From contig JAICOJ010000004.1 of NCBI GenBank assembly GCA_025930755.1, positions 1 to 64,000 on the forward strand: a DNA stretch of 64,000 nucleotides, given 5' to 3'. The notes under the pieces were generated by a model. It saw nothing but the letters and a program-made list of their open reading frames with translations, was not told where the DNA came from and made no database searches. The stretch is from Gemmatimonadaceae bacterium (lineage in GTDB: Bacteria; Gemmatimonadota; Gemmatimonadetes; Gemmatimonadales; Gemmatimonadaceae). The translations under genes and the position numbers were made by a program. Within the stretch, counting starts at the first letter, position 1. Each line of letters begins with the position of its first letter. Positions 1-64,000 of this stretch are shown one piece after another.

Positions 1-1
1 C

Positions 2-121
2 TTCAGCGCGATCGAGGGCAAGGGCTTCAAGTCGCTCGCCGAGGGCGACGCCGTTGAGTTCGACATCGTCGAGGGGCAGAAGGGGCCCGCGGCGGAGAAG
101 GTGAGGAAGATTGGCGCCTGA
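2..121 (+). CDS. Cold-shock protein, C-terminal fragment
   Basis: The last 39 codons of a CspA-family single-stranded nucleic-acid-binding protein; its start lies before the window. The visible part reads [16 protein letters not shown] and then [13 protein letters not shown], which aligns closely with the complete cold-shock protein at 43452-43658 ([29 protein letters not shown]). Such proteins are small OB folds that melt RNA secondary structure and act as RNA chaperones. The missing part would carry the two RNA-binding motifs. A strong hairpin follows 20 bases after the stop. The family call is certain, but whether it is cold-induced cannot be seen. Confidence 0.9.
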
Positions 122-141
122 CGCGTCGCACCGCGCCGCCA

Positions 142-172
142 ACGACGGGGCACCCTCCGGGTGCCCCGTCGT
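142..172 (+). terminator. Hairpin terminator after cold-shock gene
   Basis: A perfect 14-bp inverted repeat (142-155 with 159-172) has a 3-base loop. It is GC-rich and lacks a clear T tract. It lies 20 bases after the cold-shock stop codon. Confidence 0.75.
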
Positions 173-292
173 GCATCCGGACCCCGCTACCTAACGGTAA
201 CTCTTCCGGGGATTGCGGTAGTCCTCGTCATACCCAATACTAGGGCTACCATCTCGATACGTTGCAGCCGCAGTGGCAGCAGGAGGCTCCCC

Positions 293-967
293 ATGCATCG
301 CTCGTCGCTCGTGCTCGTGGTTACCCTGGTGGCGCTCGCCGGATGCGCCACCATGGGACGGCAGGTCGAAACGGATTCCGGCGACCTGGCAACCGACCTC
401 GAGCAAGCGCGACAAGACACGGTCCGTGCGCGGGCCGCCTTCGACACGCTCATCGAGCAGCGCCGAGCGGTCGACGCTCGTAGCGTTGCCTTCGAGGACA
501 GTCTCCGGCGGGCGCGCGAGGCTGCGGCCGCCGCCGCCGCCGCCGCGCGAGACTCGGCGCAGCGCGTCGCCGCCGCGGCCGTCACCACGCCTGAGCCGGG
601 CGGCGGCGAGCGGGCGCTCTCCGAGGCCGAGATCCGCGTCATGACGCAGCAGATCTACTTCGCGACGAACAGCGCACACCTCACGAATGCCGCACGGAAT
701 CTGCTGCGCGAAAAGGCGGCCATCCTGGCGCGCAACCCGGCGCTCACGCTCACCCTCACCGGCCACGCGGACGCCCGTGGCGCCGCGGACTACAACCAGC
801 GGCTGAGCGAGCGACGAGCGGCGGCGGTTCAACGCTTCCTCCTCGGGCTGGGGATCGACGCCGAGCGGCTCACCAGTGAGGGACGTGGAGAGGAGGCCCC
901 GGCGATGGAAGGCTCCGGCGAATCGGTTTGGCAGCGCAACCGGAGAGTGGAGTTCGAGATCTCCTGA
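293..967 (+). CDS. OmpA/Pal-family peptidoglycan-associated lipoprotein
   Basis: A 224-residue outer-membrane lipoprotein that probably anchors the outer membrane to peptidoglycan. Residues 1-18 are a lipoprotein signal ending in the lipobox LAGC, with C18 the lipidated cysteine. Residues 30-100 are Ala/Arg/Glu-rich and probably a coiled coil, including a run of nine alanines. Residues 121-224 are the OmpA C-terminal domain, with IYFATNSAHL, TGHADARGAADYN and a final RNRRVEFEIS, including the Asp and Arg that bind diaminopimelate in this family. The ATG at 293 is chosen because AGGAGG precedes it at a good distance and the signal peptide begins there. It appears to stand alone, with a hairpin at its 3' end. 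It is shorter in its N-terminal part than a tripartite OmpA, so it is closer to Pal. Confidence 0.9.
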   Translation: MHRSSLVLVVTLVALAGCATMGRQVETDSGDLATDLEQARQDTVRARAAFDTLIEQRRAVDARSVAFEDSLRRAREAAAAAAAAARDSAQRVAAAAVTTPEPGGGERALSEAEIRVMTQQIYFATNSAHLTNAARNLLREKAAILARNPALTLTLTGHADARGAADYNQRLSERRAAAVQRFLLGLGIDAERLTSEGRGEEAPAMEGSGESVWQRNRRVEFEIS

Positions 968-986
968 CGGCCCCACCTGCACGATG

Positions 987-1016
987 ACGGGCGTGCTCGC
1001 ATGCGAGCACGCCCGT
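987..1016 (+). terminator. Palindromic terminator after OmpA-like gene
   Basis: A perfect 30-base palindrome (14-bp arms 987-1000 and 1003-1016) is followed by TTCTG. It lies 20 bases downstream of the lipoprotein stop codon. Confidence 0.75.
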
Positions 1017-1251
1017 TCTGCATCCGGGAATGAGATGATCCCCACCGCGCGAATCCGCTGACGTCTTTCTGACGGACTTCCGCATCGTGCCCTGGTCGCG
1101 CACAGAGTCTCGCGGCGAGATCCCGCGGGCCTTCAAAGCGGTGCTGGATGACCGCACGATGCGCGACTCACGATGGCGGGGCAATGGAGCCGCCGCGTGA
1201 TCCCGGCGGCGCACGCGCCGTCACTCCATTGAACCATACATGGAGGTTGAC
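1017..1251. other. Intergenic leader of the bacteriocin-like cassette
   Basis: No convincing coding sequence, tRNA or repeat is visible here. It must contain the promoter of the downstream precursor genes, but I cannot pick a clear -35/-10 pair. The last bases carry the ribosome binding site GGAGG at 1242-1246. Confidence 0.4.
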
Positions 1252-1443
1252 ATGCAACCGATCACATCGCTCGGCGTCGCCGAGCTGACGCAGGATGAGA
1301 TGGGGGCTGTAGTGGGGGGAAGTGATGCGTGTTGGTGCAGCAGCCTCGCCAGCAAGCTGGGCTACGCGATTGGCTACGCCCTCGGCGAACTCGTCGACGC
1401 GCTGGTGAGTCCGGAGGACGACAACTCCTTCCTCGGCAAGTAG
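1252..1443 (+). CDS. Double-glycine-leader peptide precursor 1 (bacteriocin-like)
   Basis: A 63-residue precursor. Residues 1-23 fit a double-glycine leader: hydrophobic residues, then ELTQDEMGAVVGG, matching the EL..(D/E)M....GG pattern cut by C39 peptidases. The predicted mature peptide is about 40 residues, begins SDACWC, contains GYAIGYALG (two overlapping GxxxG motifs) and ends in an acidic, hydrophilic tail. The ATG at 1252 is preferred over an in-frame ATG at 1240 because GGAGG (1242-1246) sits six bases before it and overlaps the upstream ATG. The gene lies first in a run with a second precursor, a CPBP protease, an HlyD adaptor and a C39-peptidase ABC exporter. Antimicrobial activity is inferred; signalling is an alternative. 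Confidence 0.8.
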   Translation: MQPITSLGVAELTQDEMGAVVGGSDACWCSSLASKLGYAIGYALGELVDALVSPEDDNSFLGK

Positions 1444-1494
1444 GCGAGAAAGCTCCATTCACCGTCACAACTTCACACCACGAGGAACACGACC

Positions 1495-1695
1495 ATGCTC
1501 GATATGCATACGCTCGCCGTCAACGGCGATGAAATCGCGCTGCTCGATGAGCAGGCGCTGGCCTCCATCACCGGAGGCGACGGGGTGAGGGACTGGTTGT
1601 TCAAGAAGGTCGGAGAGCTGCTCTTCGATTGCCTAACCGGAAGCCTGGACACGATCATCTCCGCGGCCCAAGAGGGGTATGAGGACGCGCGCTGA
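1495..1695 (+). CDS. Double-glycine-leader peptide precursor 2 (bacteriocin-like)
   Basis: A 66-residue precursor 51 bases after the first. The leader, residues 1-28, ends LLDEQALASITGG, a recognisable double-glycine processing site. The predicted mature part, DGVRDWLFKKVGELLFDCL and on, is about 38 residues, amphipathic, has one cysteine and ends in an acidic tail. AGGA at 1483-1486 lies eight bases before the ATG. Unlike peptide 1 it has no GxxxG motif. The two cores are unlike each other, which would suit either a two-component bacteriocin or two independent peptides; neither is proven. A third possibility is a peptide pheromone exported by the same machinery. Confidence 0.78.
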   Translation: MLDMHTLAVNGDEIALLDEQALASITGGDGVRDWLFKKVGELLFDCLTGSLDTIISAAQEGYEDAR

Positions 1696-1713
1696 CGCTC
1701 GCGTGCACTGTGT

Positions 1714-1736
1714 CCGGCGCGCCAGGCGCGCGCCGG
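1714..1736 (+). terminator. Hairpin between precursor genes and export genes (possible attenuator)
   Basis: A GC-rich stem (CCGGCGCG at 1714-1721 with its complement at 1729-1736) lies in the 82-base gap between peptide 2 and the CPBP gene. There is no T tract. An outer 8-bp pairing (1696-1703 with 1768-1775) could place the CPBP start region near the base of a larger fold. A partial terminator here would give more precursor than exporter, but that is inference. Confidence 0.45.
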
Positions 1737-1777
1737 GCCAGGCGTGCCTCGCGCCCGCCGCCGCGCGCGAGCGCTGA

Positions 1778-2647
1778 ATGGCCCGACGGCCCGGCAGGAA
1801 CGGGAGGCTCCGGTCGGTTCTCGGCGCCACGTTGTCGGTTGGATGGGCGTTCGCGTGGCTGATTCCCGTCGTCGTCGCCCTCAGACTGCACGCGGCTGCG
1901 GCGACGGTGGCCCTCCTGATCACGATCGCGATCTTCGTCGGCCTATACGTCGTCCGCCCATTGCGGGCCAACCGGCGACTGGCGGCGATGCTCCGTCTAC
2001 GCTCGTGCCGCCGCTATCTCTTGGCGCTGACCCTTGCAGCCGGCACGAAGCTGCTCCTCATGCTTTCGACCCTCGCGCTCCACGAGAAGCTCGCGGCGAG
2101 GCGCATGCTGCCGACGATGCCGACCGATGAAGACTTCATGGCGGCTCAGCTCCTCGCGCACCCGTTAGGCCCCGTCGCGTTGTTCCTCGCGATCGCGGTC
2201 ATGGCCCCCCTGATCGAGGAGTTCGGCTTCCGAGGCCGGGTACAACGGACGCTCGAGCATGCATTCGGCGTGGTGCCGGCCATCGCCGCGAGCGCCGTTG
2301 TCTTCAGCATGCTTCACGGAAGAATCGACGCCGTCCACCATCTCCCATTTGGCGTCTTCGCCGGATGGGTGGTGTGGCGAACCGGCTCCATCTGGTCTGC
2401 CGTGTATATCCACGCGCTCAACAACGCCGCCGCCCAACTCCTGATGCACCTCACGAGCAATGCGGCGATCGACTGGAGCACGAGAGCGCCCACCCTCTGG
2501 CCATACGCGATGGTCGGCGGACTCGTCGGCCTTGGCGGGATGATCGCGGCGGGCGCCTGGATCCACCGCATCGCGCACGCCGAGCGGCTGACCTCCCACG
2601 GTGGGCGGCCGCGCTCGGCGGCGATTGCGATGGCGCCGGTGGGGTAA
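1778..2647 (+). CDS. CPBP-family intramembrane protease (immunity or processing)
   Basis: A 289-residue polytopic membrane protein of the CAAX-protease/bacteriocin-processing (Abi) family. Motif 1 is EEFGFRG with E147, E148 and R152; motif 2 is FSMLH with F176 and H180; motif 3 is HALNN with H212 and N215. These are the expected glutamate-protease residues. Hydrophobic segments lie near 20-60, 80-100, 130-147, 165-180, 190-210 and 240-262. In lactic-acid-bacterial bacteriocin loci such proteins often give self-immunity. Leader removal is already provided by the C39 domain of the exporter, so immunity is the more likely role here. The ATG at 1778 has a weak ribosome binding site, and the gene ends six bases before the HlyD gene. 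Confidence 0.85.
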   Translation: MARRPGRNGRLRSVLGATLSVGWAFAWLIPVVVALRLHAAAATVALLITIAIFVGLYVVRPLRANRRLAAMLRLRSCRRYLLALTLAAGTKLLLMLSTLALHEKLAARRMLPTMPTDEDFMAAQLLAHPLGPVALFLAIAVMAPLIEEFGFRGRVQRTLEHAFGVVPAIAASAVVFSMLHGRIDAVHHLPFGVFAGWVVWRTGSIWSAVYIHALNNAAAQLLMHLTSNAAIDWSTRAPTLWPYAMVGGLVGLGGMIAAGAWIHRIAHAERLTSHGGRPRSAAIAMAPVG

Positions 2648-2653
2648 CGCGGA

Positions 2654-3835
2654 ATGCGCGACCCGCTCGTTGCCGCTTCACTCGTCGAGGACTGCATCGA
2701 CATCCATCTCGCGCGACATGCACCGAGCGGTCATGCGCTATACCTGACGATCCTGGCGGTGACCATCGCGTGCGGCCTCGCCATGCCAATCGTCCAGGTG
2801 CCCGTCACCGTGCAGGCCCACGGTGTCATCAGACCGGTCATCGAGCGGCAGGATGCCCGGTCCGCCGAGAGCGGCATCGTGCGCGCCGTGCATGTCCGCG
2901 ATGGGGAGCGGGTACGTGCCGGGGATACGGTGCTCACACTCGATGCGCGCACGATCGAGACCCGTCTGGCCGCGTCCGATTCCGTTGCCCGCACGCGCGA
3001 GCAGGACCTTGCCGATCTGATGAGGCTCCTCGACGCAGGGGATTCGCTCCTCCCGTGGCGGGACCTCGGGACCCTGCACCGCCAGCAACAGTCACGTGAG
3101 CATGCCGCGATAGTCACGGAGCTCGACGCTCGGGCGAGGGCAGAGGCGCTGGGAGTCGACCGGCTCCGCGCGCTGCTCGCGAAAGGGTTCATCACGCCGG
3201 AGCAGATCGAGCGACAGGAGGCCGCGCATCGCGCGGCGCGGGCCGCGGTTCGGGAGCAGGTGGAGCGCATGCGGTCGAGCTGGGCCGACGCGCGCACGCG
3301 CGTGACGGAGGAGCTTCGGCAGCTCACTACCGAGCAGGTCCAGCTGCGGGAAACGCTCGCGCGTCACGCCGTCATCGCACCGGTGGAGGGAACGGTGGAG
3401 ATGGCTGCGTCGCTCTCCCCTGGTAGCGTGCTGCAGCAGGGGGAGCGCGTCGCCACCATCTCACCCAATACCGATCTGGTGGGCGAAGCACTGCTCCCCG
3501 CGCGCGATATCGCGCTCGTGCGACGTGGGACGGCAGCGCGCCTCATGATCGACGCGCTCAACTATCGCGACTGGGGCGTCGTGGACGCGGCCGTGATCGA
3601 TATCGCCGATGATGCCTCGCTCTCCGGCGACCAGCCTGTCTTTCGCGTACGCTGTCATCTCTGGCGGAACGACTTGCGCCTTCGCGGTGGCCAGCGTGCG
3701 ATGCTGGGAAAGGGAATGACCTTCCGCGCGCGATTCGTCATCGCCGAGCGCTCGTTGCTTCAGCTGCTCTTCGACGACATGGATGACTGGCTGAATCCCA
3801 CCCGTACCCCGCGAGTCATGGCCACGGGCCGTTAG
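2654..3835 (+). CDS. HlyD-family membrane fusion protein of peptide exporter
   Basis: A 393-residue periplasmic adaptor. Residues 1-28 are cytoplasmic, residues 29-48 are one membrane segment, and residues 55-100 form the first half of a lipoyl-like domain (GIVRAVHVRDGERVRAGD). Residues 105-230 are a long coiled-coil hairpin rich in Glu, Arg and Ala. Residues 235-260 complete the lipoyl fold (VIAPVEGTVE), and the rest is the beta-barrel domain. In type I export such proteins link the inner-membrane ABC transporter to an outer-membrane channel. No TolC-like gene is nearby, so a shared TolC elsewhere is implied. The gene is three bases from the exporter gene, which fits one operon. Confidence 0.88.
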   Translation: MRDPLVAASLVEDCIDIHLARHAPSGHALYLTILAVTIACGLAMPIVQVPVTVQAHGVIRPVIERQDARSAESGIVRAVHVRDGERVRAGDTVLTLDARTIETRLAASDSVARTREQDLADLMRLLDAGDSLLPWRDLGTLHRQQQSREHAAIVTELDARARAEALGVDRLRALLAKGFITPEQIERQEAAHRAARAAVREQVERMRSSWADARTRVTEELRQLTTEQVQLRETLARHAVIAPVEGTVEMAASLSPGSVLQQGERVATISPNTDLVGEALLPARDIALVRRGTAARLMIDALNYRDWGVVDAAVIDIADDASLSGDQPVFRVRCHLWRNDLRLRGGQRAMLGKGMTFRARFVIAERSLLQLLFDDMDDWLNPTRTPRVMATGR

Positions 3836-3838
3836 GTC

Positions 3839-6007
3839 ATGGGACCGAGCCGCCCGGTGGCCGCGGTACGCCAGCGCGACGTCTCCGATTGTGGCGCCGC
3901 CTGCCTCGTCAGCATCGCGGCGTGGTATCGCCTGCGTCTGCCAATCGCGCGGGTACGACAACTCGCGCAGACCGACCGGCGCGGAACGACGGCGCTCGGT
4001 CTCGTGGAGGCCGCCAACCGCCTCGGGTTCCAGGCGAAGGGGGTACGCGCGACGTCCGGGGCGCTCGGCACGGTTCCATTGCCCGCGATCGCCCATGTGG
4101 TCCGCGGCCAACTGCAGCACTGGGTCGTTCTCGCCCGCGTGAACTCGAAACGAGTCGACGTCATGGACCCCGCCAGTGGGGCTCGGCAACGCATCAGCCG
4201 CGAGTCGTTCGAGCGTGAATGGTCGGGGGTGATGGTGCTGCTTACGCCCGCGAGCCGCTTCGTTGCCGGGGACCAGCGCACTCCGATCGTGCGGCGCTTT
4301 CTCGCACTCGTCGCGCCGCACCGCGCGATCCTCGTCATGGCACTCGTCGGCGCGGCCGTCCACACCGCGCTGGGTCTCACGACCACGGTGTACGTGCAGC
4401 AGCTGGTCGATCACGTCCTCGTCGACGGCAACCGGAATCTGCTCAACCTCATGAGCCTCGCGATGTTGATCGCGGTCGCGGCGCAAACGCTCGTGGGCGG
4501 CATGAAGGGCCTGCTCATTCTCCACACGGGCCAGCGTATCGACGCGACACTCATCCTCGGATACTACCGACACCTGCTGAGCCTGCCTCAGCGGTTCTTC
4601 GACACGATGCGCATTGGCGAGATCACCTCGCGCATCGGCGACGCGGTCAAGATTCGTGCGCTCATCAACGACATCGCCATCGAGCTCGTGATGAGCGCGC
4701 TGATCATTGCGCTCTCACTCGGCCTGGTGTTTCTGTACAGCGCGACGCTTGGCGTCGTGGTCGTGGCAAGCATTCCAGCCTATGCAGCCATCTGGGCAGT
4801 GACGAACGCGCGCAATCGGCGCGTATCGCGTGAGCTCATGGAACGGAGTGCAGACCTCCAGTCGCAGCTCGTCGAGTCGGTTTCCGTGGTCGGGACGATC
4901 AAGCGCTTCGGCCTCGAGGCACAGATGGAGCTGCGCACCGAGGTGCGCTTCGTCCGTCTCCTCCGCGCGGTCTTTCAGTCTGCGCGAACCGCCCTCCTGA
5001 CGACCACCACGACCGGCGCGGTGTCGCGCCTTGCCGTAATCGCCGTGCTCTGGATCGGATCGCTGCTCGTCATCGATCGGCGGCTGACGCCCGGCCAACT
5101 CATGTCTTCCTACGCCCTCCTCGGCTATTTGACGGGACCGCTCCTGACGTTGATCGCTGCGAACCGGACGATTCAGGATGCGCTCATTGCGGCGGATCGG
5201 CTGTTCGAGATCATGGACCTCGAACGAGATCGCGTTACCGCGCACGCGACGATCGATGCGGCGAGCGGCGGCGACATCGATTTCGAGCAGGTCACGTTCC
5301 GGTATGGCGCGCGCGCGCCCGCGCTGCGAGACGTGACGCTCCGATTTCGCCGGGGCGCAATCACGGCCATCGTCGGCGAGAGTGGGTCGGGGAAGAGCAC
5401 CATCGCCGCTCTCGTCCAGCGTGTGTACCTACCCGACGAGGGCCGCATTCGCCTGGGCGGCATCGATGCGCGCCATTTAAGTCAGGAGTCGATACGCGCG
5501 CTCACGTGCACGGTGCCGCAGCGCATCGATCTCATTGCGGGCTCCATCCTCGAGAACATAGTGCTCGGCGATGCCGACCCAGACGTCACGCGCGCTCTTC
5601 ATGTGGCGCGCGAGGCGGGAATCATCGAAATGATCGATGAGCTGCCGGCGGGGCTCGACACCGAGCTCGGCGAGAATGGAGCCACCCTTTCGGGCGGCGA
5701 GCGTCAGCGGCTCGCGATCGCGCGTGCGCTCTACCGAGACCCGGAGATTCTCATCCTCGACGAGGCTACCTCCTCGCTCGATGGGCCGTCGGTCCTGCGT
5801 GTCCGTCGGCTGGTCGAGGAGCGTCGCGCTCGTGGGCGAACCGTGATCGTCATCGCGCACAACCTCGATCTGGCAATCGATGCGGATCACATCGTCGTCA
5901 TGCGACAGGGCATGGTGATCGAAGAAGGCTCGCACGGCGACCTGGTCGGTCGCCGGGGTGCCTACCACGCACTGTGGGAAAGCCGAGCGCTCGGTCGGGT
6001 CGCGTAA
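3839..6007 (+). CDS. Peptidase-containing ABC transporter (C39 peptidase, exporter, ATPase)
   Basis: A 722-residue bacteriocin-type exporter that cuts and exports double-glycine peptides. Residues 10-135 are a C39 cysteine peptidase with catalytic C18 (SDCGAACL), H94 (QHWVVL) and D110 (DPASG). Residues 150-430 hold the six-helix membrane domain, and residues 475-715 the ATPase. Walker A is GESGSGKST (about 513-521), the signature is LSGGERQR and Walker B is ILILDEATS. All peptidase and ATPase residues are intact, so it should process the GG leaders of the two small peptides upstream. It ends 9 bases before the convergent end of argH. The product class is certain; the substrate assignment rests on gene order and leader type. 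Confidence 0.93.
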   Translation: MGPSRPVAAVRQRDVSDCGAACLVSIAAWYRLRLPIARVRQLAQTDRRGTTALGLVEAANRLGFQAKGVRATSGALGTVPLPAIAHVVRGQLQHWVVLARVNSKRVDVMDPASGARQRISRESFEREWSGVMVLLTPASRFVAGDQRTPIVRRFLALVAPHRAILVMALVGAAVHTALGLTTTVYVQQLVDHVLVDGNRNLLNLMSLAMLIAVAAQTLVGGMKGLLILHTGQRIDATLILGYYRHLLSLPQRFFDTMRIGEITSRIGDAVKIRALINDIAIELVMSALIIALSLGLVFLYSATLGVVVVASIPAYAAIWAVTNARNRRVSRELMERSADLQSQLVESVSVVGTIKRFGLEAQMELRTEVRFVRLLRAVFQSARTALLTTTTTGAVSRLAVIAVLWIGSLLVIDRRLTPGQLMSSYALLGYLTGPLLTLIAANRTIQDALIAADRLFEIMDLERDRVTAHATIDAASGGDIDFEQVTFRYGARAPALRDVTLRFRRGAITAIVGESGSGKSTIAALVQRVYLPDEGRIRLGGIDARHLSQESIRALTCTVPQRIDLIAGSILENIVLGDADPDVTRALHVAREAGIIEMIDELPAGLDTELGENGATLSGGERQRLAIARALYRDPEILILDEATSSLDGPSVLRVRRLVEERRARGRTVIVIAHNLDLAIDADHIVVMRQGMVIEEGSHGDLVGRRGAYHALWESRALGRVA

Positions 6008-6016
6008 CTCCTGGCG

Positions 6017-7504
6017 TCAGGGCGTCACCAATCGCAGCTCATTCCCGCGAGTGCTGTCCCACTTTTCAGCCAGGGAGGCGCGAGCGGCGTCGATCTGCGA
6101 TCGCACGGCCCCCGGGCCCGTCCCCCCATCCGCTTCGCGTCGCTCGACCGATCGCACCGCCGACAGCGCATCGAACACGTCGCGCTCGAAGTGGACGTGT
6201 GCCGACGCAAAGGATTCGAAAGGAAGCGTGTTGAGCTCGCACCGCTTCTCCTCGGCTTCACGCACGAGCTTGCCTACGGCGGCGTGCGCGTCGCGAAAGG
6301 ACACGCCCTTTTCGACCAGGTAATCGGCGAGGTCGGTCGCCATCATCGAGCTCGCGAGCGCACCCTTCATCCGCTCTGGCCGAAAGGCCAGCTCGGCGAG
6401 CGTTCCGGTGACTGCCGGGAGTACCAGCAGCATGGTATCGACCGCATCGAAGAGCGCCCGCTTGTCGTCCTGCAAATCCTTGTTGTATCCGGTCGGCAGC
6501 CCCTTGATCGTCCCGAGCAGTGCGACGAGATCGCCGAGCAGGCGCGCACCGGAGCCTCGCGCGATCTCCAGTGCGTCCGGGTTGCGCTTTTGCGGCATCA
6601 TGCTCGATCCGGTCGTGAACGAGTCGCCGAACTGCACGAAGCCGAACTCGCTGGAGCCGAACAGGATGAGGTCCTCGGCCAGCCGGGAAAGATGCGTCGC
6701 GAGCATCGTCGTCGCGAACAGGAGCTCGGCGACGAAGTCCCTGTCGCTCACGGCGTCGATGCTGTTGCGCGACAGCCCGGCGAAGCCGAGACTGCCTTGG
6801 AGCAGGACGCGGGAAATGGGGAAGGCACAGCCGGCCACGGCGCCCGAGCCTAACGGCAGGACTCCCGCGGCCCGAGACGCGCCCTCGATCCGGGCCCGGT
6901 CGCGATCGAGGGGCCAGAAGTGCGAGAGCATCCAGTGGGACGCCAGCACCGGTTGTGCGCGCTGCAGGTGCGTATAGGATGGCATGAGCGTCGCGCCGAG
7001 CTCGACGGCGCGATCGAGCATCGTGCGCTGCAGGGCGCGCACCGCCGTGTCCAGCGTCGTGCACGCCTCCATCGCCCACAACCGCGTGGCGGTCGCCACC
7101 TGATCATTCCGCGACCGACCGGTGTGGAGCTTGGAGGCGACGTCGCCAATCTCCTCGTGCAGAAGCCGATCGATGAGGGTGTGCACATCCTCGTCGGACG
7201 CGACCGGCGTCTCGCCTCCGCCCAGGCGTTCGGCGACCGTGTCGAGGCCGTGCTCGATGGCGGTGCTCTCCTCCAGGGTGAGCACACCGGCATGCCAGAG
7301 TGCGACCGCCCAGGCCTTGGAGAGCCTCACGTCGAACGGCCAGAGCCGGAGATCGATTCCGATCGAGCGGTTCAGAGCGTCGAGCTCGGGCGCGGGACCG
7401 GTTGCGAAGCGGCCACCCCACAACCGGTGCGTCGCACGGGCCGGGCGCGGTGGCGGCGCGTCAGCGGCGGCGGAGTCGGGCTCGACTACGAGGTTGGGAA
7501 TCAT
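6017..7504 (-). CDS. argH: Argininosuccinate lyase
   Basis: A 495-residue cytoplasmic enzyme that splits argininosuccinate into arginine and fumarate, the last step of arginine synthesis. The family signature GSSMMPQKRNPD lies near residues 297-308 and the N-terminal LWGGRFATGP motif near 28-37. The ATG at 7504 is chosen because GAGG precedes it closely and it lies seven bases after the argG stop codon; a longer reading frame upstream would overlap argG. The first 25 residues are a Pro/Ala-rich extension before the conserved part. It is probably cotranscribed with argG. Confidence 0.95.
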   Translation of the reverse strand: MIPNLVVEPDSAAADAPPPRPARATHRLWGGRFATGPAPELDALNRSIGIDLRLWPFDVRLSKAWAVALWHAGVLTLEESTAIEHGLDTVAERLGGGETPVASDEDVHTLIDRLLHEEIGDVASKLHTGRSRNDQVATATRLWAMEACTTLDTAVRALQRTMLDRAVELGATLMPSYTHLQRAQPVLASHWMLSHFWPLDRDRARIEGASRAAGVLPLGSGAVAGCAFPISRVLLQGSLGFAGLSRNSIDAVSDRDFVAELLFATTMLATHLSRLAEDLILFGSSEFGFVQFGDSFTTGSSMMPQKRNPDALEIARGSGARLLGDLVALLGTIKGLPTGYNKDLQDDKRALFDAVDTMLLVLPAVTGTLAELAFRPERMKGALASSMMATDLADYLVEKGVSFRDAHAAVGKLVREAEEKRCELNTLPFESFASAHVHFERDVFDALSAVRSVERREADGGTGPGAVRSQIDAARASLAEKWDSTRGNELRLVTP

Positions 7505-7511
7505 CTCAGCC

Positions 7512-8774
7512 TCACGCGATCGCAAGAGAAGGTTCAGGCTCCGGTTCGCTCTTTTCCGTCGAGTCCTCGGCGGGAACCCGACCCTCGGCGTCCTTGAGCG
7601 CCCGAACGCGCGCGGGCAGCGCGAACAGGCGAATGAAGCCGCCCGCATCTGCCTGCTCGTACACGTCGTCCTCGCCGAACGTCACGAAGCGCTCGTCGTA
7701 GAGCGCGTGCTCGCTCGCGCGGCCGGCAACGATCACGTTCCCCTTGTAGAGGCGGAGCGTCACGGATCCTGTGACGCGGTCCTGCGTGACCGACACAAAC
7801 GCATCGTAGGCCTCGCGCTCCGTGGTCCACCACCGGCCCTCGTAGACGAGGTCGGCGTAGCGCGGTGCAATGAGGTCCTTTGCCGCGAGCGTCCGGCGAT
7901 CGAGCACGAGCTGCTCCAGCTCCGAGTGCGCGGCATAGAGGAGCGTCCCGCCGGGCGTCTCATAGATACCGCGGGACTTCATGCCGACCAGCCGATCCTC
8001 GACGAGGTCGATGCGGCCAACGCCGTGACGCCCTCCGATGGCGTTGAGGGTCGACACGAGCTTCACCGGATCGAGGCGAGCGCCGTTCACCGCCACCGGG
8101 GTTCCGCGCTCGAACTCGATGACCACGTCCTCGTGCTCGTCAGGCGCATCGGCCGGAGCGGCGCTGAGCATGAAGAGATCGTCGGGCGGAACGGCTGAGG
8201 GATTCTCGAGCATCCCGCCCTCATGCGAGATGTGCCACAGGTTGCGATCCCGCGAGTAGATCTTTTGCGCGGTGGCCGCGACCGGGATGTTACGCTTGGC
8301 CGCATACGCGAGTGCGTCCTCACGGCTTCGAATATCCCACACGCGCCACGGGGCGATCACCGGAAGCTCCGGCGCGAACGTCGCGTACGTGAGCTCGAAG
8401 CGCACCTGATCGTTGCCCTTGCCGGTGCATCCGTGGGCGAGCGCATCGGCCCCAATCGCCTTGGCAACCTCGCACTGGCGGCGAGCGATCAACGGTCGCG
8501 CGATGGAGGTGCCGAGGAGGTATTTGCGGCCGTAGATCGCGCCGGCGCGAAGCATGGGCCAGAGGAAGTCTTCGACGAACTCCTGTCGAAGATCCTCGAC
8601 GTAGCATTCATCGGCGCCGGAGGCGAGTGCCTTGGCGCGTACGCCTTCGAGCTCGTCACCCTGGCCGATGTCGGCGGCGACGCACACGACCCGGGCGTCG
8701 TAATGCTCCTTGAGCCAGGGGACGATGATCGACGTGTCGAGCCCGCCGGAGTACGCGAGGACGATAGTGCGCAT
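7512..8774 (-). CDS. argG: Argininosuccinate synthase
   Basis: A 420-residue enzyme that joins citrulline and aspartate using ATP. The N-terminal ATP-binding PP-loop AYSGGLDTS spans residues 7-15, and GCTGKGNDQVRFEL, typical of the family, lies near residue 120. The ATG at 8774 places the PP-loop at the usual distance from the N-terminus; an in-frame TTG 12 bases upstream is less likely. A promoter with overlapping ArgR-box-like dyad precedes it, so it is probably repressed by arginine. argH follows directly. Confidence 0.96.
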   Translation of the reverse strand: MRTIVLAYSGGLDTSIIVPWLKEHYDARVVCVAADIGQGDELEGVRAKALASGADECYVEDLRQEFVEDFLWPMLRAGAIYGRKYLLGTSIARPLIARRQCEVAKAIGADALAHGCTGKGNDQVRFELTYATFAPELPVIAPWRVWDIRSREDALAYAAKRNIPVAATAQKIYSRDRNLWHISHEGGMLENPSAVPPDDLFMLSAAPADAPDEHEDVVIEFERGTPVAVNGARLDPVKLVSTLNAIGGRHGVGRIDLVEDRLVGMKSRGIYETPGGTLLYAAHSELEQLVLDRRTLAAKDLIAPRYADLVYEGRWWTTEREAYDAFVSVTQDRVTGSVTLRLYKGNVIVAGRASEHALYDERFVTFGEDDVYEQADAGGFIRLFALPARVRALKDAEGRVPAEDSTEKSEPEPEPSLAIA

Positions 8775-8790
8775 TGGCAACCCCAATCTG

Positions 8791-8841
8791 AGAGAATATG
8801 CAGTGCGGATGCATAATCTCTCGTTTGACGCGGAATGTCAA
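8791..8841 (-). promoter_or_regulatory. argG promoter with ArgR-type operator
   Basis: Read on the minus strand, TTGACA (8841-8836) is followed after exactly 17 bases by GATTAT (8818-8813). A 12-bp inverted repeat with one mismatch (8791-8802 and 8810-8821; half-site TGCATAWTCTCT) covers the -10 and start region. Its TGCAT core and AT-rich character match known ArgR boxes, and argR is the next gene upstream. Repression by arginine-bound ArgR is inferred. Confidence 0.7.
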
Positions 8842-8876
8842 GTGAAAGGGCCGGACGCGTCGCGGCCCCCGAGCTC

Positions 8877-9338
8877 CTACCGCCCGGCCAGCGTTCGGAT
8901 GCGCCGCACCAACCGCTCGCGCGCGGCCGTCGAGCGGCAAATCAGGAGGATCGTGTCGTCGCCGGCGAGTGTGCCGAGGATGTCGGGCCAGGACTCGGCG
9001 TCGATGGCGCGGGCGATCGGCTGCGCGCCTCCGGGGACGGTGCGGATGACGACCATTTCACCAACGCCGTCGACGGTGCTGAAGAGCGGGGGGAGGACCG
9101 CCTCGAGCACCGGGTTTCCGTCGCTGGCGGACGCGCCACCGGACGCGAGCGTGTACCGCGCGCCCTCCGGCGTCGACACCCGCGCGACCCCGAGCTCGCG
9201 GAGGTCTCGAGACAGGGTGGCTTGCGTCACGTCCCATCCGCGCTGCCGGAGCATCTTGCGGAGCTCTTCCTGGCTTCCGACCTCGCGTGCTTCGATGAGC
9301 TCGCGGATGGTCGCCTGGCGCACGCGCTTGTTTGCCAT
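8877..9338 (-). CDS. argR: Arginine repressor
   Basis: A 153-residue DNA-binding regulator of arginine metabolism. Residues 1-70 are the winged helix-turn-helix (QATIRELIEAREVGSQEEL and TQATLSRDLRELGV, including the SR recognition region). Residues 80-153 are the arginine-binding oligomerisation domain with GDDTILLICRS. Length is normal for ArgR/AhrC. The ATG at 9338 (MANKRVRQATI) is chosen by comparison with the family because no clear ribosome binding site is visible; longer starts using rare codons are possible. It sits between the divergent argCBD and the argGH genes, both of which have ArgR-like boxes. Confidence 0.93.
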   Translation of the reverse strand: MANKRVRQATIRELIEAREVGSQEELRKMLRQRGWDVTQATLSRDLRELGVARVSTPEGARYTLASGGASASDGNPVLEAVLPPLFSTVDGVGEMVVIRTVPGGAQPIARAIDAESWPDILGTLAGDDTILLICRSTAARERLVRRIRTLAGR

Positions 9339-9418
9339 GGCGGGTAAAGTGGTGACTCGGAGGCGATGGGTCGAGGGCACTGATCACGCCGCCTGGATTC
9401 GGATACTGGCCGCAGGCC

Positions 9419-9447
9419 TTGACCCGGCCCTGATGCATGTATATTCA
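9419..9447 (+). promoter_or_regulatory. argC promoter overlapped by an ArgR box
   Basis: TTGACC (9419-9424) and TATATT (9440-9445) form a possible promoter with a short 15-base spacer. The 14-mer TGCATGTATATTCA at 9434-9447 matches the classical ArgR-box pattern TGmATwwwwATkCA and lies on the -10 element. Transcription would begin just before the GTG proposed as the argC start, implying a leaderless or nearly leaderless message. Confidence 0.65.
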
Positions 9448-9453
9448 TTCCCT

Positions 9454-10533
9454 GTGCATAAACTTCCCGTCGGGGTGCTCGGGGCGTCCGGCTATGCCGG
9501 CCGCGAGCTGTGCGCCCTCATCGCGCACCATCCCGCTCTCGCCCTCCATTTCGCCACGGCCAACGAGCGAAAGGGCGAGCGCGCGCGCCTCGGTGGACAG
9601 GAGGTGCGGTTCGTCGCGCACGACGATGCGCATCTCGACGGGTGCGCCCTCGTCTTCAGCGCGCTGCCGCACGGCGCCTCCGCGCCCTGGGTGCGCCGCG
9701 CCCGCGACGCGGGCGCGAAGGTCGTCGATCTCTCCGCCGATCTGAGACCGGGGTCGATCGCGACGGAGGTCGAGACCCCGTTCGCCAACGCAGCGGCGGT
9801 GTCATCGCATCGGCCGGCTTCCGAGGCCCACCCGGCGTCGGCCGGGATTGCCACCGCTCCGCCCCCGCAGCGGGCCGCGACTCACACCGTTCCCTACGGG
9901 TTGACCGAGCTCAACCGCGGCGCGATCGCGACGGCCGACGTGGTGGCTAATCCGGGATGCTATCCGACAGCGATCCTGATCGCGCTGGCTCCCCTCGCCG
10001 AGCAGAGGCTCATCGCCCCCGGCGCGACCATCATGGCGAGTGCCGCAAGCGGCGTCACTGGCGCGGGATTCACTCCGCGGGCCGATCTTCTCTTTGGTGA
10101 GGTGACGGAAGACTTCCGGCCGTACGCGCCGGGGAATGCGCATCGTCACCTGCCCGAGATGACGACGACTCTCGCGCGCTGGGGGGCGAATTGCGACTTG
10201 ATCTTCGCTCCGCACTTGCTGCCGGTGGCGCGAGGCATTCTCGCCACCTTATCGATTCCACTCACCACGCCGATGGCGAATCCCAATGCGCTCTGGCGTG
10301 GGCGATTTGCCGGAGAGCCGTTCATCGAAATCGCGGACGAGCTCCCTGCCCTGAGAGACGTCGTGCGACGCAACGTGGTTCGCATCTGCGCCACCACGAC
10401 CGCTAACGTCCGGACGCCGACGCTGGTGGTCTATGCGGCGATCGACAATCTCGTAAAGGGCGCGGCCGGTCAGGCACTGCAGAACGCCAACCTCATGCTC
10501 GGCCTTCCCGAGCAGCAAGGGTTGCCCTCGTGA
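9454..10533 (+). CDS. argC: N-acetyl-gamma-glutamyl-phosphate reductase
   Basis: A 359-residue NADPH-dependent reductase of the third step of arginine synthesis. The nucleotide-binding motif GVLGASGYAGREL lies near residues 6-18 and the catalytic cysteine is in VANPGCYPTA. Either GTG 9454 or ATG 9433 could start it; GTG is preferred because the predicted promoter overlaps the ATG and the distance to the GASGYAG motif is typical. An unusual Ala/Pro/Ser-rich stretch (9770-9890) replaces the segment that normally precedes the conserved YGLTEL. The argB start overlaps the stop by 4 bases. Confidence 0.93.
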   Translation: MHKLPVGVLGASGYAGRELCALIAHHPALALHFATANERKGERARLGGQEVRFVAHDDAHLDGCALVFSALPHGASAPWVRRARDAGAKVVDLSADLRPGSIATEVETPFANAAAVSSHRPASEAHPASAGIATAPPPQRAATHTVPYGLTELNRGAIATADVVANPGCYPTAILIALAPLAEQRLIAPGATIMASAASGVTGAGFTPRADLLFGEVTEDFRPYAPGNAHRHLPEMTTTLARWGANCDLIFAPHLLPVARGILATLSIPLTTPMANPNALWRGRFAGEPFIEIADELPALRDVVRRNVVRICATTTANVRTPTLVVYAAIDNLVKGAAGQALQNANLMLGLPEQQGLPS

Positions 10534-11315
10534 TCCGCGTCGTGAAGATCGGCGGCCGCGCGCAGCAGGCGGCGTCCCTCATTCCGGCGCTCGCGGCCGC
10601 CTGGCGTGCCGCTCCCGGTGCGCTCGTGGTCGTGCACGGCGGCGGAGACGAGGTCACGGCGGTGCAGCGTACGCTCGGACGCGATCCGCAGTTCGTCGAC
10701 GGACGCCGCGTGACGACCGACGATGACATTGCGATCCTTCGCATGACCCTGTCGGGGCTCGTCAACAAGCGCCTGGTCGCAGCCCTCGTCGCCGGGGGCG
10801 TGCCTGCCGTCGGCATATCGGGGGAAGATGCCGCGGTCCTGTCGGCGGAGCCGATCGACGCGGCGACGATGGGGCGCGCCGGAGAGCCCGCGCAGTCCAA
10901 CGTGAAGCTCGTGAGGCATTTGCTTCAGGGCGGATTCCTGCCGGTCATCTCCCCTCTTGCCCGCGATGCGCGCTCCGCCGCCGGGGATGCGCTCAACGTC
11001 AATGGCGATGACGCGGCGGCGGCAATCGCCGCCGCACTCGGAGCAGCCGAGCTCCTCCTGATCGCCGATGTGCCCGGCGTGCTCGAGAGCGGCAACGTCA
11101 TCGTGACGCTCGACGCCGATCGCATGCGGCGACTGATCGGGGCGGGCACGGTTACGTCGGGCATGATCGCCAAGCTCGAGGCATCGCATCGCGCGCTCAT
11201 GGCCGGAGTGCCGTCCGTGCGTGTCGGCGATCTCGAGGCGGTTGCGGACGCCGGTCGGGGAACGCGAATCGTTGCTGCGGCCGCGCCGCAGACCTTCACC
11301 TCGGTACTCGCATGA
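10530..11315 (+). CDS. argB: Acetylglutamate kinase
   Basis: A 261-residue amino-acid kinase that phosphorylates N-acetylglutamate. It begins VIRVVKIGGRAQ, with the phosphate-binding Lys-Ile-Gly-Gly, continues with VVVHGGGDEVT and ends with the ATP-binding KLEASHRALMAGV region. The GTG start overlaps the argC stop in the pattern GTGA, and the 3' end overlaps argD by 4 bases, so the three genes are translationally coupled. Length is slightly below the E. coli enzyme but complete. Confidence 0.94.
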   Translation: MIRVVKIGGRAQQAASLIPALAAAWRAAPGALVVVHGGGDEVTAVQRTLGRDPQFVDGRRVTTDDDIAILRMTLSGLVNKRLVAALVAGGVPAVGISGEDAAVLSAEPIDAATMGRAGEPAQSNVKLVRHLLQGGFLPVISPLARDARSAAGDALNVNGDDAAAAIAAALGAAELLLIADVPGVLESGNVIVTLDADRMRRLIGAGTVTSGMIAKLEASHRALMAGVPSVRVGDLEAVADAGRGTRIVAAAAPQTFTSVLA

Positions 11316-12505
11316 CTGCTACCGCACAACTCGCGGCCCCGCCGCACGAGGAAGCCTTGCTCCCCGTCTATCGTCGGGCTCCGCTCGAGATCGCGCGTGG
11401 TGAAGGGGTATATGTCTACGACCCCGATGGGCGCGCGTATCTCGACTTCGTCAGTGGCATCGCGGTCAACGCGCTCGGCTATGGGGACGACGGAATTCGC
11501 GCCGTGATCGACGGTGCACTCTCCTCGGGCGTGCTGCACGCCTCCAACCTGTATCACACGGCACCGGCGCGCGCGCTGGCCACGGCTCTCGTAGAACGCT
11601 CCTTCGCGTCGAAGGTCTTTTTCTGCAACTCGGGCGCAGAGGCCAATGAGGGCGCCTTCAAGTTCGCCCGCCGGTGGGCGCTCACCCAGGGAGGCGCGGG
11701 AAAGCACGAGATCCTCGCGCTCCGAGGCAGCTTTCACGGACGGCTCTTCGCATCGCTGGCCGCGACCGATCGCCCCTCGTACCGCGCACCGTTCCGCCCT
11801 CTCGCCGGGGGCGTAGGCATCGTCGAGCGGGACGTCAGTGCGCTCGACATCGCGCTGAACCCGGAAACGGTGGCCGCTCTCATCGTCGAGCCCGTACAGG
11901 GGGAAGGTGGCGTGCGCGTGCTCGACAGCGATTTCCTTCGCGCGCTCCGCGAGATGACACGATCCCGCGGGGTCGCGCTGATCTTCGACGAGGTTCAATG
12001 CGGGCTCGGCCGAACGGGATACCTGTTCGCCTACGAGCGATACGGCGTAGCGCCGGACCTGCTGACGCTCGCGAAACCGCTCGCCGGTGGACTGCCGATG
12101 GGGGCGGTGCTGCTCAACGAGCACATCGCGTCCGCCATTCGACCGGGCGATCACGCGACGACCTTCGGCGGTGGGCCGCTGGTTGCCAGCGTCGCGCTGC
12201 ATGTGCTCGAGCGAGTGAGCGATGCCGCCTTTCTGGCGGGTGTGCGTGAGCGCGGGCAGTGGCTGGGTCAGCAGCTCCGCGCGGTTGCCACCCGGACGGG
12301 GAGGGTGCGCGCGGTCCGCGGGGTGGGATACATGTGGGGCATCGACGTAACCATGCCTGCCTCGGAGGTCGTGTCAGCGGCGCTCGAGGAAGGCCTGCTC
12401 GTATGCACCGCTGGCGAGCATACCGTGCGGCTGCTGCCGCCGCTGGTCACGACGCGAGAGGAGCTGGCACAGGGACTCGGGATTCTGGAGCGCATCCTCT
12501 CCTAG
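11312..12505 (+). CDS. argD: Acetylornithine aminotransferase
   Basis: A 397-residue class III PLP aminotransferase that makes acetylornithine from acetylglutamate semialdehyde. The conserved GVYVYDPDGRAYLDFVSGIA lies near residues 30-50, FCNSGAEANE near 108-117 and IFDEVQCGLGRTG near 225-237; the PLP lysine is K255 in LTLAKPLAGG. It ends the argCBD run. argF and argJ or argE/A are not in the window, so the remaining steps are encoded elsewhere. Confidence 0.94.
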   Translation: MTATAQLAAPPHEEALLPVYRRAPLEIARGEGVYVYDPDGRAYLDFVSGIAVNALGYGDDGIRAVIDGALSSGVLHASNLYHTAPARALATALVERSFASKVFFCNSGAEANEGAFKFARRWALTQGGAGKHEILALRGSFHGRLFASLAATDRPSYRAPFRPLAGGVGIVERDVSALDIALNPETVAALIVEPVQGEGGVRVLDSDFLRALREMTRSRGVALIFDEVQCGLGRTGYLFAYERYGVAPDLLTLAKPLAGGLPMGAVLLNEHIASAIRPGDHATTFGGGPLVASVALHVLERVSDAAFLAGVRERGQWLGQQLRAVATRTGRVRAVRGVGYMWGIDVTMPASEVVSAALEEGLLVCTAGEHTVRLLPPLVTTREELAQGLGILERILS

Positions 12506-12543
12506 CCGGTCTTCGCGGTAGCACGGTGACACGGCATACCGCG

Positions 12544-12572
12544 TTGAATTCGCGACCCGGTGTATCTATGTT
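12544..12572 (+). promoter_or_regulatory. Candidate promoter of outer-membrane protein gene
   Basis: TTGAAT (12544-12549), a 17-base spacer and TATGTT (12567-12572) resemble a housekeeping promoter. They lie in the 153-base gap after argD and upstream of the barrel protein, which also has an AAGGAGAG ribosome binding site. Confidence 0.4.
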
Positions 12573-12658
12573 GTCGCGCAGCCGGTGTGTGTTCGGGTCG
12601 ATGGGGACCATGGCGTCACCGGCGTGCAGGAAATTCCAACCGACTAAGGAGAGTGTCC

Positions 12659-13213
12659 ATGAAGCGCGTCGTTTCGTTGTTTGCGGCCGTGACCATGACC
12701 GTCGTCATGGGTGCCAGCGCCGCCGAAGCGCAAAGTCCGATTCGGTTTGGCCTCGCGGGCGGGTTGTCGATGCCGCAGTCAGACCTTGGGGACGCGTTCG
12801 AGAGCGGATTCCACGGTCAAGTGATGCTCGGCTTCGGCATGATGGCGTTGCCGGTCAAACTGCGCGCGGATCTCACGTACCACAGCCTGGGTGTCGAAGG
12901 CGACGGCGGAATCATCTTCGATGACGATGATGATCTTCGCGTGATCAGCGGTGCGCTCAACGCGATCATCGGCATGGGTGGCATTGGCGTGAAGCCGTAC
13001 CTCACGGGTGGCGTCGGCCTCTACAACTCGAAGTTCGGTGACTTTGATGCCGAGAATGATTTCGGCCTCAATGGTGGTGTAGGTCTCGAGTTCAGCCTCA
13101 CCGGCATGAGCACGTTCCTCGAAGTCCGGTACATCAAGATCTTCGTGGGCGATGATGACGGTGATGACTTCAGCGCCGCGCTCGTGCCGATCACGTTCGG
13201 GATCATGTTCTAA
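12659..13213 (+). CDS. Small outer-membrane beta-barrel protein
   Basis: A 184-residue exported protein. Residues 1-24 form a Sec signal (KR, a hydrophobic core, then AEA before QSP). The rest has alternating hydrophobic/polar strands, many glycines and a final aromatic-ending strand (ITFGIMF) that suits a BAM-assembled 8-stranded barrel of the OmpX/OmpW size class. Asp-rich turns (FDDDDDL, GDDDGDD) could bind cations or face outside. AAGGAGAG lies before the ATG. I cannot name the family. A 23-bp inverted repeat begins at its stop codon and forms a terminator with heptamer arms. Confidence 0.75.
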   Translation: MKRVVSLFAAVTMTVVMGASAAEAQSPIRFGLAGGLSMPQSDLGDAFESGFHGQVMLGFGMMALPVKLRADLTYHSLGVEGDGGIIFDDDDDLRVISGALNAIIGMGGIGVKPYLTGGVGLYNSKFGDFDAENDFGLNGGVGLEFSLTGMSTFLEVRYIKIFVGDDDGDDFSAALVPITFGIMF

Positions 13214-13349
13214 AGCGGCTGCGAGCTGCGAACTACGGCCCCCGGGGAGCTACGAGCCCCGGGGGCTTTTAGTTCGCAGTTCGCAGTTCGCAGCTCGCAG
13301 CTCGCAGCTCGCAGTTCGCAGTTCGCAGTTCGCAGCTCGCAGCCGCTTT
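13212..13349 (+). repeat. Heptamer array with inverted arms around a terminator (locus A)
   Basis: The left arm 13212-13234 begins inside the stop codon of the barrel gene and is perfectly complementary to 13327-13349 (23 bp). Inside lies a terminator, GCCCCCGGGG (13238-13247) with its complement at 13257-13266, then TTTT. From 13271 the right side is a tandem array of about eleven 7-base units, AGTTCGC and AGCTCGC in the order three, three, three, one, then a variant. The left side has about two complementary units. Confidence 0.9.
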
Positions 13350-13514
13350 GTCTCTCGCCTTGGACGAACCCGCGTCCATTCCGGATGGCACCCGTATCGC
13401 CACAGGGGGCCGACGCGTCTTTAAGTGACGATGACACAACAGACTAGCCAGGGCCAGCGGGCGGCATCTGCCGTGCGTCGGAGCGTCATCGACCTCATCC
13501 GCGGAAGCGACACC

Positions 13515-14702
13515 ATGCGGCCGATACTCTCGTCATGCGCACTCCTCCTTTTCGCTGTGTGTTCGGTCTTTCCCGTCGCCCTGTCGGCGCAATCGCGTCA
13601 CGCGATCGCCTTCCATCTGGGACGCAACGACGCCCTCCCGAGCGACGCCACGCTGGGCGGGCTCTCGTACACGTCGTGGGCAGGGATGCTCGGGGTTCGA
13701 GGAAGCGGAGCGATGTCGCTCGGTCGCGTCGACCGGACGCCAACCAACGAAGACGGCACCACGAAGATCACCGCGTGGACTGCTGACGCTGATGTCATTC
13801 TCTCCCCATTCCGGATTCTCCCGCCCATCGTCACCCTTGGCTTCCGCCCCTTTGCGCTGGCCGGTATCGGTGGTCATGGAGCCCGCTATCCAACGGGAGA
13901 CCGGGCGTCCGTAGCGACGTTGAGTTACGGCTGGGGACTGGCGTGGAATCTCTCTCGCGCGCTTTCGATCGAGTCGACGGCGCGCCGCAGGACGCTGCTC
14001 CTGAAGGACGACATCGACCTCCCGGCCGGGTTTGCGAACGATTGGGAGTACCGCGTCGGCGTCGGGATCGAGTTCGGCGGTCGTCGTCAGGTCGATCGCC
14101 CACCGCGTCGTCGGCGCGACCCGGTTCGCGACGATCGACACGAGCATGAGCGTGACGAAGCGCGAGGCGCCGCCCGCCGCCCGCCTGTCCTCGCCAAGCC
14201 GGGTCGCATGCCCGCGGCCTCCGTGAGCGCGGCCAGCGTCATCCGGACGGCCAACCGGTACGAAGGCATCCGGTACGCGTATGGCGGCGCGAGCCCGACC
14301 AAGGGGTTCGACTGCTCGGGGTACGTGCAATACGTCTTCGCGCGCCACGGCATCGATTTGCCGCGGACGGCCCGGCAAATCGCCGAGGTCGGAGAGCCGA
14401 TATCGATGGATCGACGCGACCTCCGTGAGGGTGACCTGCTCTTCTTCGCGGGCAATGGAACACGCATCGACCACGTCGCCATTTATCTGGGAGACGACCA
14501 GATCATTCACTCGACGGCGAGCGGCGGTGGGGTTCGTGTCGAGAGCTTGACGTCGCCACGAGGCGAATGGTTCGAGCGGCGCATGGTCGCCGCACGTCGC
14601 GTTGTCGGGGGCGGTCGGGCGCTGGTGCGGCCGGGCGATGAGGCCGATCGGGAGCCGGAGTCGCTGGATCCGCCTGACAACGCGCCCCCGCCGGCGCGTT
14701 AG
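13515..14702 (+). CDS. Exported beta-barrel protein fused to NlpC/P60 peptidoglycan hydrolase
   Basis: A 395-residue exported protein in two parts. Residues 1-26 are a signal peptide ending LSAQ. Residues 27-187 look like an outer-membrane-barrel or related beta domain (repeated Gly/aromatic strands ending VGVGIEFGG). Residues 188-230 are an Arg/Asp-rich linker. Residues 238-360 are an NlpC/P60 (C40) cysteine peptidase with C267 (FDCSGYVQYV), H320 (IDHVAIYLG) and H332 (IIHSTA). NlpC/P60 enzymes cut D-Glu-diaminopimelate bonds in peptidoglycan. The ATG at 13515 is chosen for the signal peptide; the reading frame is open 90 bases upstream. The C-terminal part resembles the stand-alone enzyme at 38966-39580. 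Confidence 0.82.
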   Translation: MRPILSSCALLLFAVCSVFPVALSAQSRHAIAFHLGRNDALPSDATLGGLSYTSWAGMLGVRGSGAMSLGRVDRTPTNEDGTTKITAWTADADVILSPFRILPPIVTLGFRPFALAGIGGHGARYPTGDRASVATLSYGWGLAWNLSRALSIESTARRRTLLLKDDIDLPAGFANDWEYRVGVGIEFGGRRQVDRPPRRRRDPVRDDRHEHERDEARGAARRPPVLAKPGRMPAASVSAASVIRTANRYEGIRYAYGGASPTKGFDCSGYVQYVFARHGIDLPRTARQIAEVGEPISMDRRDLREGDLLFFAGNGTRIDHVAIYLGDDQIIHSTASGGGVRVESLTSPRGEWFERRMVAARRVVGGGRALVRPGDEADREPESLDPPDNAPPPAR

Positions 14703-14768
14703 GGGCTCGTCGAAACGCGTGATGCCACTGCCACGTACGGAGCGAGGCCGACTTTTCAGGATACCATA

Positions 14769-15500
14769 ATGCGACAGACATTCACTGGTCGATTGGTGGC
14801 CGCGGTGCTGGTGGGCGCGCTGCTGGCCCCCTCGACCGTTCGCGCACAATACCGGGGCTTCGATGAGCCACGAGGTCCGAGCCGCGCCTTCGCCGGCATC
14901 CACCTGATGGTGGCCCAGCCGTTAGGCGAGTTCGACGAGTACATCGACTGGGGCGGGGGCATCGGCGGCGAGTTCCTGTACGCCTTCGACAATCAAGGTG
15001 CCTTCGGGCTTCGCGCCCACCTCGGGATCATGATCTACGGTCACGAGACCAAGCGCGTACCGCTGAGCGAAACGCTCGGTCGCATTCGCGTCGATGTCAG
15101 CACGAGCAACAACATCTTCGTCTTTGGGGTGGGTCCACAGGTGATGCTGCCGAGTGGCGCCGTTCGGCCCTACCTGAACGGGACGGTCGGGCTGTCGTAC
15201 TTCTTCACGCGCTCGTCGGTCGAAGGGAGCGCCGACCTGGAGCCATTCGCGAGCTCGACAAACTTCGATGACGCGACCTTCGCATGGGCGGCGGGTGGCG
15301 GTCTGTACATCCCGGTTCGCAAGGGCCGCAAGAACCCGGTGTCGCTGGACATTGGCGCGCAGTACCACGCCAATGGGGAAGCCCGCTATCTCCGTGAAGG
15401 GAGCATTCAGGAAGACGGCACGGGCGACATCTTCTTCGATCCAATTCGCAGCCAGACCAATCTGATCACCTATCGATTGGGGATCACGGTGGGGCTCTAA
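14769..15500 (+). CDS. Outer-membrane beta-barrel protein
   Basis: A 243-residue exported protein. Residues 1-26 are a Sec signal ending VRAQ. The body has regularly spaced amphipathic strands with Gly/Tyr/Phe (FLYAFDNQGAFGLRAHLGI, PYLNGTVGLSYFF, LDIGAQYHANGEARYL) and ends ITYRLGITVGL, which fits an outer-membrane barrel. It follows the barrel-NlpC gene after 66 bases and may be cotranscribed with it. No specific family is recognised. A run of CTGCGAA heptamers begins a few bases after its stop codon. Confidence 0.7.
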   Translation: MRQTFTGRLVAAVLVGALLAPSTVRAQYRGFDEPRGPSRAFAGIHLMVAQPLGEFDEYIDWGGGIGGEFLYAFDNQGAFGLRAHLGIMIYGHETKRVPLSETLGRIRVDVSTSNNIFVFGVGPQVMLPSGAVRPYLNGTVGLSYFFTRSSVEGSADLEPFASSTNFDDATFAWAAGGGLYIPVRKGRKNPVSLDIGAQYHANGEARYLREGSIQEDGTGDIFFDPIRSQTNLITYRLGITVGL

Positions 15501-15503
15501 AAA

Positions 15504-15540
15504 GGCTGCGAACTGCGAACTGCGAACTGCGAACTGCGAA
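15504..15540 (+). repeat. CTGCGAA heptamer array (locus B)
   Basis: Five perfect tandem CTGCGAA units (15506-15540) start five bases after the stop codon of the barrel gene and end in a degenerate sixth unit. This is the same unit, in complementary sense, as locus A. No long right-hand arm is present; GGCGAGCTCCGCC just after could form a small hairpin. Confidence 0.85.
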
Positions 15541-15588
15541 CGGCGAGCTCCGCCTTTCGGGATCTCGCGGTGGCGGTAGAATAGAGCC

Positions 15589-17376
15589 ATGACTCTCCGC
15601 CATGTTCGCGCCGCGCTCGCGGCTCCGTTGCTGATCGCCTGCGCGCGCACCGCCGCTGCTCCCGCGACCTCCACGACCGCCTCGAGCGACACCGCCGAGG
15701 CGCGTCGTGTTTTCGAGGGGAACATCAGCGCGATTCACCAGCGCAATCGCGCGCGCTACCTCTCGTACTACCTCCAGTCCGATCACCTCGCGCGTACCGG
15801 ACCGGGCGGCCTCGAGCTCGGCTTCGACAGCTGGTCCGCTCGCCGCGATTCCACCTGGCCGGACACGCTCGTCGCCCGCGACCTCAGGCTCGTTCCCATC
15901 GCGCCGGGCGTCGTGTACGGCACTTACCATTACCGCGTGACGCAGCGCGGCGTGACGAGTGAAGGCGTCTCGGAGCGCGTGTTCGTCCGGACCCCGCAGG
16001 GATGGAAGATCGCCGTCAGCACCGCATTCGGGTTGCCTCCGAACGCGGCGCCTCCACCAGTCGCCATCGTCGGCGGGACGCTCGTCAATCCCGGCGCGTC
16101 GCCGGTCGCGAACGCGACGGTAGTCGTCGCCGGTGGACGCATCGTGTGCGCGGGTCCTGCGTCGTCGTGCGCTCCGCCGGCAACCGCCGAGGTCGTGCGC
16201 GTCGATGGCGCGTTCATCGCGCCCGGGTTGATCGATGCGCACGTCCACTACTCACAGACGGGATGGGTGGACGGCCGGCCCGACGCCCTCGATCTCCGCG
16301 CCGAGTTTCCGTATGACTCCGTCAACTCGGCCATGCGGATGGAGAAGGGCCGATTCGATCGTGCGTACCTCTGTTCAGGAATCACCTCCGTCTTCGATGT
16401 GGGCGGTTATCCGTGGACGATTCCGCTCATGCACGCCAACGAGCGCGCGCTCGACGCGCCGCGCGTGGTGGCCGCGGGTCCATTGCTCGCCACGATCGAC
16501 CATTGGGTGAACACACCCACCATGCGGCAGTTCGTTCACATGAACAGTGATTCCGCGACGCGACGCGCGGTGCGCGAGAACGCGTACTTCGGCTCACGGG
16601 CGATCAAGGTGTGGTATCTACAGCGGCCCGACTCGTTACGGCCGGTGATGCGGGCGCGCCTGGAGCTGGCGGGGGAAGAGGCGCGGCGGGCGAAGCTGCC
16701 GTTCCTCGTGCACGCGACGCAGCTCGAGCGCGCGAAGGAGGCGATCCGTGCCGGGGCGAACGTGCTCGTGCACTCCGTCGCACCGGAGGCAATCGACGCA
16801 GAGTTCCTTACGTTGGCACAGCAGCGCGGTACGATCGTGATTCCGACGCTGACGGTCTACGAAGGCTATGCGGATGTGTTTGCCGGTCGGTCGCCGGCGG
16901 CGCGGTATCCCCTGGACTGCGTCGATGCGAGCACTCGCGGCAAGCTCGAGCGGGTGCTGCCCGAGGCGCTGCGCGCGCCGGGGCTGCAGGGGTTCGTGCG
17001 GAGCGGCCAGGCCGATACGCTGTTCGCATCCACCGCGCGCAACGTGCGGCGGATGCGCGACGCCGGCATTCCGATCGCCGTCGGGACAGACGCGGGGAAT
17101 CCAGGGACGGCCCACGGTCCCAGTCTCTATCGCGAGATGGAAGCCCTGCAGTCGGCTGGGATGTCGGCCGCGGACGTCTTCACGTCCGCGACGATCGTCG
17201 CAGCACGGGCCATGGGACGCGCGGACGCGGTGGGGACGCTCGAAGCGGGCAAGCTTGCCGATCTCATTGTCCTGGATGCGAACCCGCTCGCTGACATCGC
17301 GAACGCGCGGCGCATCCGGCTCGTCATGAAGGGCGGCGCGCTCTACGGGCGCGCCGAGCTGCTGCCGCGTCGCTGA
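15589..17376 (+). CDS. Lipoprotein amidohydrolase with N-terminal NTF2-like domain
   Basis: A 595-residue secreted enzyme. The N-terminus is a lipoprotein signal with C18 after LLIA. Residues 35-145 resemble a DUF4440/SnoaL-like NTF2 fold (a conserved ISAIHQRNRARYLSYY start and a final TPQGWKIAVS strand). Residues 155-590 are an amidohydrolase of the imidazolonepropionase/prolidase type with metal ligands H218 and H220 (DAHVHY), a later VHSVAPEA histidine and the aspartate of GTDAGNPG. The last segment GTLEAGKLADLIVLDANPL is the usual C-terminal signature. The substrate is unknown; peptides or cyclic amides are typical. The fusion of the two domains is notable. It is preceded by heptamer locus B and has no obvious operon partner. 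Confidence 0.85.
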   Translation: MTLRHVRAALAAPLLIACARTAAAPATSTTASSDTAEARRVFEGNISAIHQRNRARYLSYYLQSDHLARTGPGGLELGFDSWSARRDSTWPDTLVARDLRLVPIAPGVVYGTYHYRVTQRGVTSEGVSERVFVRTPQGWKIAVSTAFGLPPNAAPPPVAIVGGTLVNPGASPVANATVVVAGGRIVCAGPASSCAPPATAEVVRVDGAFIAPGLIDAHVHYSQTGWVDGRPDALDLRAEFPYDSVNSAMRMEKGRFDRAYLCSGITSVFDVGGYPWTIPLMHANERALDAPRVVAAGPLLATIDHWVNTPTMRQFVHMNSDSATRRAVRENAYFGSRAIKVWYLQRPDSLRPVMRARLELAGEEARRAKLPFLVHATQLERAKEAIRAGANVLVHSVAPEAIDAEFLTLAQQRGTIVIPTLTVYEGYADVFAGRSPAARYPLDCVDASTRGKLERVLPEALRAPGLQGFVRSGQADTLFASTARNVRRMRDAGIPIAVGTDAGNPGTAHGPSLYREMEALQSAGMSAADVFTSATIVAARAMGRADAVGTLEAGKLADLIVLDANPLADIANARRIRLVMKGGALYGRAELLPRR

Positions 17377-17405
17377 TTGGCGGCGCGGCAGCCTCCTGGC
17401 CCCGC

Positions 17406-17678
17406 CTAACGCGATGACCGCTTGCGCGACGAGCGCTTGCGGCCGCCCGAGGCGCGCTTGCGGCCACCGCTGCTGCGACGTGGGACCTTGGCGCCCTTCT
17501 TTCGAGCCTCGGACAGGCCGATGGCGATCGCCTGCTTGCGGCTCTTGACGCGACCGCCCTTGCCGCCGCGTCCGCTGCGCAACGTGCCCTTCTTCCGCCG
17601 GCGCATGGCGCTTTCGACGCGCTTGCTTGCCGCGCGACCATATTTGCGGCGTCCCCCAGACTTCTTTCTCGCGGCCAT
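17406..17678 (-). CDS. Basic DUF6496-like protein with histone-like tail
   Basis: A 90-residue protein very rich in Lys, Arg, Ser and Gly. Residues 40-65 read SRKQAIAIGLSEARKKGAKV, the motif of the DUF6496-type family found in many bacteria. The C-terminal 25 residues are Arg/Lys/Ser/Gly repeats resembling a eukaryotic H1 tail. DNA or RNA binding is likely but unproven. The ATG at 17678 gives MAARKK. It lies between two plus-strand genes. Other Lys/Arg-rich proteins in this window are at 29815-30180 and 62861-63745. Confidence 0.75.
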   Translation of the reverse strand: MAARKKSGGRRKYGRAASKRVESAMRRRKKGTLRSGRGGKGGRVKSRKQAIAIGLSEARKKGAKVPRRSSGGRKRASGGRKRSSRKRSSR

Positions 17679-17798
17679 GGGATCTCCAGTGAGTTACGAC
17701 GCCCGGGGATGGTGCAATCGCCGCGCCGTACGTGAGTGCGGGCAAGAGGCAGCTCACATCAACGTGACGCGCGAGATGTCGCGCGCTAACTTCGGGGC

Positions 17799-19403
17799 AT
17801 GAATCGCATCACTCGACTACTCATCGCCGCCCTCGCGCTCGGGTGCGTGGGGCCGCTCTCCGCACAACGTCGTTCCGCGCAGGGCACGCCACGCCCGTTG
17901 CCCGATCCGGCGCGCGCTCCGACGCTGGTCGTGTTTCTCACCGTCGATCAACTGCGTCCGGACTATTTCGAGCGCTGGCGCGCGCAGCTCACCGGCGGAC
18001 TCGGGCGACTCGCGCGCGGGGGAGCATTCTACACCAACGCGTTTCAGGACCACGCGCTGACGGAAACCGCTCCGGGGCACGCGACGACGATGTCGGGACG
18101 GTTTCCTCGCCGCACCGGCATCGTTCGCAACTCGGCGGCGGTGCAGGATCCGCAGCAGCCCCTGATCGGTGCGCGAGGACCCGGGGCATCGCCCTTTCGC
18201 TTTCGCGGTACGACACTGACGGATTGGCTGCGCACGAAGAATCCGCGCTCGCGCGCGCTGTCGGTGTCGGGGAAGGACCGCGGCGCGATTCTCCCGATTG
18301 GCCGGGACGCGCAGCAGGTCTTCTGGTACGCGTCGCCGGGGCTGTTCACGACGAGCACCTACTACGCGGACACACTGCCTGACTGGATCCGCCGATTCAA
18401 CGAGCGGCGGCTGCCGGACTCGATGATGGTGAGACCGTGGGTGCTGCTCCTGCCCGACAGCGCCTACGCCGAGCCCGACAGCGTTGCCGATGAAGCCAAC
18501 GCGCGCGACTTCAGGTTTCCGCACCTGGCGGCGAATGATCCCGAATGGGGACTTGCGGCGACGCCATTCTATGACGAGCTCACCCTTGGTGTGGCCCTCG
18601 AGGGGTTGCGCGCGCTCGATCTCGGGGCGGGGCCGCAGACCGACATTCTCGCCATCTCGCTGTCGGCCACCGATTACGTGGGCCACAAGTACGGTCCCGA
18701 CTCGCGCGAGATCCACGACCAGATTCTTCGTCTCGATCGGGCGCTCGGCGCGTTCATGGACTCGTTGTTCGCGCTTCGCGACTCGGCGAAGGTGATCATC
18801 GCGCTGACCGCGGATCACGGCGTGGCGTCGTTCCCCGAAGTCCACACGCGTCGCACGGGGGAGGACGCCTTCCATGTCGACCTCGCGCCGGTCGTGTCTC
18901 GCGTGCGATCTCAGATGGCCGCGCGCGGCGGTGACAGCAGCGCGCTGTACATCGAGGGCGGCATGGTTTTCCTCGAGCGTCGTGCGATGACGCGAGCGCG
19001 CATCAATTCGGATTCGCTGCTACGGGCCCTCGCACGCACGCTCGCGGCGATTCCCGGCGTTGCCCGAGTGAACCGTCCGAGCGATCTCGGCATGCGCGAC
19101 ACGACGACGGACGCCTCGGCGCGCCGCTGGCTGCACACGATTACGGCTGATATGCCCGTCGAGCTCGTCATCACGCTCCGCCCGCACAGTGTCTGGAAGA
19201 CCACGCCGCGATACGCGGAGCATGGCTCGCCCAACGACTATGACGCCCACGTCCCCGTGATCCTGTACGGGGCGCCCTTCTCCCCCGGCCGCCGGACGCG
19301 ACCAGCGCGCGTGGTCGACATCGCGCCAACGCTCGCCTGGGCCACATCGACGGTACCGCTCGAGCCGCTCGATGGCCGCGTACTCTGGGACGCGCTGCGG
19401 TAG
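17799..19403 (+). CDS. Secreted alkaline-phosphatase-superfamily phosphohydrolase
   Basis: A 534-residue exported enzyme of the type I phosphodiesterase / PafA-like alkaline phosphatase group. It has a signal peptide (residues 1-23, a possible lipobox ending at C15). Metal ligands include D50 (LTVDQLRPDY), the nucleophile region T90 in TETAPGH, KDRGAILP near 165, SATDYVGHKYGPDS near 290 and TADHGV near 345. The pattern of metal ligands is complete. PafA-type enzymes release phosphate from phosphomonoesters in the periplasm. The exact substrate, mono- or diester, cannot be told. The Smr-domain gene follows 11 bases after it. Confidence 0.88.
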   Translation: MNRITRLLIAALALGCVGPLSAQRRSAQGTPRPLPDPARAPTLVVFLTVDQLRPDYFERWRAQLTGGLGRLARGGAFYTNAFQDHALTETAPGHATTMSGRFPRRTGIVRNSAAVQDPQQPLIGARGPGASPFRFRGTTLTDWLRTKNPRSRALSVSGKDRGAILPIGRDAQQVFWYASPGLFTTSTYYADTLPDWIRRFNERRLPDSMMVRPWVLLLPDSAYAEPDSVADEANARDFRFPHLAANDPEWGLAATPFYDELTLGVALEGLRALDLGAGPQTDILAISLSATDYVGHKYGPDSREIHDQILRLDRALGAFMDSLFALRDSAKVIIALTADHGVASFPEVHTRRTGEDAFHVDLAPVVSRVRSQMAARGGDSSALYIEGGMVFLERRAMTRARINSDSLLRALARTLAAIPGVARVNRPSDLGMRDTTTDASARRWLHTITADMPVELVITLRPHSVWKTTPRYAEHGSPNDYDAHVPVILYGAPFSPGRRTRPARVVDIAPTLAWATSTVPLEPLDGRVLWDALR

Positions 19404-19413
19404 CGAGCGCCAG

Positions 19414-20040
19414 ATGGCCGACCGCCGCAAGCGCGACGCGAGTCGCAACGGAATCGTGGCGCTGCACCGTGCACTCGACGAAGCCCGCTTTGGGCGCGAG
19501 CGCACGCTGAATCTGCGTGCGACCCTGCCTCGACCGAAGGAAGCGGAGGCCCGGTGCGAGGCATGGTTGCGTGAGCGACAGGTTGCCAAGTCGGGGGAAC
19601 TGCTCGTGATCACCGGTCGCGGGGTGAACAGCTGGGACGGCGAATCGGTCGTGCGTGAAGCGATCGTGCGACTGCTCGCCTCCCTGCGTCGGCGAGGGGT
19701 CGTCGACGCATGGCATGAGCACACGCCCGGGTCGTTCGTCGTGACGGTGGCGCCACTGCGTGCGCTTCGTGAGTCGCCACGCCGCTCCAGCGAGCGTCGG
19801 AGGATCACGAGCGACCCCGTGGCGCTGCGCGGAATCGCGCCGTCGACGCGCGCGCGCTTGCGGGAGCTCGCGCAGCTCGCCCTCGAGCAGCTTGGCATCC
19901 GGGAGACCGATGCCTTCCTCGAGGACGAGATGGTCGCCCAGTTCTCGATGCTCACGCGCGGCGTGCCGGACGGCCCCGATCGCGAGCGACGCCTCCTCGC
20001 TGCGATCGAGCGGACCATCGACGACTACATAGCGCGCTGA
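19414..20040 (+). CDS. Smr-domain protein
   Basis: A 208-residue protein with an Smr domain at about residues 25-115: LNLRATLPRPKEAEARCEAW, then LLVITGRGVNSWDGESVVR and VDAWHEHTPGSFVVTV. The small MutS-related domain acts as a nuclease or nucleic-acid-binding module. The typical HGxG motif appears here as TGRG, so one glycine-loop residue differs from the norm. Residues 130-208 are a helical, charged extension of unknown role. The ATG at 19414 places the domain normally; no strong ribosome binding site is visible. Separate from MutS2, which is not in the window. Confidence 0.75.
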   Translation: MADRRKRDASRNGIVALHRALDEARFGRERTLNLRATLPRPKEAEARCEAWLRERQVAKSGELLVITGRGVNSWDGESVVREAIVRLLASLRRRGVVDAWHEHTPGSFVVTVAPLRALRESPRRSSERRRITSDPVALRGIAPSTRARLRELAQLALEQLGIRETDAFLEDEMVAQFSMLTRGVPDGPDRERRLLAAIERTIDDYIAR

Positions 20041-20128
20041 CGGGCCGCGGCATAAGCTTCCACGGCTCGAGTGTCCGCGACGTCGCGGACCTGGCACCCG
20101 GCATTGCGTCTCTGAGGTCTGTTCAAGA

Positions 20129-20722
20129 ATGCCTGTCGACAATCAGCGCGACGATGGCGACGGTCGCGATCGTGACACGCCCCAGGCACACTCGCCGGGG
20201 TCGGGCGCTGGATCGCCCTACGATGTCCTGCTCGGCGCGGTCGATGAGGTGATCGGGGACTGGCGGAGGCTGGTGTCGCGGGAGCCGTGGGCGAAGCTTC
20301 CCGCGTCACGCCTCGTCGATTCGTTCCCGGATATTCTGCCCAAGATGCTCCGCCTCGCCCGGTCGGGCGGCACGCACATCGACGATGGTTTGCGCGAGGT
20401 CATCGCAGATGCCCATGGACACTTTCGCCGGACCGATGGCATGCCGCTCACATCGGTGACCGAGGAGTGGGCGTACCTCAAGCGCGCGTGCCGCGCTGTT
20501 CTGGAGGCGCATGGGATCGACAACGGCGAGGCAGACCGCGCCATGGAGCGGCTCGACATTCTCGTCGATGACGCGGTCGGATACACGCTTCGAGGCTACT
20601 ATCGGCCCGAGCTCGACTCGCTTCGCGGGCGTGGGCTCGAGCGACGCGAGGTCTCCGACCGACGAGAGACCTCTGATCGACGGAGCGGAGCTTTGGATCG
20701 GCGCGGCCGTGGGGAGGATTAA
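20129..20722 (+). CDS. RsbRD-N-like sensor-domain protein
   Basis: A 197-residue cytoplasmic protein. Residues 35-165 form an all-helical domain: VIGDWRRLVSREPWAKLPAS, then LVDSFPDILPKMLRLAR, a conserved HIDDGLREVIADAHGHFRR and EEWAYLKRACRAVLE. This resembles the N-terminal sensor domain of RsbRD and some histidine kinases, which is often joined to output domains, but here no output domain follows. The last 25 residues are Asp/Arg-Arg repeats (SDRRETSDRRSG). The gene overlaps the start of the M28 peptidase gene by 14 bases. Family assignment is by pattern and moderate. Confidence 0.55.
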   Translation: MPVDNQRDDGDGRDRDTPQAHSPGSGAGSPYDVLLGAVDEVIGDWRRLVSREPWAKLPASRLVDSFPDILPKMLRLARSGGTHIDDGLREVIADAHGHFRRTDGMPLTSVTEEWAYLKRACRAVLEAHGIDNGEADRAMERLDILVDDAVGYTLRGYYRPELDSLRGRGLERREVSDRRETSDRRSGALDRRGRGED

Positions 20723-22835
20723 GCCCGCCGTCTGGACGGGACGCGTTGTCGCAGTCGCCGCCTCTCTCCTTCTCGCCTCACCCCTCGCGTCGCAGGCCAT
20801 CGTCGGCTACGGCGCTCGCAGCGGCGTGACGCAGCGCGCGCTCGAGCGAAGTGTCGCACGACGGCCGGACGCGGCGCGAGCTACCGCCCACTCACGAGCG
20901 CTCTCGGCACGCAGCCACATCGCTGGCACGCCGGCGCAGGCGATCACTCGGGACTACGTCCTCGATCGCATGCGGGAATGGGGTCTCGAGACCGAGATGC
21001 GAGAGTATCAGGTCTGGATGCCCCACACGACCGAAGCGCGCGTGTGGCGCGTGGCGCCCGACACGCTCGAGCTCGTGCTCGCCGAGGGGCCGGTTCCGGG
21101 AGACTCCGTCACCATGGAGTCGGGGCAGATCGTCATGGCCAACGGCTACTCTGGCGCGGGCGATGTCTCGGGGGAGCTCGTCTACGTCAACTACGGGCTG
21201 ATCGAGGACTACGCGCGACTCGAGTCGTTAGGTGTCTCGGTGCGGGGAAAGGTCGCTGTTGCGCGTTACGGACGGTCCTTCCGCGGCATCAAGGCGCGCG
21301 AAGCGGAGCGCAACGGCGCCGCCGCGCTCATTCTCTACAGCGATCCGGCCGACGACGGGTTCACGAGAGGCGACGTCTACCCCGATGGGCCGATGCGTCC
21401 GGCGACGGGAGTACAGCGTGGCAGCGTCATGAATGGCACCGGGGATCCCACGACCCCCGGCTGGGCGAGCGTGCGCGGCGCGCGGCGGCTGCCGCTCGAT
21501 TCCGCACGCGTTCCTCGGATCCCGGTCATTCCGATCTCCTGGAGCAATGCGGCCGAGCTGCTGCGCGACATTCGGGGAACAGCGATTCCGCAGGAGTGGC
21601 AGGGCGGACTTCCATTTCGCTACCACATCGGACCGGGGCCGGTGCGCGCCCGGGTGGTCGTGAGGCTCGACACGGCGGCCAACGCCATCAAATCCATCTG
21701 GAATACGTACGGCACGATCAGGGGCACCACGTATCCCGATCAGCTGGTCGTGCTCGGTGCGCATCGGGACTCCTGGGGGCCGGGAGCGGTGGACGATGTC
21801 AGCGGGACTGTCAGTATCCTCGAGGCGGCGCGGGCAGTCGCCGAGGAGGTGCGTGCGGGACGGCGCCCCCGGCGCACGATCGTCTTCGCGACGTGGGATG
21901 CCGAAGAGTGGGGCCTCATCGGCTCGACCGAATACGTCGAGCAGGACTCCGCGCGCCTCACGAGCGGAGCCGTCGCCTACCTCAATCAGGATGTCGCGGT
22001 CGGGGGGCCGAGCTTTGGAAGCGGCGGCTCGCCCTCACTGCGCGCGGTGCTCCGCGACGTCGTGAAAGGCATCGACGATCCGTCCGGTCGCGGAACCGTT
22101 TACGCCGCGTGGCGCGCGGGGGCCGCGGTCGCCGATACCGCGGAGCCCGCCATGGGCGATCCTGGCGGCGGATCGGATTTCGCGGGGTTCTACAACCATC
22201 TCGGGATTCCGCATCTCGACTGGGGATTCGGCGGTCCGGGTGGCGTGTATCACTCGGCGTACGACACGTTCGAGTGGATGTCGCGGTTCGGGGATCCCGA
22301 TTTCCGCCGCCACGCCGCAGCCGCGCGCATTGGCGCGACCCTCGCGCTTCGGCTCGCGAATGCGGACGTACTACCATACGATTATGCCGAGTTCGCGCGA
22401 ACGATGAAAGCGCAGGTGCCGCCGGTGGAGCGGGCGGTGAGGGCGCGCGGCTGGGATCTCTCCGTGGATACCCTGGCGCGCGCGATCGACGACATGGAGC
22501 GCGCGGCCATGGACCTGGCACGGGTGCGCGATGCGGCGCTGGCCCAGCCGTCGGTACCACGGCGTGCCGCGGAGCGTGCCAACGCCGCCTTGCTGCGCGT
22601 GGAGCGCGCGCTGACGCGTCCCGAGGGGCTGCGGACGCGGCCGTGGTATCGAGGGCTCATCTACGCCGCCGATGAGAACAACGGCTACTCGACGATGGCC
22701 CTTCCCTCGGTGAACGAGGCGATTCGTGCCAGCGATCGAGCCCTTGCCGCGCGCGAGGTCGCCGATCTTGCAGGACGATTCGCGGCCGCAACTCGCGCGC
22801 TCGAGGAGGCCGCGGCGGCACTCCGGGGACGGTGA
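20709..22835 (+). CDS. M28 metallopeptidase (glutamate carboxypeptidase II type)
   Basis: A 708-residue exported zinc peptidase of the NAALADase/PSMA group. Residues 1-32 include a signal peptide (VWTGRVVAVAASLLLASP). A PA domain lies near residues 140-310 and the M28 core near 340-560. Zinc ligands appear in GAHRDSWGPGAVDD (H and D), DAEEWGL (catalytic Glu and ligand), YLNQDVAV and HSAYDT. A C-terminal helical dimerisation domain (residues 590-708) completes the fold. The GTG at 20709 is chosen because it gives the signal peptide and overlaps the previous gene by 14 bases; the true start may be the next GTG. The enzyme removes C-terminal acidic residues or amino-terminal residues from peptides. 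Confidence 0.88.
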   Translation: MGRIKPAVWTGRVVAVAASLLLASPLASQAIVGYGARSGVTQRALERSVARRPDAARATAHSRALSARSHIAGTPAQAITRDYVLDRMREWGLETEMREYQVWMPHTTEARVWRVAPDTLELVLAEGPVPGDSVTMESGQIVMANGYSGAGDVSGELVYVNYGLIEDYARLESLGVSVRGKVAVARYGRSFRGIKAREAERNGAAALILYSDPADDGFTRGDVYPDGPMRPATGVQRGSVMNGTGDPTTPGWASVRGARRLPLDSARVPRIPVIPISWSNAAELLRDIRGTAIPQEWQGGLPFRYHIGPGPVRARVVVRLDTAANAIKSIWNTYGTIRGTTYPDQLVVLGAHRDSWGPGAVDDVSGTVSILEAARAVAEEVRAGRRPRRTIVFATWDAEEWGLIGSTEYVEQDSARLTSGAVAYLNQDVAVGGPSFGSGGSPSLRAVLRDVVKGIDDPSGRGTVYAAWRAGAAVADTAEPAMGDPGGGSDFAGFYNHLGIPHLDWGFGGPGGVYHSAYDTFEWMSRFGDPDFRRHAAAARIGATLALRLANADVLPYDYAEFARTMKAQVPPVERAVRARGWDLSVDTLARAIDDMERAAMDLARVRDAALAQPSVPRRAAERANAALLRVERALTRPEGLRTRPWYRGLIYAADENNGYSTMALPSVNEAIRASDRALAAREVADLAGRFAAATRALEEAAAALRGR

Positions 22836-22891
22836 GCGCAACCCGTGTGGTGGTCCCGGGTATGATCACACGACGCGTTCCCGAGGTCCAC

Positions 22892-23338
22892 ATGCGGACG
22901 ACGATCGTGTTGCTGGCCCTCGCCGTGCTCGCGGTCGCGGTCCTGGGTGCGTGCCGTGCCGGCGATGATGGCTCCTCCGATAGTGCCGCGCTCGACACGA
23001 CACCGGCGAGCGACACGGTGCGGCGGGCCGACACCATCGCCGCCGATAGCGCTTCGGGAGCGGCCTCGACACCGCGCCAGAGCCCCGCACGTTCCAACCC
23101 AACGGTCCGCCGCGCTGGAGACACCGTGACTGATTCCACCCTACCGCCTGACGACTCGGTGCGCGCCCTGCGTCCCGAGATGCCGCAGGTGACGCCGCCG
23201 AAGCGGCCGCGCACCTGGCGCGGCTTCAAGCTTCCGGAGGAGATGCCCGTGCGCGCCCCGGTGGAGACGATCAAGCGTGTGGAGCAGGCGCCTGATTCGC
23301 TGATGAAGGGCGATTCGACGAAACCGCTCGCGCCCTGA
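22892..23338 (+). CDS. Small lipoprotein of unknown function
   Basis: A 148-residue lipoprotein. The signal peptide is 20 residues and C21 follows LGA. The mature part is Ser/Asp/Thr-rich and disordered, then Pro/Arg-rich with RTWRGFKLPEEMP. The ATG at 22892 has GAGG upstream. No family is recognised. It probably follows the M28 peptidase in one transcript. Confidence 0.65.
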   Translation: MRTTIVLLALAVLAVAVLGACRAGDDGSSDSAALDTTPASDTVRRADTIAADSASGAASTPRQSPARSNPTVRRAGDTVTDSTLPPDDSVRALRPEMPQVTPPKRPRTWRGFKLPEEMPVRAPVETIKRVEQAPDSLMKGDSTKPLAP

Positions 23339-23341
23339 CCG

Positions 23342-24244
23342 TTAGGCCGTGTCGCTCGTGCCCATCCGGGCGAGGGCGACGGCGCCTAACACGATTCCGG
23401 TCGCCGTGGCCTCACGCAGGCCGAAGCGCTCGTTGAGGATCACCGCTCCGACGATCACCGCCACGATCGGATTCACATAGCCGTAGAGCGACACCTTCGC
23501 CACGGGCAGGTGTTGGAGCGCGTACACGAACGCGACGTATCCCAGCAGCGATCCGAACACGAGCAGGTAGAGGAACGCTTCCCACCCCCGCCGGTCGGGG
23601 CTCAGGTGCGCCCACTCGCCGAAGAGCGTTCCGATGAGCAGCATCACGATGCCGCCGGCGAGCATTTGCAGTCCTGCGCCCAACAGTGGTGGGACGCGCG
23701 CGCGTCGGCTCACGACGTACACGGATCCGGCCGCCCACGAGATCGACCCGAGCTGCAGCATCACGACGCCCCACAGAAACTCGCGGTTCACCGGCAGCGG
23801 GCTCGCCAGCTCCGGCCAGACGAGCACGACGACGCCAGCGAGCCCCGCCAGCAACCCTATCCACGTGCGTGGCGCGAGTCGGTGACCGCGCGGAGTGAGC
23901 GCACTGATCACCACGGTCCAGATGGGCATCGTACTGACCATCACCGCCGTGATACCGCTTGGGACATGACGCTCGGCGAGAATCACCGCCGCGTTGCCTC
24001 CGACGAGCAAGAGCGTACCGGCGATGGCCGTCTCGCGTAGCAGCTGCCTGTCATGAGGAACGCGGACGCCGCGGACGCGCATCGCCAGAATCACGATGGT
24101 TCCGGCGGCGGCGAAGCGAAGCCCGCCGAAGAGAAAGGGCTCCCAGGTGGTGACCGCCACGCGGATGGCGAGGTAGGTCGTGCCCCACAGGATGCATACC
24201 GCGCCCCAGGCGGCCCACGCGAGCCGCTGTTCGCGAGACGTCAG
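23342..24244 (-). CDS. EamA-family drug/metabolite transporter
   Basis: A permease of about 300 residues with ten predicted membrane helices in two EamA repeats. The first helix is clear in the sequence WAAWGAVCILWGTTYLAIRV, characteristic of EamA proteins. That segment lies before the first ATG, GTG or TTG in the frame (GTG at 24160), so the real start is probably a CTG at 24244 that overlaps the upstream stop codon (CTGA), or another rare start. The second repeat includes LLVFGSLLGYVAFVYAL and LYGYVNPIVAVIVG. Substrates of such exporters include amino acids and other small metabolites. It is adjacent to the hydrogenase-like gene, probably on one transcript. Confidence 0.8.
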   Translation of the reverse strand: MTSREQRLAWAAWGAVCILWGTTYLAIRVAVTTWEPFLFGGLRFAAAGTIVILAMRVRGVRVPHDRQLLRETAIAGTLLLVGGNAAVILAERHVPSGITAVMVSTMPIWTVVISALTPRGHRLAPRTWIGLLAGLAGVVVLVWPELASPLPVNREFLWGVVMLQLGSISWAAGSVYVVSRRARVPPLLGAGLQMLAGGIVMLLIGTLFGEWAHLSPDRRGWEAFLYLLVFGSLLGYVAFVYALQHLPVAKVSLYGYVNPIVAVIVGAVILNERFGLREATATGIVLGAVALARMGTSDTA

Positions 24245-26127
24245 CGGCCCGGGGGGCTGGGAGCTGGCTCGAGAGAGCGCTCGATCGTATCGAGACGCGC
24301 GCGCCGATGCTCGAGCTCGCGACGAATGGCCTCACGCTCGATGGAATCGGCGGCTCGTCGCGATGCATCGTGTGCCAACGCGATGGAATCGATGCGCGGT
24401 CGCCGCGTGATGGTCGCGCGGCGGCGCGTTCGCGCGGCCGGGGCGCGCTCGTCTCTCGACGGCACTACCGCAACGCGGGCCGACTCCGTCTGCGGAGCGT
24501 TGTCAGGCCGTGGCGGTGTTTCGACCGCCGCCGCGCTGTCCCCCGGAGTCCTCGGTGGCTGAGAGCCGGTGTCGGGCAACGGAAACGTCAGGGGAGGAAG
24601 ACTGTCGAGCACCGCCGGTGGAGCGGGAGCGGCAATGCCTGACGATTCGCTGGTGACGTGACCGTCGTCGCCACGCAGCGTGAGGAACGCCGCCAATGCC
24701 ACCGCTACCGTCGCCGCCGCGGTTACGATCGCGGCGCGCGCATGATCGGCCGCCGGGGGCGGCGGAACGGGATGCAGCTCCTCGGCCGGAATCGGCACGA
24801 TCACGGAGCGAGGGGTTTGGCGCTGTGGCGGAGTCGGCTGCTCCGGCGTCTCCAGCGGTTCCGGTCCATTCTGGTCGACGGTCGCCTCGGGCGCCGAATC
24901 CGGCACGCTTGTCACAAGGGCGGGCTCCACTGGGGGCTCCTCGGACGGCGGCTGGTCGAGGACGGGTTCTGGCGCGCGCGCTCCCGGCGGGGACACCGTC
25001 GCTCCACCCTCCGGGGGTGTTCGACGTCGCGCGGCGTAGGCGCGAGGCAGCACCTGGCCACCTTCGGTGCGCGCGAGCGGAACCGTCTGCGCAGCACGCG
25101 CGACGACGGGAGCCGCCGCCTTTCGACGCCGTGCCTCCTCCTCGGCGGCCGCGACAGTGTCCGTCGTCCCAGGCAGCACCGGAGGCGGGGTGGGTAGGGC
25201 CGGGGGTGGTGGAGGCTCGGGCGGTCGCTCGTCAGGCGGCGGCGCAGGGGTCACGACGATCTCGGCGCTCGCGACCGGCGCAACCTCGCGAACGTCGCGC
25301 GGCCTGGGGGAAATCACTGGCAGGGTGCGATCGACGTCCACCGCGACGTTGGGATCGATGACATCACTCGCGGCGCGCGGCGGCTCCAGCGCGACCACGG
25401 ACGGGCGCGCCGCCTCGGGCGCGACTCCGGGACGGGCGCCCGCGCAGTGACAGCCAAGCGACGGGGCTACGTCGAAGAGCGCGCGATCCCTGAACAGCAG
25501 CCGCTGCGCGAGCTCGGTCTTCCAGTCATCGGTGATGATCTCCTCGAGCGTGTGGGCGCTTCCTTCGCTCGCAAGCATCTGCGTCGTGGGCGCACCGCCC
25601 GGAACGGACCGATGCCGACGACGGTCCGGGGGGAGTACGGACTCGAAGACCTCGGGCTGCCCATGCAGGTCGATGTCCAGCTGCGTGAGGACGCCGAAGA
25701 ACTGCATGGGCGTCACGCGCGCGTCGATCGCGGGGTCATGAGCCCCCGGGCACGCACCGATGTACGTAATGCGGACGCGGTTGTATCCGTAGAGTGCGCG
25801 GAGATACCGGGCGCAGGCGACGGGCGGCGCAACGAGCGGAACGAGAAAGCGAGCGAGATCGGACCCTACTTCGAGTAGCGCATCGCTCACATGCGGACAT
25901 GCGCAGAAAATGGCCGGATCATCGCCGCGCGCGGCCACACGTCGCGTGCATGCCGTGGCCAGCAGCTCATCACCCCATGTCACGGGATAGACGGCCGCGT
26001 AGCCAGCAGCCTGGCATGCGTGCGCGAGTTGCACGGGCGTTGCCGGCCGCGCCGCAAGTAACGCATCGACACCGAGGATGGCGACCGATGGCAGTGGCGC
26101 GCCCGACGTATTCGAAGCGGGCGACAT
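24241..26127 (-). CDS. Membrane protein with iron-only-hydrogenase-like domain
   Basis: A 628-residue protein. Residues 15-245 resemble the large-subunit C-terminal domain of [FeFe]-hydrogenases: VYPVTWGDELL, then FCACPHVSDALLE at the position of the SCCP motif, VAPPVACARYL, and YIGACPGAHDP followed by DARVTPMQFFGVL in place of PC.AKK.E and D.VlTtrEl. The ferredoxin-type N-terminal part is absent. Residues 260-450 are Pro/Ala/Glu-rich and probably disordered. Residues 463-481 are one membrane helix, and the end is Arg/Glu-rich and may be a coiled coil. It is not expected to be a working hydrogenase; a sensory role is possible. The ATG at 26127 is chosen for conservation. A Crp/Fnr regulator is divergent from it. 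Confidence 0.65.
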   Translation of the reverse strand: MSPASNTSGAPLPSVAILGVDALLAARPATPVQLAHACQAAGYAAVYPVTWGDELLATACTRRVAARGDDPAIFCACPHVSDALLEVGSDLARFLVPLVAPPVACARYLRALYGYNRVRITYIGACPGAHDPAIDARVTPMQFFGVLTQLDIDLHGQPEVFESVLPPDRRRHRSVPGGAPTTQMLASEGSAHTLEEIITDDWKTELAQRLLFRDRALFDVAPSLGCHCAGARPGVAPEAARPSVVALEPPRAASDVIDPNVAVDVDRTLPVISPRPRDVREVAPVASAEIVVTPAPPPDERPPEPPPPPALPTPPPVLPGTTDTVAAAEEEARRRKAAAPVVARAAQTVPLARTEGGQVLPRAYAARRRTPPEGGATVSPPGARAPEPVLDQPPSEEPPVEPALVTSVPDSAPEATVDQNGPEPLETPEQPTPPQRQTPRSVIVPIPAEELHPVPPPPAADHARAAIVTAAATVAVALAAFLTLRGDDGHVTSESSGIAAPAPPAVLDSLPPLTFPLPDTGSQPPRTPGDSAAAVETPPRPDNAPQTESARVAVVPSRDERAPAARTRRRATITRRPRIDSIALAHDASRRAADSIEREAIRRELEHRRARLDTIERSLEPAPSPPGR

Positions 26128-26284
26128 CGTGGGTTTGTGTCCCGGGGGGAGACACCCCAATAGAAGCGAATATCGGGCTCCTGTCCAGCGCGGCCCATTC
26201 ATTGCGGAAGCGCAACACGTGGGTGCGCGGTGCTCTGCCCGCTAACACGATTCACCTCAAGCGCAGTCGTCTGCAGGTCGTGCC

Positions 26285-27019
26285 GTGACAGCCGTAGCCG
26301 TAACGAGGATCGCGCGACTCTCGCGCGACGACCGAGATGCACTCGCGGCCTTCGGGGCGCGAGCGACCTGGCCGAGTGGATTCGCGGTGTACGAGCGTGG
26401 AACCCCGGCCGATGGAATCTTCATTGTCCTCCGCGGACAAATCGTTCTGCGGAATCGGCTCGGTGCCGGGCGCAGCTTCGTGCCGTGGATCGCCACGGCC
26501 GGGGAGACGTTCGGCGGCGAGGGGCTCGTGCACAGTGGTCGCTACGTCAGCGACGCACGCGCGGAGGAAGAAAGCGAGACGCTGCACCTCACCACGTCGC
26601 GCGTGAGCGCGCTGATGCGGGAGCAGCCGGCCGCGGCGCTCGCCCTCATGCGGCAGATCATGGCGGAGCGGTCGGAGCTCCTCGAGCGGTTCGGCGAACA
26701 CGCGACGCTCACCGTCGAGCAGCGGCTCATCGCGGCCCTGCTGCGACTGGCCCAGAGCCGCACACTCGGCGATGGCGCCGCCACATCCGCGGTGCTGCCA
26801 CGTCGGCTGCTCGGCGAGCTCGTTGGCGCCACGCGTGAATCCATCTCGCTCGTGCTCGGTCGGCTCACGGCCGACGGGCTGGTACAGCGCGAAGGGAACG
26901 GCCTGATCATCACTGATCTCGAGGGACTCGCCCGACGGTTCGAGCAGTCCGGGCGTGGCGCCGTCAGCGCCATCGAGGTCCACGACGACCGCCCCTCCCT
27001 GCGCACGTCGGTCGGCTAA
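26285..27019 (+). CDS. Crp/Fnr-family transcription regulator
   Basis: A 244-residue regulator. Residues 10-120 are a cyclic-nucleotide-binding-like beta-roll (WPSGFAVYERGTPADGIFIVLRGQIVLRN), and residues 150-215 are a winged helix (LPRRLLGELVGATRESISLVLGRLTADGLV), as in the Crp/Fnr family. The Cys cluster of FNR for an iron-sulfur centre is absent, so ligand and signal are unknown. The GTG at 26285 is chosen because it starts the frame and nothing better follows; the ribosome binding site is weak. It is divergent from the hydrogenase-like gene across a 157-base gap. Confidence 0.85.
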   Translation: MTAVAVTRIARLSRDDRDALAAFGARATWPSGFAVYERGTPADGIFIVLRGQIVLRNRLGAGRSFVPWIATAGETFGGEGLVHSGRYVSDARAEEESETLHLTTSRVSALMREQPAAALALMRQIMAERSELLERFGEHATLTVEQRLIAALLRLAQSRTLGDGAATSAVLPRRLLGELVGATRESISLVLGRLTADGLVQREGNGLIITDLEGLARRFEQSGRGAVSAIEVHDDRPSLRTSVG

Positions 27020-27047
27020 CCGCGCCGTCGAAGCTCGGGCTCGCACA

Positions 27048-27077
27048 CGCGCCGCTGCGGATCACCACAGCGGCGCG
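27048..27077 (+). terminator. Hairpin terminator after Crp/Fnr gene
   Basis: A 10-bp GC stem (27048-27057 with 27068-27077) is followed by TTACTATT. It lies 29 bases after the regulator's stop codon. Confidence 0.7.
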
Positions 27078-27123
27078 TTACTATTCCGGCGATGACACCT
27101 CCGATACCGCGCCTCCCCGCGGC

Positions 27124-28053
27124 GTGACGACCTTGATCGTCGCGCTCGTCCTCGTCATCGCGGCGTTCGCGGCGGCGCGCAGCGCACGCGCATGGTGGGT
27201 CGCACGCGACGTGGCGCTCCGACTTCCCGTTGGGCCGAGTGGGATCATCGAAGGCGCCGAGCCGATCGTCCGCGAGCGGGTGGGAGCGCGTGAGGCCGTG
27301 CTTCTCCTGCACGGGTTCGGCGACACGCCCCAGACCCTGGCCTATCTCGCCGACGAGCTCCACGCGCGCGGATGGGATGTGCACGCGCCACTGCTGCCGG
27401 GCCACGGGCGTACGCTGCGCTCGTTCGCGTCATCGCGTTCCCAACAGTGGGTTGGAGCCGCGCGCGAGGCCCTCGACTACCTGCTCGCGCGGTATCAGCG
27501 CGTCGCGCTGGTCGGGCAGTCGATGGGCGGGGCCCTGGCCGCGATTCTCGCGGCCGAGCGTGACCGCGTGGTGGCGTTGGCGCTGCTGGCGCCGTACGTC
27601 GAGCTCCCGCCGCGATTGCGACGGCTCGTGAGGCATCACCAGCTCATTCACGTGCTCACGCCGGTGCTTCGCGGGAACAGCGATCGCTCCATCCTCGACC
27701 CGGCGGAGCGCACGCGAAGTCTCGGCTACCGCGCGATGACGCCGGGGCTCGCGCGCGAGCTGTCCATGGTGGCCGAGCGCGCGCGCATGGCGCTCCCCCG
27801 CATCCGCGTGCCCACCCTGCTCGCGCAGTCGCGTCAGGACAACCGGCTCGCGTCCGCGGTGGCGGACCGAGCCTTTGCCGCCCTGGGTGCGAAGGACAAG
27901 GAACTCCTCTGGCTCGAGGGCGCAGGCCACGTCATCACCGTGGACTACGGGCGCGAGAAGCTCATCGAGACCGTGGCCGAGTGGATCAGGCGATGGGCGG
28001 ACGCCGGCGGTGCCAGTCCGTACGAGTCTGAAACTCCGACGCCGCCGCGATGA
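27124..28053 (+). CDS. Membrane-anchored alpha/beta hydrolase (MGL/carboxylesterase-like)
   Basis: A 309-residue serine hydrolase. Residues 3-19 are a membrane anchor or uncleaved signal. The oxyanion motif HGFGDTP lies near residue 63, the nucleophile is S133 in GQSMGGA, the acid is probably in QDNRLAS near residue 239, and the histidine is in GAGHVITVDYG near 279. This is the pattern of monoacylglycerol lipases and carboxylesterases. Its stop lies 68 bases inside the end of the convergent amidase gene. Substrate unknown. Confidence 0.83.
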   Translation: MTTLIVALVLVIAAFAAARSARAWWVARDVALRLPVGPSGIIEGAEPIVRERVGAREAVLLLHGFGDTPQTLAYLADELHARGWDVHAPLLPGHGRTLRSFASSRSQQWVGAAREALDYLLARYQRVALVGQSMGGALAAILAAERDRVVALALLAPYVELPPRLRRLVRHHQLIHVLTPVLRGNSDRSILDPAERTRSLGYRAMTPGLARELSMVAERARMALPRIRVPTLLAQSRQDNRLASAVADRAFAALGAKDKELLWLEGAGHVITVDYGREKLIETVAEWIRRWADAGGASPYESETPTPPR

Positions 28054-29407
28054 GCAGGTTCTCCTCGAAGACTCGACCCGTGAACGTGAGGGACGTCGGC
28101 AACTGCTCGAGACCGAACCCATTCGGCACCGCGAGGCCGGGAAGCCCGGCGATGTTTGCCGCAGCCCCCAGCGGCTGCGTGCGAATTCCCGGCGGCACGG
28201 GGACGGTTGGCCACGCTTCGCTGAACGGCTTCCCGATCGGAAAAGCCACGGTACCTCGCGTCGGGGATACCACCGCATCGTACCGCGCAAAGACCTCGTC
28301 GAGCGCGCGCCCCATCGTTCCGCGAAGCCGCAGCGCCTTGAGGTAGTCCTTTGCGAGCACGACGGTCCCGGAGTATCCCCCATGTCGATCCTCCGGCGCG
28401 CTGAGCAGCTTCGCACGTCCCGTCTCGAGCAGATCCTCGAAAGCGCTCGCGCCCTCGGCATCGATGATGAGCGACGCCGCCGTGCCGTACGGATGATCGG
28501 GCAGCTCGACGTCGGGTACGACTTCGGCAAAGTCGGCGATGATGCGGAGCGACGCATCGAAGGCGTCGGCGACCTCTTTCTGCACGCCGGCGGTAGGGTT
28601 CTTGAGCACTCCGATGCGGAAGCGGCGGCGCCGAGCCGACTCGGGCGCGTGCGCGAACTCTCTGGTACTCGCGGATGGGTCACGCGGGTCGGCTCCCGCG
28701 ATGGCGGCGAGCACGAGCCCGCAGTCGTCGGCCGTGCGGCACATTGGCCCCAGCTTGTCCATCGACCAGGACAGCGCCATGGCCCCATACCGGCTGACGC
28801 GGCCGTACGTGGGACGGAGACCGGTGATCCCGCTGAACGCGGCCGGTGTGGTGATCGACCCCCACGTTTCACTTCCGATCGCGAAGGGCACGAGTGCAGC
28901 GCTGACCGCAGCGCCCGGCCCGGACGAGGAGCCTCCCGCCCAGTAGCGCAGATTCCACGGCGTTCGCGCCGGTCCGGTGAACGAGGCATCTGCCTGACGA
29001 TACCCAAAGCCTCCCGCGAGCTCGATCATGGCGAGCTTGGCGACGAGCACCGCGCCGGCACGCGTGAGCCGCTGCACGACGGTGGCATCGAAGTCGAACC
29101 GCTGCTCGCGGTACGGTGCCGCGCCCCACGAGGTCACATCGCCAGCGGTGGCCAGCAGATCCTTCACGCCGTACGGAATTCCGTGCAGCGGCCCTCGCCA
29201 CTGCCCGGCCGCGATCTCACGCTCGGCCGCGCGCGCCTCACGTAGCGCGCGGTCGCGGGTGATGGTAACGACCGCGCCGAGTCTGGGTCCATATTGCTCG
29301 AGACGTTGCAGGAAAGCTTCGGCGAGCTCGACGGGCGATATCGTGCGCGCGCGGATGGCCTCGCTCAGTTCGCGAACGCTGCCATAGAGGACATCGTCGG
29401 GGATCAT
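27986..29407 (-). CDS. Amidase-signature-family amidohydrolase
   Basis: A 473-residue enzyme of the amidase signature family, whose catalytic triad is Ser-cisSer-Lys. K82 (YGVKDLLA), S160 (GGSSSGPG) and S184 (SETWGSITTPA) are all present, although the last motif has Trp where Gly is usual. No signal peptide is obvious. The family includes aryl amidases, peptide amidases and fatty-acid amide hydrolases; the substrate cannot be told. It starts with an ATG at 29407 and overlaps the small lipoprotein gene by 4 bases. Its 3' end overlaps the convergent alpha/beta hydrolase gene by 68 bases. Confidence 0.88.
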   Translation of the reverse strand: MIPDDVLYGSVRELSEAIRARTISPVELAEAFLQRLEQYGPRLGAVVTITRDRALREARAAEREIAAGQWRGPLHGIPYGVKDLLATAGDVTSWGAAPYREQRFDFDATVVQRLTRAGAVLVAKLAMIELAGGFGYRQADASFTGPARTPWNLRYWAGGSSSGPGAAVSAALVPFAIGSETWGSITTPAAFSGITGLRPTYGRVSRYGAMALSWSMDKLGPMCRTADDCGLVLAAIAGADPRDPSASTREFAHAPESARRRRFRIGVLKNPTAGVQKEVADAFDASLRIIADFAEVVPDVELPDHPYGTAASLIIDAEGASAFEDLLETGRAKLLSAPEDRHGGYSGTVVLAKDYLKALRLRGTMGRALDEVFARYDAVVSPTRGTVAFPIGKPFSEAWPTVPVPPGIRTQPLGAAANIAGLPGLAVPNGFGLEQLPTSLTFTGRVFEENLLIAAASEFQTRTDWHRRRPPIA

Positions 29408-29736
29408 TGGTCGACTCCGCGGGACACCGCGAACACGACGTCTGGCTCGGTGCCGTTCGGGAGCAGGATGGCGCGCAGGCGGTCGGACGCTCGGAGCCCA
29501 CTGACGATGTCGCCGCGCACCAGCGTGATCTGGTCGTCGGTGAGGTGCGTTCCATAACGACGCCTGACGAGTTGGGTCATCGCATCGGCGAGCGCGGCGT
29601 TGGCGTCCGCATCGACGTCCGAGGGCGACGCGGTGGGGGCGGGCAGAACCGGGGCGGGCGGAACGGGCGGCGTTCCGACGCAGGCGCCCAGGGTGGCGGC
29701 GCCAAGCGTGAGCGCGAAATCACGGCGAGTGGGCAT
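29404..29736 (-). CDS. Tat-type lipoprotein, small
   Basis: A 110-residue protein with a twin-arginine-like signal (PTRRDFALTLG) and a lipobox LGAC with C19, then an Ala/Pro linker and a helical domain (LADAMTQLVRRRYGTHLTDDQITLVRGDIVSGL). It overlaps the amidase gene by 4 bases and was probably expressed with it, so it may be an accessory subunit, but this is inference. The helical domain resembles those of accessory proteins in Gemmatimonadota-type loci by overall style only. Confidence 0.65.
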   Translation of the reverse strand: MPTRRDFALTLGAATLGACVGTPPVPPAPVLPAPTASPSDVDADANAALADAMTQLVRRRYGTHLTDDQITLVRGDIVSGLRASDRLRAILLPNGTEPDVVFAVSRGVDQ

Positions 29737-29763
29737 GCGGTCCTCGATGAACGCGGGATGCAA

Positions 29764-29789
29764 GACGGGGCGGCACCTGCCGCCCCGTC
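29764..29789 (-). terminator. Terminator of the H1-like gene
   Basis: A 12-bp stem with a 2-base loop (29764-29775 and 29778-29789) lies 26 bases beyond the 3' end of the minus-strand H1-like gene. It has no strong T tract. Confidence 0.65.
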
Positions 29790-29814
29790 ATCGTGCATCA
29801 CGTTCGCCGCGCGA

Positions 29815-30180
29815 TCAAGTCACCCGATCGACGAGATTGCCGATGACTTCCGGCACGCGCTGCGCCGCATCCCCTGCCTGCTTCATCACCGACGATGCCA
29901 CACGCTTCGCGCGCGCAACGGGGGACTGCTTCCGTGCGCGCTTACGGCCACCGGTGCGCTTGCGGCCACCGGAACGTTTCCGCCCCGATGACTTCCGGGC
30001 CGATCCCCGCGCGGATGATTTGCGACGGGACGACTTGCGCGCTGCCGATTTCCGTCCGCCGGATTTCCTGCGCGCGCTCTTTCTCCCTGCCGACTTCCGG
30101 CCGCTCGACTTCCGGCCGCCGGACTTCCGTCGCCCACCCGACCGCGCTGTACCGCGAGACGACCGCTTCTTCGTCGCCAT
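29815..30180 (-). CDS. H1-like lysine/arginine-rich protein
   Basis: A 121-residue protein. Residues 1-82 are almost only Arg, Lys, Ser, Gly and Ala in short repeats (GRKSAGRK, ARRKSGGRKS, GGRKRTGGRK), like the C-terminal tail of histone H1. Residues 85-121 are a helical segment (SPVARAKRVASSVMKQAGDAAQ) that could dock on protein or DNA. Nucleoid or RNA binding is likely from composition. The ATG at 30180 starts MATKKRSS. It has its own terminator and a plus-free upstream region, so it appears to be a single-gene unit. Confidence 0.75.
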   Translation of the reverse strand: MATKKRSSRGTARSGGRRKSGGRKSSGRKSAGRKSARRKSGGRKSAARKSSRRKSSARGSARKSSGRKRSGGRKRTGGRKRARKQSPVARAKRVASSVMKQAGDAAQRVPEVIGNLVDRVT

Positions 30181-30261
30181 GGCAATGCTCTCCAAGTTGA
30201 GAGTTGGGTGCTCGCACGTCTTGGCAAGAATCGCGCGCGCGCAGCACCGTTGCGCGGCGCA

Positions 30262-31647
30262 TTATGGAGCATCCGAGCGTGGCCGGCGCTGCATCGCGGT
30301 CCACCGTGCAAGACGGCGAGCCAGCTCCGCGTCATCCGTCGCAAGCGCCTGCAACTCGGTGAGCACCGCTTCGCGCGATGTGCCGCGGGCCTCGGCGATC
30401 AAAGGCGGTTCGCCAACACCCTGACGCTCGGGATCGGCGCGTCGCTCCACCTGCAGTCGCGCGACCACGTCGTTGGGGTTTCGCTCATCGACCGTGATGA
30501 TCACGATGCGGCCGCCAGGCGAGTCGTGCCGGTACACCGTGAGACCGTGCTCCATGCCATCAACATGCGAGGAAGCTGGCCGTCGCGGAAGCAGGAACGA
30601 AGACGCGGTGCCTCTCTGCTCCATCCTTATCCCTCGTGTTTCCCCATGGGCGAGTACCCAGAGATTCTCGTCCGGCAGCATCGCGCGCGTCCACGCCGCC
30701 CGTGCGCGCTGCGGCGGCGCCAGGATCGGCTCGTCGGTGAGTCGAAACGTGCCCCAGTGCACGCCCACCATCACCGCGCGTGCCAGCGACCCATGGTGCG
30801 CATGCAGCGCACGAAAGGCGGTGATCGCGTCATCCGGATCGACGTGCACCGGCTGCATGAACCACCGTGGCTCGTAGGCGCCAATCGGGATCGCACTGAC
30901 AACGAAGGGACCGAATCGCTCACCAATGCGCGCGAACTCCGGGTGCAACCCGGTGTCACCTGCATAGAAAAGGCGTCCGGCTGCGCTCGCGACGGCGAAG
31001 CCGCACCACAGCGTTCGATCGCGGTCCAACGGCGTGCGCGCGCTGAAGTGTCGCGCCGGTGTGCAGGCGACGGTCGCGTCTCCCACCGTTCGTTCGTCCC
31101 ACCAGTCGAGTTCTGTGATGTAGCGCACTCCGAGCGAACGCACGAAACCGCCGAGTCGCAGAGGGACTACCCACTGCGCGGTCGGCTGCGCTCTGGCGAG
31201 TGCTCGCACCGACCACGCGTCGAGGTGATCGTAGTGATTATGCGAGAGCAGGACGATATCGATGGGAGGCAGCCCGTTCAGCGGCAATGCCGCAGGGATC
31301 AGGCGTCGAGGGCCCACCAGCCGCCACGGTGACGCCCTGTCGCTCCAGATGGGATCGGTAAGGATGTTGACCGAACCCAGCTGCACGAGCAGCGTCGAAT
31401 GACCAACCCAGGTGACCGCAATCTCGTTCGCCGCCGCGCGCGGTACTCGCACGGCCGGGGGCACGCATCGCAGGGAGCGCGCGCCGTCGTCACGGGGGAG
31501 CGGGTGTCGCACGCGGTTCCATCGCCACCTCAGCAAGCCCGCGAACCGCGATTCCGCGAGGCCCCACGGATTGCGAAACTTCCCGTTCGGCGCGTGGTGC
31601 GGCGGAGCGTTCGGCGGCGAATCCCCGGTGTGCTCGCTCTCGCTCAC
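30262..31647 (-). CDS. MBL-fold hydrolase with extra C-terminal domain
   Basis: A 461-residue metallo-beta-lactamase-fold enzyme of the NAPE-PLD/UlaG-like group. Metal ligands include H136, H138, D140 and H141 (HNHYDHLD), D231 (AGDTGLHPE), H200 (ARHF) and H297 (VHWGTFRL), the set found in NAPE-hydrolysing phospholipase D-like lactonases. The core ends near residue 340. Residues 365-450 form an additional domain that is also found as an independent 83-residue protein at 38658-38909, with about half its residues identical. The start overlaps the aldo/keto reductase gene by 4 bases, so they form a coupled pair. Substrate unknown. Confidence 0.85.
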   Translation of the reverse strand: MSESEHTGDSPPNAPPHHAPNGKFRNPWGLAESRFAGLLRWRWNRVRHPLPRDDGARSLRCVPPAVRVPRAAANEIAVTWVGHSTLLVQLGSVNILTDPIWSDRASPWRLVGPRRLIPAALPLNGLPPIDIVLLSHNHYDHLDAWSVRALARAQPTAQWVVPLRLGGFVRSLGVRYITELDWWDERTVGDATVACTPARHFSARTPLDRDRTLWCGFAVASAAGRLFYAGDTGLHPEFARIGERFGPFVVSAIPIGAYEPRWFMQPVHVDPDDAITAFRALHAHHGSLARAVMVGVHWGTFRLTDEPILAPPQRARAAWTRAMLPDENLWVLAHGETRGIRMEQRGTASSFLLPRRPASSHVDGMEHGLTVYRHDSPGGRIVIITVDERNPNDVVARLQVERRADPERQGVGEPPLIAEARGTSREAVLTELQALATDDAELARRLARWTAMQRRPRSDAP

Positions 31648-32756
31648 TCGCCGAACGCAGCGAGATTCTCGTCGAGATGAGCGATGCTGCGCATGCCGAC
31701 GAGCGCCGTCGACACCGGCAGCCCCGTGACGAAAGAAAGCGCTCGCTGGGCGTCCGTGGAAAAGCCCGGAAGCGCCTCACGGACCTGTGGGGGCAGACCG
31801 GTGGCCAGCCGCGCCTGGAGCAGCGACGCGCTCGCCACCACCGAAATTCCCAGCTCTGCCGCAGCGTGCAGGAATGGCATCTCCCGCCCCCGTACCCGCT
31901 GCGTGGACAGGCGCACCGCTTCAGGCATGGCCAGGTTGATGGGAAGCTGAACGACCCGACACCGATGGTCAGAGCCGCCGGCGTCGTGCGCCGCCGCCAC
32001 CACCTCCGCGAGCTCCAAATGCCCGCGGGTGCCGCGGGCCGCGCGGAAGCCGTTCCACGTCGCGCATCCGTAACGAGCAATGTCCCCGGCATCGCACCGT
32101 GATTCGAGCATGGCGAACGTCTCCCGGAGCCGATCGAGCATCTGCGACGGCTTGATCGCGTCGAGCTGTTGCTCCGGGTTGTGCACGTAGTACACGTCGA
32201 TCGTCTCGACGCCCATGTTCTCGCGACTGCGCCGGAGCTGATCGGCCAGAAATCCCGGCGCGATGCTGTGCGCGTCGGCGATCACATCCTCCGGAGCGAC
32301 GATCCCGTTCGCGAAGTACTCCCGCTCCAGAAACGCGCGGTATTCCTCGCGCGACGTCGGCGCGTTGGTGTCGAGGGGGATGTAGCCGCCCTTCGTGCAC
32401 ACGACGACCTCCTCGCGCGCGACGAGCCCACCCGCGATGACCGCGCGGACGGCACGCCCGACGACTCGCTCCGACCGTTGACACCGATAGTTGATGGCGC
32501 TGTCGAGAACGTTGATGCCACGCTCGATCGCTGCGCGCGCGGCCGCGTCGTACCGGCTGTCATCCGCGTCGTCGCATTCGCCCAGGTAGGTGCCGAGGCC
32601 GAGCGTCGAAACGCGGAGCGTTCGATCGAGCGGACGATGGAACCCCTCACCTCGCCGCTTCGCGAACCGCTCGGCGTGGCGCATGGTGCCTTTGGCGGTC
32701 GCTCGACCGACGAGGAGCGGCGTGGTGGCCGTGGCGGTTGCGGGCGTCTTCACCAT
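31644..32756 (-). CDS. Aldo/keto reductase
   Basis: A 370-residue NADPH-dependent oxidoreductase. The tetrad is D85 and Y90 (VLDSAINYR), K122 (VCTKGGY) and H192 (YYVHNPEQQ). The fold is an (alpha/beta)8 barrel and later segments (VASASLLQAR, TALVGMRSIAHLDENL) are typical of the YajO/MocA-type group. Residues 1-40 are a Thr/Ala-rich extension not needed for the fold. ATG at 32756. The following MBL-fold gene overlaps it by 4 bases, so the two products may act in one detoxification or catabolic step. Confidence 0.86.
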   Translation of the reverse strand: MVKTPATATATTPLLVGRATAKGTMRHAERFAKRRGEGFHRPLDRTLRVSTLGLGTYLGECDDADDSRYDAAARAAIERGINVLDSAINYRCQRSERVVGRAVRAVIAGGLVAREEVVVCTKGGYIPLDTNAPTSREEYRAFLEREYFANGIVAPEDVIADAHSIAPGFLADQLRRSRENMGVETIDVYYVHNPEQQLDAIKPSQMLDRLRETFAMLESRCDAGDIARYGCATWNGFRAARGTRGHLELAEVVAAAHDAGGSDHRCRVVQLPINLAMPEAVRLSTQRVRGREMPFLHAAAELGISVVASASLLQARLATGLPPQVREALPGFSTDAQRALSFVTGLPVSTALVGMRSIAHLDENLAAFGE

Positions 32757-32878
32757 GCTGACGCTACGCGATGCGTCACCCTGCGCAAGGGCACGCGCCT
32801 TGTCACCATCGACGTACAGTGGTCGTCTTTGGCTCAGAGGTAGCTTCGGGCACGATGCCTGCTTAGGTTACAAGTAGC

Positions 32879-32910
32879 CGGCCCGGGCCTCGCGTAACGA
32901 GACCGGGCCG
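32879..32910 (+). other. Hairpin in the desaturase leader
   Basis: CGGCCCGG-rich arms (32879-32892 with 32898-32910, one bulge) lie 45 bases before the desaturase start, and TT follows. It could be a terminator of an upstream transcript or an element of the desaturase 5' leader. Confidence 0.5.
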
Positions 32911-32954
32911 TTCCGTCACCATCGCGGCAGTCGCTTTACGGAGGAGCACCACGA

Positions 32955-33701
32955 ATGTTGGACTTTGCCAGCTGGGCGTCGCACTGGTGGATACCGGTGC
33001 TGTTCATCGTCATCGCGGGACACCTCACGAATGTGTGCGTGACGCTGTTTCTGCACCGCATGCAGACACACCGTGGCGTGCAGTTCCACGCGCTTGTCGC
33101 CGTGCCGATGCGCCTCTGGCTGTGGCTCTCGACCGGGATCATCACGAAGGAGTGGGTCGCCTGCCACCGGAAGCACCATGCCTTCGCCGACCGCGAGGGC
33201 GATCCGCATTCGCCCCTGCTCGAGGGGCTTCGCAACATCATCCTCAAGGGCGCGCTCTACTACCGCCAGGCCATTCGTCAGCCCGGGATGGTCGACAAGT
33301 ACGGCAAGGGCACGCCGAACGACTGGCTCGAGCGTACGCTGCTGACGCCACTCAACTGGCTCGGGATCGTCGTGATGCTCGCCGTCGATCTCTACCTCTT
33401 CGGCTTTTTCGTCGGCGCGCTGGTCTGGGGGGTTCAGATGCTGTGGATTCCCTTCTGGGCCGCCGGGATCGTCAACGGTATCGGCCACGCCCTCGGCTAT
33501 CGCAACTTCGACGTGAAGGATGAGAGCCGCAACATCTCTCCGATCGCGATCTGGCTCGGCGGCGAAGAGCTGCACAACAATCACCACGCCGATCCACACT
33601 CCGCGAAGTTCGGAGCGAAGTGGTACGAGCTGGACATCGGGTGGGTCTACATCCGGCTCCTCCAGGTCTTCGGGCTGGCGAAGGTCAAGTACGCCCGCTA
33701 A
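32955..33701 (+). CDS. Acyl-CoA/fatty-acid desaturase
   Basis: A 248-residue integral membrane diiron desaturase that introduces a double bond into acyl chains. The three His boxes are HRMQTH (34-39), HRKHH (71-75) and HNNHH (207-211), the classical eight-His set. Hydrophobic stretches near 12-33, 45-62, 135-152 and 155-175 flank them. It is shorter than the delta-9 desaturases of eukaryotes and resembles bacterial DesA-like enzymes. GGAGG lies before the ATG. Its upstream leader holds a stable hairpin, and a strong terminator follows the gene. Membrane-fluidity control is the likely role. Confidence 0.9.
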   Translation: MLDFASWASHWWIPVLFIVIAGHLTNVCVTLFLHRMQTHRGVQFHALVAVPMRLWLWLSTGIITKEWVACHRKHHAFADREGDPHSPLLEGLRNIILKGALYYRQAIRQPGMVDKYGKGTPNDWLERTLLTPLNWLGIVVMLAVDLYLFGFFVGALVWGVQMLWIPFWAAGIVNGIGHALGYRNFDVKDESRNISPIAIWLGGEELHNNHHADPHSAKFGAKWYELDIGWVYIRLLQVFGLAKVKYAR

Positions 33702-33727
33702 CACGGCGTAAGGGCAGGCCAAGACGC

Positions 33728-33768
33728 GGGTCAAGGGTTATCGTTCACAACGAGCCCTTGACCCTTTT
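33728..33768 (+). terminator. Rho-independent terminator after desaturase
   Basis: A 10-bp stem GGGTCAAGGG (33728-33737) with its complement at 33755-33764 is followed by TTTT. Weaker nested pairings (ACGCGGG with CCCGCGT, and GGCCAA with TTGGCC) surround it. Confidence 0.8.
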
Positions 33769-33804
33769 CGTTGGCCTCTGGCCCGCGTCACCACGAGAGG
33801 ACCC

Positions 33805-34083
33805 ATGACCGATATAGCCTGCTCTCGCTGCGCGAATACGCGCGCGGGATTCGAGCGAGCACCATTCCCTGGTCCCATCGGAGAGCGCGTTCAGCGCGAG
33901 ATCTGCACCGTGTGCTGGGCCGAGTGGAATCGCCAGCAAATGATGCTCATCAACCACTACGGCTTGAACCTCATGGATCCGCAGGCGCGCCAGTTTCTCA
34001 CGAAGAACATGGAATCGTTCCTCTTCGGCGCCGGGCCGAGCGAGCAGGTCGACACCACCAAGCAGGGAACGATCAACTGGTGA
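33805..34083 (+). CDS. YggX-family Fe(II)-trafficking/oxidative-damage protein
   Basis: A 92-residue cytoplasmic protein of the YggX family, thought to help protect iron-sulfur clusters and move iron. The family core is clear (ICTVCWAEWNRQQMMLINH, then LNLMDPQARQFL and ESFLFG). E. coli YggX has one essential cysteine near residue 7; here C6 and C9 form a CxxC and C34 and C37 form a second CxxC, which would suit a zinc- or iron-sulfur-binding ribbon. ATG at 33805. The M48 protease gene starts inside the stop codon, so it begins a three-gene translationally coupled run. Confidence 0.85.
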   Translation: MTDIACSRCANTRAGFERAPFPGPIGERVQREICTVCWAEWNRQQMMLINHYGLNLMDPQARQFLTKNMESFLFGAGPSEQVDTTKQGTINW

Positions 34084-34925
34084 CCGGCGGCCGCCATCGC
34101 GTCCGCCGCCTGCATCCGGGTTTCCTCGCCGCGTCCTTCGCGCTGGCCGCATGCACGGACACGTCCTCGATTGGGATCGAAGAGGAGCGCGAGATGGGTC
34201 TCGCGGTCGCCGAGCAGGCCGCACGCGAAATGCCGCTGCTGCAGGATGAGCCCGTCGTTCGCTTCGTCCGCGAGCTCGGAGCCCACATCGTCGAGCGCGC
34301 CGACACCACCGGTCGCGCCTACGAGTTCCGAGTCATCGACTCGGAGATGGCGAACGCGTTCGCCATCCCGGGCGGGTTCATCTTCGTCAACCGTGGCATT
34401 CTCGAGCGCGCCGAGAGCGCATCGGAGCTCGCGGGCGTGCTAGCGCACGAAATCGGACACGTGGTGGAGCGGCATGGTCTCGAGCAGATGGCGAAGGCGC
34501 AGAATACGAACACGATCGTCAGCCTCGTCTACGTACTCCTCGGACGCGCTCCCGGCGGGGCAGAGCAGGTGGCGCTCCAAGTCGCGGGGAGCGCATGGAT
34601 GGCCAAGCACAGCCGGGAGGCGGAGCGTGAAGCGGATCGGGTGGCGGTCGTCTATCTCGCGCGTGCGGGACTCGACCCACGTGGCATGCCGCAGTTTTTT
34701 CAACGACTCCTCAATGAGGATCGTGCGAGCCCGAACGAGCTTCTCGCGTGGTTCTCGACGCATCCCGTGACGGAAGACCGCATTACCGACACGGAAGCGA
34801 TGATCGCGCAGCTTCCCTCGGACGCCGTGGAACGCGCGGCTGCCGACCTGCCTCAGTTCACCCAAATGCGGCGTCGTCTCGCGAGCCTTCCCGCACCACC
34901 AGCCGATCCGCGCACGCTTCCATGA
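34080..34925 (+). CDS. M48-family lipoprotein metalloprotease
   Basis: A 281-residue zinc protease of the BepA/LoiP type. The signal ends at C25 (ALAAC), making it a lipoprotein. The zinc site is HEIGH (123-127) plus the downstream Glu in EREADRVAV (about 184). Such periplasmic enzymes control outer-membrane protein and lipid quality. The GTG at 34080 overlaps the yggX stop (GTGA) and the ORF overlaps the GH3 gene by 4 bases. No TPR domain follows the protease domain, so it is closer to LoiP/YcaL than to BepA. Confidence 0.87.
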   Translation: MTGGRHRVRRLHPGFLAASFALAACTDTSSIGIEEEREMGLAVAEQAAREMPLLQDEPVVRFVRELGAHIVERADTTGRAYEFRVIDSEMANAFAIPGGFIFVNRGILERAESASELAGVLAHEIGHVVERHGLEQMAKAQNTNTIVSLVYVLLGRAPGGAEQVALQVAGSAWMAKHSREAEREADRVAVVYLARAGLDPRGMPQFFQRLLNEDRASPNELLAWFSTHPVTEDRITDTEAMIAQLPSDAVERAAADLPQFTQMRRRLASLPAPPADPRTLP

Positions 34926-36826
34926 TCACGGCGCCATCCCAAACGGCCGCAGGCCATTCCATGCATTTGCCGAGAAGATCCACCACCTGCGCACGAGCGC
35001 TCGCGCTTCTTGCCGTCGCTGCGTGCGCCCGATCGACACCCTCGCCCGCCGCCGCCCCGTCCCTGTCGACTGACTCGGGCACCGTCGCGGTCGCGCGTCA
35101 ACGCGCTCCGGCCGACTGGGTGGATTCCGTCCTCGCCTCGTTGTCCCTCCGTGAGAAAGCGGCGCAGATGGTGTGGCCAACGGTGTTCGGCGACTACTCC
35201 TCGAGCGATTCCCAACAGTGGGAGACGCTGAGGCGCCTGATTCAGGAAGAGCGAGTCGGCGGGTACACGGTGTCGGTGGGATCGCCGATCGAGATCGCGG
35301 TAAAGCTCGACGCCATGCAGCGGATGAGCCGCGTTCCACTCATGTTCGGCGCTGACTTCGAGTTTGGTGCCGGTTACCGCGCGCGTGGCGGGTGGTTTCT
35401 CCCTAACGGCATCGATCTTGGCGGTGCGGTCGTCTTTCCGCCGCAAATGGCGCTGGGCGCCACCGGCGACACCTCGCTCGCCTACGAGCAGGGTCGTGTA
35501 ACGGCGCTGGAGGGACGCGCGCTGGGCGTGCACGTCGCCTACGCACCGATTCTCGACGTCAACAACAACCCCGCGAATCCGGTGATCAACACGCGGTCCT
35601 ACGGGGAGGACCCCGTGCTCGCCGGTCGCCTCGGCGCCGCCTTCGTGCGTGGGCTTCAGGAGCACGGCATGATCGCCACCGGGAAGCATTTTCCGGGACA
35701 TGGCGACACCGAGGTGAACTCTCATCTCGCGCTTCCGGTCGTTGGCGTGACGCGAGCCAGACTCGACACTGTCGAGCTGGTGCCGTTTCGCGCTTCCGTC
35801 GCGGCCGGTGTTGGCGCCATCATGACCTTCCACGGCGCGATGCCGGCACTCGACTCGACGGGAGCGCCCGGGACACTGTCGCGGAAGGTCCTCGGCGATT
35901 TGCTTCGCGGCGATCTCGATTTCGAAGGTGTCGTCATCTCCGACGCGATGGACATGCGTGGGGTCCTCGACAAGTACGGGGCCGTCGAGGCGGCCATCCG
36001 GGCGGTGGAGGCGGGCGCCGATGTGCTGATCCAGCCGCTCGACGTTCGTCAAACGATCGATGCGGTGGTGCAGGGCGTGTCGAGCGGGAGATACGACGAG
36101 GCGCGCATCGACGGGTCGGTTCGCCGGCTGCTCGAGGCCAAGCGGCGAGTCGGTTTGGATCGCCGCCCCTCGGTCCCGATCGATAGCGTGCGATTCGTCG
36201 TTGGGGATTCCGATCACGTCGCGATCGCGCGAACCATTGCCGAGCGATCGATCACCCTGGTTCGCGACTCGCTCGGGCAGCTGCCGCTCTCCAGGTTGCC
36301 GCGCTCGCGGCGTGTGCTGTCGATTACTCTGGCGCGCCGGGCGGACCTTGCCGCGGGTAGCGCGTTCGACGCCGAGCTCCGGCGCCACTTCTCGACGGTT
36401 CGTTCGGAGCTCGTGAATGCGGATGCGCCCGCCAACGCCGAATGGGACCGGCTGCTTCGTGTCGCGCGGCCGTTCGATGTCGTTGTCGTCAGCTCGTATG
36501 TCTCTCACGCCTGGAATGCGACGAGCGCGGACGCGCCGAAGGAGTTCGCGAACTTCGTGAACTCGCTCGTCAGGGCTCGCAAGCGGCCGATCGTGGTATC
36601 GCTCGGCAATCCCTATCTGCTGCAGCAGCTGCGCGGCGTGCCCGCGTATTTGATCGCGTGGAGCGGGATCAGTGCGTCGCAGCGGGCGGCGGCTCGTGCC
36701 TTGCTCGGCACGAACGCGATCACGGGGCGGTTGCCGATTCGCATTCCACCAAGTACATCAATTGGTGCGGGATTGATGCGTGGTGTGGATTCAGCGAGCG
36801 CTCGTGGATCTGGGGCACGTCGCTAA
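34922..36826 (+). CDS. GH3-family glycoside hydrolase (NagZ-like), lipoprotein
   Basis: A 634-residue exported enzyme. The N-terminal GH3 barrel contains KHFPGHGDTEVNSH (255-268), where H260 and its partner are the general acid pair of NagZ-like beta-N-acetylglucosaminidases, and the nucleophile D341 in ISDAMDMRG. The second, alpha/beta domain follows from about 400. The signal peptide has a lipobox ending at C35 (VAAC), with the start at ATG 34922 overlapping the protease stop (ATGA); a second ATG at 34961 is possible. It may work in peptidoglycan recycling or turnover. It is the last gene of the yggX-M48-GH3 run. Confidence 0.88.
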   Translation: MITAPSQTAAGHSMHLPRRSTTCARALALLAVAACARSTPSPAAAPSLSTDSGTVAVARQRAPADWVDSVLASLSLREKAAQMVWPTVFGDYSSSDSQQWETLRRLIQEERVGGYTVSVGSPIEIAVKLDAMQRMSRVPLMFGADFEFGAGYRARGGWFLPNGIDLGGAVVFPPQMALGATGDTSLAYEQGRVTALEGRALGVHVAYAPILDVNNNPANPVINTRSYGEDPVLAGRLGAAFVRGLQEHGMIATGKHFPGHGDTEVNSHLALPVVGVTRARLDTVELVPFRASVAAGVGAIMTFHGAMPALDSTGAPGTLSRKVLGDLLRGDLDFEGVVISDAMDMRGVLDKYGAVEAAIRAVEAGADVLIQPLDVRQTIDAVVQGVSSGRYDEARIDGSVRRLLEAKRRVGLDRRPSVPIDSVRFVVGDSDHVAIARTIAERSITLVRDSLGQLPLSRLPRSRRVLSITLARRADLAAGSAFDAELRRHFSTVRSELVNADAPANAEWDRLLRVARPFDVVVVSSYVSHAWNATSADAPKEFANFVNSLVRARKRPIVVSLGNPYLLQQLRGVPAYLIAWSGISASQRAAARALLGTNAITGRLPIRIPPSTSIGAGLMRGVDSASARGSGARR

Positions 36827-36842
36827 CCGGCGAGCGTTGTGA

Positions 36843-36871
36843 TTGACGGGTGGAAAAGAACAGGCTATATA
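36843..36871 (+). promoter_or_regulatory. Candidate promoter of the NrtR-type gene
   Basis: TTGACG (36843-36848), 17 bases, TATATA (36866-36871), in the right place to serve the Nudix regulator about 80 bases downstream. Both hexamers are close to consensus and the spacing is optimal. Confidence 0.55.
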
Positions 36872-36935
36872 GTCGCGCTTCGCGACGAGCGGCATCGATA
36901 GGCGCGGAACGCGACCAATTTCGGGGAGACTTGAC

Positions 36936-36958
36936 ATTAGTGACCGAGTGTGACTAAT
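36936..36958 (+). promoter_or_regulatory. Palindromic operator-like site at the NrtR-type start
   Basis: ATTAGTGAC (36936-36944) pairs with GTGACTAAT (36950-36958) with one mismatch across a 5-base centre. The palindrome overlaps the GTG at 36950, so binding would block translation start and transcript passage. Self-regulation by the regulator is inferred. Confidence 0.5.
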
Positions 36959-37693
36959 TCGCGCCCGATGCGCGATCGTCCCCAGACAACCGCCCCGGCC
37001 GGCCGCCCAGCCGTTGCAGCCCGTCCCGTCATTCGACGGGCGCTCCTCTCCGTCGACGTCGTTCTCTTCACGCCTCATGGGCGCCGCTTGACCGTTCTGT
37101 TGGTCCGCGCGGCAGATCCGCGTGCGCGTGAACGGTGGGAGCTGCCGTGGGATGCCGCCCGGACGGATGAGGCGCTCGATGTCGCCGCCGCCCGCATCGC
37201 CCGATCGGCGTTAGGCGCGGGCGCGGCGTGGACGCGACAAGTGGTCGCGTCGGGTGGCGACCAGCGCCACCCCGGCGAAACCGAATTCTCGATCGCGTAC
37301 CTTGGGCTCGTGCCCGCGGGCACGCCACCGCCGGTCGGTGGCGAGGCGAGCTGGTTCCCGCTCGATGAGATTCCGCCGGTGGCGCCTCGGCACCGCGCCA
37401 TGGTGGATTCCGCTCTCGGCATGCTTCGTCTGGAACTCGATCAGTCCCCTGTCGCATTCCGGTTACTTCCCCCGACCTTCACGCTGAGCCAACTCCAGGA
37501 GGTGTACGAGGTCTTGCTCGGCCGCAAGCTGCACAAGGCGAGCTTCCGTCGCGCACTTCACGCAGCATGGCTCGTGGAGCCTATAGATGAATGGCGGAGC
37601 GAAGGCCGAGGCCGGCCCGCACAATTGTTCCGCTACGCGCCGAAGAAGAGACGGACGAGTCGGCGGGGTGTGAGGTTCGATCTGTTAGGATAG
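36950..37693 (+). CDS. NrtR-type Nudix-domain transcription regulator
   Basis: A 247-residue protein with two domains. Residues 25-150 are a Nudix-like fold (SVDVVLFTPHGRRLTVLLVR, GGDQRHPGETEFSIAYLGL, ASWFPLDEIPPV), but the catalytic Nudix box GX5EX7REUXEEXGU is not recognisable, as in NrtR regulators that bind ADP-ribose without strong hydrolysis. Residues 160-235 are the C-terminal winged helix (LLPPTFTLSQLQEVYEVLLG, LHKASFRRAL, GRPAQLFRYA). NrtR proteins repress NAD biosynthesis genes. No NAD gene is adjacent. GTG 36950 or ATG 36968 may start it. A heptamer-arm terminator begins at its stop codon. Confidence 0.82.
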   Translation: MTNSRPMRDRPQTTAPAGRPAVAARPVIRRALLSVDVVLFTPHGRRLTVLLVRAADPRARERWELPWDAARTDEALDVAAARIARSALGAGAAWTRQVVASGGDQRHPGETEFSIAYLGLVPAGTPPPVGGEASWFPLDEIPPVAPRHRAMVDSALGMLRLELDQSPVAFRLLPPTFTLSQLQEVYEVLLGRKLHKASFRRALHAAWLVEPIDEWRSEGRGRPAQLFRYAPKKRRTSRRGVRFDLLG

Positions 37694-37854
37694 GGGTCAG
37701 GGGTCAGGAGTCAGGAGTCAGGGGTCAGGAGTCAGGGGTCAGGGATGGAAAGGGGCCGCGGCGCTTCGCGCCTGCGGCCCACATCAGATGAGCGCGGCAG
37801 CTTCGCTGCCGCGCTTTGCCATCCCGACCCCTGACCCCTGACTCCTGACCCCTA
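37690..37854 (+). repeat. Heptamer array with inverted arms, three-way junction (locus D)
   Basis: Left units AGGGGTC and AGGAGTC (37692-37747, eight copies) begin at the stop codon of the NrtR-type gene. Right units ACCCCTG and ACTCCTG (37826-37854) are complementary. Between them are two hairpins, GGGCCGCGGCGC...CGCCTGCGGCCC (37754-37780) and AGCGCGGCAGC/GCTGCCGCGCT (37791-37815, perfect 11 bp), with GGGATGG (37743-37749) and CCATCCC near 37819-37825 closing the junction. This is a Y-shaped fold about 165 bases long. Confidence 0.9.
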
Positions 37855-37965
37855 TCGTCACCGGTTAGCTGACTGGAACCAAATCAGGGATCCCGAGGTA
37901 CACCCCTTGCGTTACCTTATTAGTACCAATACGTATATTACTACGAAACACACGGAGGGAGCCGG

Positions 37966-38241
37966 TTGCTCGCCTACCTGGACGCGCTGTGTGCCGCTTT
38001 GCTCGCGCGTGACACCGAGGAGATCGATCGCCTTGGCCGTCATCCACTTGCATGCGCCCTGCCGCGGACGGTACGTGAGGAAGTCCTCGCGATTCGTCGC
38101 GTTGGACCCGGCTCCCTTCGCGCGCCCATAGAGACCCTTCGTCATTACCACCGCACGGCCCATCTGGCAGGAATCGCGCGCGACCCGGCTTCGGCTGGCG
38201 CGCAGACGGAGCTGCCACTTGCCGCGGGAGGAGCGGGCTAA
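37966..38241 (+). CDS. Unknown small helical protein
   Basis: A 91-residue protein, mostly helical and hydrophilic with Leu/Ala stretches (YLDALCAALLARDTEEIDRL, then HYHRTAHLAGIAR). No family is recognised. TTG 37966 is preceded by GGAGGG at a good distance. It overlaps the next gene by one base (TAATG). A short AT-rich block (37912-37945) unlike the rest of the window lies upstream. It contains no signal peptide. Confidence 0.55.
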   Translation: MLAYLDALCAALLARDTEEIDRLGRHPLACALPRTVREEVLAIRRVGPGSLRAPIETLRHYHRTAHLAGIARDPASAGAQTELPLAAGGAG

Positions 38242-38615
38242 TGGGTGTGCTTCGCCGCAAGCAGCGGACGACGGTTCGGCAGTCAGGCGCCGCCTCGGCG
38301 CTGAACGAGGTCACGCTTCGCCGCCTTTCCGACCAGGGCCTCAGCGAGACACCGGTCCCCGCTCGCGTCCTCGAGACGCCAAGCGGGCAGCGGTGGCTCG
38401 TCGTACTCATCGCCCGATTGGCTTCGGTGGATCCTGTCGGCGAAACGCGGGGAGCGCGGTTGATCGTCCGGGCAGAACCTTTGTTCGGTGGACAGGATCG
38501 CGCCCGCATCGTAACCGTCAAGGCCGCCACGCTGGATGAGATGGATGGCTCGGTTCTGCGCGATGCGCTGTTGCGCCGGCGAGGGAACCCGGCCAAACAG
38601 CAGCGGAGGGGATGA
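38241..38615 (+). CDS. Unknown 124-residue protein
   Basis: A basic N-terminus (RRKQRTTVRQ), a beta-like middle (RWLVVLIARLASVDPVG, then ARLIVRAEPLFGG, ARIVTVKAATLDEMDG), and a basic C-terminal tail. The pattern suggests a small beta-rich domain, but I recognise no family. It is translationally coupled to the preceding 91-residue protein, so the two may act together. A perfect 26-base palindromic terminator follows. Confidence 0.55.
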   Translation: MGVLRRKQRTTVRQSGAASALNEVTLRRLSDQGLSETPVPARVLETPSGQRWLVVLIARLASVDPVGETRGARLIVRAEPLFGGQDRARIVTVKAATLDEMDGSVLRDALLRRRGNPAKQQRRG

Positions 38616-38619
38616 AAAA

Positions 38620-38650
38620 AATCGGCGGCCACGTGGCCGCCGATTCCTTT
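38620..38650 (+). terminator. Bidirectional palindromic terminator
   Basis: A perfect 26-base palindrome (38620-38645) has A-rich sequence on its left and CCTTTTT on its right. It separates the plus-strand unknown gene from the minus-strand 83-residue gene and can serve both. Confidence 0.85.
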
Positions 38651-38657
38651 TTATCGA

Positions 38658-38909
38658 TCAGTCGCGTCGCTGGAGCAACGCCCGCGAGATCGCGGTGTTG
38701 TCTCTCGCGATCGCATACAGCTCTCTGAAGACCGTGGCTCGAGACGCTCCGCGCGCTTCCGCGATCACGGGGGGCTCGTGGCCTGCGCGACGCGAAGGGT
38801 CTGATCGGCGCTCCACAGCGAGAAACGCGTGGTGGAGGCCGCCTTCGGCGGTGTCGGCTTCGATCATGACGAAGCCTCCGGACGGTAGCTCGCGACTATA
38901 CAGCAGCAC
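38658..38909 (-). CDS. Stand-alone copy of the MBL-protein C-terminal domain
   Basis: An 83-residue protein. Residues 1-28 are beta-like (LLYSRELPSGGFVMIEAD), followed by LAVERRSDPSRR, EPPVIAEARGASR and a helix (ATVFRELYAIARDNTAISRALL). It matches residues 397-446 of the MBL-fold protein (LQVERRADPERQ, EPPLIAEARGTSR, EAVLTELQALATDDAELARR) over about 50 residues with roughly half identical. Function is unknown; the conserved ARG(T/A)SR motif suggests a binding surface. The ATG at 38909 has AAGGAT upstream on its strand. Confidence 0.75.
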   Translation of the reverse strand: MLLYSRELPSGGFVMIEADTAEGGLHHAFLAVERRSDPSRRAGHEPPVIAEARGASRATVFRELYAIARDNTAISRALLQRRD

Positions 38910-38965
38910 GGGTCATCCTTCATTGGATGGACGGGGCGCCCCACATCGGGTGCCGCTTACGCGCG

Positions 38966-39580
38966 CTAATATACGACGGGCGGCTCCAGGTAAAGCAAGG
39001 TGTTTTGCATCTCGGGCGGGGCGCCGCGGTCGGTCGCGCTGGCACTCACCGGCAGCTCCACGACCCCCTCCGCCGGCAAGACCCGCCGTACCGCAATCAA
39101 GCGGCGCCCGAACCAGGTTGGACGGGCCCGCGTGCCTCCAAAGCGGTCGAGCTTCACACGTTTTCCGGTGCTCGACGCGTGAATGATCGTATCGCCGCCG
39201 ACGTAGACGGCGATGTGCTGCGCGCCCCGTCCACCAAAGAAGAACAGGAGGTCGCCGGGCTGGAGATCACCCGGTGGTGGCGCGTCGCCAACCGCTGCCT
39301 GCTCCTTTGCGGTGCGCGGCATCCGCACGCCATGCTGTGCGAAGATCCAACGCACAAAACCCGAGCAATCGAATGCACGCGGAGTCGTTCCGCCGAGCAC
39401 GTACCGCACGCCGAGGTATCGCTTGGCGGTGCGTACGACTTCCGCGCCGTGAACGGGCGCGCGCCCCTCGATGGTGCGCATACCTGTCACCGCTGGCGTC
39501 TGCCGAGCTTGCGCCGATAGAGCCGGCCCCGTCAGCAGGGCCGCGCAGAGGAGGGCGAGTCGCGCGTTGATGGTTGTCAT
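38966..39580 (-). CDS. NlpC/P60 peptidoglycan hydrolase
   Basis: A 204-residue exported C40 cysteine peptidase. Residues 1-23 are a signal peptide, the catalytic cysteine is C72 (AFDCSGFVRW), the histidine is H122 (QHIAVYVGG) and a further histidine H134 is in TIIHASS. It cuts D-Glu-meso-DAP bonds in peptidoglycan. It is the domain that also occurs fused to a barrel protein at 13515-14702. ATG at 39580 is chosen for the signal peptide. No neighbours share its strand closely. Confidence 0.9.
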   Translation of the reverse strand: MTTINARLALLCAALLTGPALSAQARQTPAVTGMRTIEGRAPVHGAEVVRTAKRYLGVRYVLGGTTPRAFDCSGFVRWIFAQHGVRMPRTAKEQAAVGDAPPPGDLQPGDLLFFFGGRGAQHIAVYVGGDTIIHASSTGKRVKLDRFGGTRARPTWFGRRLIAVRRVLPAEGVVELPVSASATDRGAPPEMQNTLLYLEPPVVY

Positions 39581-39653
39581 CTTGGCGATGACGACCTAAC
39601 GCCCGCGCGGAAACTCCCGAACGCCGCGCGAAGCACACTTCTCTCCCGAAGAG

Positions 39654-40700
39654 CTACCGAGGCGTCTTCCCTTTGCGGGGTTGGGCTTCCACGAGTGCTC
39701 GAATGGAGTTGCCCTTCTTCATCCCGCGAGCCCAGATGTCGCCGCGACGTCGAAGTCGGTCGGGAACGGTCTCGATCGTGAAATCGCGGGGGTCGAGCGC
39801 GTCGTCGACCTCATTCCAGTCGAGCGGGGTGGAGACGGTGGCGCCTGGTCGTGCGCGCACGGCGTAGGCCGCAGCCACCGTCTTGGCGCGAATGTTCTGG
39901 AGATAATCCACGTACACCGTTCCAGCCGGTCGCGCACTCACGGATCGCTCGACGGTCGCGATCCTGGGCGCACGCGACGCGACTCGGGTTGCGATCAGCT
40001 GCGCAGCGAGCACGGCGGTCTCGTCGGAAACACCCGGGCGAAGGGGGATGACGATGTGCATCCCGGACGAGCCCGATGTCTTCGCCACGGCCGTCAGCTT
40101 CAGGGCGTCGAGCTCCTCGTGCACCAGCTTCGCGACTTCGACGACGCGGGAAAACGGCGCCTTTGGTCCAGGGTCGAGATCCAGAATGGTGAAGTCTGCC
40201 AGCTCCAGCTTCGGGACGCGCGAATGCCAAGGGTCGACGGAGATGGCGCCGAGCTGAATCGTGTAGAGGAGCGTCGCCAGATCTCCTCCGATGAGCCGGC
40301 GTTGTTGCTCTCCCTTCTCGTTGCGAATCGTCTCCGCGCGCACGGCCGGCGGTGCCTTGTCCGGAGCCTTCTGCTGGTAGAACGACTGGCCATCGATGCC
40401 ATCCGGATATCGCTTGAGCACGAGCGGCCGGTCGCGCATCACGGAAAGGATGGCGTCTTCAACCCGAGCGTAAAACCGCATCACGTCGCCCTTCGTGATC
40501 CCGTCGCGCGGGAAAAACACCTTGCCCAGGCTCGATACGGCCAGCGATACGCCGCGGCCCAGCTCCAGTGTGCCGTCGCCTCGGTCGTGCTCGATCGCCT
40601 CCAGCTGCGCGACGACGGGTGCGGGCGAGGTCGATGCCGTTGCGCGCGTGCTTCGTGCAGGGGCAGCAGAAGGAGTCCGCTTCGTTCTCGCGCTCTTCAT
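39654..40700 (-). CDS. LigD-type polymerase (non-homologous end joining)
   Basis: A 348-residue protein containing only the primase-polymerase domain of LigD. Motifs: RDRPLVLKRYPDGIDGQSFY, ILDLDP with the metal-binding aspartates, GSSGMHIVIPL, DYLQNIRAKTVAAAYAVR and STPLDWNEVDD. In bacterial NHEJ it fills gaps and adds ribonucleotides at broken ends. Residues 1-40 are a Thr/Ser/Ala-rich linker. It overlaps the ligase gene by 4 bases, so the three NHEJ genes form a translationally coupled minus-strand operon Ku-ligase-polymerase. In many bacteria these domains are one protein; here they are separate. Confidence 0.9.
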   Translation of the reverse strand: MKSARTKRTPSAAPARSTRATASTSPAPVVAQLEAIEHDRGDGTLELGRGVSLAVSSLGKVFFPRDGITKGDVMRFYARVEDAILSVMRDRPLVLKRYPDGIDGQSFYQQKAPDKAPPAVRAETIRNEKGEQQRRLIGGDLATLLYTIQLGAISVDPWHSRVPKLELADFTILDLDPGPKAPFSRVVEVAKLVHEELDALKLTAVAKTSGSSGMHIVIPLRPGVSDETAVLAAQLIATRVASRAPRIATVERSVSARPAGTVYVDYLQNIRAKTVAAAYAVRARPGATVSTPLDWNEVDDALDPRDFTIETVPDRLRRRGDIWARGMKKGNSIRALVEAQPRKGKTPR

Positions 40701-42397
40701 CGCTTCGCGTGCTGCACGCTCTCCGGCTCTCTCCCCACATCGCGCGCGGGCTTGTCGTCACGGACACCAAGGAAGATCGGTTGGCGGAGCTTTCCGTCCG
40801 CCGTCCATTCATTGAACTTCACTTCGACGACGACCTCGGGCCGCGTCCAGTGAGCACGCTCGTTGGTCCGGGGTGGAGTCTCGAACGGGGGCGTCTTGCG
40901 CTCGAGGCGGGCGAGTCGCCGGTACATGTCCTTGAGTCCCGCGCGGGTGAATCCGCCGCCCGTGTGACCGACATAGATGAAACGGTCGCCCTCGAAGTAG
41001 CCAAGCAGAATGGCGCCGATGTGCTCGCGTGTATTCCGCGGCTCGGTCCACCCGCCGATCACGAACTCCTGACGGTGCTCGACCTTCAGCTTCAGCCAGG
41101 CCTTCGATCGGACGCCCGGATCGTATCGAGAGCTCGTGCGCTTCGCGATCACCCCTTCCCATCCGTCGCGCCGAACGCGCTCCAGCATCTCCTGTCCGTC
41201 GCCGGGAATCGACTCGCTGAGCCGAAGGCGGTGGGTGGTACGCCGGCGAAGCACTCGCTCGAGGTGCTTGCGCCGCGTTGTCCAGGGTTCCTTTACCAGG
41301 ACGTCCGGACCGTCGACGAGGATGTCGAAGAGAACGATCGCGGCCGGCTGGTTGTCGGCAAAGTGCTCGATGGCCAGCGGGTCCTTCACGTGCATGCGAT
41401 CCTGTAGCGCCTGGAAGCGCGCGACCTCACCATCGACAACCGCGATGATCTCTCCGTCGACGACGAGCTCCCGCTCGGCCTTTCGGCCGAGCGTTCGAAG
41501 GGCTTCGGCGATTTCGGGAAACTGCTTCGTCTTGTCGTTGCCGTTGCGCGTGACGAGGCGAACGGTGTCCTTCGTCACGAAGGCGAGCACGCGGATTCCA
41601 TCGTATTTGGGCTCGAACGTCCACCCCTCCCCGTCGGGCACGGACGTCCCGATGCTGGCATACATCGGCTCGAAACGCTCAGCGGCCCGCGAGGTCACCA
41701 CACGCGCTGACGCCTTACGAGTGCTCGGCGGTGCCCGCCGGGCGGCGGTCGTCGACTTCCTGGCTTTTGCCGGACGTTTTTTCCCGGCCGCGATCTCTTC
41801 CATAGTCCGACCGGTCGTCACCGATGTAGTGGTTTCGGCCACGATGTCGATGTCGTCCCGCGCCTCGTCGTCGCGGTGCTTGATCAGTAGCCACTGTGGC
41901 TTGGAGGATCCCGCCTCGCGTCCACGCATGCGAACGAGCACCCACGATCCGCGCAGCCGCTCGCCCTGAAGAGTGAACTTGAGATCGCCGGAGCGATAGC
42001 CGCGCCGGATGGCCTTCTCATCATCACCATCGTCGGCCGCGTCTGCCCGATAGGTGCCGCGATCCCAGAGCATGACCGTACCGCCGCCGTATTCACCCTT
42101 GGGGATGGTGCCCTCGAAGGTGTTGTAGTCGATGGGATGATCCTCGACTTCCATGGCGAGTCGCTTGATGCCCGGATCGAGGCTGGGGCCTTTGGGGACG
42201 GCCCAGCTCTTCATCACGCCATCGAGCTCGAGGCGCAGGTCGAAGTGGAGGTGGCTGGCGGCGTGCTTCTGGATGACGAAGCGCAGGGTTCCCTGGCGAG
42301 ACGGCGCGCCGGCACCATGTCCCGCCGGCTCCGCGGTGCGGGAGAAGTCGCGCTTGCGACGGTACTCTGCCAGCGGTGCCGAGCGAGCGCGCGGCAC
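40697..42397 (-). CDS. ligD: LigD-type ATP-dependent DNA ligase with phosphoesterase domain
   Basis: A 566-residue NHEJ ligase. Residues 25-170 are the 3'-phosphoesterase domain (RFVIQKHAASHLHFDLRLE, NTFEGTIPKGEYGGGTV), which trims 3' ends. Residues 200-240 are a Thr/Arg/Lys linker. Residues 245-550 are the ligase: adenylation lysine K264 in EPKYDGIR, then EIIAVVDGE, LLFDILVDG, WEGVIAKR and WLKLKVEHRQEFVIGG. The polymerase domain is encoded by the next gene. The N-terminal MPRARSAPLAEYRRKRDF start is typical. It lies six bases after the Ku gene. Confidence 0.92.
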   Translation of the reverse strand: MPRARSAPLAEYRRKRDFSRTAEPAGHGAGAPSRQGTLRFVIQKHAASHLHFDLRLELDGVMKSWAVPKGPSLDPGIKRLAMEVEDHPIDYNTFEGTIPKGEYGGGTVMLWDRGTYRADAADDGDDEKAIRRGYRSGDLKFTLQGERLRGSWVLVRMRGREAGSSKPQWLLIKHRDDEARDDIDIVAETTTSVTTGRTMEEIAAGKKRPAKARKSTTAARRAPPSTRKASARVVTSRAAERFEPMYASIGTSVPDGEGWTFEPKYDGIRVLAFVTKDTVRLVTRNGNDKTKQFPEIAEALRTLGRKAERELVVDGEIIAVVDGEVARFQALQDRMHVKDPLAIEHFADNQPAAIVLFDILVDGPDVLVKEPWTTRRKHLERVLRRRTTHRLRLSESIPGDGQEMLERVRRDGWEGVIAKRTSSRYDPGVRSKAWLKLKVEHRQEFVIGGWTEPRNTREHIGAILLGYFEGDRFIYVGHTGGGFTRAGLKDMYRRLARLERKTPPFETPPRTNERAHWTRPEVVVEVKFNEWTADGKLRQPIFLGVRDDKPARDVGREPESVQHAKR

Positions 42398-42403
42398 GGC
42401 CCG

Positions 42404-43285
42404 TTAGGCGGAGCGGCGTGACTTGGGGGGCGTGCGCTCCTTCGAGGCGGCCGACTTGCGGGGCGCGCGCACGGCTCCCGAGCGCGTCCCCTTGGCACCG
42501 GAGCGCGGCTTCTTTCCCTGCTCCAGGCTCTCGCGCAGGCGCGACATCAAGTCGAATACCTGCTCGTCGGCCGGCTCGGATTCCTGCATCGGCTCGAGGT
42601 CGGCCTTCTTGCCCTTGAGCTTCGCCTTGATGATGCGCATGAGGTTCGCGCGATAGTCATCGGTGTATTTGTCGGGCGAGAACGGCTCGGCCAGGTTGCC
42701 GATGAGCTGCTCCGCCATCGTGAGCTCCTGCGGCTTCACGACGTCGGCGGCCGGGAAGGAGAACTCCTTGGTGTCGACGAGCTCGTTGGCGAAGCGCATG
42801 AGCTCGAGCACGAGCGCATCGCCGACGACCTTCACGGCGGCCAGATTCTGCTTCTGGCGGATGATGATCTTGCCGATGCCGACGGCGCCGGTGCGTCGCA
42901 TGGCCTCACGAAGGAGTGCGTACGGACGTTCGCCGCCTTTCGAGGGCACGAGGTAATAGGGCGTCTCGAAGTAGCGTGGATCGATCTCGTCCTGCTTGAC
43001 GAAGTCGAGGATGTCGATGGCGCGGGAGCCTTCGAGGGCGGCGCGCTCGAAGTCCTCATCGGTGAGCACGACGTACTTTCCCTTCGTATACTCGTATCCC
43101 TTGACGATCTCGCTCCACGGGACCGGCTGGCCATCTTCGGCGCACACCCGCTCGTACTTGACCGGTGAGAGGTCTTCGGCGTGGAGCATTCGGAACGAGA
43201 TGCGATCTCCTCGAACGGCGGTGCGCAGCTCGACGGGAATGCTGACGAGTCCGAAGCTGATCGCTCCTTTCCAGATCGCCGCCAT
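42404..43285 (-). CDS. ku: Ku, DNA end-binding protein
   Basis: A 293-residue bacterial Ku homodimer subunit that caps broken DNA ends and recruits LigD. Core motifs: AIWKGAISFGLVSIPVEL, YERVCAEDG, VLTDEDFE, YYLVPSKGG and IIRQKQNLAA. Residues 255-293 are a Lys/Arg/Ser-rich tail (GAKGTRSGAVRAPRKSAASK) that resembles the extended C-termini of Ku proteins that contact DNA and LigD. The ATG at 43285 (MAAIWKG) is the standard start; longer frames upstream are less likely. It heads the minus-strand NHEJ operon. Confidence 0.95.
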   Translation of the reverse strand: MAAIWKGAISFGLVSIPVELRTAVRGDRISFRMLHAEDLSPVKYERVCAEDGQPVPWSEIVKGYEYTKGKYVVLTDEDFERAALEGSRAIDILDFVKQDEIDPRYFETPYYLVPSKGGERPYALLREAMRRTGAVGIGKIIIRQKQNLAAVKVVGDALVLELMRFANELVDTKEFSFPAADVVKPQELTMAEQLIGNLAEPFSPDKYTDDYRANLMRIIKAKLKGKKADLEPMQESEPADEQVFDLMSRLRESLEQGKKPRSGAKGTRSGAVRAPRKSAASKERTPPKSRRSA

Positions 43286-43395
43286 GACCTGCTCTCCGCG
43301 TTGAGGTTCGACAGGATCGCGATGTGAAAGAAGGCAAGAGCGGGGCCACCTGTGGAAAAGAACATTTGTGATCTGATTCAAGTGCCGGGAACGGA

Positions 43396-43423
43396 AAAGG
43401 CCCGGGCAAATTCCCGGGCCTTT
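43396..43423 (-). terminator. Terminator after cold-shock gene
   Basis: An 11-bp stem AAAGGCCCGGG (43396-43406) with its complement at 43413-43423 lies 29 bases past the end of the minus-strand cold-shock gene. On that strand it is followed by T-rich sequence (TTCCGTTCC). Confidence 0.8.
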
Positions 43424-43451
43424 CCGCAGAAGGCGTTGTCCGAAGGCGAGA

Positions 43452-43658
43452 TCAGGCCTTCGTGACGTCCGATGCCTGCGGTCCCTTCTGTCCCTGAACG
43501 ATCTCGAATTCGACGCGATCGCCCTCGGCCAGTGACTTGAAGCCTTCGGACTGGATCGCGCTGAAGTGGACGAACACGTCCGGACCTCCCTCGCGGGAGA
43601 TGAATCCGTAACCCTTCGCGTCGTTGAACCACTTCACGGTGCCGGTGATGCGTGCCAT
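43452..43658 (-). CDS. Cold-shock protein
   Basis: A 68-residue CspA-family protein: [15 protein letters not shown] (RNP1), then DVFVHFSAI (RNP2) and [14 protein letters not shown]. It is an OB-fold RNA/ssDNA chaperone. The 5' leader is about 100 bases and contains a possible short upstream frame beginning at an ATG near 43712, which may matter for cold control but is not supported beyond sequence. It is similar to the cold-shock fragment at the left edge of the window. ATG at 43658. Confidence 0.95.
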
Positions 43659-43849
43659 GGTGCGCTTCCTCTTCCCCCACGGGGCTGACGGTGGTGCGTG
43701 GTCATTTTGGCTCCTGGTTGCGAGCGGCCGCGTGACCGAAAACAGGTGACGTCAAAGGTAAACACCTGAGACGCAAGCAAAAGGGGGCGGTGCGCAAAAT
43801 CCGCTCCGCCCCCCTCATCGACCGTGAGACACCCTGTCAGGGTTGTCGG

Positions 43850-44059
43850 TCATGCAGCCCCTGCGATGTACTTTGCGACGCGCCCGCACTTCGAGCAGCG
43901 CAGCGTGACGTGTGAGCGCGGCGGAGGCGGGATCTGTTGCGGGTCGCGCATGATCTGCCCTGAACACGATGGGCACGACAATGGCGATCCGGTGCGGTCG
44001 TGTGAGATGAGCTGCAGGGCCTGCGCGGGGTTGTACGTCGCCGGACGGGGCTTTCGCAT
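43850..44059 (-). CDS. Small two-CxxC zinc-ribbon protein
   Basis: A 69-residue protein with CPSC near residue 28 and CSKC near 56 (LSCPSCSGQIM, TLRCSKCGRVAKYIA), a typical treble-clef or zinc-ribbon pattern. The ATG at 44059 is preceded by GGAGGT on the minus strand. Zinc-binding ribbons of this size often bind nucleic acid or serve as protein-docking modules; the function here is unknown. Confidence 0.75.
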   Translation of the reverse strand: MRKPRPATYNPAQALQLISHDRTGSPLSCPSCSGQIMRDPQQIPPPPRSHVTLRCSKCGRVAKYIAGAA

Positions 44060-44133
44060 GGGACCTCCGTGGGTATACGACCAATCATTCCGGCGGAAGC
44101 GCGGGTTCCGGCCGAAACGATGCTGCGAGTAGC

Positions 44134-44862
44134 GTGACGCGACGGCGACTGATGGTACGAGCGGGACGGCTATTGGCGGTCCCGCTCTGCGTCCTATGGG
44201 CTGGGTGTGGACCCCGCCTTCACCTACCGCCCACACCCGCTAGCCCCCCGGGCGCGCTCCCACCGGGAGACACTGGCGCCACGCTGGCACGTCAACTGGC
44301 GCCTGTCTTATACCTGCAGGCCGATGAATGGTTCCCGCTGGTGCGGGCGGTGGCGGTCCTCCACCCCACCCGGCCGATCATCGCCTATCACCTGCTCTGG
44401 CGGGACGACGCCCATGGGGCCTGGGTGCCCTTCACGAAGCCCTCGGATCAGGAGATCATCTGGGTCGGCTACGATTCCACCGGCGCCCCGGTGGATCTCT
44501 GGACCTATTGGCATGGGGACGTTCTCCACGTACCCTGGCCGAAGCGCCAGGTGCTGGTCGACGTCCAGTGGGGGAAGCACGGCTCGCTCCCGCGGTCGAC
44601 CCGCCCCGAGTCACTCCCGTTGGGCAGGTCCCTGGAGGCCTTCTATCTCCTGACCTGGGCGGGGATCCCCGATCTCTGGCTAGGCCGGCTGTCGCGGCGC
44701 GGGCCACTCTGTTTCTGCGGCAGCTACGCGCGCTACGCCGCATTCACGAAGCCGGTGGGGCTGGCCGAGCGCATCGACGTCGTTGCGCGCGCCGCCGATC
44801 CGGACGACGTGCTGCGGTCAGTGTTCGGGCCGCGCTACTCGCAAAAACGTCCCTGGCCCTAG
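44134..44862 (+). CDS. Conserved lipoprotein of unknown function
   Basis: A 242-residue lipoprotein: signal ending at C25 in LWAGC. The mature domain has motifs YLQADEWFPLVRAVAVLHPTR, AYHLLWRDDAHGAWVPFTKP, EIIWVGYDSTG and WTYWHGDVLHVPW, with a number of His, Trp and Asp residues that could form an active or binding site. I recognise no exact family; the YHLLW...D..E.IWVGYD pattern looks like an enzyme-like beta sandwich. The GTG at 44134 or the ATG at 44152 may start it. Confidence 0.6.
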   Translation: MTRRRLMVRAGRLLAVPLCVLWAGCGPRLHLPPTPASPPGALPPGDTGATLARQLAPVLYLQADEWFPLVRAVAVLHPTRPIIAYHLLWRDDAHGAWVPFTKPSDQEIIWVGYDSTGAPVDLWTYWHGDVLHVPWPKRQVLVDVQWGKHGSLPRSTRPESLPLGRSLEAFYLLTWAGIPDLWLGRLSRRGPLCFCGSYARYAAFTKPVGLAERIDVVARAADPDDVLRSVFGPRYSQKRPWP

Positions 44863-45150
44863 CGCCTGCCTAACGAGCGCCTCGGCGCGGTGCCGTCGGG
44901 ATTCCTTCGTCCATGGTCGGACGAAATGACCTCCGGCCGACCGGTCGTCTTGCCTGACTCGTGTGTGGCGTCCATGCCTCACGAGTGAGTTGACGCCGTC
45001 CGTCTCGCGTCAACCAGCGTGCCGTACCCGGAATATGAATTGCCTAATCCGAGGGCGCTTGCCACGCATGGCGAGCGGCCCGCAACCTGACCGTCCCGGC
45101 GGAGCGGCGCACGACCACGGATACCAGTATCTCGCTCAACGGAGTCCTTC
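44863..45150. other. Intergenic stretch with two small dyads
   Basis: No gene is seen. Two inverted repeats stand out: TTCGTCC (44906-44912) with GGACGAA (44919-44925), and ACTCGTG (44957-44963) with CACGAGT (44980-44986). Neither has a T tract. The region must contain the promoter of the lipoprotein gene at 45151. Confidence 0.4.
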
Positions 45151-45717
45151 ATGTTCGCCAAGCGACGTTTCGCCTCGCTTCTCGCGCTCGCTCTCGCCGC
45201 CGTCATGCTGACGTCGTGCGCCGATGAGGCGCCTACAGCGCCGCCGGCACCGCCGGCATTGGCGCCTGATCCCTCGCTGCTCGGTGATCTGTTGGGGGGA
45301 GTCACCGGAACCGTCGGCAATCTCGCCAACAGTCTCGGCCTCGTCTCGTGTGACGTGCGGACGACGCACACCGGCTCCGCCGAGATCGGTCCACTCGGTG
45401 GCGTGGTGTGGGTGGGTCCGCATCGCCTCTTCGTTCCGCCGTACGCGCTGGCTGAGAAGGTCCGCATCACGGCCGTCGCGCCCAAGGGCTCGTACGTCCA
45501 GATCAAATTCGAGCCGGAAGGGCTGCAGTTCCGCCGGCCGACGCTGCTGACGATGAGCTATTCGGAGTGCAGCCTGCTGAGCCCGTTCCGCCTGAAGATC
45601 GTGTACGTCAACGACAGGCTCGAGATCCTGGAAGTCCTGCCGACGCTGACGAGCGTGCTGACGCGCACGGCGAACGCGCCCGTCGATCATTTCTCGCGCT
45701 ACATGTTGGCCGACTGA
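45151..45717 (+). CDS. Lipoprotein with ZU5-like domain
   Basis: A 188-residue lipoprotein with C23 after MLTS. Residues 35-65 are Pro/Leu/Gly-rich. Residues 70-165 read IGPLGGVVWVGPHRLFVPPYALAEKVRIT, a pattern resembling ZU5 domains (G-G-x-V, then LxVPPxAL), followed by VQIKFEPEGLQFRRP. The likely role is protein-protein or surface contact; no activity can be assigned. GGAG precedes the ATG. The TPR/HD-GYP gene begins 8 bases after it, so the two may share a transcript. Confidence 0.65.
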   Translation: MFAKRRFASLLALALAAVMLTSCADEAPTAPPAPPALAPDPSLLGDLLGGVTGTVGNLANSLGLVSCDVRTTHTGSAEIGPLGGVVWVGPHRLFVPPYALAEKVRITAVAPKGSYVQIKFEPEGLQFRRPTLLTMSYSECSLLSPFRLKIVYVNDRLEILEVLPTLTSVLTRTANAPVDHFSRYMLAD

Positions 45718-45724
45718 CCTGCGC

Positions 45725-47329
45725 ATGACGACGAGTATTCGTCCCTTTGCGGCGTTTACGGCGCCGGGGCCCGTTGGGTCCCGGCGCCCCGTCGTCTTTC
45801 TGGGTGAAGCGCGCGAGCATGAGCGCGCAGGTCGCGTGGTCGAAGCGATCAAGTGCTACGAGTCGGCGATCGAGAACGCCGAGCCCACGATCGACGGGCC
45901 TGTGCTCGCCGAAGCGCTGCGCCGCCTCGGCGTCGTCAGGCGCCGTCGCCACGAGTACGACCAGGCGATCGCGCTCTGTCAGCGCAGCTACGAGGTCGCG
46001 ATGGCGCGCAACGATGGGCTGCTCGCCGCCGAAGCGCTCAACGGCATTGCGCTCGTGCACGTCGAGCGTGGCGAATGGTCACAGGCCCGCGAGCGCCTGC
46101 GTCGCGCCCTCGAGCTCGGTGCGGAGAGCAAGGAGCTCGTGGGTCGCATCGAGCAGAACCTCGGCATCATGGCAAACATCCACGGCGATCTCGCTGCGGC
46201 GATGAATCACTACCGCCGGTCCCTCGACGCGTTCCGTCAAGGTCGCGACGAGCGCGGCTGCGCCATTGCGTATCACAACCTCGGCATGCTGAGCGCGGAC
46301 CAGCGTCTCTGGGATGACGCCGAGCAGTACTATCGCGCGAGCCTCGACGTCGCCGAGGCAACGGGCGACGTCCACCTCCGCGGACACGTGCTGCTGAATC
46401 GGACCGAGGTTCACCTGGCCCGATCGCGGTTCGAGCCCGCGCGTCAGGACGCCGAGGAGGCACTGCGCATCTTCGACTCGCTCGGAATGGCGGGCGGGAA
46501 GTCGAGCGCCTATCGGTTTCTCGGGATGGTGTATCGGGAGACTGGACGCACGACGCTCGCCGAGGCGCGTCTTCGGTCCGCGGTTCAGCTGTCGGCGGGG
46601 GTAGGTGCCGCGCTCGATGAGGCGGAAGCGTCCCGCGAACTGGCGCTGCTGTACCAGGGCCTGGGACGGAGTCAGGAAGCGTTGCGACTGCTGAACATGT
46701 CGCACCGTCTCTTTCGCCGCCTCGATGCGCGCGTCGATCTCGTCGACGTCAAGGCGAAGGTGGGACATCTCGAGAGCGTGTACCTCGAGATCGTGCGGGA
46801 ATGGGGACGCTCGATCGAATCGAGCGACACGTACACACACGGGCACTCCGAGCGTGTCGCGACCTACGCCGCCTCGCTGGCGGCGGCGATGGGCCTCGAC
46901 GAGACGGAGCTGCAGACCATCCGCGTTGGCGCGTATCTCCACGACCTCGGCAAGGTGAAAATTCCGCACGAGATCCTGAACAAGCCGGGCCGCCTGACGA
47001 ACGAAGAGTTCGACGAGATGAAGCGTCACCCGGAATACGGGATCGAGCTGCTGGCGTCCGTCGAGTTTCCGTGGGACATTCGCCCACTGATCCGCTCACA
47101 CCACGAGAAGCTCGATGGCTCCGGCTATCCCGATCGCCTCCGTGGCGATGAGATCCCGCTGACGGCGCAGCTGATCTGCATCGTGGATGTCTACGATGCG
47201 CTGACGACGACCCGCTCCTACCGTGGTGCGATGTCGCACCAGACGGCGGTCGACGAAATGATTCGAAGCGAGCGGTGGTGGAGGACCGACGTGATGGCGG
47301 GATTCAGGGCCAGCGTTGGAAACGCATAA
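45725..47329 (+). CDS. TPR protein with HD-GYP phosphodiesterase domain
   Basis: A 534-residue cytoplasmic signalling protein. Residues 25-335 contain about seven or eight TPR-like helical repeats (AGRVVEAIKCYESAIENAEP, AIALCQRSYEVAMARNDG, RRSLDAFRQGRDERGCAIAY). Residues 360-525 are an HD-GYP domain: HGHSERVATYAASLA, HDLGK (406-410) and HHEKLDGSGYP (459-469). This family degrades cyclic di-GMP, and the GYP motif is intact. The TPR part probably senses a partner protein. Its stop codon is immediately followed by heptamer arms. Confidence 0.9.
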   Translation: MTTSIRPFAAFTAPGPVGSRRPVVFLGEAREHERAGRVVEAIKCYESAIENAEPTIDGPVLAEALRRLGVVRRRRHEYDQAIALCQRSYEVAMARNDGLLAAEALNGIALVHVERGEWSQARERLRRALELGAESKELVGRIEQNLGIMANIHGDLAAAMNHYRRSLDAFRQGRDERGCAIAYHNLGMLSADQRLWDDAEQYYRASLDVAEATGDVHLRGHVLLNRTEVHLARSRFEPARQDAEEALRIFDSLGMAGGKSSAYRFLGMVYRETGRTTLAEARLRSAVQLSAGVGAALDEAEASRELALLYQGLGRSQEALRLLNMSHRLFRRLDARVDLVDVKAKVGHLESVYLEIVREWGRSIESSDTYTHGHSERVATYAASLAAAMGLDETELQTIRVGAYLHDLGKVKIPHEILNKPGRLTNEEFDEMKRHPEYGIELLASVEFPWDIRPLIRSHHEKLDGSGYPDRLRGDEIPLTAQLICIVDVYDALTTTRSYRGAMSHQTAVDEMIRSERWWRTDVMAGFRASVGNA

Positions 47330-47330
47330 G

Positions 47331-47434
47331 AACTGCGAACTGCGAACTGCGAACTGAAACCCTCGGGAAGCTACCGCCGCCACTGGTAACCTCCCGAGGG
47401 TTTTAGTTCGCAGTTCGCAGTTCGCAGTTCGCAG
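47331..47434. repeat. Heptamer array with inverted arms around a bidirectional terminator (locus C)
   Basis: Left units AACTGCG (47331-47355, three and a half copies) begin two bases after the HD-GYP stop. A 12-bp stem (47357-47368 with 47392-47403) closes a terminator ending in TTTT. Right units AGTTCGC (47405-47432, four copies) complement the left arm over at least 25 bp. The right side leads into the stop of the convergent gene at 47437, so the structure serves both directions. Confidence 0.92.
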
Positions 47435-47436
47435 CC

Positions 47437-47667
47437 TTACCCGACGTAGACGACGTCCCCCTCGGGGTCTATCCCCATCTCCTGAATGTGGCCGCAGACG
47501 CCGCACGTCATCGTGGCGTGCCAGGCTTCGTTGAACTCCTTCTGGTGCTCCTTCGCGGCCTCCTTCACCGTAACCTTCTTGTAGCTGTACTCACGGCAAT
47601 GCTCGCAAGCGTGACCGCGCGCAATGCGCTCGGCGCGTTCTCGCGAGATCTTCTTGATCTTCCGCAA
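47437..47667 (-). CDS. Small zinc-ribbon protein
   Basis: A 76-residue protein. C21 and C24 form CEHC, and C55 and C58 form CGVC (TMTCGVCGHIQEMG), which would give a treble-clef. The N-terminus (MRKIKKISRERAERIARGH) is basic. No family is named. It starts two bases before the SPFH gene's stop (one base apart), so it is probably cotranscribed with that gene, reading SPFH then zinc ribbon. Confidence 0.7.
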   Translation of the reverse strand: MRKIKKISRERAERIARGHACEHCREYSYKKVTVKEAAKEHQKEFNEAWHATMTCGVCGHIQEMGIDPEGDVVYVG

Positions 47668-47668
47668 G

Positions 47669-48754
47669 TCAGCGCTCCTCGTCGGGATTCCGCAGCGTCG
47701 CTCGCGCGGTCGGCCGGGGCTGCTGATACCCTCCCGGTGGGGGCGTGGCAGGCTCGCGCGTGGTGCCCGGATTGCCTTGCGCCGCGTTCCCCGCCTTCGC
47801 GAGCAGCTCCTTCATCCCGCCGAGCGCGCCGAGTACGCCCGTGGCTTCAGCGGGAAGGAAGATCGTCGACCCCTTGCCTTGCGCGACGTGGGGGAGCGCC
47901 TCGAGATATTTCAGGCCAAGCAGGTACATCGCGGCCTGACCCTCGGGCAGGGAGTTCGCGATGCGCTGAATCGCTTCGGCCTCGGCGTTCGCCATGGCGA
48001 GGCGCGCTTCGGCGAGGCCCTGGGCACGCAGCACTGCCGCCTCCTTCTCCCCTTCCGCCTTTCGAACCTGCGCCTCGCGCAAACCCTCCGACTCGAGAAT
48101 CGCAGCGCGCTTGCTCGCCTCGGCGTTCGTCACCGCGGCGCGACGCTCGCGCTCGGCGCGCATCACGAGCTCCATCGACTGCTGAATGTCGCGCGGTGGC
48201 TCGATGGCCTGGAGCTCCACGCGGGTCACGTCGACGCCCCAGCCGATCGACGCTTCCTCGATGACCTCCCGCATCTTCTTGTTGATCAGATCGCGGCTGG
48301 CGAGCGTCTGGTCGAGCTCCATGTCGCCGACGATGTTGCGGAGCGTCGTGCGCGTGAGCGTCTCGAGGGCGTACGGGAGATTCTGAATCGAGTACGTCGC
48401 CTTCTGCGGATCGGCGATGCGGTAATACAGAACAGCGTCGATGTCGATGGTGACGTTGTCCTTGGTGATCACCGGCTGACTCGGGAAGTTGAGCACCTGC
48501 TCACGCAAATCGATGCGCGATGTGGAGCCGGAGGTGATCTTCTTCACGCCGTTCACGTCGGCCTCGAAATAGCGCACGTCGATCGGACGCGGTCGCTCGA
48601 TGAACGGGATGAGCACGTTGAAGCCGGAGCGAGCGAGCCGATTGAACTTGCCCAGCCGCTCGATGACCAGCACCTCGGCCTGGCCGACGATCTTGAACGA
48701 CTTCGTCGCTATCAGCAGCGCCAGAAGCGCGATAATTCCAAGGCCGATGAGCAT
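47669..48754 (-). CDS. SPFH/Band 7 (stomatin-like) membrane protein
   Basis: A 361-residue stomatin/HflC-like protein. Residues 1-17 are a membrane anchor, residues 20-190 the SPFH domain (EVLVIERLGKFNRLARSGFN, DNVTIDIDAVLYYRIADPQK), and residues 200-285 a long Ala/Glu/Arg coiled coil (ERRAAVTNAEASKRAAILESE). The C-terminus is Pro/Gln-rich. These proteins form membrane ring scaffolds. Usually an NfeD-type partner is adjacent; none is visible here and the neighbour is a zinc-ribbon protein instead. Confidence 0.88.
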   Translation of the reverse strand: MLIGLGIIALLALLIATKSFKIVGQAEVLVIERLGKFNRLARSGFNVLIPFIERPRPIDVRYFEADVNGVKKITSGSTSRIDLREQVLNFPSQPVITKDNVTIDIDAVLYYRIADPQKATYSIQNLPYALETLTRTTLRNIVGDMELDQTLASRDLINKKMREVIEEASIGWGVDVTRVELQAIEPPRDIQQSMELVMRAERERRAAVTNAEASKRAAILESEGLREAQVRKAEGEKEAAVLRAQGLAEARLAMANAEAEAIQRIANSLPEGQAAMYLLGLKYLEALPHVAQGKGSTIFLPAEATGVLGALGGMKELLAKAGNAAQGNPGTTREPATPPPGGYQQPRPTARATLRNPDEER

Positions 48755-48799
48755 GCCTACACCTCGAAGAGGGGGGATCTCATTCTACGCGCCTGACGA

Positions 48800-49885
48800 T
48801 CACTCACGCCAGTCGGCGACGAAGATGTTGGTTTCGCCCTGCTGCGCCGCGTGCCGGTTCGAGGCCCACACGAGCCGTTTACCATCCGGGCTGAACATCG
48901 GAAACGAGTCGAAGTCGGCATGCGTCGTGACGCGCTCGAGGCCGGAGCCATCGAGGTTCACCAGATACAGATCGAAGTCGCGTCCGCGCGGATTGGTGTG
49001 ATTCGAGGCGAAGATGATTCGCCGCCCATCGGGAGTGAAAAACGGCGCGAAGTTGGCGCCGCCCAGGCTGGTGACCTGGCGCTGGTTGGAGCCGTCGGCG
49101 TTCATCACCCAGATCTCCATGCGCGAAGGCCGAACCAGCCCCTGCCCGAGGAGCGCTCTGTACTCGGAGAGAGCGGTCGAATCCGCGGGATGGTGCGCGC
49201 GATACACGATGTGCGATCCATCGGGGGAGAAGAAGGCGCCGCCGTCGTAGCCGGGCGTCGTCGTCAGCCTGCGCACATCGCTCCCGTCGGTGCGCATCGT
49301 GTAGATCTCGAGGTCGCCGTCCTTCGTCGATGTGAAGACGATGCGTGAGCCGTCTGGAGAGAGCGTGCCCTCCGCGGTGTAGGCGTTCCAGTTGGTCAGG
49401 CGGCGCAGCGCGCCGCCGTCGGCGCTCGCGGTGTAGATCTCGAACGGATCCAGCCGCCAGACGTACCCGCGAGAAAAATCCGGACGCGGCGGACAGGCGC
49501 TGTCGGCGTGGTGGGTGGACGAGAAGAAAATGCGGCGGTCGCGGTCGAAGAAATAGCCGCACGTCGTCTTGCCGGCGCCATTCGACACGCGACGCAGATT
49601 GCCGCCGTCGGCGTCCATGACGAACTGCTGGTCGCAGGACCGGCCGTCGCGCGTGGACTGGAAGGTCAGCCGGGTCCCGTCGGCGCTCCAATAGGCTTCA
49701 GCGTTCTCCCCGCCGAAGGTGAGCTGTCGGATGTTCGCCAAGTGGCGCTCACCGGGCTCGGCAGCGCGTATGACTGCAGGCTGGCCGGCCGGCGCGCGGG
49801 GGGCGCGGGAGGCGGGGCTGGTACATGCAGCGACGGCCACCATGAGGGTGGCCGTCGCGATCAACAGAGAGTTGCGTCGGCGCAT
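48800..49885 (-). CDS. TolB-like beta-propeller lipoprotein
   Basis: A 361-residue lipoprotein with C21 after VAVAA. The mature part has several WD40-like PD40 repeats ending in SPDG/SADG turns (YWSADGTRLTFQSTRDG, TLSPDGSRIVFTSTKDG, FFSPDGSHIVYRAHH, FTPDGRRIIFASNH, MFSPDGKRLVWASNR), which build a six-bladed beta-propeller as in TolB. It may act in protein or envelope interactions. It is followed on the minus strand by the SPFH gene and preceded by the S41 protease gene. Confidence 0.85.
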   Translation of the reverse strand: MRRRNSLLIATATLMVAVAACTSPASRAPRAPAGQPAVIRAAEPGERHLANIRQLTFGGENAEAYWSADGTRLTFQSTRDGRSCDQQFVMDADGGNLRRVSNGAGKTTCGYFFDRDRRIFFSSTHHADSACPPRPDFSRGYVWRLDPFEIYTASADGGALRRLTNWNAYTAEGTLSPDGSRIVFTSTKDGDLEIYTMRTDGSDVRRLTTTPGYDGGAFFSPDGSHIVYRAHHPADSTALSEYRALLGQGLVRPSRMEIWVMNADGSNQRQVTSLGGANFAPFFTPDGRRIIFASNHTNPRGRDFDLYLVNLDGSGLERVTTHADFDSFPMFSPDGKRLVWASNRHAAQQGETNIFVADWRE

Positions 49886-49905
49886 GCCGACAATTTAAGC
49901 CACCG

Positions 49906-51540
49906 TCAGCGGGACGCGCGAGCCACGGCGAAGAGATCCTTTTGCGTGTTGCCCTTCTTCATGAGCTCGATTGCCCGCAGAAGCTGCGGATCATCCGGGA
50001 TCTCGCGGCGAGCCGCGGCGGAATCGCCAAAGGCAAACCGCGTCACGAAGTGCGAGAGCCACTTGTCGATCGTCGGACGGGCGGCGTCGAACAGCTGCTT
50101 GTCGACCTCGACCTTCGCCGCGGTGAGCCGACGGTAAAACTCCTCGCGCCATTCGGGCTGCACCTGGAACGTCGGGCTTGAGACGCGCGCCTTGAGCTCC
50201 TGCGCATAGTTCCACAGCGCGATGCGAACCTGCGGCGACTTCGGGCCGATCGCCTTGAGGAACTCCTGCTCACGCGTCGTCACCGTGTCATCGGGAATGA
50301 TGACATCCGGCGTGATGCCGCCACCGCCATACACGATGCGGCCGGCGTCGGAGCGGTAGACGGGACGGTTCTTCTTCACGGCGTCGGTCTCGAGAGAATC
50401 CGGCGGGGTTTCCTCACGCTGCCGAGGGTCGAGCCGCGCCGCGGCCGTGGTGTCGCCGGGCCGGGCGCCGGAGGCCAGAAGCTGCGCGTCGTCCTTCCGC
50501 TCCTTCTGGATGGACCGCCCGACGGGCGTGAACCACTTGGCCGTCGTGAGCTTCAGCGCGTAGCCCCCTTCGAGAGGGAAGACCGTCTGCACGAGCCCCT
50601 TCCCGAACGAAGTCGTTCCGACGACGAGGGCCCGGTCGTGATCCTGAAGTGCGCCGGCGACGATCTCCGACGCCGACGCGGTGTAGCCATCGACGAGGAC
50701 CACGAGCGGCATGTTCGGCATCTTCGGCTTGCCTTTCGCGACGAACTGCTGCGACATCATGCCGCGTCCGCGAACGCTCGCGATCTGATCGCCACCCTCG
50801 AGGAAGATGTCGGCGACCGCGAGGCCCTGGTCGAGGATGCCGCCGGGATTCCCGCGAAGATCGATGATGACTCCGTTCGCGCCTGCCTTGAGCATCTGAT
50901 CGACGCTCGATTCCAGCTCCTCACCCGCGCTCTCGTTGAACGATTGCAGGGGGATGTACCCGATCTTGTTCTCGAGCAGGAGCGCGTAGGGCACGGCCGG
51001 AATGTGAATCGTCGCTCGCGTGAGGCGATGCGAGATCACTTCCGTCACGCCGGGCCGGACGAAGCGCACGTTGACCTGAGTGCCCGGCGTGCCGATCAAC
51101 GCGTTGGAGACCTGCTCGGTGGACCACCCGCGGGTGGAGGCGGTGTCCACCTGCACGATGCGATCGCCTTCCTGAATTCCGGCTGCTTCCGCCGGAGTGT
51201 TGGGGAAGACCTGGACGACGGTGATCACGCCATCCTGATCCTCGATCCGCATCCCGATCCCGCCGTAGCGTCCCGTGGAATTCGTGGAGAAGCGCTGGAG
51301 CTGCTTCGGCGTCAGGAGCTCCGAGTACGGATCTTCGAGCTCCTCGACGAGACCGCGCGCCGCTTTTTCATAGAGCGCCGCGTTATCGACGGTGTCGACG
51401 AACCGGTCGGCAACGAGCGAAAGAACCTGATCGAACAGCCGTGCGCCGTCACGCGTCGCGTGATCCTGAATGACGAACCCGCCGACGAGGGCGGGTGCGA
51501 CGACAACTGCGATCAGGGAGAGCTTCCGGAAGCGATTCAT
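49906..51540 (-). CDS. ctpA: S41 C-terminal processing protease
   Basis: A 544-residue periplasmic serine protease of the Prc/CtpA family. Residues 1-25 are a signal anchor, a PDZ domain lies near residues 95-175 (IGMRIEDQDGVITVVQVFPN), and the catalytic domain spans 180-400 with Ser in TASASE (S291 or a close neighbour) and Lys in SFGKG (K314). The LRGNPGG motif is present near 229. Residues 400-544 are a C-terminal extension with DXXIPDD and helical regions. It degrades or matures periplasmic proteins. ATG at 51540. Confidence 0.9.
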   Translation of the reverse strand: MNRFRKLSLIAVVVAPALVGGFVIQDHATRDGARLFDQVLSLVADRFVDTVDNAALYEKAARGLVEELEDPYSELLTPKQLQRFSTNSTGRYGGIGMRIEDQDGVITVVQVFPNTPAEAAGIQEGDRIVQVDTASTRGWSTEQVSNALIGTPGTQVNVRFVRPGVTEVISHRLTRATIHIPAVPYALLLENKIGYIPLQSFNESAGEELESSVDQMLKAGANGVIIDLRGNPGGILDQGLAVADIFLEGGDQIASVRGRGMMSQQFVAKGKPKMPNMPLVVLVDGYTASASEIVAGALQDHDRALVVGTTSFGKGLVQTVFPLEGGYALKLTTAKWFTPVGRSIQKERKDDAQLLASGARPGDTTAAARLDPRQREETPPDSLETDAVKKNRPVYRSDAGRIVYGGGGITPDVIIPDDTVTTREQEFLKAIGPKSPQVRIALWNYAQELKARVSSPTFQVQPEWREEFYRRLTAAKVEVDKQLFDAARPTIDKWLSHFVTRFAFGDSAAARREIPDDPQLLRAIELMKKGNTQKDLFAVARASR

Positions 51541-51607
51541 GGGACTGCCGTCAGAGGTGAGGAGGCTACGTCTCCTTAAATACGATCGAGACAGGGGGAG
51601 GTTCCGC

Positions 51608-51793
51608 TTACCCGCTCATTCCGCCGGAGCCTTCTTCCGTCCCGCCCTGCCAGAGCGATCGCCAGGCCATCTCGCGCCCTTTGCGGAACCCCTTCTGCGT
51701 GAGCTTCACCCCTTCGGGGGAGATCGTCACGGTGTAGGGCTGTCCATCGATGTCAATTTCGCGCTTGAGCGTCTTGTCGAGTTTCGTGGTCAT
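51608..51793 (-). CDS. Small conserved basic protein
   Basis: A 61-residue protein: KLDKTLKREIDIDGQPYTVTI, then SPEGVKLTQKGFRKGREMAW and a Gly-rich tail. The pattern is a short beta-hairpin followed by a Lys-rich segment, possibly a small beta-barrel or DNA-binding motif. No function can be stated. It has no signal peptide. Confidence 0.6.
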   Translation of the reverse strand: MTTKLDKTLKREIDIDGQPYTVTISPEGVKLTQKGFRKGREMAWRSLWQGGTEEGSGGMSG

Positions 51794-51831
51794 TGCGAGC
51801 GGAGCTCCGGTTTCGGAAAAAGGTGGTCATC

Positions 51832-51986
51832 GAATGAGGAACGAGGGACGAGGAACGAGGAAGTTGATTGAATGGCTTCCTCAGGGGAAGCCTATCCGGG
51901 GGCAACCCTTTTCCCCCGTTGCACTTCCTCGGTCCTCGCCGCTCGTTCCCTCGTTGTCCCCCGCAATCCGCATTCCGCTTTCCGCC
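51832..51986 (-). repeat. Two heptamer arrays with inverted arms downstream of the Rep-like gene (locus E)
   Basis: Left units GAACGAG/GGACGAG (51832-51866) pair with 51924-51947 (21 of 24 bases complementary). Between them lie two hairpins, GGCTTCC/GGAAGCC (51874-51880 with 51886-51892) and GGGGG/CCCCC (51898-51902 with 51913-51917), so the fold is again Y-shaped. A second array GCAATCC, GCATTCC, GCTTTCC follows at 51963-51983, immediately before the 3' end of the minus-strand Rep-like gene. Confidence 0.85.
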
Positions 51987-51996
51987 TTAGAGGCCC

Positions 51997-52848
51997 TCAG
52001 GCCGCCCTCGAGGCCAGGACATAGTCGACGTACCACTGCCTCTTTTGCTGCCGGACGGCCACGTCCCGGAGGAGTCCGGCCTCGATGAGCATCTCGTGGG
52101 CGGGCTGCAGCACGCGCTGGAGGTGCGAGGGGTACCGCTGTGTGAGTGGGAGCTGAAGCGCGAGCTGCTCCAGGCCGACGCGCCACGTTACCGTACCTTC
52201 GACGCGGGCGACCTCGAGCAGGCGGTAGAGTCGGCGAGCAACGGGGGAGGAGAGCTCGAGGTAGTGATTGGCGGACAGGGAAACGGTGTGCCCCGCGTTC
52301 ACGTTGGCGCGTATCAGCGGGGACAGCGCGACCCGAGCGACGCCCGGCTCCGAGACCGTCAGGGTCGGGAAGAGCGTGAGCTGGTCGCGGTCGGCCCCCC
52401 GGCGCCGATCGATCGAGACGGCGGTGAGCAGGGGGAAAGCGGCGTCGATCGCTTCACCAGCAGTGGCGCTCCAGTAAGCGGCCTGCGACTCGAGAGTGGT
52501 CCGCTCGAGCCGCATGAGCGCCGAGCGCAACTGCTCGTAGGTGCGTCCATCGACGCGGCGTCCCATCGAGCGCAGGAACGCATGGAGTGTGAATGTGATG
52601 ACCCCGTCGTCGGGGCAGCTGGCTTCGTTCCACCGGTGCCAGAGCTCGACGTAGACGTCCTGGTCGAAGGTTCCGGGGAGGCGGTCGCCAGGACTCGGCA
52701 GCACACGCCACCGTCCCCCCGCCGGCGGCTCGTACGCGATGACGGAATCCTCAGCGGAATCACTCAGCCGGAAGAGCGGAAGCGCTTCGAGCGAGCGATC
52801 GAGGACGATCGTTCGCGCGCCGGTTCGGCGTCGTGCCGCGAGGGACAT
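51997..52848 (-). CDS. Plasmid-type replication initiator-like protein
   Basis: A 283-residue protein resembling the replication initiator protein A family. LPLFRLSDSAEDSVIAYEP, then VLPSPGDRLPGTFDQDVYVELWHRW, VITFTLHAFLRSMGRR, TYEQLRSALMRLERTTLESQ and LSSPVARRLYRLLEVARVEG give a two-winged-helix pattern. Such proteins bind iterons at plasmid origins. No iterons are seen here and the neighbours are ordinary chromosomal genes, so it may be a domesticated or transferred copy. It is enclosed by inverted heptamer arrays on both sides. ATG at 52848. Confidence 0.68.
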   Translation of the reverse strand: MSLAARRRTGARTIVLDRSLEALPLFRLSDSAEDSVIAYEPPAGGRWRVLPSPGDRLPGTFDQDVYVELWHRWNEASCPDDGVITFTLHAFLRSMGRRVDGRTYEQLRSALMRLERTTLESQAAYWSATAGEAIDAAFPLLTAVSIDRRRGADRDQLTLFPTLTVSEPGVARVALSPLIRANVNAGHTVSLSANHYLELSSPVARRLYRLLEVARVEGTVTWRVGLEQLALQLPLTQRYPSHLQRVLQPAHEMLIEAGLLRDVAVRQQKRQWYVDYVLASRAA

Positions 52849-52890
52849 GGAGACAAACTGGACTCCGCAGGGTGGAGAGTCCAGTGATCG

Positions 52891-52968
52891 GATTGCGGAT
52901 GGCGGACGGCGGATTGAGGACGACGTGCTACTAATCGGTCACAATCAGCAATGCGCACTCCGCAATTC
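52891..52968. repeat. Heptamer arrays upstream of the Rep-like gene (locus F)
   Basis: Units GATTGCG, GATGGCG, GACGGCG, GATTGAG (52891-52918) are followed after 28 bases by GCAATGC, GCACTCC, GCAATTC (52947-52967), partly complementary. The right part ends three bases before the stop of the minus-strand SDR gene. The same GCNNTCC family of units occurs at 51963-51983 on the other side of the Rep-like gene, in the opposite sense. Confidence 0.82.
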
Positions 52969-52970
52969 GT

Positions 52971-53687
52971 CTACCCTAACGCGATCACCTGTCCTGTCAT
53001 CGGCTTCGACGCGTCCGAGCACAACCACGCGACCATGCGCGCCACATCTTCACGCTCCACGTACCGCGCGTCGCTTCCCATGGTCTTCTCGTTCGCCGCG
53101 GTACGGATCGAGATGGGGGCAAGGGCGTTCGCACGGACGCCATTCGCACGCTCTTCCTCCGCAATCGCGCGCATGAGCGTGAGCACGCCGCTCTTCGCGG
53201 TGACATAGGCGGCCATGTTCGCGACGGACGCGCCGGGAAGCGCGGAGGCCGATCCGAAGAACACGAACGCTCCGTGCGCAGCGCGAACCAAGGGGAGAAA
53301 TGCGCGCGCCGTGAGCGCGGCCGTCGTCAGGTTGAGCGCCAGCTGCTTCTGCCACACGGCGGGTGCGCTGTCGGCGACGCTCGACATCCCAAAGCCACCC
53401 GCGAGGTGCACGAGGGCATCGAGCCGGTTGTCGTAGCTCGACGCGATGGTCTCGGCGAGGGTTTGAACGGCGCCCTCATTGGTGAGGTCGCACGCAAATG
53501 CGTCCGCCCGCGCCCCGCGCGCGCGGAGCGCGGCGGCGCGGGCCTCGGAGGCATCGCTCAACAAGTCGACGGCAGCGATGACCGCCCCCGCGTCGGCCAG
53601 AGCGGCGGCGACGGCCTCGCCGACCTGCCCTTCTCGTCCAATCCCGGTGACGAGCACCGACCGACCGGACAACGGTCTGTGATCCAT
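52971..53687 (-). CDS. Short-chain dehydrogenase/reductase
   Basis: A 238-residue Rossmann-fold oxidoreductase. The nucleotide-binding motif GIGREGQVGEAVA lies near residue 14, the catalytic Ser near SASALPG, and YVTAKSG gives the YxxxK pair. The C-terminal region (SDASKPMTGQVIALG) is typical. Cofactor preference and substrate are unknown. ATG at 53687 (MDHRPLSGRS) is chosen; the frame is open farther upstream. The stop is adjacent to heptamer locus F. Confidence 0.88.
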   Translation of the reverse strand: MDHRPLSGRSVLVTGIGREGQVGEAVAAALADAGAVIAAVDLLSDASEARAAALRARGARADAFACDLTNEGAVQTLAETIASSYDNRLDALVHLAGGFGMSSVADSAPAVWQKQLALNLTTAALTARAFLPLVRAAHGAFVFFGSASALPGASVANMAAYVTAKSGVLTLMRAIAEEERANGVRANALAPISIRTAANEKTMGSDARYVEREDVARMVAWLCSDASKPMTGQVIALG

Positions 53688-53803
53688 GGCGGGAAACGAT
53701 GGGATTCCGGACGTAAAGCGCAAGCACGGATATTGAGTGGCAGTACGGTGACGGCTATGCTCTCGTGCGTCGCGACGGCCGCCATTCCTTTCGACTCGAT
53801 ACC

Positions 53804-55099
53804 GTGAGCGCTCTCAAGACCACCGGGGTCATTACCGCGGGCATTCTTCTTCTCGGGTTCTCGTGCGTCGGCGTGCTCTATCTGACCCGCGGCACGCCGG
53901 TGTCGTCGGTCAAAACGTTCGGTCAGGTGCCCCCTCCCGGGGTCCTCGATCCGCTTTTTCGTCGCACCATCGAGCTGCTCGCGGGAATGACGATGCAGGA
54001 CGGGAACGACGTGGAAGTGCTCGTCAACGGGGATCAGACCTATCCGCGGCTGTGGGCCGATCTCCGGTCGGCCCGTCAGACGATCACGCTGCAGATGTAC
54101 TACGGCAATCCGGGAAAGGTCGCGGATACCGTCAAGAGCATTCTGATCGAGCGCGCACGGGCGGGGGTTCGCGTGCTCTTTCTGCATGACGCGATCGGCT
54201 CGCAGAATCTGAAAGAACAGTGGCAGGACAGTCTGCGCGCCGCGGGGGTGCAGGTGGCGGTATTCCGGCCGCCACGATGGTATCAGCTCGACAAGGCGGG
54301 CCATCGCTCACATATCCGCGTGGTCGTTATCGATGGCCACATCGGCTACACCGGTGGCTTCGGCATCGACGACAAATGGCTGGGCGACGGCCGAACCAAC
54401 GGGAGCTGGCGCGATACCAACGTTCGCTTCCTGGGTCCCGCCGTGATGCAGCTTCAAGCCGCGTTCGCGGCCGGCTGGGCGGAAGCGACCGGAGAGCTGA
54501 TCACCGGTCAGCTCTTCTTTCCGATCGAGGAATTCCGGAGTGACGGCGACGACTTCGGTGCCTTGCTGCACATGGCGCCGACCATCGGCAGCACGCCCGC
54601 CGAACGCTTCCTCGCACTCTCGATCGAGGCAGCGCGCCGCACGCTGTACATCGCGAACTCGTATTTCGTGCCGGACGATGACTTTCGCCGCATGCTGGTG
54701 GCGGCTGCACGGCGCGGCGTGGATGTCCGCATCCTGACCGCCAGCGACAAGACCGACATCAAGACGACGTGGTATGCCGGCCGGAAGCGCTACGAGGAGC
54801 TGCTGGAAGGAGGCGTCCGCGTCTACGAGTACGCGCCGACGATGATGCACGCGAAGACGTTCGTCATCGATGGCGTCTGGAGCACGGTCGGCACGATGAA
54901 CTTCGACAACCGGTCGCTCGCCTACAACGACGAGTCCAACCTCGTCACCTTCGATCGACGGGTCGGGGCCACGATGGACTCGATCTTCCTCGAGGACCTC
55001 GAGCACTCGACGGAGATCAAGCTGGAGACGTTCCGCCGTCGTCCCTGGCATCAGAAGGTCTTCGAGAGCGGCGCGAACATCCTGTCGCGCCTCCTGTGA
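53804..55099 (+). CDS. Phospholipase D-family protein (cardiolipin synthase-like)
   Basis: A 431-residue membrane protein with one N-terminal membrane segment (GVITAGILLLGFSCVGVLYL) and two PLD domains. The second HKD motif is complete: H349, K351 and D356 (MMHAKTFVIDG). The first is HIRVVVID at 170-177, where the expected Lys at position 172 is Arg; such a change usually lowers or abolishes catalysis but may be tolerated. The spacing and the IGYTGGFGIDDKWLG region match cardiolipin synthases. GTG 53804 is preferred; GTG 53765 is an alternative. The helicase gene follows after 31 bases. Confidence 0.85.
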   Translation: MSALKTTGVITAGILLLGFSCVGVLYLTRGTPVSSVKTFGQVPPPGVLDPLFRRTIELLAGMTMQDGNDVEVLVNGDQTYPRLWADLRSARQTITLQMYYGNPGKVADTVKSILIERARAGVRVLFLHDAIGSQNLKEQWQDSLRAAGVQVAVFRPPRWYQLDKAGHRSHIRVVVIDGHIGYTGGFGIDDKWLGDGRTNGSWRDTNVRFLGPAVMQLQAAFAAGWAEATGELITGQLFFPIEEFRSDGDDFGALLHMAPTIGSTPAERFLALSIEAARRTLYIANSYFVPDDDFRRMLVAAARRGVDVRILTASDKTDIKTTWYAGRKRYEELLEGGVRVYEYAPTMMHAKTFVIDGVWSTVGTMNFDNRSLAYNDESNLVTFDRRVGATMDSIFLEDLEHSTEIKLETFRRRPWHQKVFESGANILSRLL

Positions 55100-55130
55100 C
55101 ACGGTCCCGCCCCCGCCGGACCACGCGCGT

Positions 55131-58100
55131 GTGAGCGCCCGCGGCGCGTCCGCGCTGCGCACCTTTCATCCGCTGGTGCGCGCGTGGTTCACCGAGACGT
55201 TAGGCTCGCCGAGCGAGCCGCAGCGGCAGGGGTGGCCGGCGATCGCGAGTGGTGACCACACGCTGGTTCTCGCGCCCACCGGAACGGGCAAGACGCTGGC
55301 CGCCTTTCTGTGGGAGCTCAACGCGCTCATCGTCGACGGACTCGCCGACCCGCTGCCCAACGCGATTCGCATCCTCTACGTCTCGCCGCTCAAGGCGCTG
55401 AACAACGACATCCAGCGAAATCTCGAGCGGCCGCTGGCGGATCTCCGGCAGCGGTTCGAGCACGCCGGGAAGGTGTTTCCCGACATTCGTGTCGCGGTTC
55501 GAACCGGGGATACCTCCGCCTCGGCACGTGCGCGGATGCTGCGAAAGACTCCGCACATCCTGATCACGACGCCGGAATCGCTCAACATCCTGCTGACGAG
55601 CACCCGGGGTCGCGGGATGTTCTCCGACGTGCGCGTGGTGATCGTGGACGAGATTCACGCGGTCGCGGGGACCAAACGAGGCGTGCACCTCGCGTTACAG
55701 CTCGAGAGACTGGAGGCGCTGACCGGACGGGCGCCGCAGCGCATCGGCCTTTCCGCAACGGTGAGACCGGTGGGCGAGATTGCCTGGTTCCTGGCGGGCA
55801 CGAGCGCTGCTCAGAGGGTCCCCGAGGATCGAGGAAGGGGAAACGACGCTCGACGTGACGACCGTCCGGCGGGCGTACGAGTCGTCGATTGCGGACTCGT
55901 CAAGCAGCTCGACATCGCGGTGCGCGCGCCCGTGCCCGACCTGGCGAACGTCGGCGGCAGCGTCTGGCCGAAGGTCATCCCGCTCGTGCTCGAGCGCGTC
56001 CGGGAATCCCGAACCACGCTCGTCTTCGTCAACAATCGCGCGCAGGCCGAAAAGATCGCCGCGCGGCTGAATGCGCTCGCGGAGGAGGAGATCGCGCAGC
56101 CGTACCACGGCTCGCTCGCCCGTGAGCGTCGCCTGAAACTCGAGCTCGCCCTCAAGGCGGGAGAATTGCGGGCGCTGGTCGCGACGAGCTCGCTCGAGCT
56201 CGGCATCGACATTGGATCGGTCGATCTGGTCATTCAGCTTCAGTCGCCGAAGCGTGTCACCTCCGGGCTGCAGCGCATTGGCCGCGCCGGCCACACCCTT
56301 GGCGAAACGAGCCGAGGCGTGCTCGTTCCGACCTTCCGTGACGACCTGGTGGAGATCGTCGCGATCGCCGAAGCCATGCGCGAAGGCGACGTCGAGCCGA
56401 CGATCGTGCCTCAGAACGCGCTCGACGTGCTCGCACAAACCATCACGGCGATGGTGTCAGTGGACGACTGGCGCGCGGACGACCTGTTCGCGCTCGTCCA
56501 GCGCGCGTACCCGTACCATCGACTGACGCGCGCGGTATTCGACGAAGTCGTGTCCATGCTCGCCGGAAAGTACCCGTCTGACATCGCCGGCGAGCTCGAG
56601 GCGCGAATCACCTGGGACCGGGTGAACGGCGTGATCACGGGATCGCGAGCGAGCCGCATGCTGGCGGTGATCTCCGGCGGAATGATTCCCGATCGGGGAC
56701 TGTACGCCGTCACGCTCCCCGATCGCACTCGTCTCGGCGAGCTGGATGAGGAATTCGTACACGAATCGCGCGTCGGCGACGTCTTCCAGCTCGGCTCGTC
56801 GACCTGGCGGATCGCGACCATCGAGCGCGATCGCGTGATTGTGCACCCCGCGCCGGGCGCGCCCGCGCGAATGCCCTTCTGGCACGGTGAGTACGGCGCG
56901 CGCGCCGTGGGAATGGCGCGTCGCGTGGGCGCGGTGCGAAGACTCGAGACGCCGTCAGCGACGTCACCGGGCGCCTCGAACGTCTCGGTGGATGAAGCCT
57001 CGAGGACATCGCTCGAGCACTACGTCGCGGAGCAGCGCGCGGCGACCGGGGCCGTGCCTGACGAGCGCACCATCGTCGTCGAGTACTTTCGCGATGACCT
57101 CGGGGCATGGCGGATCGTACTGCACTCGATCTTTGGCGGTCGGGTGAACGCGCCGTGGGGGATGGCGCTCGCGCAACGGCTCCGGGAGGCGCTCACCGCG
57201 AGCATGTCGGGCCCGTCGGAGCCGGGAGTGACGCGGATCGACATTCAGGTGCAGACCACCGACGATGGTGTCATGCTCCGGCTGCCCGATCTCGGCGGGG
57301 CGCCGCCGGTGGACCGCGTGCTCGGGCTCACGGCGGATGAGGCCCGGCGACGCGTCATCGAGGAGGTGGGCACCACCTCGCTCTTCGGGGCGCGCTTCCG
57401 CATGAACGCGGCGCGTGCGCTCCTCCTGCCTCGCGGAACCGCTCGGCGGCGCATGCCACTCTGGTTGCAGCGCCTCAAGGCCGCGGACCTGCTGGAGACG
57501 GTTCGTTCGTGGCCGGAGTTCCCGATCCTGGTCGAGACTTATCGCGAAGTGCTTCGCGACGCGTTCGATCTCGAGGCGTTGCTCGATGTCCTGAAGGAGA
57601 TCGCCGCCGGCCGCATCGCGGTGCGCGTCGTGGAGACGGCGCAACCATCGCCGTTCGCGGCCAGCCTCCAGTTCGGGTTCGTCATGGACTGGCTCTACGG
57701 CGATGATACCCCGAGAGCCGAGCGCCGTGCAGCGCTCCTCGCCGTCGATCGGGCCCTGCTCGACGATGTCATGCTGGTGGAAGGCGCTGACGACGACCTT
57801 CGCGAGGCGATCGAGGCGCTGCTGGCCATCCGACGGGGGACGGCGCCGCATCGTCGCGCCCGCAGCGCGGATGAGCTGGCGCAGCTCATCGATCGCGCCG
57901 GCGATCTCACCGCCGTGGAGGTTCGCGAGCGCATCGCCGAGCCGGGGGACTGGAAGCGGGGCGATCCGCTCGATGAGCTTCTGGAAACCGGGCGCGTCAT
58001 CGCCGTTCCGGTCGTGACCCAACGCGCTCGCGAGTGGCGGTTCATCCTGACCGAGGATTATCCCCGGTTTGCGGCGGCCCTTGGCACGGAGTCGTTAGGT

Positions 58101-59786
58101 ACCGTCCGAGGCGGTGTCGAGCTGCGCGAGATGGCCGCGGCCGATGCCGTCCCCGATGCCCTGCGGACGCCGGCGCTCGATCCGCTCGCCGGCCGGCGGG
58201 AGGTGGTGGCGAGGTTCCTGGCCCTTTCGGGGCCCGTGACCGCCGCCGAGCTCATGGCACGATATCCATGGGACGGCGACTGGGTGCGCGCGCGCCTGAC
58301 CGACTGGGAGCGCACTGGGCGGCTCCTGCGCGGCCGCTATCGCCGCGACGTGCGGGAACCGGAGTGGTGCTCGCGCCGTGTCGTGGAGCGCGCACGGCTG
58401 CGCGCGCTGGCGGAGCTCCGGCGGCAGATCGCGGCGGTCGAGATGCCTGCGTTCGCCGCGTTTCTCCAGCGGTGGCAGCACGTCGATCCGCGTCATCGCA
58501 TGACCGGAAGCGAGGGGGTCGAGCGCGCACTCGTGCAACTGCTGGGCATCGCGCGCCCGCCCGAGGGTTGGGAACGGGACTACCTTCCGGCGCGGCTGGA
58601 GCGCTATGAGCCGGCCTGGCTGGCTCAGCTCGGTGCATCCGGGCGTTTCGTGTGGTCCGGGACCCCTCGCCTCGATGCGAGCAGGCGGACAATCGCGCTC
58701 CACGCGCTCCGGTTCGTCGAGCGCGGCTCGGGGTCGCTCTGGATGGCGCCGTCGTCGGACGCGCTTCCGCTGAGCGACCAGGCAAGCGCGACGCGGGCGG
58801 CGCTCGCACGGCACGGCGCGTCGTTTCTCGCCGAGCTGCAGGCGGTGAGCGGCATCTCCATGCTCGGGCTGCGTGATGCCCTGCGGGAGCTCGTCGCCGC
58901 CGGTGAGGTGACGAATGACGCCATCGAGGCGATGCGCGAGGTAACACGCCTGCGGCCCCTGCCTAACCGCACGCGGCCGGGTCCGGACGATCCGACGCGG
59001 TGGCTTCCTCTCGACTATGCCCCGAGTGCGGGGCGACGGGTGGTGCAGCGTCGGATGTCGGTACGACGGCTACCGCGGTGGCGGCGCCCCGATCGCACGG
59101 GATCGGTCTCGGGTTGGGTCGGACGCTGGTCGCTGGTTCGAGCGCCGGGAACCATGGGTGAACCCCCGTCGCCTGAGGACCACGCGGCCGCCATCGCGCG
59201 GCAGTGGCTGGAGCGTTACGGCATTGTCGCGCGCACCTGGTGGCGGCGTGAACGTCCACCGGTGCCGTGGCGCAGCATCTATCTCGAGCTGAAGCGCATG
59301 GAGTTTCGCGGTGAGGTGCGCCGCGGCTACTTCGTGCGCGGGCTGGCGGGTGCGCAGTTCGCGCTCCCGGAGGCGGTGGAGCAGCTGCGTGAGACGGAGC
59401 CTGACGCGGCCGCGCCCTTCGTCGTCGTCGCCGCGAGCGATCCGGCGAATCCCTATACGATCGAGCTGGAAGGTGTCGACATCGATCCGCTGTCGCGGCC
59501 GCGTGGTCGCGGCGCGCTGCTCGTCACGCGTGAGGGACGCGTCGCAATGTCCGTCGAGGGGCGCGGACGACGAATCACAGTCGCGCCATGGATGGTCGAC
59601 GCCGATGTCACGGCCGCTGCGACCGCGCTTCTCGCCCATCTTCGTGCGGCGCGCGCGTTGAGCGCGCGCCCGCGCGACGTCGAGATCGAGACGATCGATG
59701 GAGTGAACGCCGCGGCGATGCGGTGGACCGAGGCGTTCCTGAAGGCGGGATTCAGGCGGGAGACGAGCCGATTGCGCGGGTTCTGA
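55131..59786 (+). CDS. lhr: Large Lhr-family ATP-dependent helicase
   Basis: A 1551-residue superfamily 2 helicase. Walker A is APTGTGKT (48-55) and the DEIH box is at D173-H176, with further motifs LSATVRP and IGRAGHTLG (the arginine-finger motif VI). Residues 1-600 are the helicase core and winged helix, followed by the long Lhr-specific region, and residues 1290-1551 are the C-terminal region of large bacterial Lhr. It probably acts in DNA repair on single-stranded or RNA-DNA substrates. The GTG at 55131 starts MSARGASALR; the frame is uninterrupted. Its 3' end meets heptamer locus G. Confidence 0.92.
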   Translation: MSARGASALRTFHPLVRAWFTETLGSPSEPQRQGWPAIASGDHTLVLAPTGTGKTLAAFLWELNALIVDGLADPLPNAIRILYVSPLKALNNDIQRNLERPLADLRQRFEHAGKVFPDIRVAVRTGDTSASARARMLRKTPHILITTPESLNILLTSTRGRGMFSDVRVVIVDEIHAVAGTKRGVHLALQLERLEALTGRAPQRIGLSATVRPVGEIAWFLAGTSAAQRVPEDRGRGNDARRDDRPAGVRVVDCGLVKQLDIAVRAPVPDLANVGGSVWPKVIPLVLERVRESRTTLVFVNNRAQAEKIAARLNALAEEEIAQPYHGSLARERRLKLELALKAGELRALVATSSLELGIDIGSVDLVIQLQSPKRVTSGLQRIGRAGHTLGETSRGVLVPTFRDDLVEIVAIAEAMREGDVEPTIVPQNALDVLAQTITAMVSVDDWRADDLFALVQRAYPYHRLTRAVFDEVVSMLAGKYPSDIAGELEARITWDRVNGVITGSRASRMLAVISGGMIPDRGLYAVTLPDRTRLGELDEEFVHESRVGDVFQLGSSTWRIATIERDRVIVHPAPGAPARMPFWHGEYGARAVGMARRVGAVRRLETPSATSPGASNVSVDEASRTSLEHYVAEQRAATGAVPDERTIVVEYFRDDLGAWRIVLHSIFGGRVNAPWGMALAQRLREALTASMSGPSEPGVTRIDIQVQTTDDGVMLRLPDLGGAPPVDRVLGLTADEARRRVIEEVGTTSLFGARFRMNAARALLLPRGTARRRMPLWLQRLKAADLLETVRSWPEFPILVETYREVLRDAFDLEALLDVLKEIAAGRIAVRVVETAQPSPFAASLQFGFVMDWLYGDDTPRAERRAALLAVDRALLDDVMLVEGADDDLREAIEALLAIRRGTAPHRRARSADELAQLIDRAGDLTAVEVRERIAEPGDWKRGDPLDELLETGRVIAVPVVTQRAREWRFILTEDYPRFAAALGTESLGTVRGGVELREMAAADAVPDALRTPALDPLAGRREVVARFLALSGPVTAAELMARYPWDGDWVRARLTDWERTGRLLRGRYRRDVREPEWCSRRVVERARLRALAELRRQIAAVEMPAFAAFLQRWQHVDPRHRMTGSEGVERALVQLLGIARPPEGWERDYLPARLERYEPAWLAQLGASGRFVWSGTPRLDASRRTIALHALRFVERGSGSLWMAPSSDALPLSDQASATRAALARHGASFLAELQAVSGISMLGLRDALRELVAAGEVTNDAIEAMREVTRLRPLPNRTRPGPDDPTRWLPLDYAPSAGRRVVQRRMSVRRLPRWRRPDRTGSVSGWVGRWSLVRAPGTMGEPPSPEDHAAAIARQWLERYGIVARTWWRRERPPVPWRSIYLELKRMEFRGEVRRGYFVRGLAGAQFALPEAVEQLRETEPDAAAPFVVVAASDPANPYTIELEGVDIDPLSRPRGRGALLVTREGRVAMSVEGRGRRITVAPWMVDADVTAAATALLAHLRAARALSARPRDVEIETIDGVNAAAMRWTEAFLKAGFRRETSRLRGF

Positions 59787-59804
59787 TTCCTTGGGAACGG
59801 CAAG

Positions 59805-59986
59805 GATTCAGAGTTCAGACTTCCGATTGCCGGCTGTCTGCATCCACCCACGGAGCAATCTGGTCCTTCCCGCGGGATCCGCGTCTCTCCTGTACCTGGA
59901 TGCCGGCCTCGCACAATCGCGACGGGGCTCAAAGCAGCTACGGGGAGCCGCACTGGCTCCCCGTTTGGTTGCTGAATTTTGAAATC
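59805..59986. repeat. Degenerate heptamer arms around a terminator (locus G)
   Basis: Left units ATTCAGA, GTTCAGA, CTTCCGA (59806-59826) are partly complementary to TGAATTTTGAAATC (59973-59986) over about 14 bases with a bulge. A 10-bp stem ACGGGGAGCC/GGCTCCCCGT (59940-59949 with 59955-59964) forms the terminator. This lies in the 219-base gap between the convergent Lhr and MerR genes. The middle of the gap (59827-59939) shows nothing else I can identify. Confidence 0.7.
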
Positions 59987-60005
59987 GATGTCTTTCCTTA
60001 TCGCT

Positions 60006-60554
60006 CTACCGTATATCCTCGCGCCCGAGGGCCGCTCGAACCGCCTCGCGAATCGCGACGACCGCCGTTGATGATGACGCTGGCGAATCGTCGCGCACGT
60101 GCAGCTCGATGCCGTCCGCGACGTGCACGCGGCGCCACACACCATCGAGCTCTCCGTCGCGGACGACCGCGATGTCCGACCCCGCGCCAAGTGCGGGAGC
60201 GAGCGCAGTGGCGACGCGTCGCTCGAGGGCATCGCCTGTCAGCTCGACGAGCTCCGGCTTGATGCGCTCCAGCGTCTGTCCCTCCCGCTGCCGGATCTTG
60301 ATGTGAAGCAGCTGGAGCAGATGGCGATACCCATAGGTCGCCGCCGTGCCGGTGCCCTCGGGACGGTCGAGCAGCCCGTTGGCGACGTAGAACCGAATGG
60401 CGCGTGCACTGAGCGACGCGCGGGCGGCGGCGTTGGTCGGACGCATCGCGGCGGCATCGACGAGCGCGGTGGCGTGCGCGGCGAGTCCGCGCGCGTTCCA
60501 CGGCGCGTGGCGCGCGTGGGCGCGGAGCAGGGCAACGGGCGATGAATCCGCCAT
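60006..60554 (-). CDS. MerR-family transcription regulator
   Basis: A 182-residue regulator. The N-terminal about 45 residues (ARHAPWNARGLAAHATALVD) precede a MerR-like winged helix at about 45-110 (LSARAIRFYVANGLLDRPEG, YGYRHLLQLLHIKIRQREG, QTLERIKPELV). The rest (GDALERRVATALAPALGAG) is an effector-like helical and beta part (VRDGELDGVWRRVHVADGI). The effector is unknown, and the cysteine ligands of metal-sensing MerR proteins are absent. It has no close neighbour on its strand upstream. Confidence 0.75.
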   Translation of the reverse strand: MADSSPVALLRAHARHAPWNARGLAAHATALVDAAAMRPTNAAARASLSARAIRFYVANGLLDRPEGTGTAATYGYRHLLQLLHIKIRQREGQTLERIKPELVELTGDALERRVATALAPALGAGSDIAVVRDGELDGVWRRVHVADGIELHVRDDSPASSSTAVVAIREAVRAALGREDIR

Positions 60555-60603
60555 GGTCGGAAGGTACGGCGAACGACTTCGGCGTGCCAGCTAGCGTCAG
60601 TCG

Positions 60604-61569
60604 TTACGCGCCCTCAGCGAGGAATCGTATGACGACCCCGTTGAACTCCGCCGACTGTTCGTCGTGCGGAACCATGCCGGCCGGATCGAGAATCGTGAGC
60701 TGAAAGGCTGGGTTGAGAGCCATGAACCCGCGGGCGTCCTCCACCGGCGTCTCGACCGCCTGCTCTCCCCACACGAGGAGTACTGGTTGGCGAAGACGTC
60801 GAACGGCGCCACGTACATCCAGGTTGAGGTGGCCCGAAAGATAGGCGGCCGGCGCATGACGTGCGCCGGGCTGATGCGCGGCGCGGTGATAGATGCTCAC
60901 CAGCTCCGGGGTCACGAAGTCCAGATCGACATACGCGCGCTCGAGCCAGTACCGGATGCTGCGTCGAGACGCGAGCGCGTTGAACACGGCCGCACCCATG
61001 AGGGGCGCATCGACGACCAGGCGCGCGACGTCCCCGCCGGTCGTTGCGGCACTGTTGCGCCTCACGAGCCCGGTGGGCTCAATGAGCACCAGTGAGGGAT
61101 ACTGTCCCGGATCGCGCGCACCGAGGACGGCGACGTAGGCGGCGGTGAGGGACGACGCGATGAGCGTTGTCGGCTCTCCAATGACCTGTCGCGCGAAATC
61201 ATCGATGAGACGTGTGTAGAGACGCGCGCTGTACCTCACTTGCGGGCGATCCGACATGCCGAAGCCGAGGAGATCGAGCGCGTACACGTCGTGTCCCTCG
61301 GCGAGGGCATCGACGTTCGACCGCCACTCGTAGGACCAGGCGGCGGTGTGAATGCTGTGGAGCAAGAGCAGTGGCCGGCCTTTGCGCGTGCGCGCCTTGC
61401 GGTGCGCATAGAAGAGCCGGCGTCCGCGCCAGTCGAACCACTTGTCCTCGCCGCCGAGGAGATTCTCGAGGGGCGCGACGCCGCGCGTGGCGAGCGCATT
61501 CAGTGTCGCGGCCGCGCCGATCGCCGCGCCGCTGGCGAGCAGGGCGCGGCGCCACGACGGAAGCCTCAC
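60604..61569 (-). CDS. Alpha/beta hydrolase with Tat-like signal
   Basis: A 321-residue hydrolase. The GTG at 61569 overlaps the kinase stop (GTGA) and gives SWRRALLASGAAIGAAATL, a possible twin-arginine signal. The core contains HSIHTAAWSYEWRSNVDAL, then LLGFGMSDRP, IASSLTAAYVAVLGA at the nucleophile elbow, VWGEQAVETP and a late His in MVPHDEQSAEF. The elbow lacks the GxSxG pattern: it reads A-S-S-L-T, which makes catalysis less certain. It is translationally coupled to the degenerate histidine kinase upstream. Confidence 0.75.
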   Translation of the reverse strand: MRLPSWRRALLASGAAIGAAATLNALATRGVAPLENLLGGEDKWFDWRGRRLFYAHRKARTRKGRPLLLLHSIHTAAWSYEWRSNVDALAEGHDVYALDLLGFGMSDRPQVRYSARLYTRLIDDFARQVIGEPTTLIASSLTAAYVAVLGARDPGQYPSLVLIEPTGLVRRNSAATTGGDVARLVVDAPLMGAAVFNALASRRSIRYWLERAYVDLDFVTPELVSIYHRAAHQPGARHAPAAYLSGHLNLDVRGAVRRLRQPVLLVWGEQAVETPVEDARGFMALNPAFQLTILDPAGMVPHDEQSAEFNGVVIRFLAEGA

Positions 61570-62762
61570 GCGCCGCCCGGCTCCGAGGCGGCGCCCTTGC
61601 CTGACGACGCCGGCTTCACCGCCACGGCTCGCTCGATGGGGCGTGATGTCGCCTTGCGCGCCCGCGGCGGCGTGCGCTCCGGTGCCGACCCGGGGAGCGT
61701 GATACGAACGGTCGTGCCTCGTTCGGCATCGCTGTCGATCCCGATCGATCCGCCGTGCTCCTCGATGATGCGCCGCGCCAGCGCGAGAGCGATGCCGCTT
61801 CCCCCCCGGCGCACGGGGGAGAAGATGTCGAACGCGCGGGTCAGCTCCGCAGGCGGTATGGGCGGTCCGGCATGGGTGATGGCGCAGCGCCACCGTCCGC
61901 GAGTCTGCGTTTCCGAGATGAGCTTCAAGTCCGATCCCTGCGGGGCGCCATCGGCGGCGTGCGCGAGCAGGGTAACGAACGCCTGCGAAAGCTGCGCGGA
62001 ATCGAGATCGCACGTGGCGTGTTGCTTCGGCCGCTCGCGCGTCACCTGCAGCGAGCGGCTCTCGAGCACCCCGCGATGCGTCTGAAGCACGTCATCCCAC
62101 ACCCGATCGGGATCACCCGGTTCGAGACGGGGCGCGTGTACGCTTCCGTACTCGAGCAGATCCGTCACCATGCCGTTCAGCCGCTCTACCTCTCGCAGAA
62201 TGCGGCCGATGTTCCGCTCGAGCACCGGATCTTCACGGGCCCGAAAGCGCAGGAGCTGCGCAGCGGATGAGAGACCAAACAGGGGATTGCGAAGCTCATT
62301 GGCAATGCCGGTGACGATCGTCGCTGCCGCCTCGAGCTCCTCGCGGTGCTGCACGCGGCCGAGGTGGCGCGCGTGCTCGATGGCGACCGCGGCCTCGTCT
62401 GCAATCGCCGCCAGCTCACGTTCCGCGCGCGCGAGAATCGCACTCGAATCGACGTCTTCCGCGAGCACCACCATCGCGCCGACGAGGCCGGATGGCGCAA
62501 GCATCGGCGCGGTGAGCTCCTGTCCGCGAGGTGTGCGATGCATGAGGACGCGTCCAGCCGCCAGCGCCTCCAGGCCATGCTCGCGCACGCGCTCCTCGAG
62601 CGCTTCGCGCTCGGCATCGTATCCGACGGCGTGCGCGATGCGGAGCCGCGTGGATCCCTCGTCGGAGATGGCGAACGCGATCGCCTCCGCGCGCATCGTC
62701 TGGCGGATGCGGCGCGCGAGCTCCTGCGTCAACCGCTCGAGCTCGAGATCGAAGACGCTCAT
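61566..62762 (-). CDS. Degenerate sensor histidine kinase (pseudokinase)
   Basis: A 398-residue protein with the layout of a sensor kinase. Residues 1-140 are a GAF-like domain (FAISDEGSTRLRIAHAVGY), residues 145-210 a dimerisation helix pair and residues 225-360 an HATPase domain. The phosphoacceptor His is replaced by N155 in GIANELRNPL, the N-box Asn by H268 (LLAHAADG), and the G1-box Asp by H297 (THAGPPIPP). The G2 glycines (GGSGIALALA) remain. The combination suggests it binds but does not autophosphorylate; it could act as a partner or regulator. The GTG of the hydrolase gene overlaps its stop. Confidence 0.8.
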   Translation of the reverse strand: MSVFDLELERLTQELARRIRQTMRAEAIAFAISDEGSTRLRIAHAVGYDAEREALEERVREHGLEALAAGRVLMHRTPRGQELTAPMLAPSGLVGAMVVLAEDVDSSAILARAERELAAIADEAAVAIEHARHLGRVQHREELEAAATIVTGIANELRNPLFGLSSAAQLLRFRAREDPVLERNIGRILREVERLNGMVTDLLEYGSVHAPRLEPGDPDRVWDDVLQTHRGVLESRSLQVTRERPKQHATCDLDSAQLSQAFVTLLAHAADGAPQGSDLKLISETQTRGRWRCAITHAGPPIPPAELTRAFDIFSPVRRGGSGIALALARRIIEEHGGSIGIDSDAERGTTVRITLPGSAPERTPPRARKATSRPIERAVAVKPASSGKGAASEPGGA

Positions 62763-62796
62763 TCAGAGCAGGTCATAACGTTTTGCACTGCGAAGT

Positions 62797-62845
62797 GATC
62801 GAGGGCCGGGGCAGGGGTGTCAGGACCCTGCCCCGGCCCTCGATC
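62797..62845 (-). terminator. Long-stem terminator of the tripartite protein gene
   Basis: A perfect 20-bp stem (62797-62816 with 62826-62845) closes a 9-base loop, just past the 3' end of the minus-strand gene at 62861. No strong T tract follows on that strand. Confidence 0.8.
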
Positions 62846-62860
62846 GAGATCACGCTGCGA

Positions 62861-63745
62861 TCAGCGGCGCGAGCGCTTGCGCGCGCCGCCGCGGCCGGGG
62901 TTCTTCTTGCCGCGCGTCCGGGCGCCGCCGGCCTTCTTCGCGCTGCCCGTGCGACGCTTTGCGCCGCCACTCTTCCGAGCGCCGCCGCCCTTGCGACCGC
63001 GGCTGCCGCCGCCGGCCTTGGAGCGCGCGCCGCCAGCTTTCTTCTTGCCACCGCCGCTCTTCCGGGCACCCGTCTTCGCGGCCGACTTCTTTCTGGCCGA
63101 GCCGCCGCTCTTCGCCGCGGACTTGCGAGCGCCGCCGCCGGCTGTGGCTCCGCCGCCGCCGCTGCGCGAGCTCGTCGCGCCCCCGCCCATCCCTCCCGGC
63201 GAGGCCGGACGAGCACCTCCTGCCATACCCGAGGCAGTCATCGATCCGCCGGTGGTCGTGCCACCACGTGTGGCTCCAGCGCCGCTGCCGCCCCCACCGC
63301 CGCTTCCAGGCCTGGAGGCACCGCCCCCTCCGCCCGCTCCTCCCGCCCCACCCGAACGCGCTGCACCGCCGCCGCCCATCCCCCCGCCCCCGCCCGGACG
63401 CGATCCGCCACCTGCACCACCGCCGGCCGCTCCGCCGCCACCTCGCGGCGCGCCACCCGCGCCGCCACGGCCGGCGCCGCCGCCACGGGGCGTCGCAAAC
63501 TCCTCTTCCTCCTCTAATTCATCGACTGACCCGGCGTCATCGTCCTCGTCCAGGTCGTCGTCGTCATCCTCGGCGCTATCCCAGAGGTCGTCGCCGTCGT
63601 GTTTCGTCATCCCCCAGCCGCTCCCCTCCTCGTCATCATCGTCGTCGTACGAGCTCCCGCCACCACCGCCGTAGCCTGGCTCGTCCGAGTCATCATCGCG
63701 GTCGGAGAAGAAAAGCTCCTCGTTCGACTCATCACCGCGCCGCAT
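62861..63745 (-). CDS. Acidic / Gly-rich / basic tripartite protein
   Basis: A 294-residue low-complexity protein. Residues 1-82 are Asp/Glu-rich (YDDDDDEEG, EDDDDDLDEDDD, ELEEEEEF). Residues 83-195 are almost only Gly with Ala, Ser, Arg and Pro. Residues 196-294 are Lys/Arg/Ala/Gly-rich, like histone H1 (ARKSAAKSGGSARKKSAAK, KGGGARKSGGAKRRTG). A long stem-loop terminator follows. Such a charge gradient suits a nucleic-acid or condensate-forming protein. Translation is supported by the three-part design and an intact frame; no function can be assigned. ATG at 63745. Confidence 0.7.
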   Translation of the reverse strand: MRRGDESNEELFFSDRDDDSDEPGYGGGGGSSYDDDDDEEGSGWGMTKHDGDDLWDSAEDDDDDLDEDDDAGSVDELEEEEEFATPRGGGAGRGGAGGAPRGGGGAAGGGAGGGSRPGGGGGMGGGGAARSGGAGGAGGGGGASRPGSGGGGGSGAGATRGGTTTGGSMTASGMAGGARPASPGGMGGGATSSRSGGGGATAGGGARKSAAKSGGSARKKSAAKTGARKSGGGKKKAGGARSKAGGGSRGRKGGGARKSGGAKRRTGSAKKAGGARTRGKKNPGRGGARKRSRR

Positions 63746-63937
63746 GTCTGCCTCCTGAGGGTATGTGGTGCGCGACCTCGAAAGTCACGCGGACTGCGCT
63801 CGTTCAGTGTGCGGCTGCGCGCTGCACGACATGTGCCTCGTGCGCCGTGCACACTGCATCCGCGACGCTGCTATACAACACCCGGGGAGTTCCGTCAAGG
63901 CGGGATTGTTTCTCGGTACGGCAAAGACGTCGGATTT
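63746..63937. other. Upstream region of the tripartite protein gene
   Basis: About 190 bases with no gene. They must hold the promoter of the tripartite gene on the minus strand, but no clear hexamer pair is seen. There is no second coding frame of note. Confidence 0.35.
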
Positions 63938-63994
63938 CAGAATAGAGAATACAGAATTCAGAAACGGACACGGGGAGCCAAGGTCGGCTCCCCG
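63938..63994. repeat. Heptamer array and hairpin at window edge (locus H)
   Basis: Units CAGAATA, GAGAATA, CAGAATT, CAGAAAC (63938-63965) precede a 9-bp stem CGGGGAGCC/GGCTCCCCG (63971-63979 with 63986-63994). The hairpin is almost the same as that of locus G. The complementary arm would lie outside the window. Confidence 0.7.
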
Positions 63995-64000
63995 CGGGTT

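Follow-up and report, generated by a model that had tools for sequence, protein, structure and literature searches.

The 7-base tandem arrays in the window, a stretch of 64,000 nucleotides of Gemmatimonadaceae DNA, are probably the ends of dispersed elements, and the protein encoded by full-length copies of such elements likely recognises its particular repeat unit and causes full-length and gene-less copies to insert behind stop codons. This protein, IVP, belongs to PF05635 (23S_rRNA_IVP / S23), a family of four-helix-bundle proteins. The reading is built on the observed architecture of the elements, the match between the main repeat units and IVP genes in the genome that contains the window, filled and empty sites in plasmids, and placement at stop codons. 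That genome (G000; the window is on contig C78) is a 4.27-Mb draft in 275 contigs, and G150 is a genome of the same genus.

Heptamer arrays in the window

The original prediction listed 7-base arrays at eight loci. Tandem Repeats Finder and our own period scan recovered arrays at seven of them (13271, 15506, 37692/37826, 47330/47405, 51832-51836, 52889 and 63938), whereas at 59805 neither method found an array and about 2.5 loose units could be seen by eye. Inverted arms, predicted for most loci, were present at loci A, C and D; the right arms of E and H were degenerate (by eye), B had a single arm and F was weak. The perfect 23-bp arm described at locus A was exact, 13212-13234 being the reverse complement of 13327-13349, and the arrays of loci A to D indeed start inside a stop codon or within 6 nt of one. 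The features are:

13212..13234 (+): locus A left arm, GCGAACT family, begins within the stop codon TAA 13211-13213
13235..13270 (+): locus A core, GC-rich hairpin then TTTT, terminator-like by eye
13271..13349 (-): locus A right array and outer end, about 10 units AGTTCGC/AGCTCGC
15506..15546 (+): locus B lone arm, GCGAACT family, 5 nt past the stop at 15500
37692..37744 (+): locus C left arm, AGGRGTC family, overlapping the TAG stop that ends at 37693
37745..37825 (strand.): locus C core
37826..37853 (-): locus C right arm, GACCCCT
47330..47356 (+): locus D left arm, GCGAACT family, immediately past the stop at 47329
47357..47404 (+): locus D core, A-tract, hairpin and T-tract in that order, terminator-like by eye
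47405..47434 (-): locus D right arm, AGTTCGC
51832..51862 (+): locus E left arm, GGAACGA family
51924..51955 (-): locus E degenerate right arm, CTTCCTCG...CTCGTT, read by eye
51961..51985 (-): second array next to locus E, GGATTGC-like family
52889..52914 (+): locus F weak array, GGATTGC-like family
63938..63963 (+): locus H left arm, CAGAATT family, followed by a core hairpin; degenerate right arm beyond the window end (L386, by eye)

Loci A to D are all downstream of protein genes. The window holds gene-less copies only, and none of the 10 PF05635 places in G000 is on its contig. A gene for PF10134 replication initiator protein A (window 51997-52848) lies between loci E and F.

Excess and placement of period-7 arrays

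The main sample comprised 825,316 bases, namely the window and 40 stretches partly picked from contigs known to carry repeats, a selection that applies to the G000 and the G150 stretches. It contained 127 period-7 arrays, 117 of them intergenic according to a crude self-written gene caller, whose errors are inherited by all gene counts and distances. Period 9 gave 22 arrays and the remaining periods from 4 to 17 at most 5 each, except for the harmonic 14 (68); among periods 4 to 18 other than 7 and 14, the count stayed at or below 22 in these 825 kb. In 437 kb there were 50 period-7 arrays, compared with none in one Markov shuffle, and 0-5 arrays for each other period from 3 to 24 apart from the harmonics 14 and 21.

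At a lower threshold, 152 arrays resolved into 58 paired elements and 36 singles, the main classes being GCGAACT (38 arrays), GGAACGA (35), AGGAGTC (31), AGGGGTC (18) and CAGAATT (6). Two of the 58 paired-arm elements lay inside called genes, and no neighbouring pair in G000 had the pyrimidine-rich arm first. A stop codon was present within 30 nt of 44 of the 58 paired elements, compared with 59 of 498 random intergenic placements (Fisher p ~1e-24), and this bias, a check named beforehand, showed that placement is not random. Start codons lay within 30 nt of 14/58 pairs and 61/498 random placements. Convergent gene pairs were enriched (16/51 elements vs 49/328), and divergent pairs showed no significant difference (6/51 vs 72/328; p 0.13). 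The common period, differing units, kept pairing and stop-codon placement together favour a shared copying process over chance, as had been suggested.

The type of stop codon was considered as a target and rejected: within 10 nt, TAG accounted for 21/56 and TGA for 25/56, compared with 147/641 and 398/641 overall, which is only a mild preference. A few arrays lay inside called coding regions (L049 14749-14783, L032 10146-10212 and L043 5937-5998), and at L049 14749 the G150 stretch carries a different unit in the same place. At a contig start (L223 1-260) the palindrome extends 25 bp past the arms, probably through an assembly fold-back.

Full-length copies carry an IVP gene

PF05635 matched at 10 places in G000 and 5 in G150. 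At L049:13185-13704, a 520-bp element consists of AGGAGTC arms flanking a PF05635 ORF; among the ORFs searched between these arms, no other could be assigned to a family. This element is situated between two minus-strand genes, and its 1075-aa neighbour resembles, by eye, an error-prone DnaE. The arrays beside IVP at the G000 and G150 places are:

L091, L093 (G000): AGGAGTC arms on either side
L098 (G000): CAGAATT arms on either side
L102, L103 (G000): GCGAACT-type arrays on either side, the consensus units of L103 being too unlike for the arm test
L104, L105 (G000 contig ends, near-identical fragments by eye): GGAACGA array on the single visible side
L100 (G150): GCGGATT arms on either side
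L096, L097, L099, L101 (three of these in G000, with IVP between nine-base arms): nine-base arrays
L094: eight-base array
L095: period-14 array

L092 was the sole place in the two genomes with no array by IVP. The four heptamers adjoining IVP in G000 are the four commonest families of the G000 sample (AGGAGTC and AGGGGTC pooled), out of 1,172 possible classes; every main G000 heptamer therefore has an IVP gene next to it. This match does not reflect elements counting themselves, because only two AGGAGTC IVP copies fall inside the array sample. Those two copies (L091/L093) differ with dN 0.026 and dS 0.363, and IVP is thus under purifying selection. Gene-less copies are far more numerous in G000 than copies with an IVP gene.

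Dispersed copies and turnover of the unit

With two 20-kb stretches as queries, the elements at L035:19338-19489 and L049:9827-9954 matched dozens of places in G000 and G150. The copies are about 120-150 bp long and span arms and core, and whole elements, core and arms together, are about 72-93% identical between dispersed copies. The element of window locus C (G000:C78:37712-37853) is among the matches to other dispersed AGGRGTC copies. Exact three-unit matches of GCGAACT occurred in two of 150 phylum-sample genomes (163 in G000 and 3 in the other), GGRGTCA in 7 of the 179 family genomes (G000 among them), and GGAACGA had 36 matches in G000 and a single one in G150. Given this limited spread, these unit families look young and lineage-bound. 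A reversed control pattern matched 21 times, on a single strand, in genome G026, which is therefore likely to hold a further heptamer family of its own.

Presence of the family in a related genome held in part: G150 has armed hairpins and GGRGTCA is common there (52 matches), but GGAACGA occurs only that once and other units and a nine-base period are found. At 13 sites with common flanks, where G150 is 74-89% identical to G000, G150 had a period-7, 8 or 9 array at 9 and a perfect inverted arm of at least 8 bases at 10, and the units mostly differed between the two genomes (by eye). The site at L049:7471 was empty in G150 (154 vs 8 bases). In-place turnover fits this pattern better than simple new insertions, and copies may be replaced in place and retained for some local purpose, for example to end or protect transcripts. 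Parallel nine-base arrays are present (for example ACCTCGAGC, 15 arrays in the G150 sample L186-L205) and also surround IVP genes (G000 L096, L099, L101).

It is known that 23S intervening sequences replace 23S tetraloops. Insertion into native hairpin loops was examined for 57 elements, of which 6 scored at least 7, compared with 1.1% of swapped controls; it was rejected as a general rule because the outer ends common to the strong cases belong to the elements themselves (CAGAATT and AGGAGCT types, by eye), and one case is a palindrome at a contig end. Mirror copying of unit variants within an element was also rejected, the mean rank of the partner arm being 6.19 for AACTGCG and 6.65 for AACGAGG (6.00 expected for each). 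In the same test the own partner arm ranked better for AGGRGTC (mean 6.50, expected 9.50), a result on which we base no claim.

IVP loci across bacteria

We examined PF05635 loci of named genomes, taking the best 80 of at least 548, which span Acidobacteria, Planctomycetota, Proteobacteria, Cyanobacteria, Chloroflexi, a Treponema and others. These 80 had 81 period-7 arrays no farther than 250 bp from the IVP match (20.4 per 10 kb), compared with 1.42 per 10 kb farther out, and other periods from 4 to 15 gave at most 6 arrays each near IVP except for the harmonic 14. Two-sided complementary arms were found at 35 of the best 80, 17 of 29 phylum loci and 9 of 15 genus loci, or 61/124 in total; since L110 is the L094 locus and L147 the L097 locus, this equals 60/122 distinct loci. 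The controls gave 1/137 distant placements and 1/207 short G000 genes. Where arrays lay on both sides, the units were complementary in 34 of 36 loci, compared with 143 of 2,259 swapped pairs. The leading arm had more G than C in 52 of the 61 armed loci. The best 80 of at least 548 also included 29 loci with no arms by the test, 16 with one arm, and 14 with no period-7, 8 or 9 array. No Rfam match was found in 16 IVP loci checked.

PF05635 was present in 131 of 249 phylum genomes and in none of 14 control genomes. Samples of ten same-family genomes without IVP, 322,568 bases in all, were free of period-7 arrays; ten genomes with at least 8 IVP copies held 12 in 269,554 bases, counted anywhere, genic or intergenic (p ~8e-5 vs the IVP-free genomes). 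These came from 7 of the 10 IVP-rich genomes, the other three having none in their small samples, and the 269,554 bases included one IVP ORF. In 400 kb of Moorena there were 167 period-7 arrays, compared with at most 22 for any other period from 4 to 13, and the units beside three of six examined Moorena IVP loci were also among its dispersed units.

The family of Silanimonas lenta (G341; Lysobacteraceae in NCBI) allowed fixed sites to be compared. PF05635 occurred in 64 of its 149 genomes, with a single match, mostly at shared sites, in 49 of the 64. Thirty loci fell into four groups with both flanks in common and two singletons, with both arms at 19, one at 3 and none at 8. In a group of nine, all were armed, with CGGGACT at four, CGGGACC at three, and a GGGGACC type and CGGGATT, and the two arms agreed within each locus by eye except for the mixed L366. 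The unit can therefore change in both arms together while the site stays fixed. Dispersed CGGGAYY triplets were found in 8/8 genomes searched of these nine (13-198 per genome; none for the reversed control). All but two listed copies in G430 had the CGGGACT of its IVP arm, G456 had 35 dispersed matches of a mixed unit, and of the 163 dispersed matches in G402, whose IVP arms read CGGGACC, the 15 listed read CGGGACT. Because of G402 and G456, the match between IVP and dispersed units is not strict.

Relation of the arrays to terminators

The original prediction placed the arrays around terminators, and this part stands weakly: the cores of loci A and D are terminator-like by eye, but TTTT was present in the last 25 bases of only 5 of 58 cores. 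Locus A does not count among the 58 pairs, its short left arm having failed the array test. The arrays could be made by slippage and kept because they lengthen terminator stems, giving stronger terminators or protecting 3' ends. Proximity to stop codons in 44/58 elements, the enriched convergent pairs (16/51 vs 49/328), the cores of A and D and the persistence of inverted arms at 10 of the 13 sites common to G150 despite sequence turnover would all agree with such a role. We nevertheless find it decidedly unlikely as the explanation of the arrays, as T-tracts are scarce (5/58), entire elements are dispersed copies, IVP genes are bounded by the same arms and samples of ten IVP-free genomes had no arrays. 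Selection for terminator-stem extension, proposed earlier as an origin, is not supported, given the lack of a T-tract in most cores and the recurrence of arms and core as dispersed copies. Terminator-type selection may be the reason why copies are retained.

Filled and empty sites in cyanobacterial plasmids

One IVP query matched 23 plasmids, 21 of them cyanobacterial, and a phage search with one IVP query gave no match. A clear period-7 or -8 array lay by IVP in nine of the ten plasmids first examined (on a single side in L260), and L261 had loose arms only, by eye. Comparison of related plasmids gave the following sites:

Site A: filled in L259 and L267; without element in L265, L266 and L269
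Site B: filled in L274, L275 and L276, where IVP with CAGGAGT-type arms runs from a stop codon to the following ATG; empty, with a three-base gap, in L263 and L270-L273 (five plasmid copies)
Site C: filled in L263; TAATG or a two- or three-base gap in seven others
Sites D, G: cas6-cas4 and an ABC transporter; filled/empty picture, less clean
Sites E, F: ribonucleotide reductase genes and an integrase gene; filled/empty picture repeated

The arms and the IVP gene are therefore gained or lost together. At site A, L268 carries an armed element without IVP whose left junction is identical to that of the filled copies. Among 11 comparators lacking IVP or the element, 10 had no period-7 array, and that of L271 is far from the sites. 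By eye, site B had TTCTA on both sides and site C had ATG, a few to about 40 nt were replaced at sites A, E and F (by eye), and no constant target duplication was found across the plasmid junctions compared. A nested insertion is seen in L276 (Nostoc N6 pNPM1) at about 539-1000, where the IVP gene of one element is broken up by a second armed hairpin.

Gain or loss of IVP and arms as a single block between related plasmids argues against a purely regulatory role, in which IVP would bind heptamer hairpins at mRNA 3' ends and the arrays would spread by recombination and slippage. Such a role would suit the orientation rule, with no pyrimidine-rich-arm-first pair in G000 (though 9/61 armed IVP loci break the G-first rule), and the homology of IVP to Avd of diversity-generating retroelements (DGRs), which is noted in PMC10053308 and seen here as a weak match. 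On balance we consider RNA regulation quite unlikely.

The IVP protein and a candidate mechanism

To our knowledge, no enzyme activity has been described for IVP. Structures are available for two relatives, 2gsc (XCC0516) and 2rld. Residues Q38, R41, S45, N49, E52, S72 and E75 were 99-100% conserved in 149 aligned IVP matches (E up to 1e-5), and Q, S, N, E, S and E were invariant across ten IVPs including divergent ones. This conserved polar set hints at a putative active or binding site. Five IVPs matched four-helix-bundle or unnamed NCBIfam models, with one weak match to Avd, and the NCBIfam families found for these five included no transposase model. A passage of PMC4990558 gives IVP/S23 proteins no known function, and its introduction mentions a five-fold assembly, the subject of a title cited in PMC3936711.

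The absence of transposase models, together with the excess of gene-less copies over IVP copies, would also suit an IVP that is cargo or a regulator, with both forms moved through their heptamer ends by a trans-acting transposase of another kind. We regard this as unlikely: IVP is the only family-bearing ORF between the arms of the L049 element, it is under purifying selection with near-invariant polar residues, and each main unit family of G000 has its own IVP. A reverse-transcription route, as for Avd in DGRs, is suggested by the weak similarity of one IVP in five to the Avd model. Reverse transcriptase PF00078 had no match in G000 and was absent from 12 of 14 IVP genomes (G000, G150 and 10 more) and present in two; this route is mostly refuted in general and very improbable.

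We return to IVP as the mobilising protein, which we infer would act in trans on gene-less copies. IVP would recognise an array of its own repeat unit as the end signal, would bind the armed hairpin in the form of either single-stranded DNA or RNA, and would insert full and gene-less copies behind stop codons. A DNA-hairpin route, in which host replication or repair enzymes would be borrowed, is favoured because G000 has no PF00078 reverse transcriptase gene. The rival explanations considered above overlap with the preferred reading, and their probabilities need not total one.

The chances seem to us evenly balanced that this is a new class of mobile element without a known transposase or reverse transcriptase, in which a pentameric IVP/S23 protein would read self-specific 7-base (sometimes 8- or 9-base) arrays and copy itself and gene-less hairpins into gene-end junctions, with cyanobacterial and xanthomonad heptamers, 23S intervening sequences and many 'CRISPR-linked' IVP genes as its products. 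If true, the heptamers of cyanobacteria and Xanthomonas, 23S intervening sequences and CRISPR-locus IVP genes would share one explanation. The link between IVP and heptamers makes both puzzles testable together, by asking whether IVP moves its own unit, and elements that fit a 3-base stop-to-start gap would be useful for the study of operon evolution.

Relation to known systems

REPIN/RAYT systems consist of short gene-less palindromes dispersed between genes and a cognate gene that has these repeats on both sides. The elements described here resemble them in being dispersed, extragenic and gene-less palindromes (58 pairs, 2 in called genes), and also in the Silanimonas lenta family, where most IVP-bearing genomes (49 of 64) have one copy, mostly at shared sites, but IVP is a four-helix bundle whereas TnpA-REP is a Y1/HUH transposase. 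Their ends are tandem units of 7 (sometimes 8 or 9) bases that vary by family. For REPIN/RAYT, PMC3733652 describes a tag, GTAG or CGTC, at the foot of the palindrome. Classical IS elements and MITEs differ in that no transposase gene was found between the arms of L049:13185-13704, where IVP is the sole family-bearing ORF among those searched, and Avd systems of DGRs differ in that G000 lacks a PF00078 reverse transcriptase.

For the Coxiella 23S intervening sequence, PMC4990558 describes tandem heptamers (GACAGAT) just before the S23 ORF and within inverted repeats, uses the term selfish element, and recalls older proposals of mobile intervening sequences. A PF05635 protein between terminal inverted repeats is the shared feature, here confined to full-length copies and not seen in the window; the present elements follow protein genes rather than lying inside rRNA genes, the 16 loci checked being without an Rfam match. 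IVP in rRNA insertions of CPR bacteria is mentioned in PMC11270868.

Tandem 7-base units in intergenic DNA (117/127 arrays here) are also a feature of STRR and GGGAATC-type repeats. Those of Xanthomonas and Nostoc are described in PMC4692102 as intergenic and on the sense strand near stop codons, with a role still to be elucidated. Its account of them favours G-quadruplexes and makes no link to a mobile element or IVP, whereas GCGAACT and GGAACGA have no GGG run. The heptamer TAACTGA forms direct repeats in Beggiatoaceae, with 169 sets in a single genome; these differ in lying mostly upstream of start codons, and PMC4679880 reads them as possible regulator sites. Cyanobacterial heptamer arrays appear as strain fingerprints in PMC5088731, and IVP is among the strain-specific genes in PMC8700078. 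In the open PMC literature, we found none that joins IVP to dispersed heptamers.

IVP is listed near CRISPR genes in PMC3936711 and PMC10910872, and the former reports 18 IVP genes inside cas operons. IVP and heptamer arrays lie between cas6 and cas4 in plasmids of Anabaena sp. 90 and Pseudanabaena galeata (L258 1495-1863; L392 827-1186). A Dolichospermum plasmid (L387), 98.8% identical across the 63% that is shared, carries neither an annotated IVP nor a heptamer array at cas6-cas4, and 'CRISPR-associated' IVP genes in cas operons may therefore be insertions, not immunity genes.
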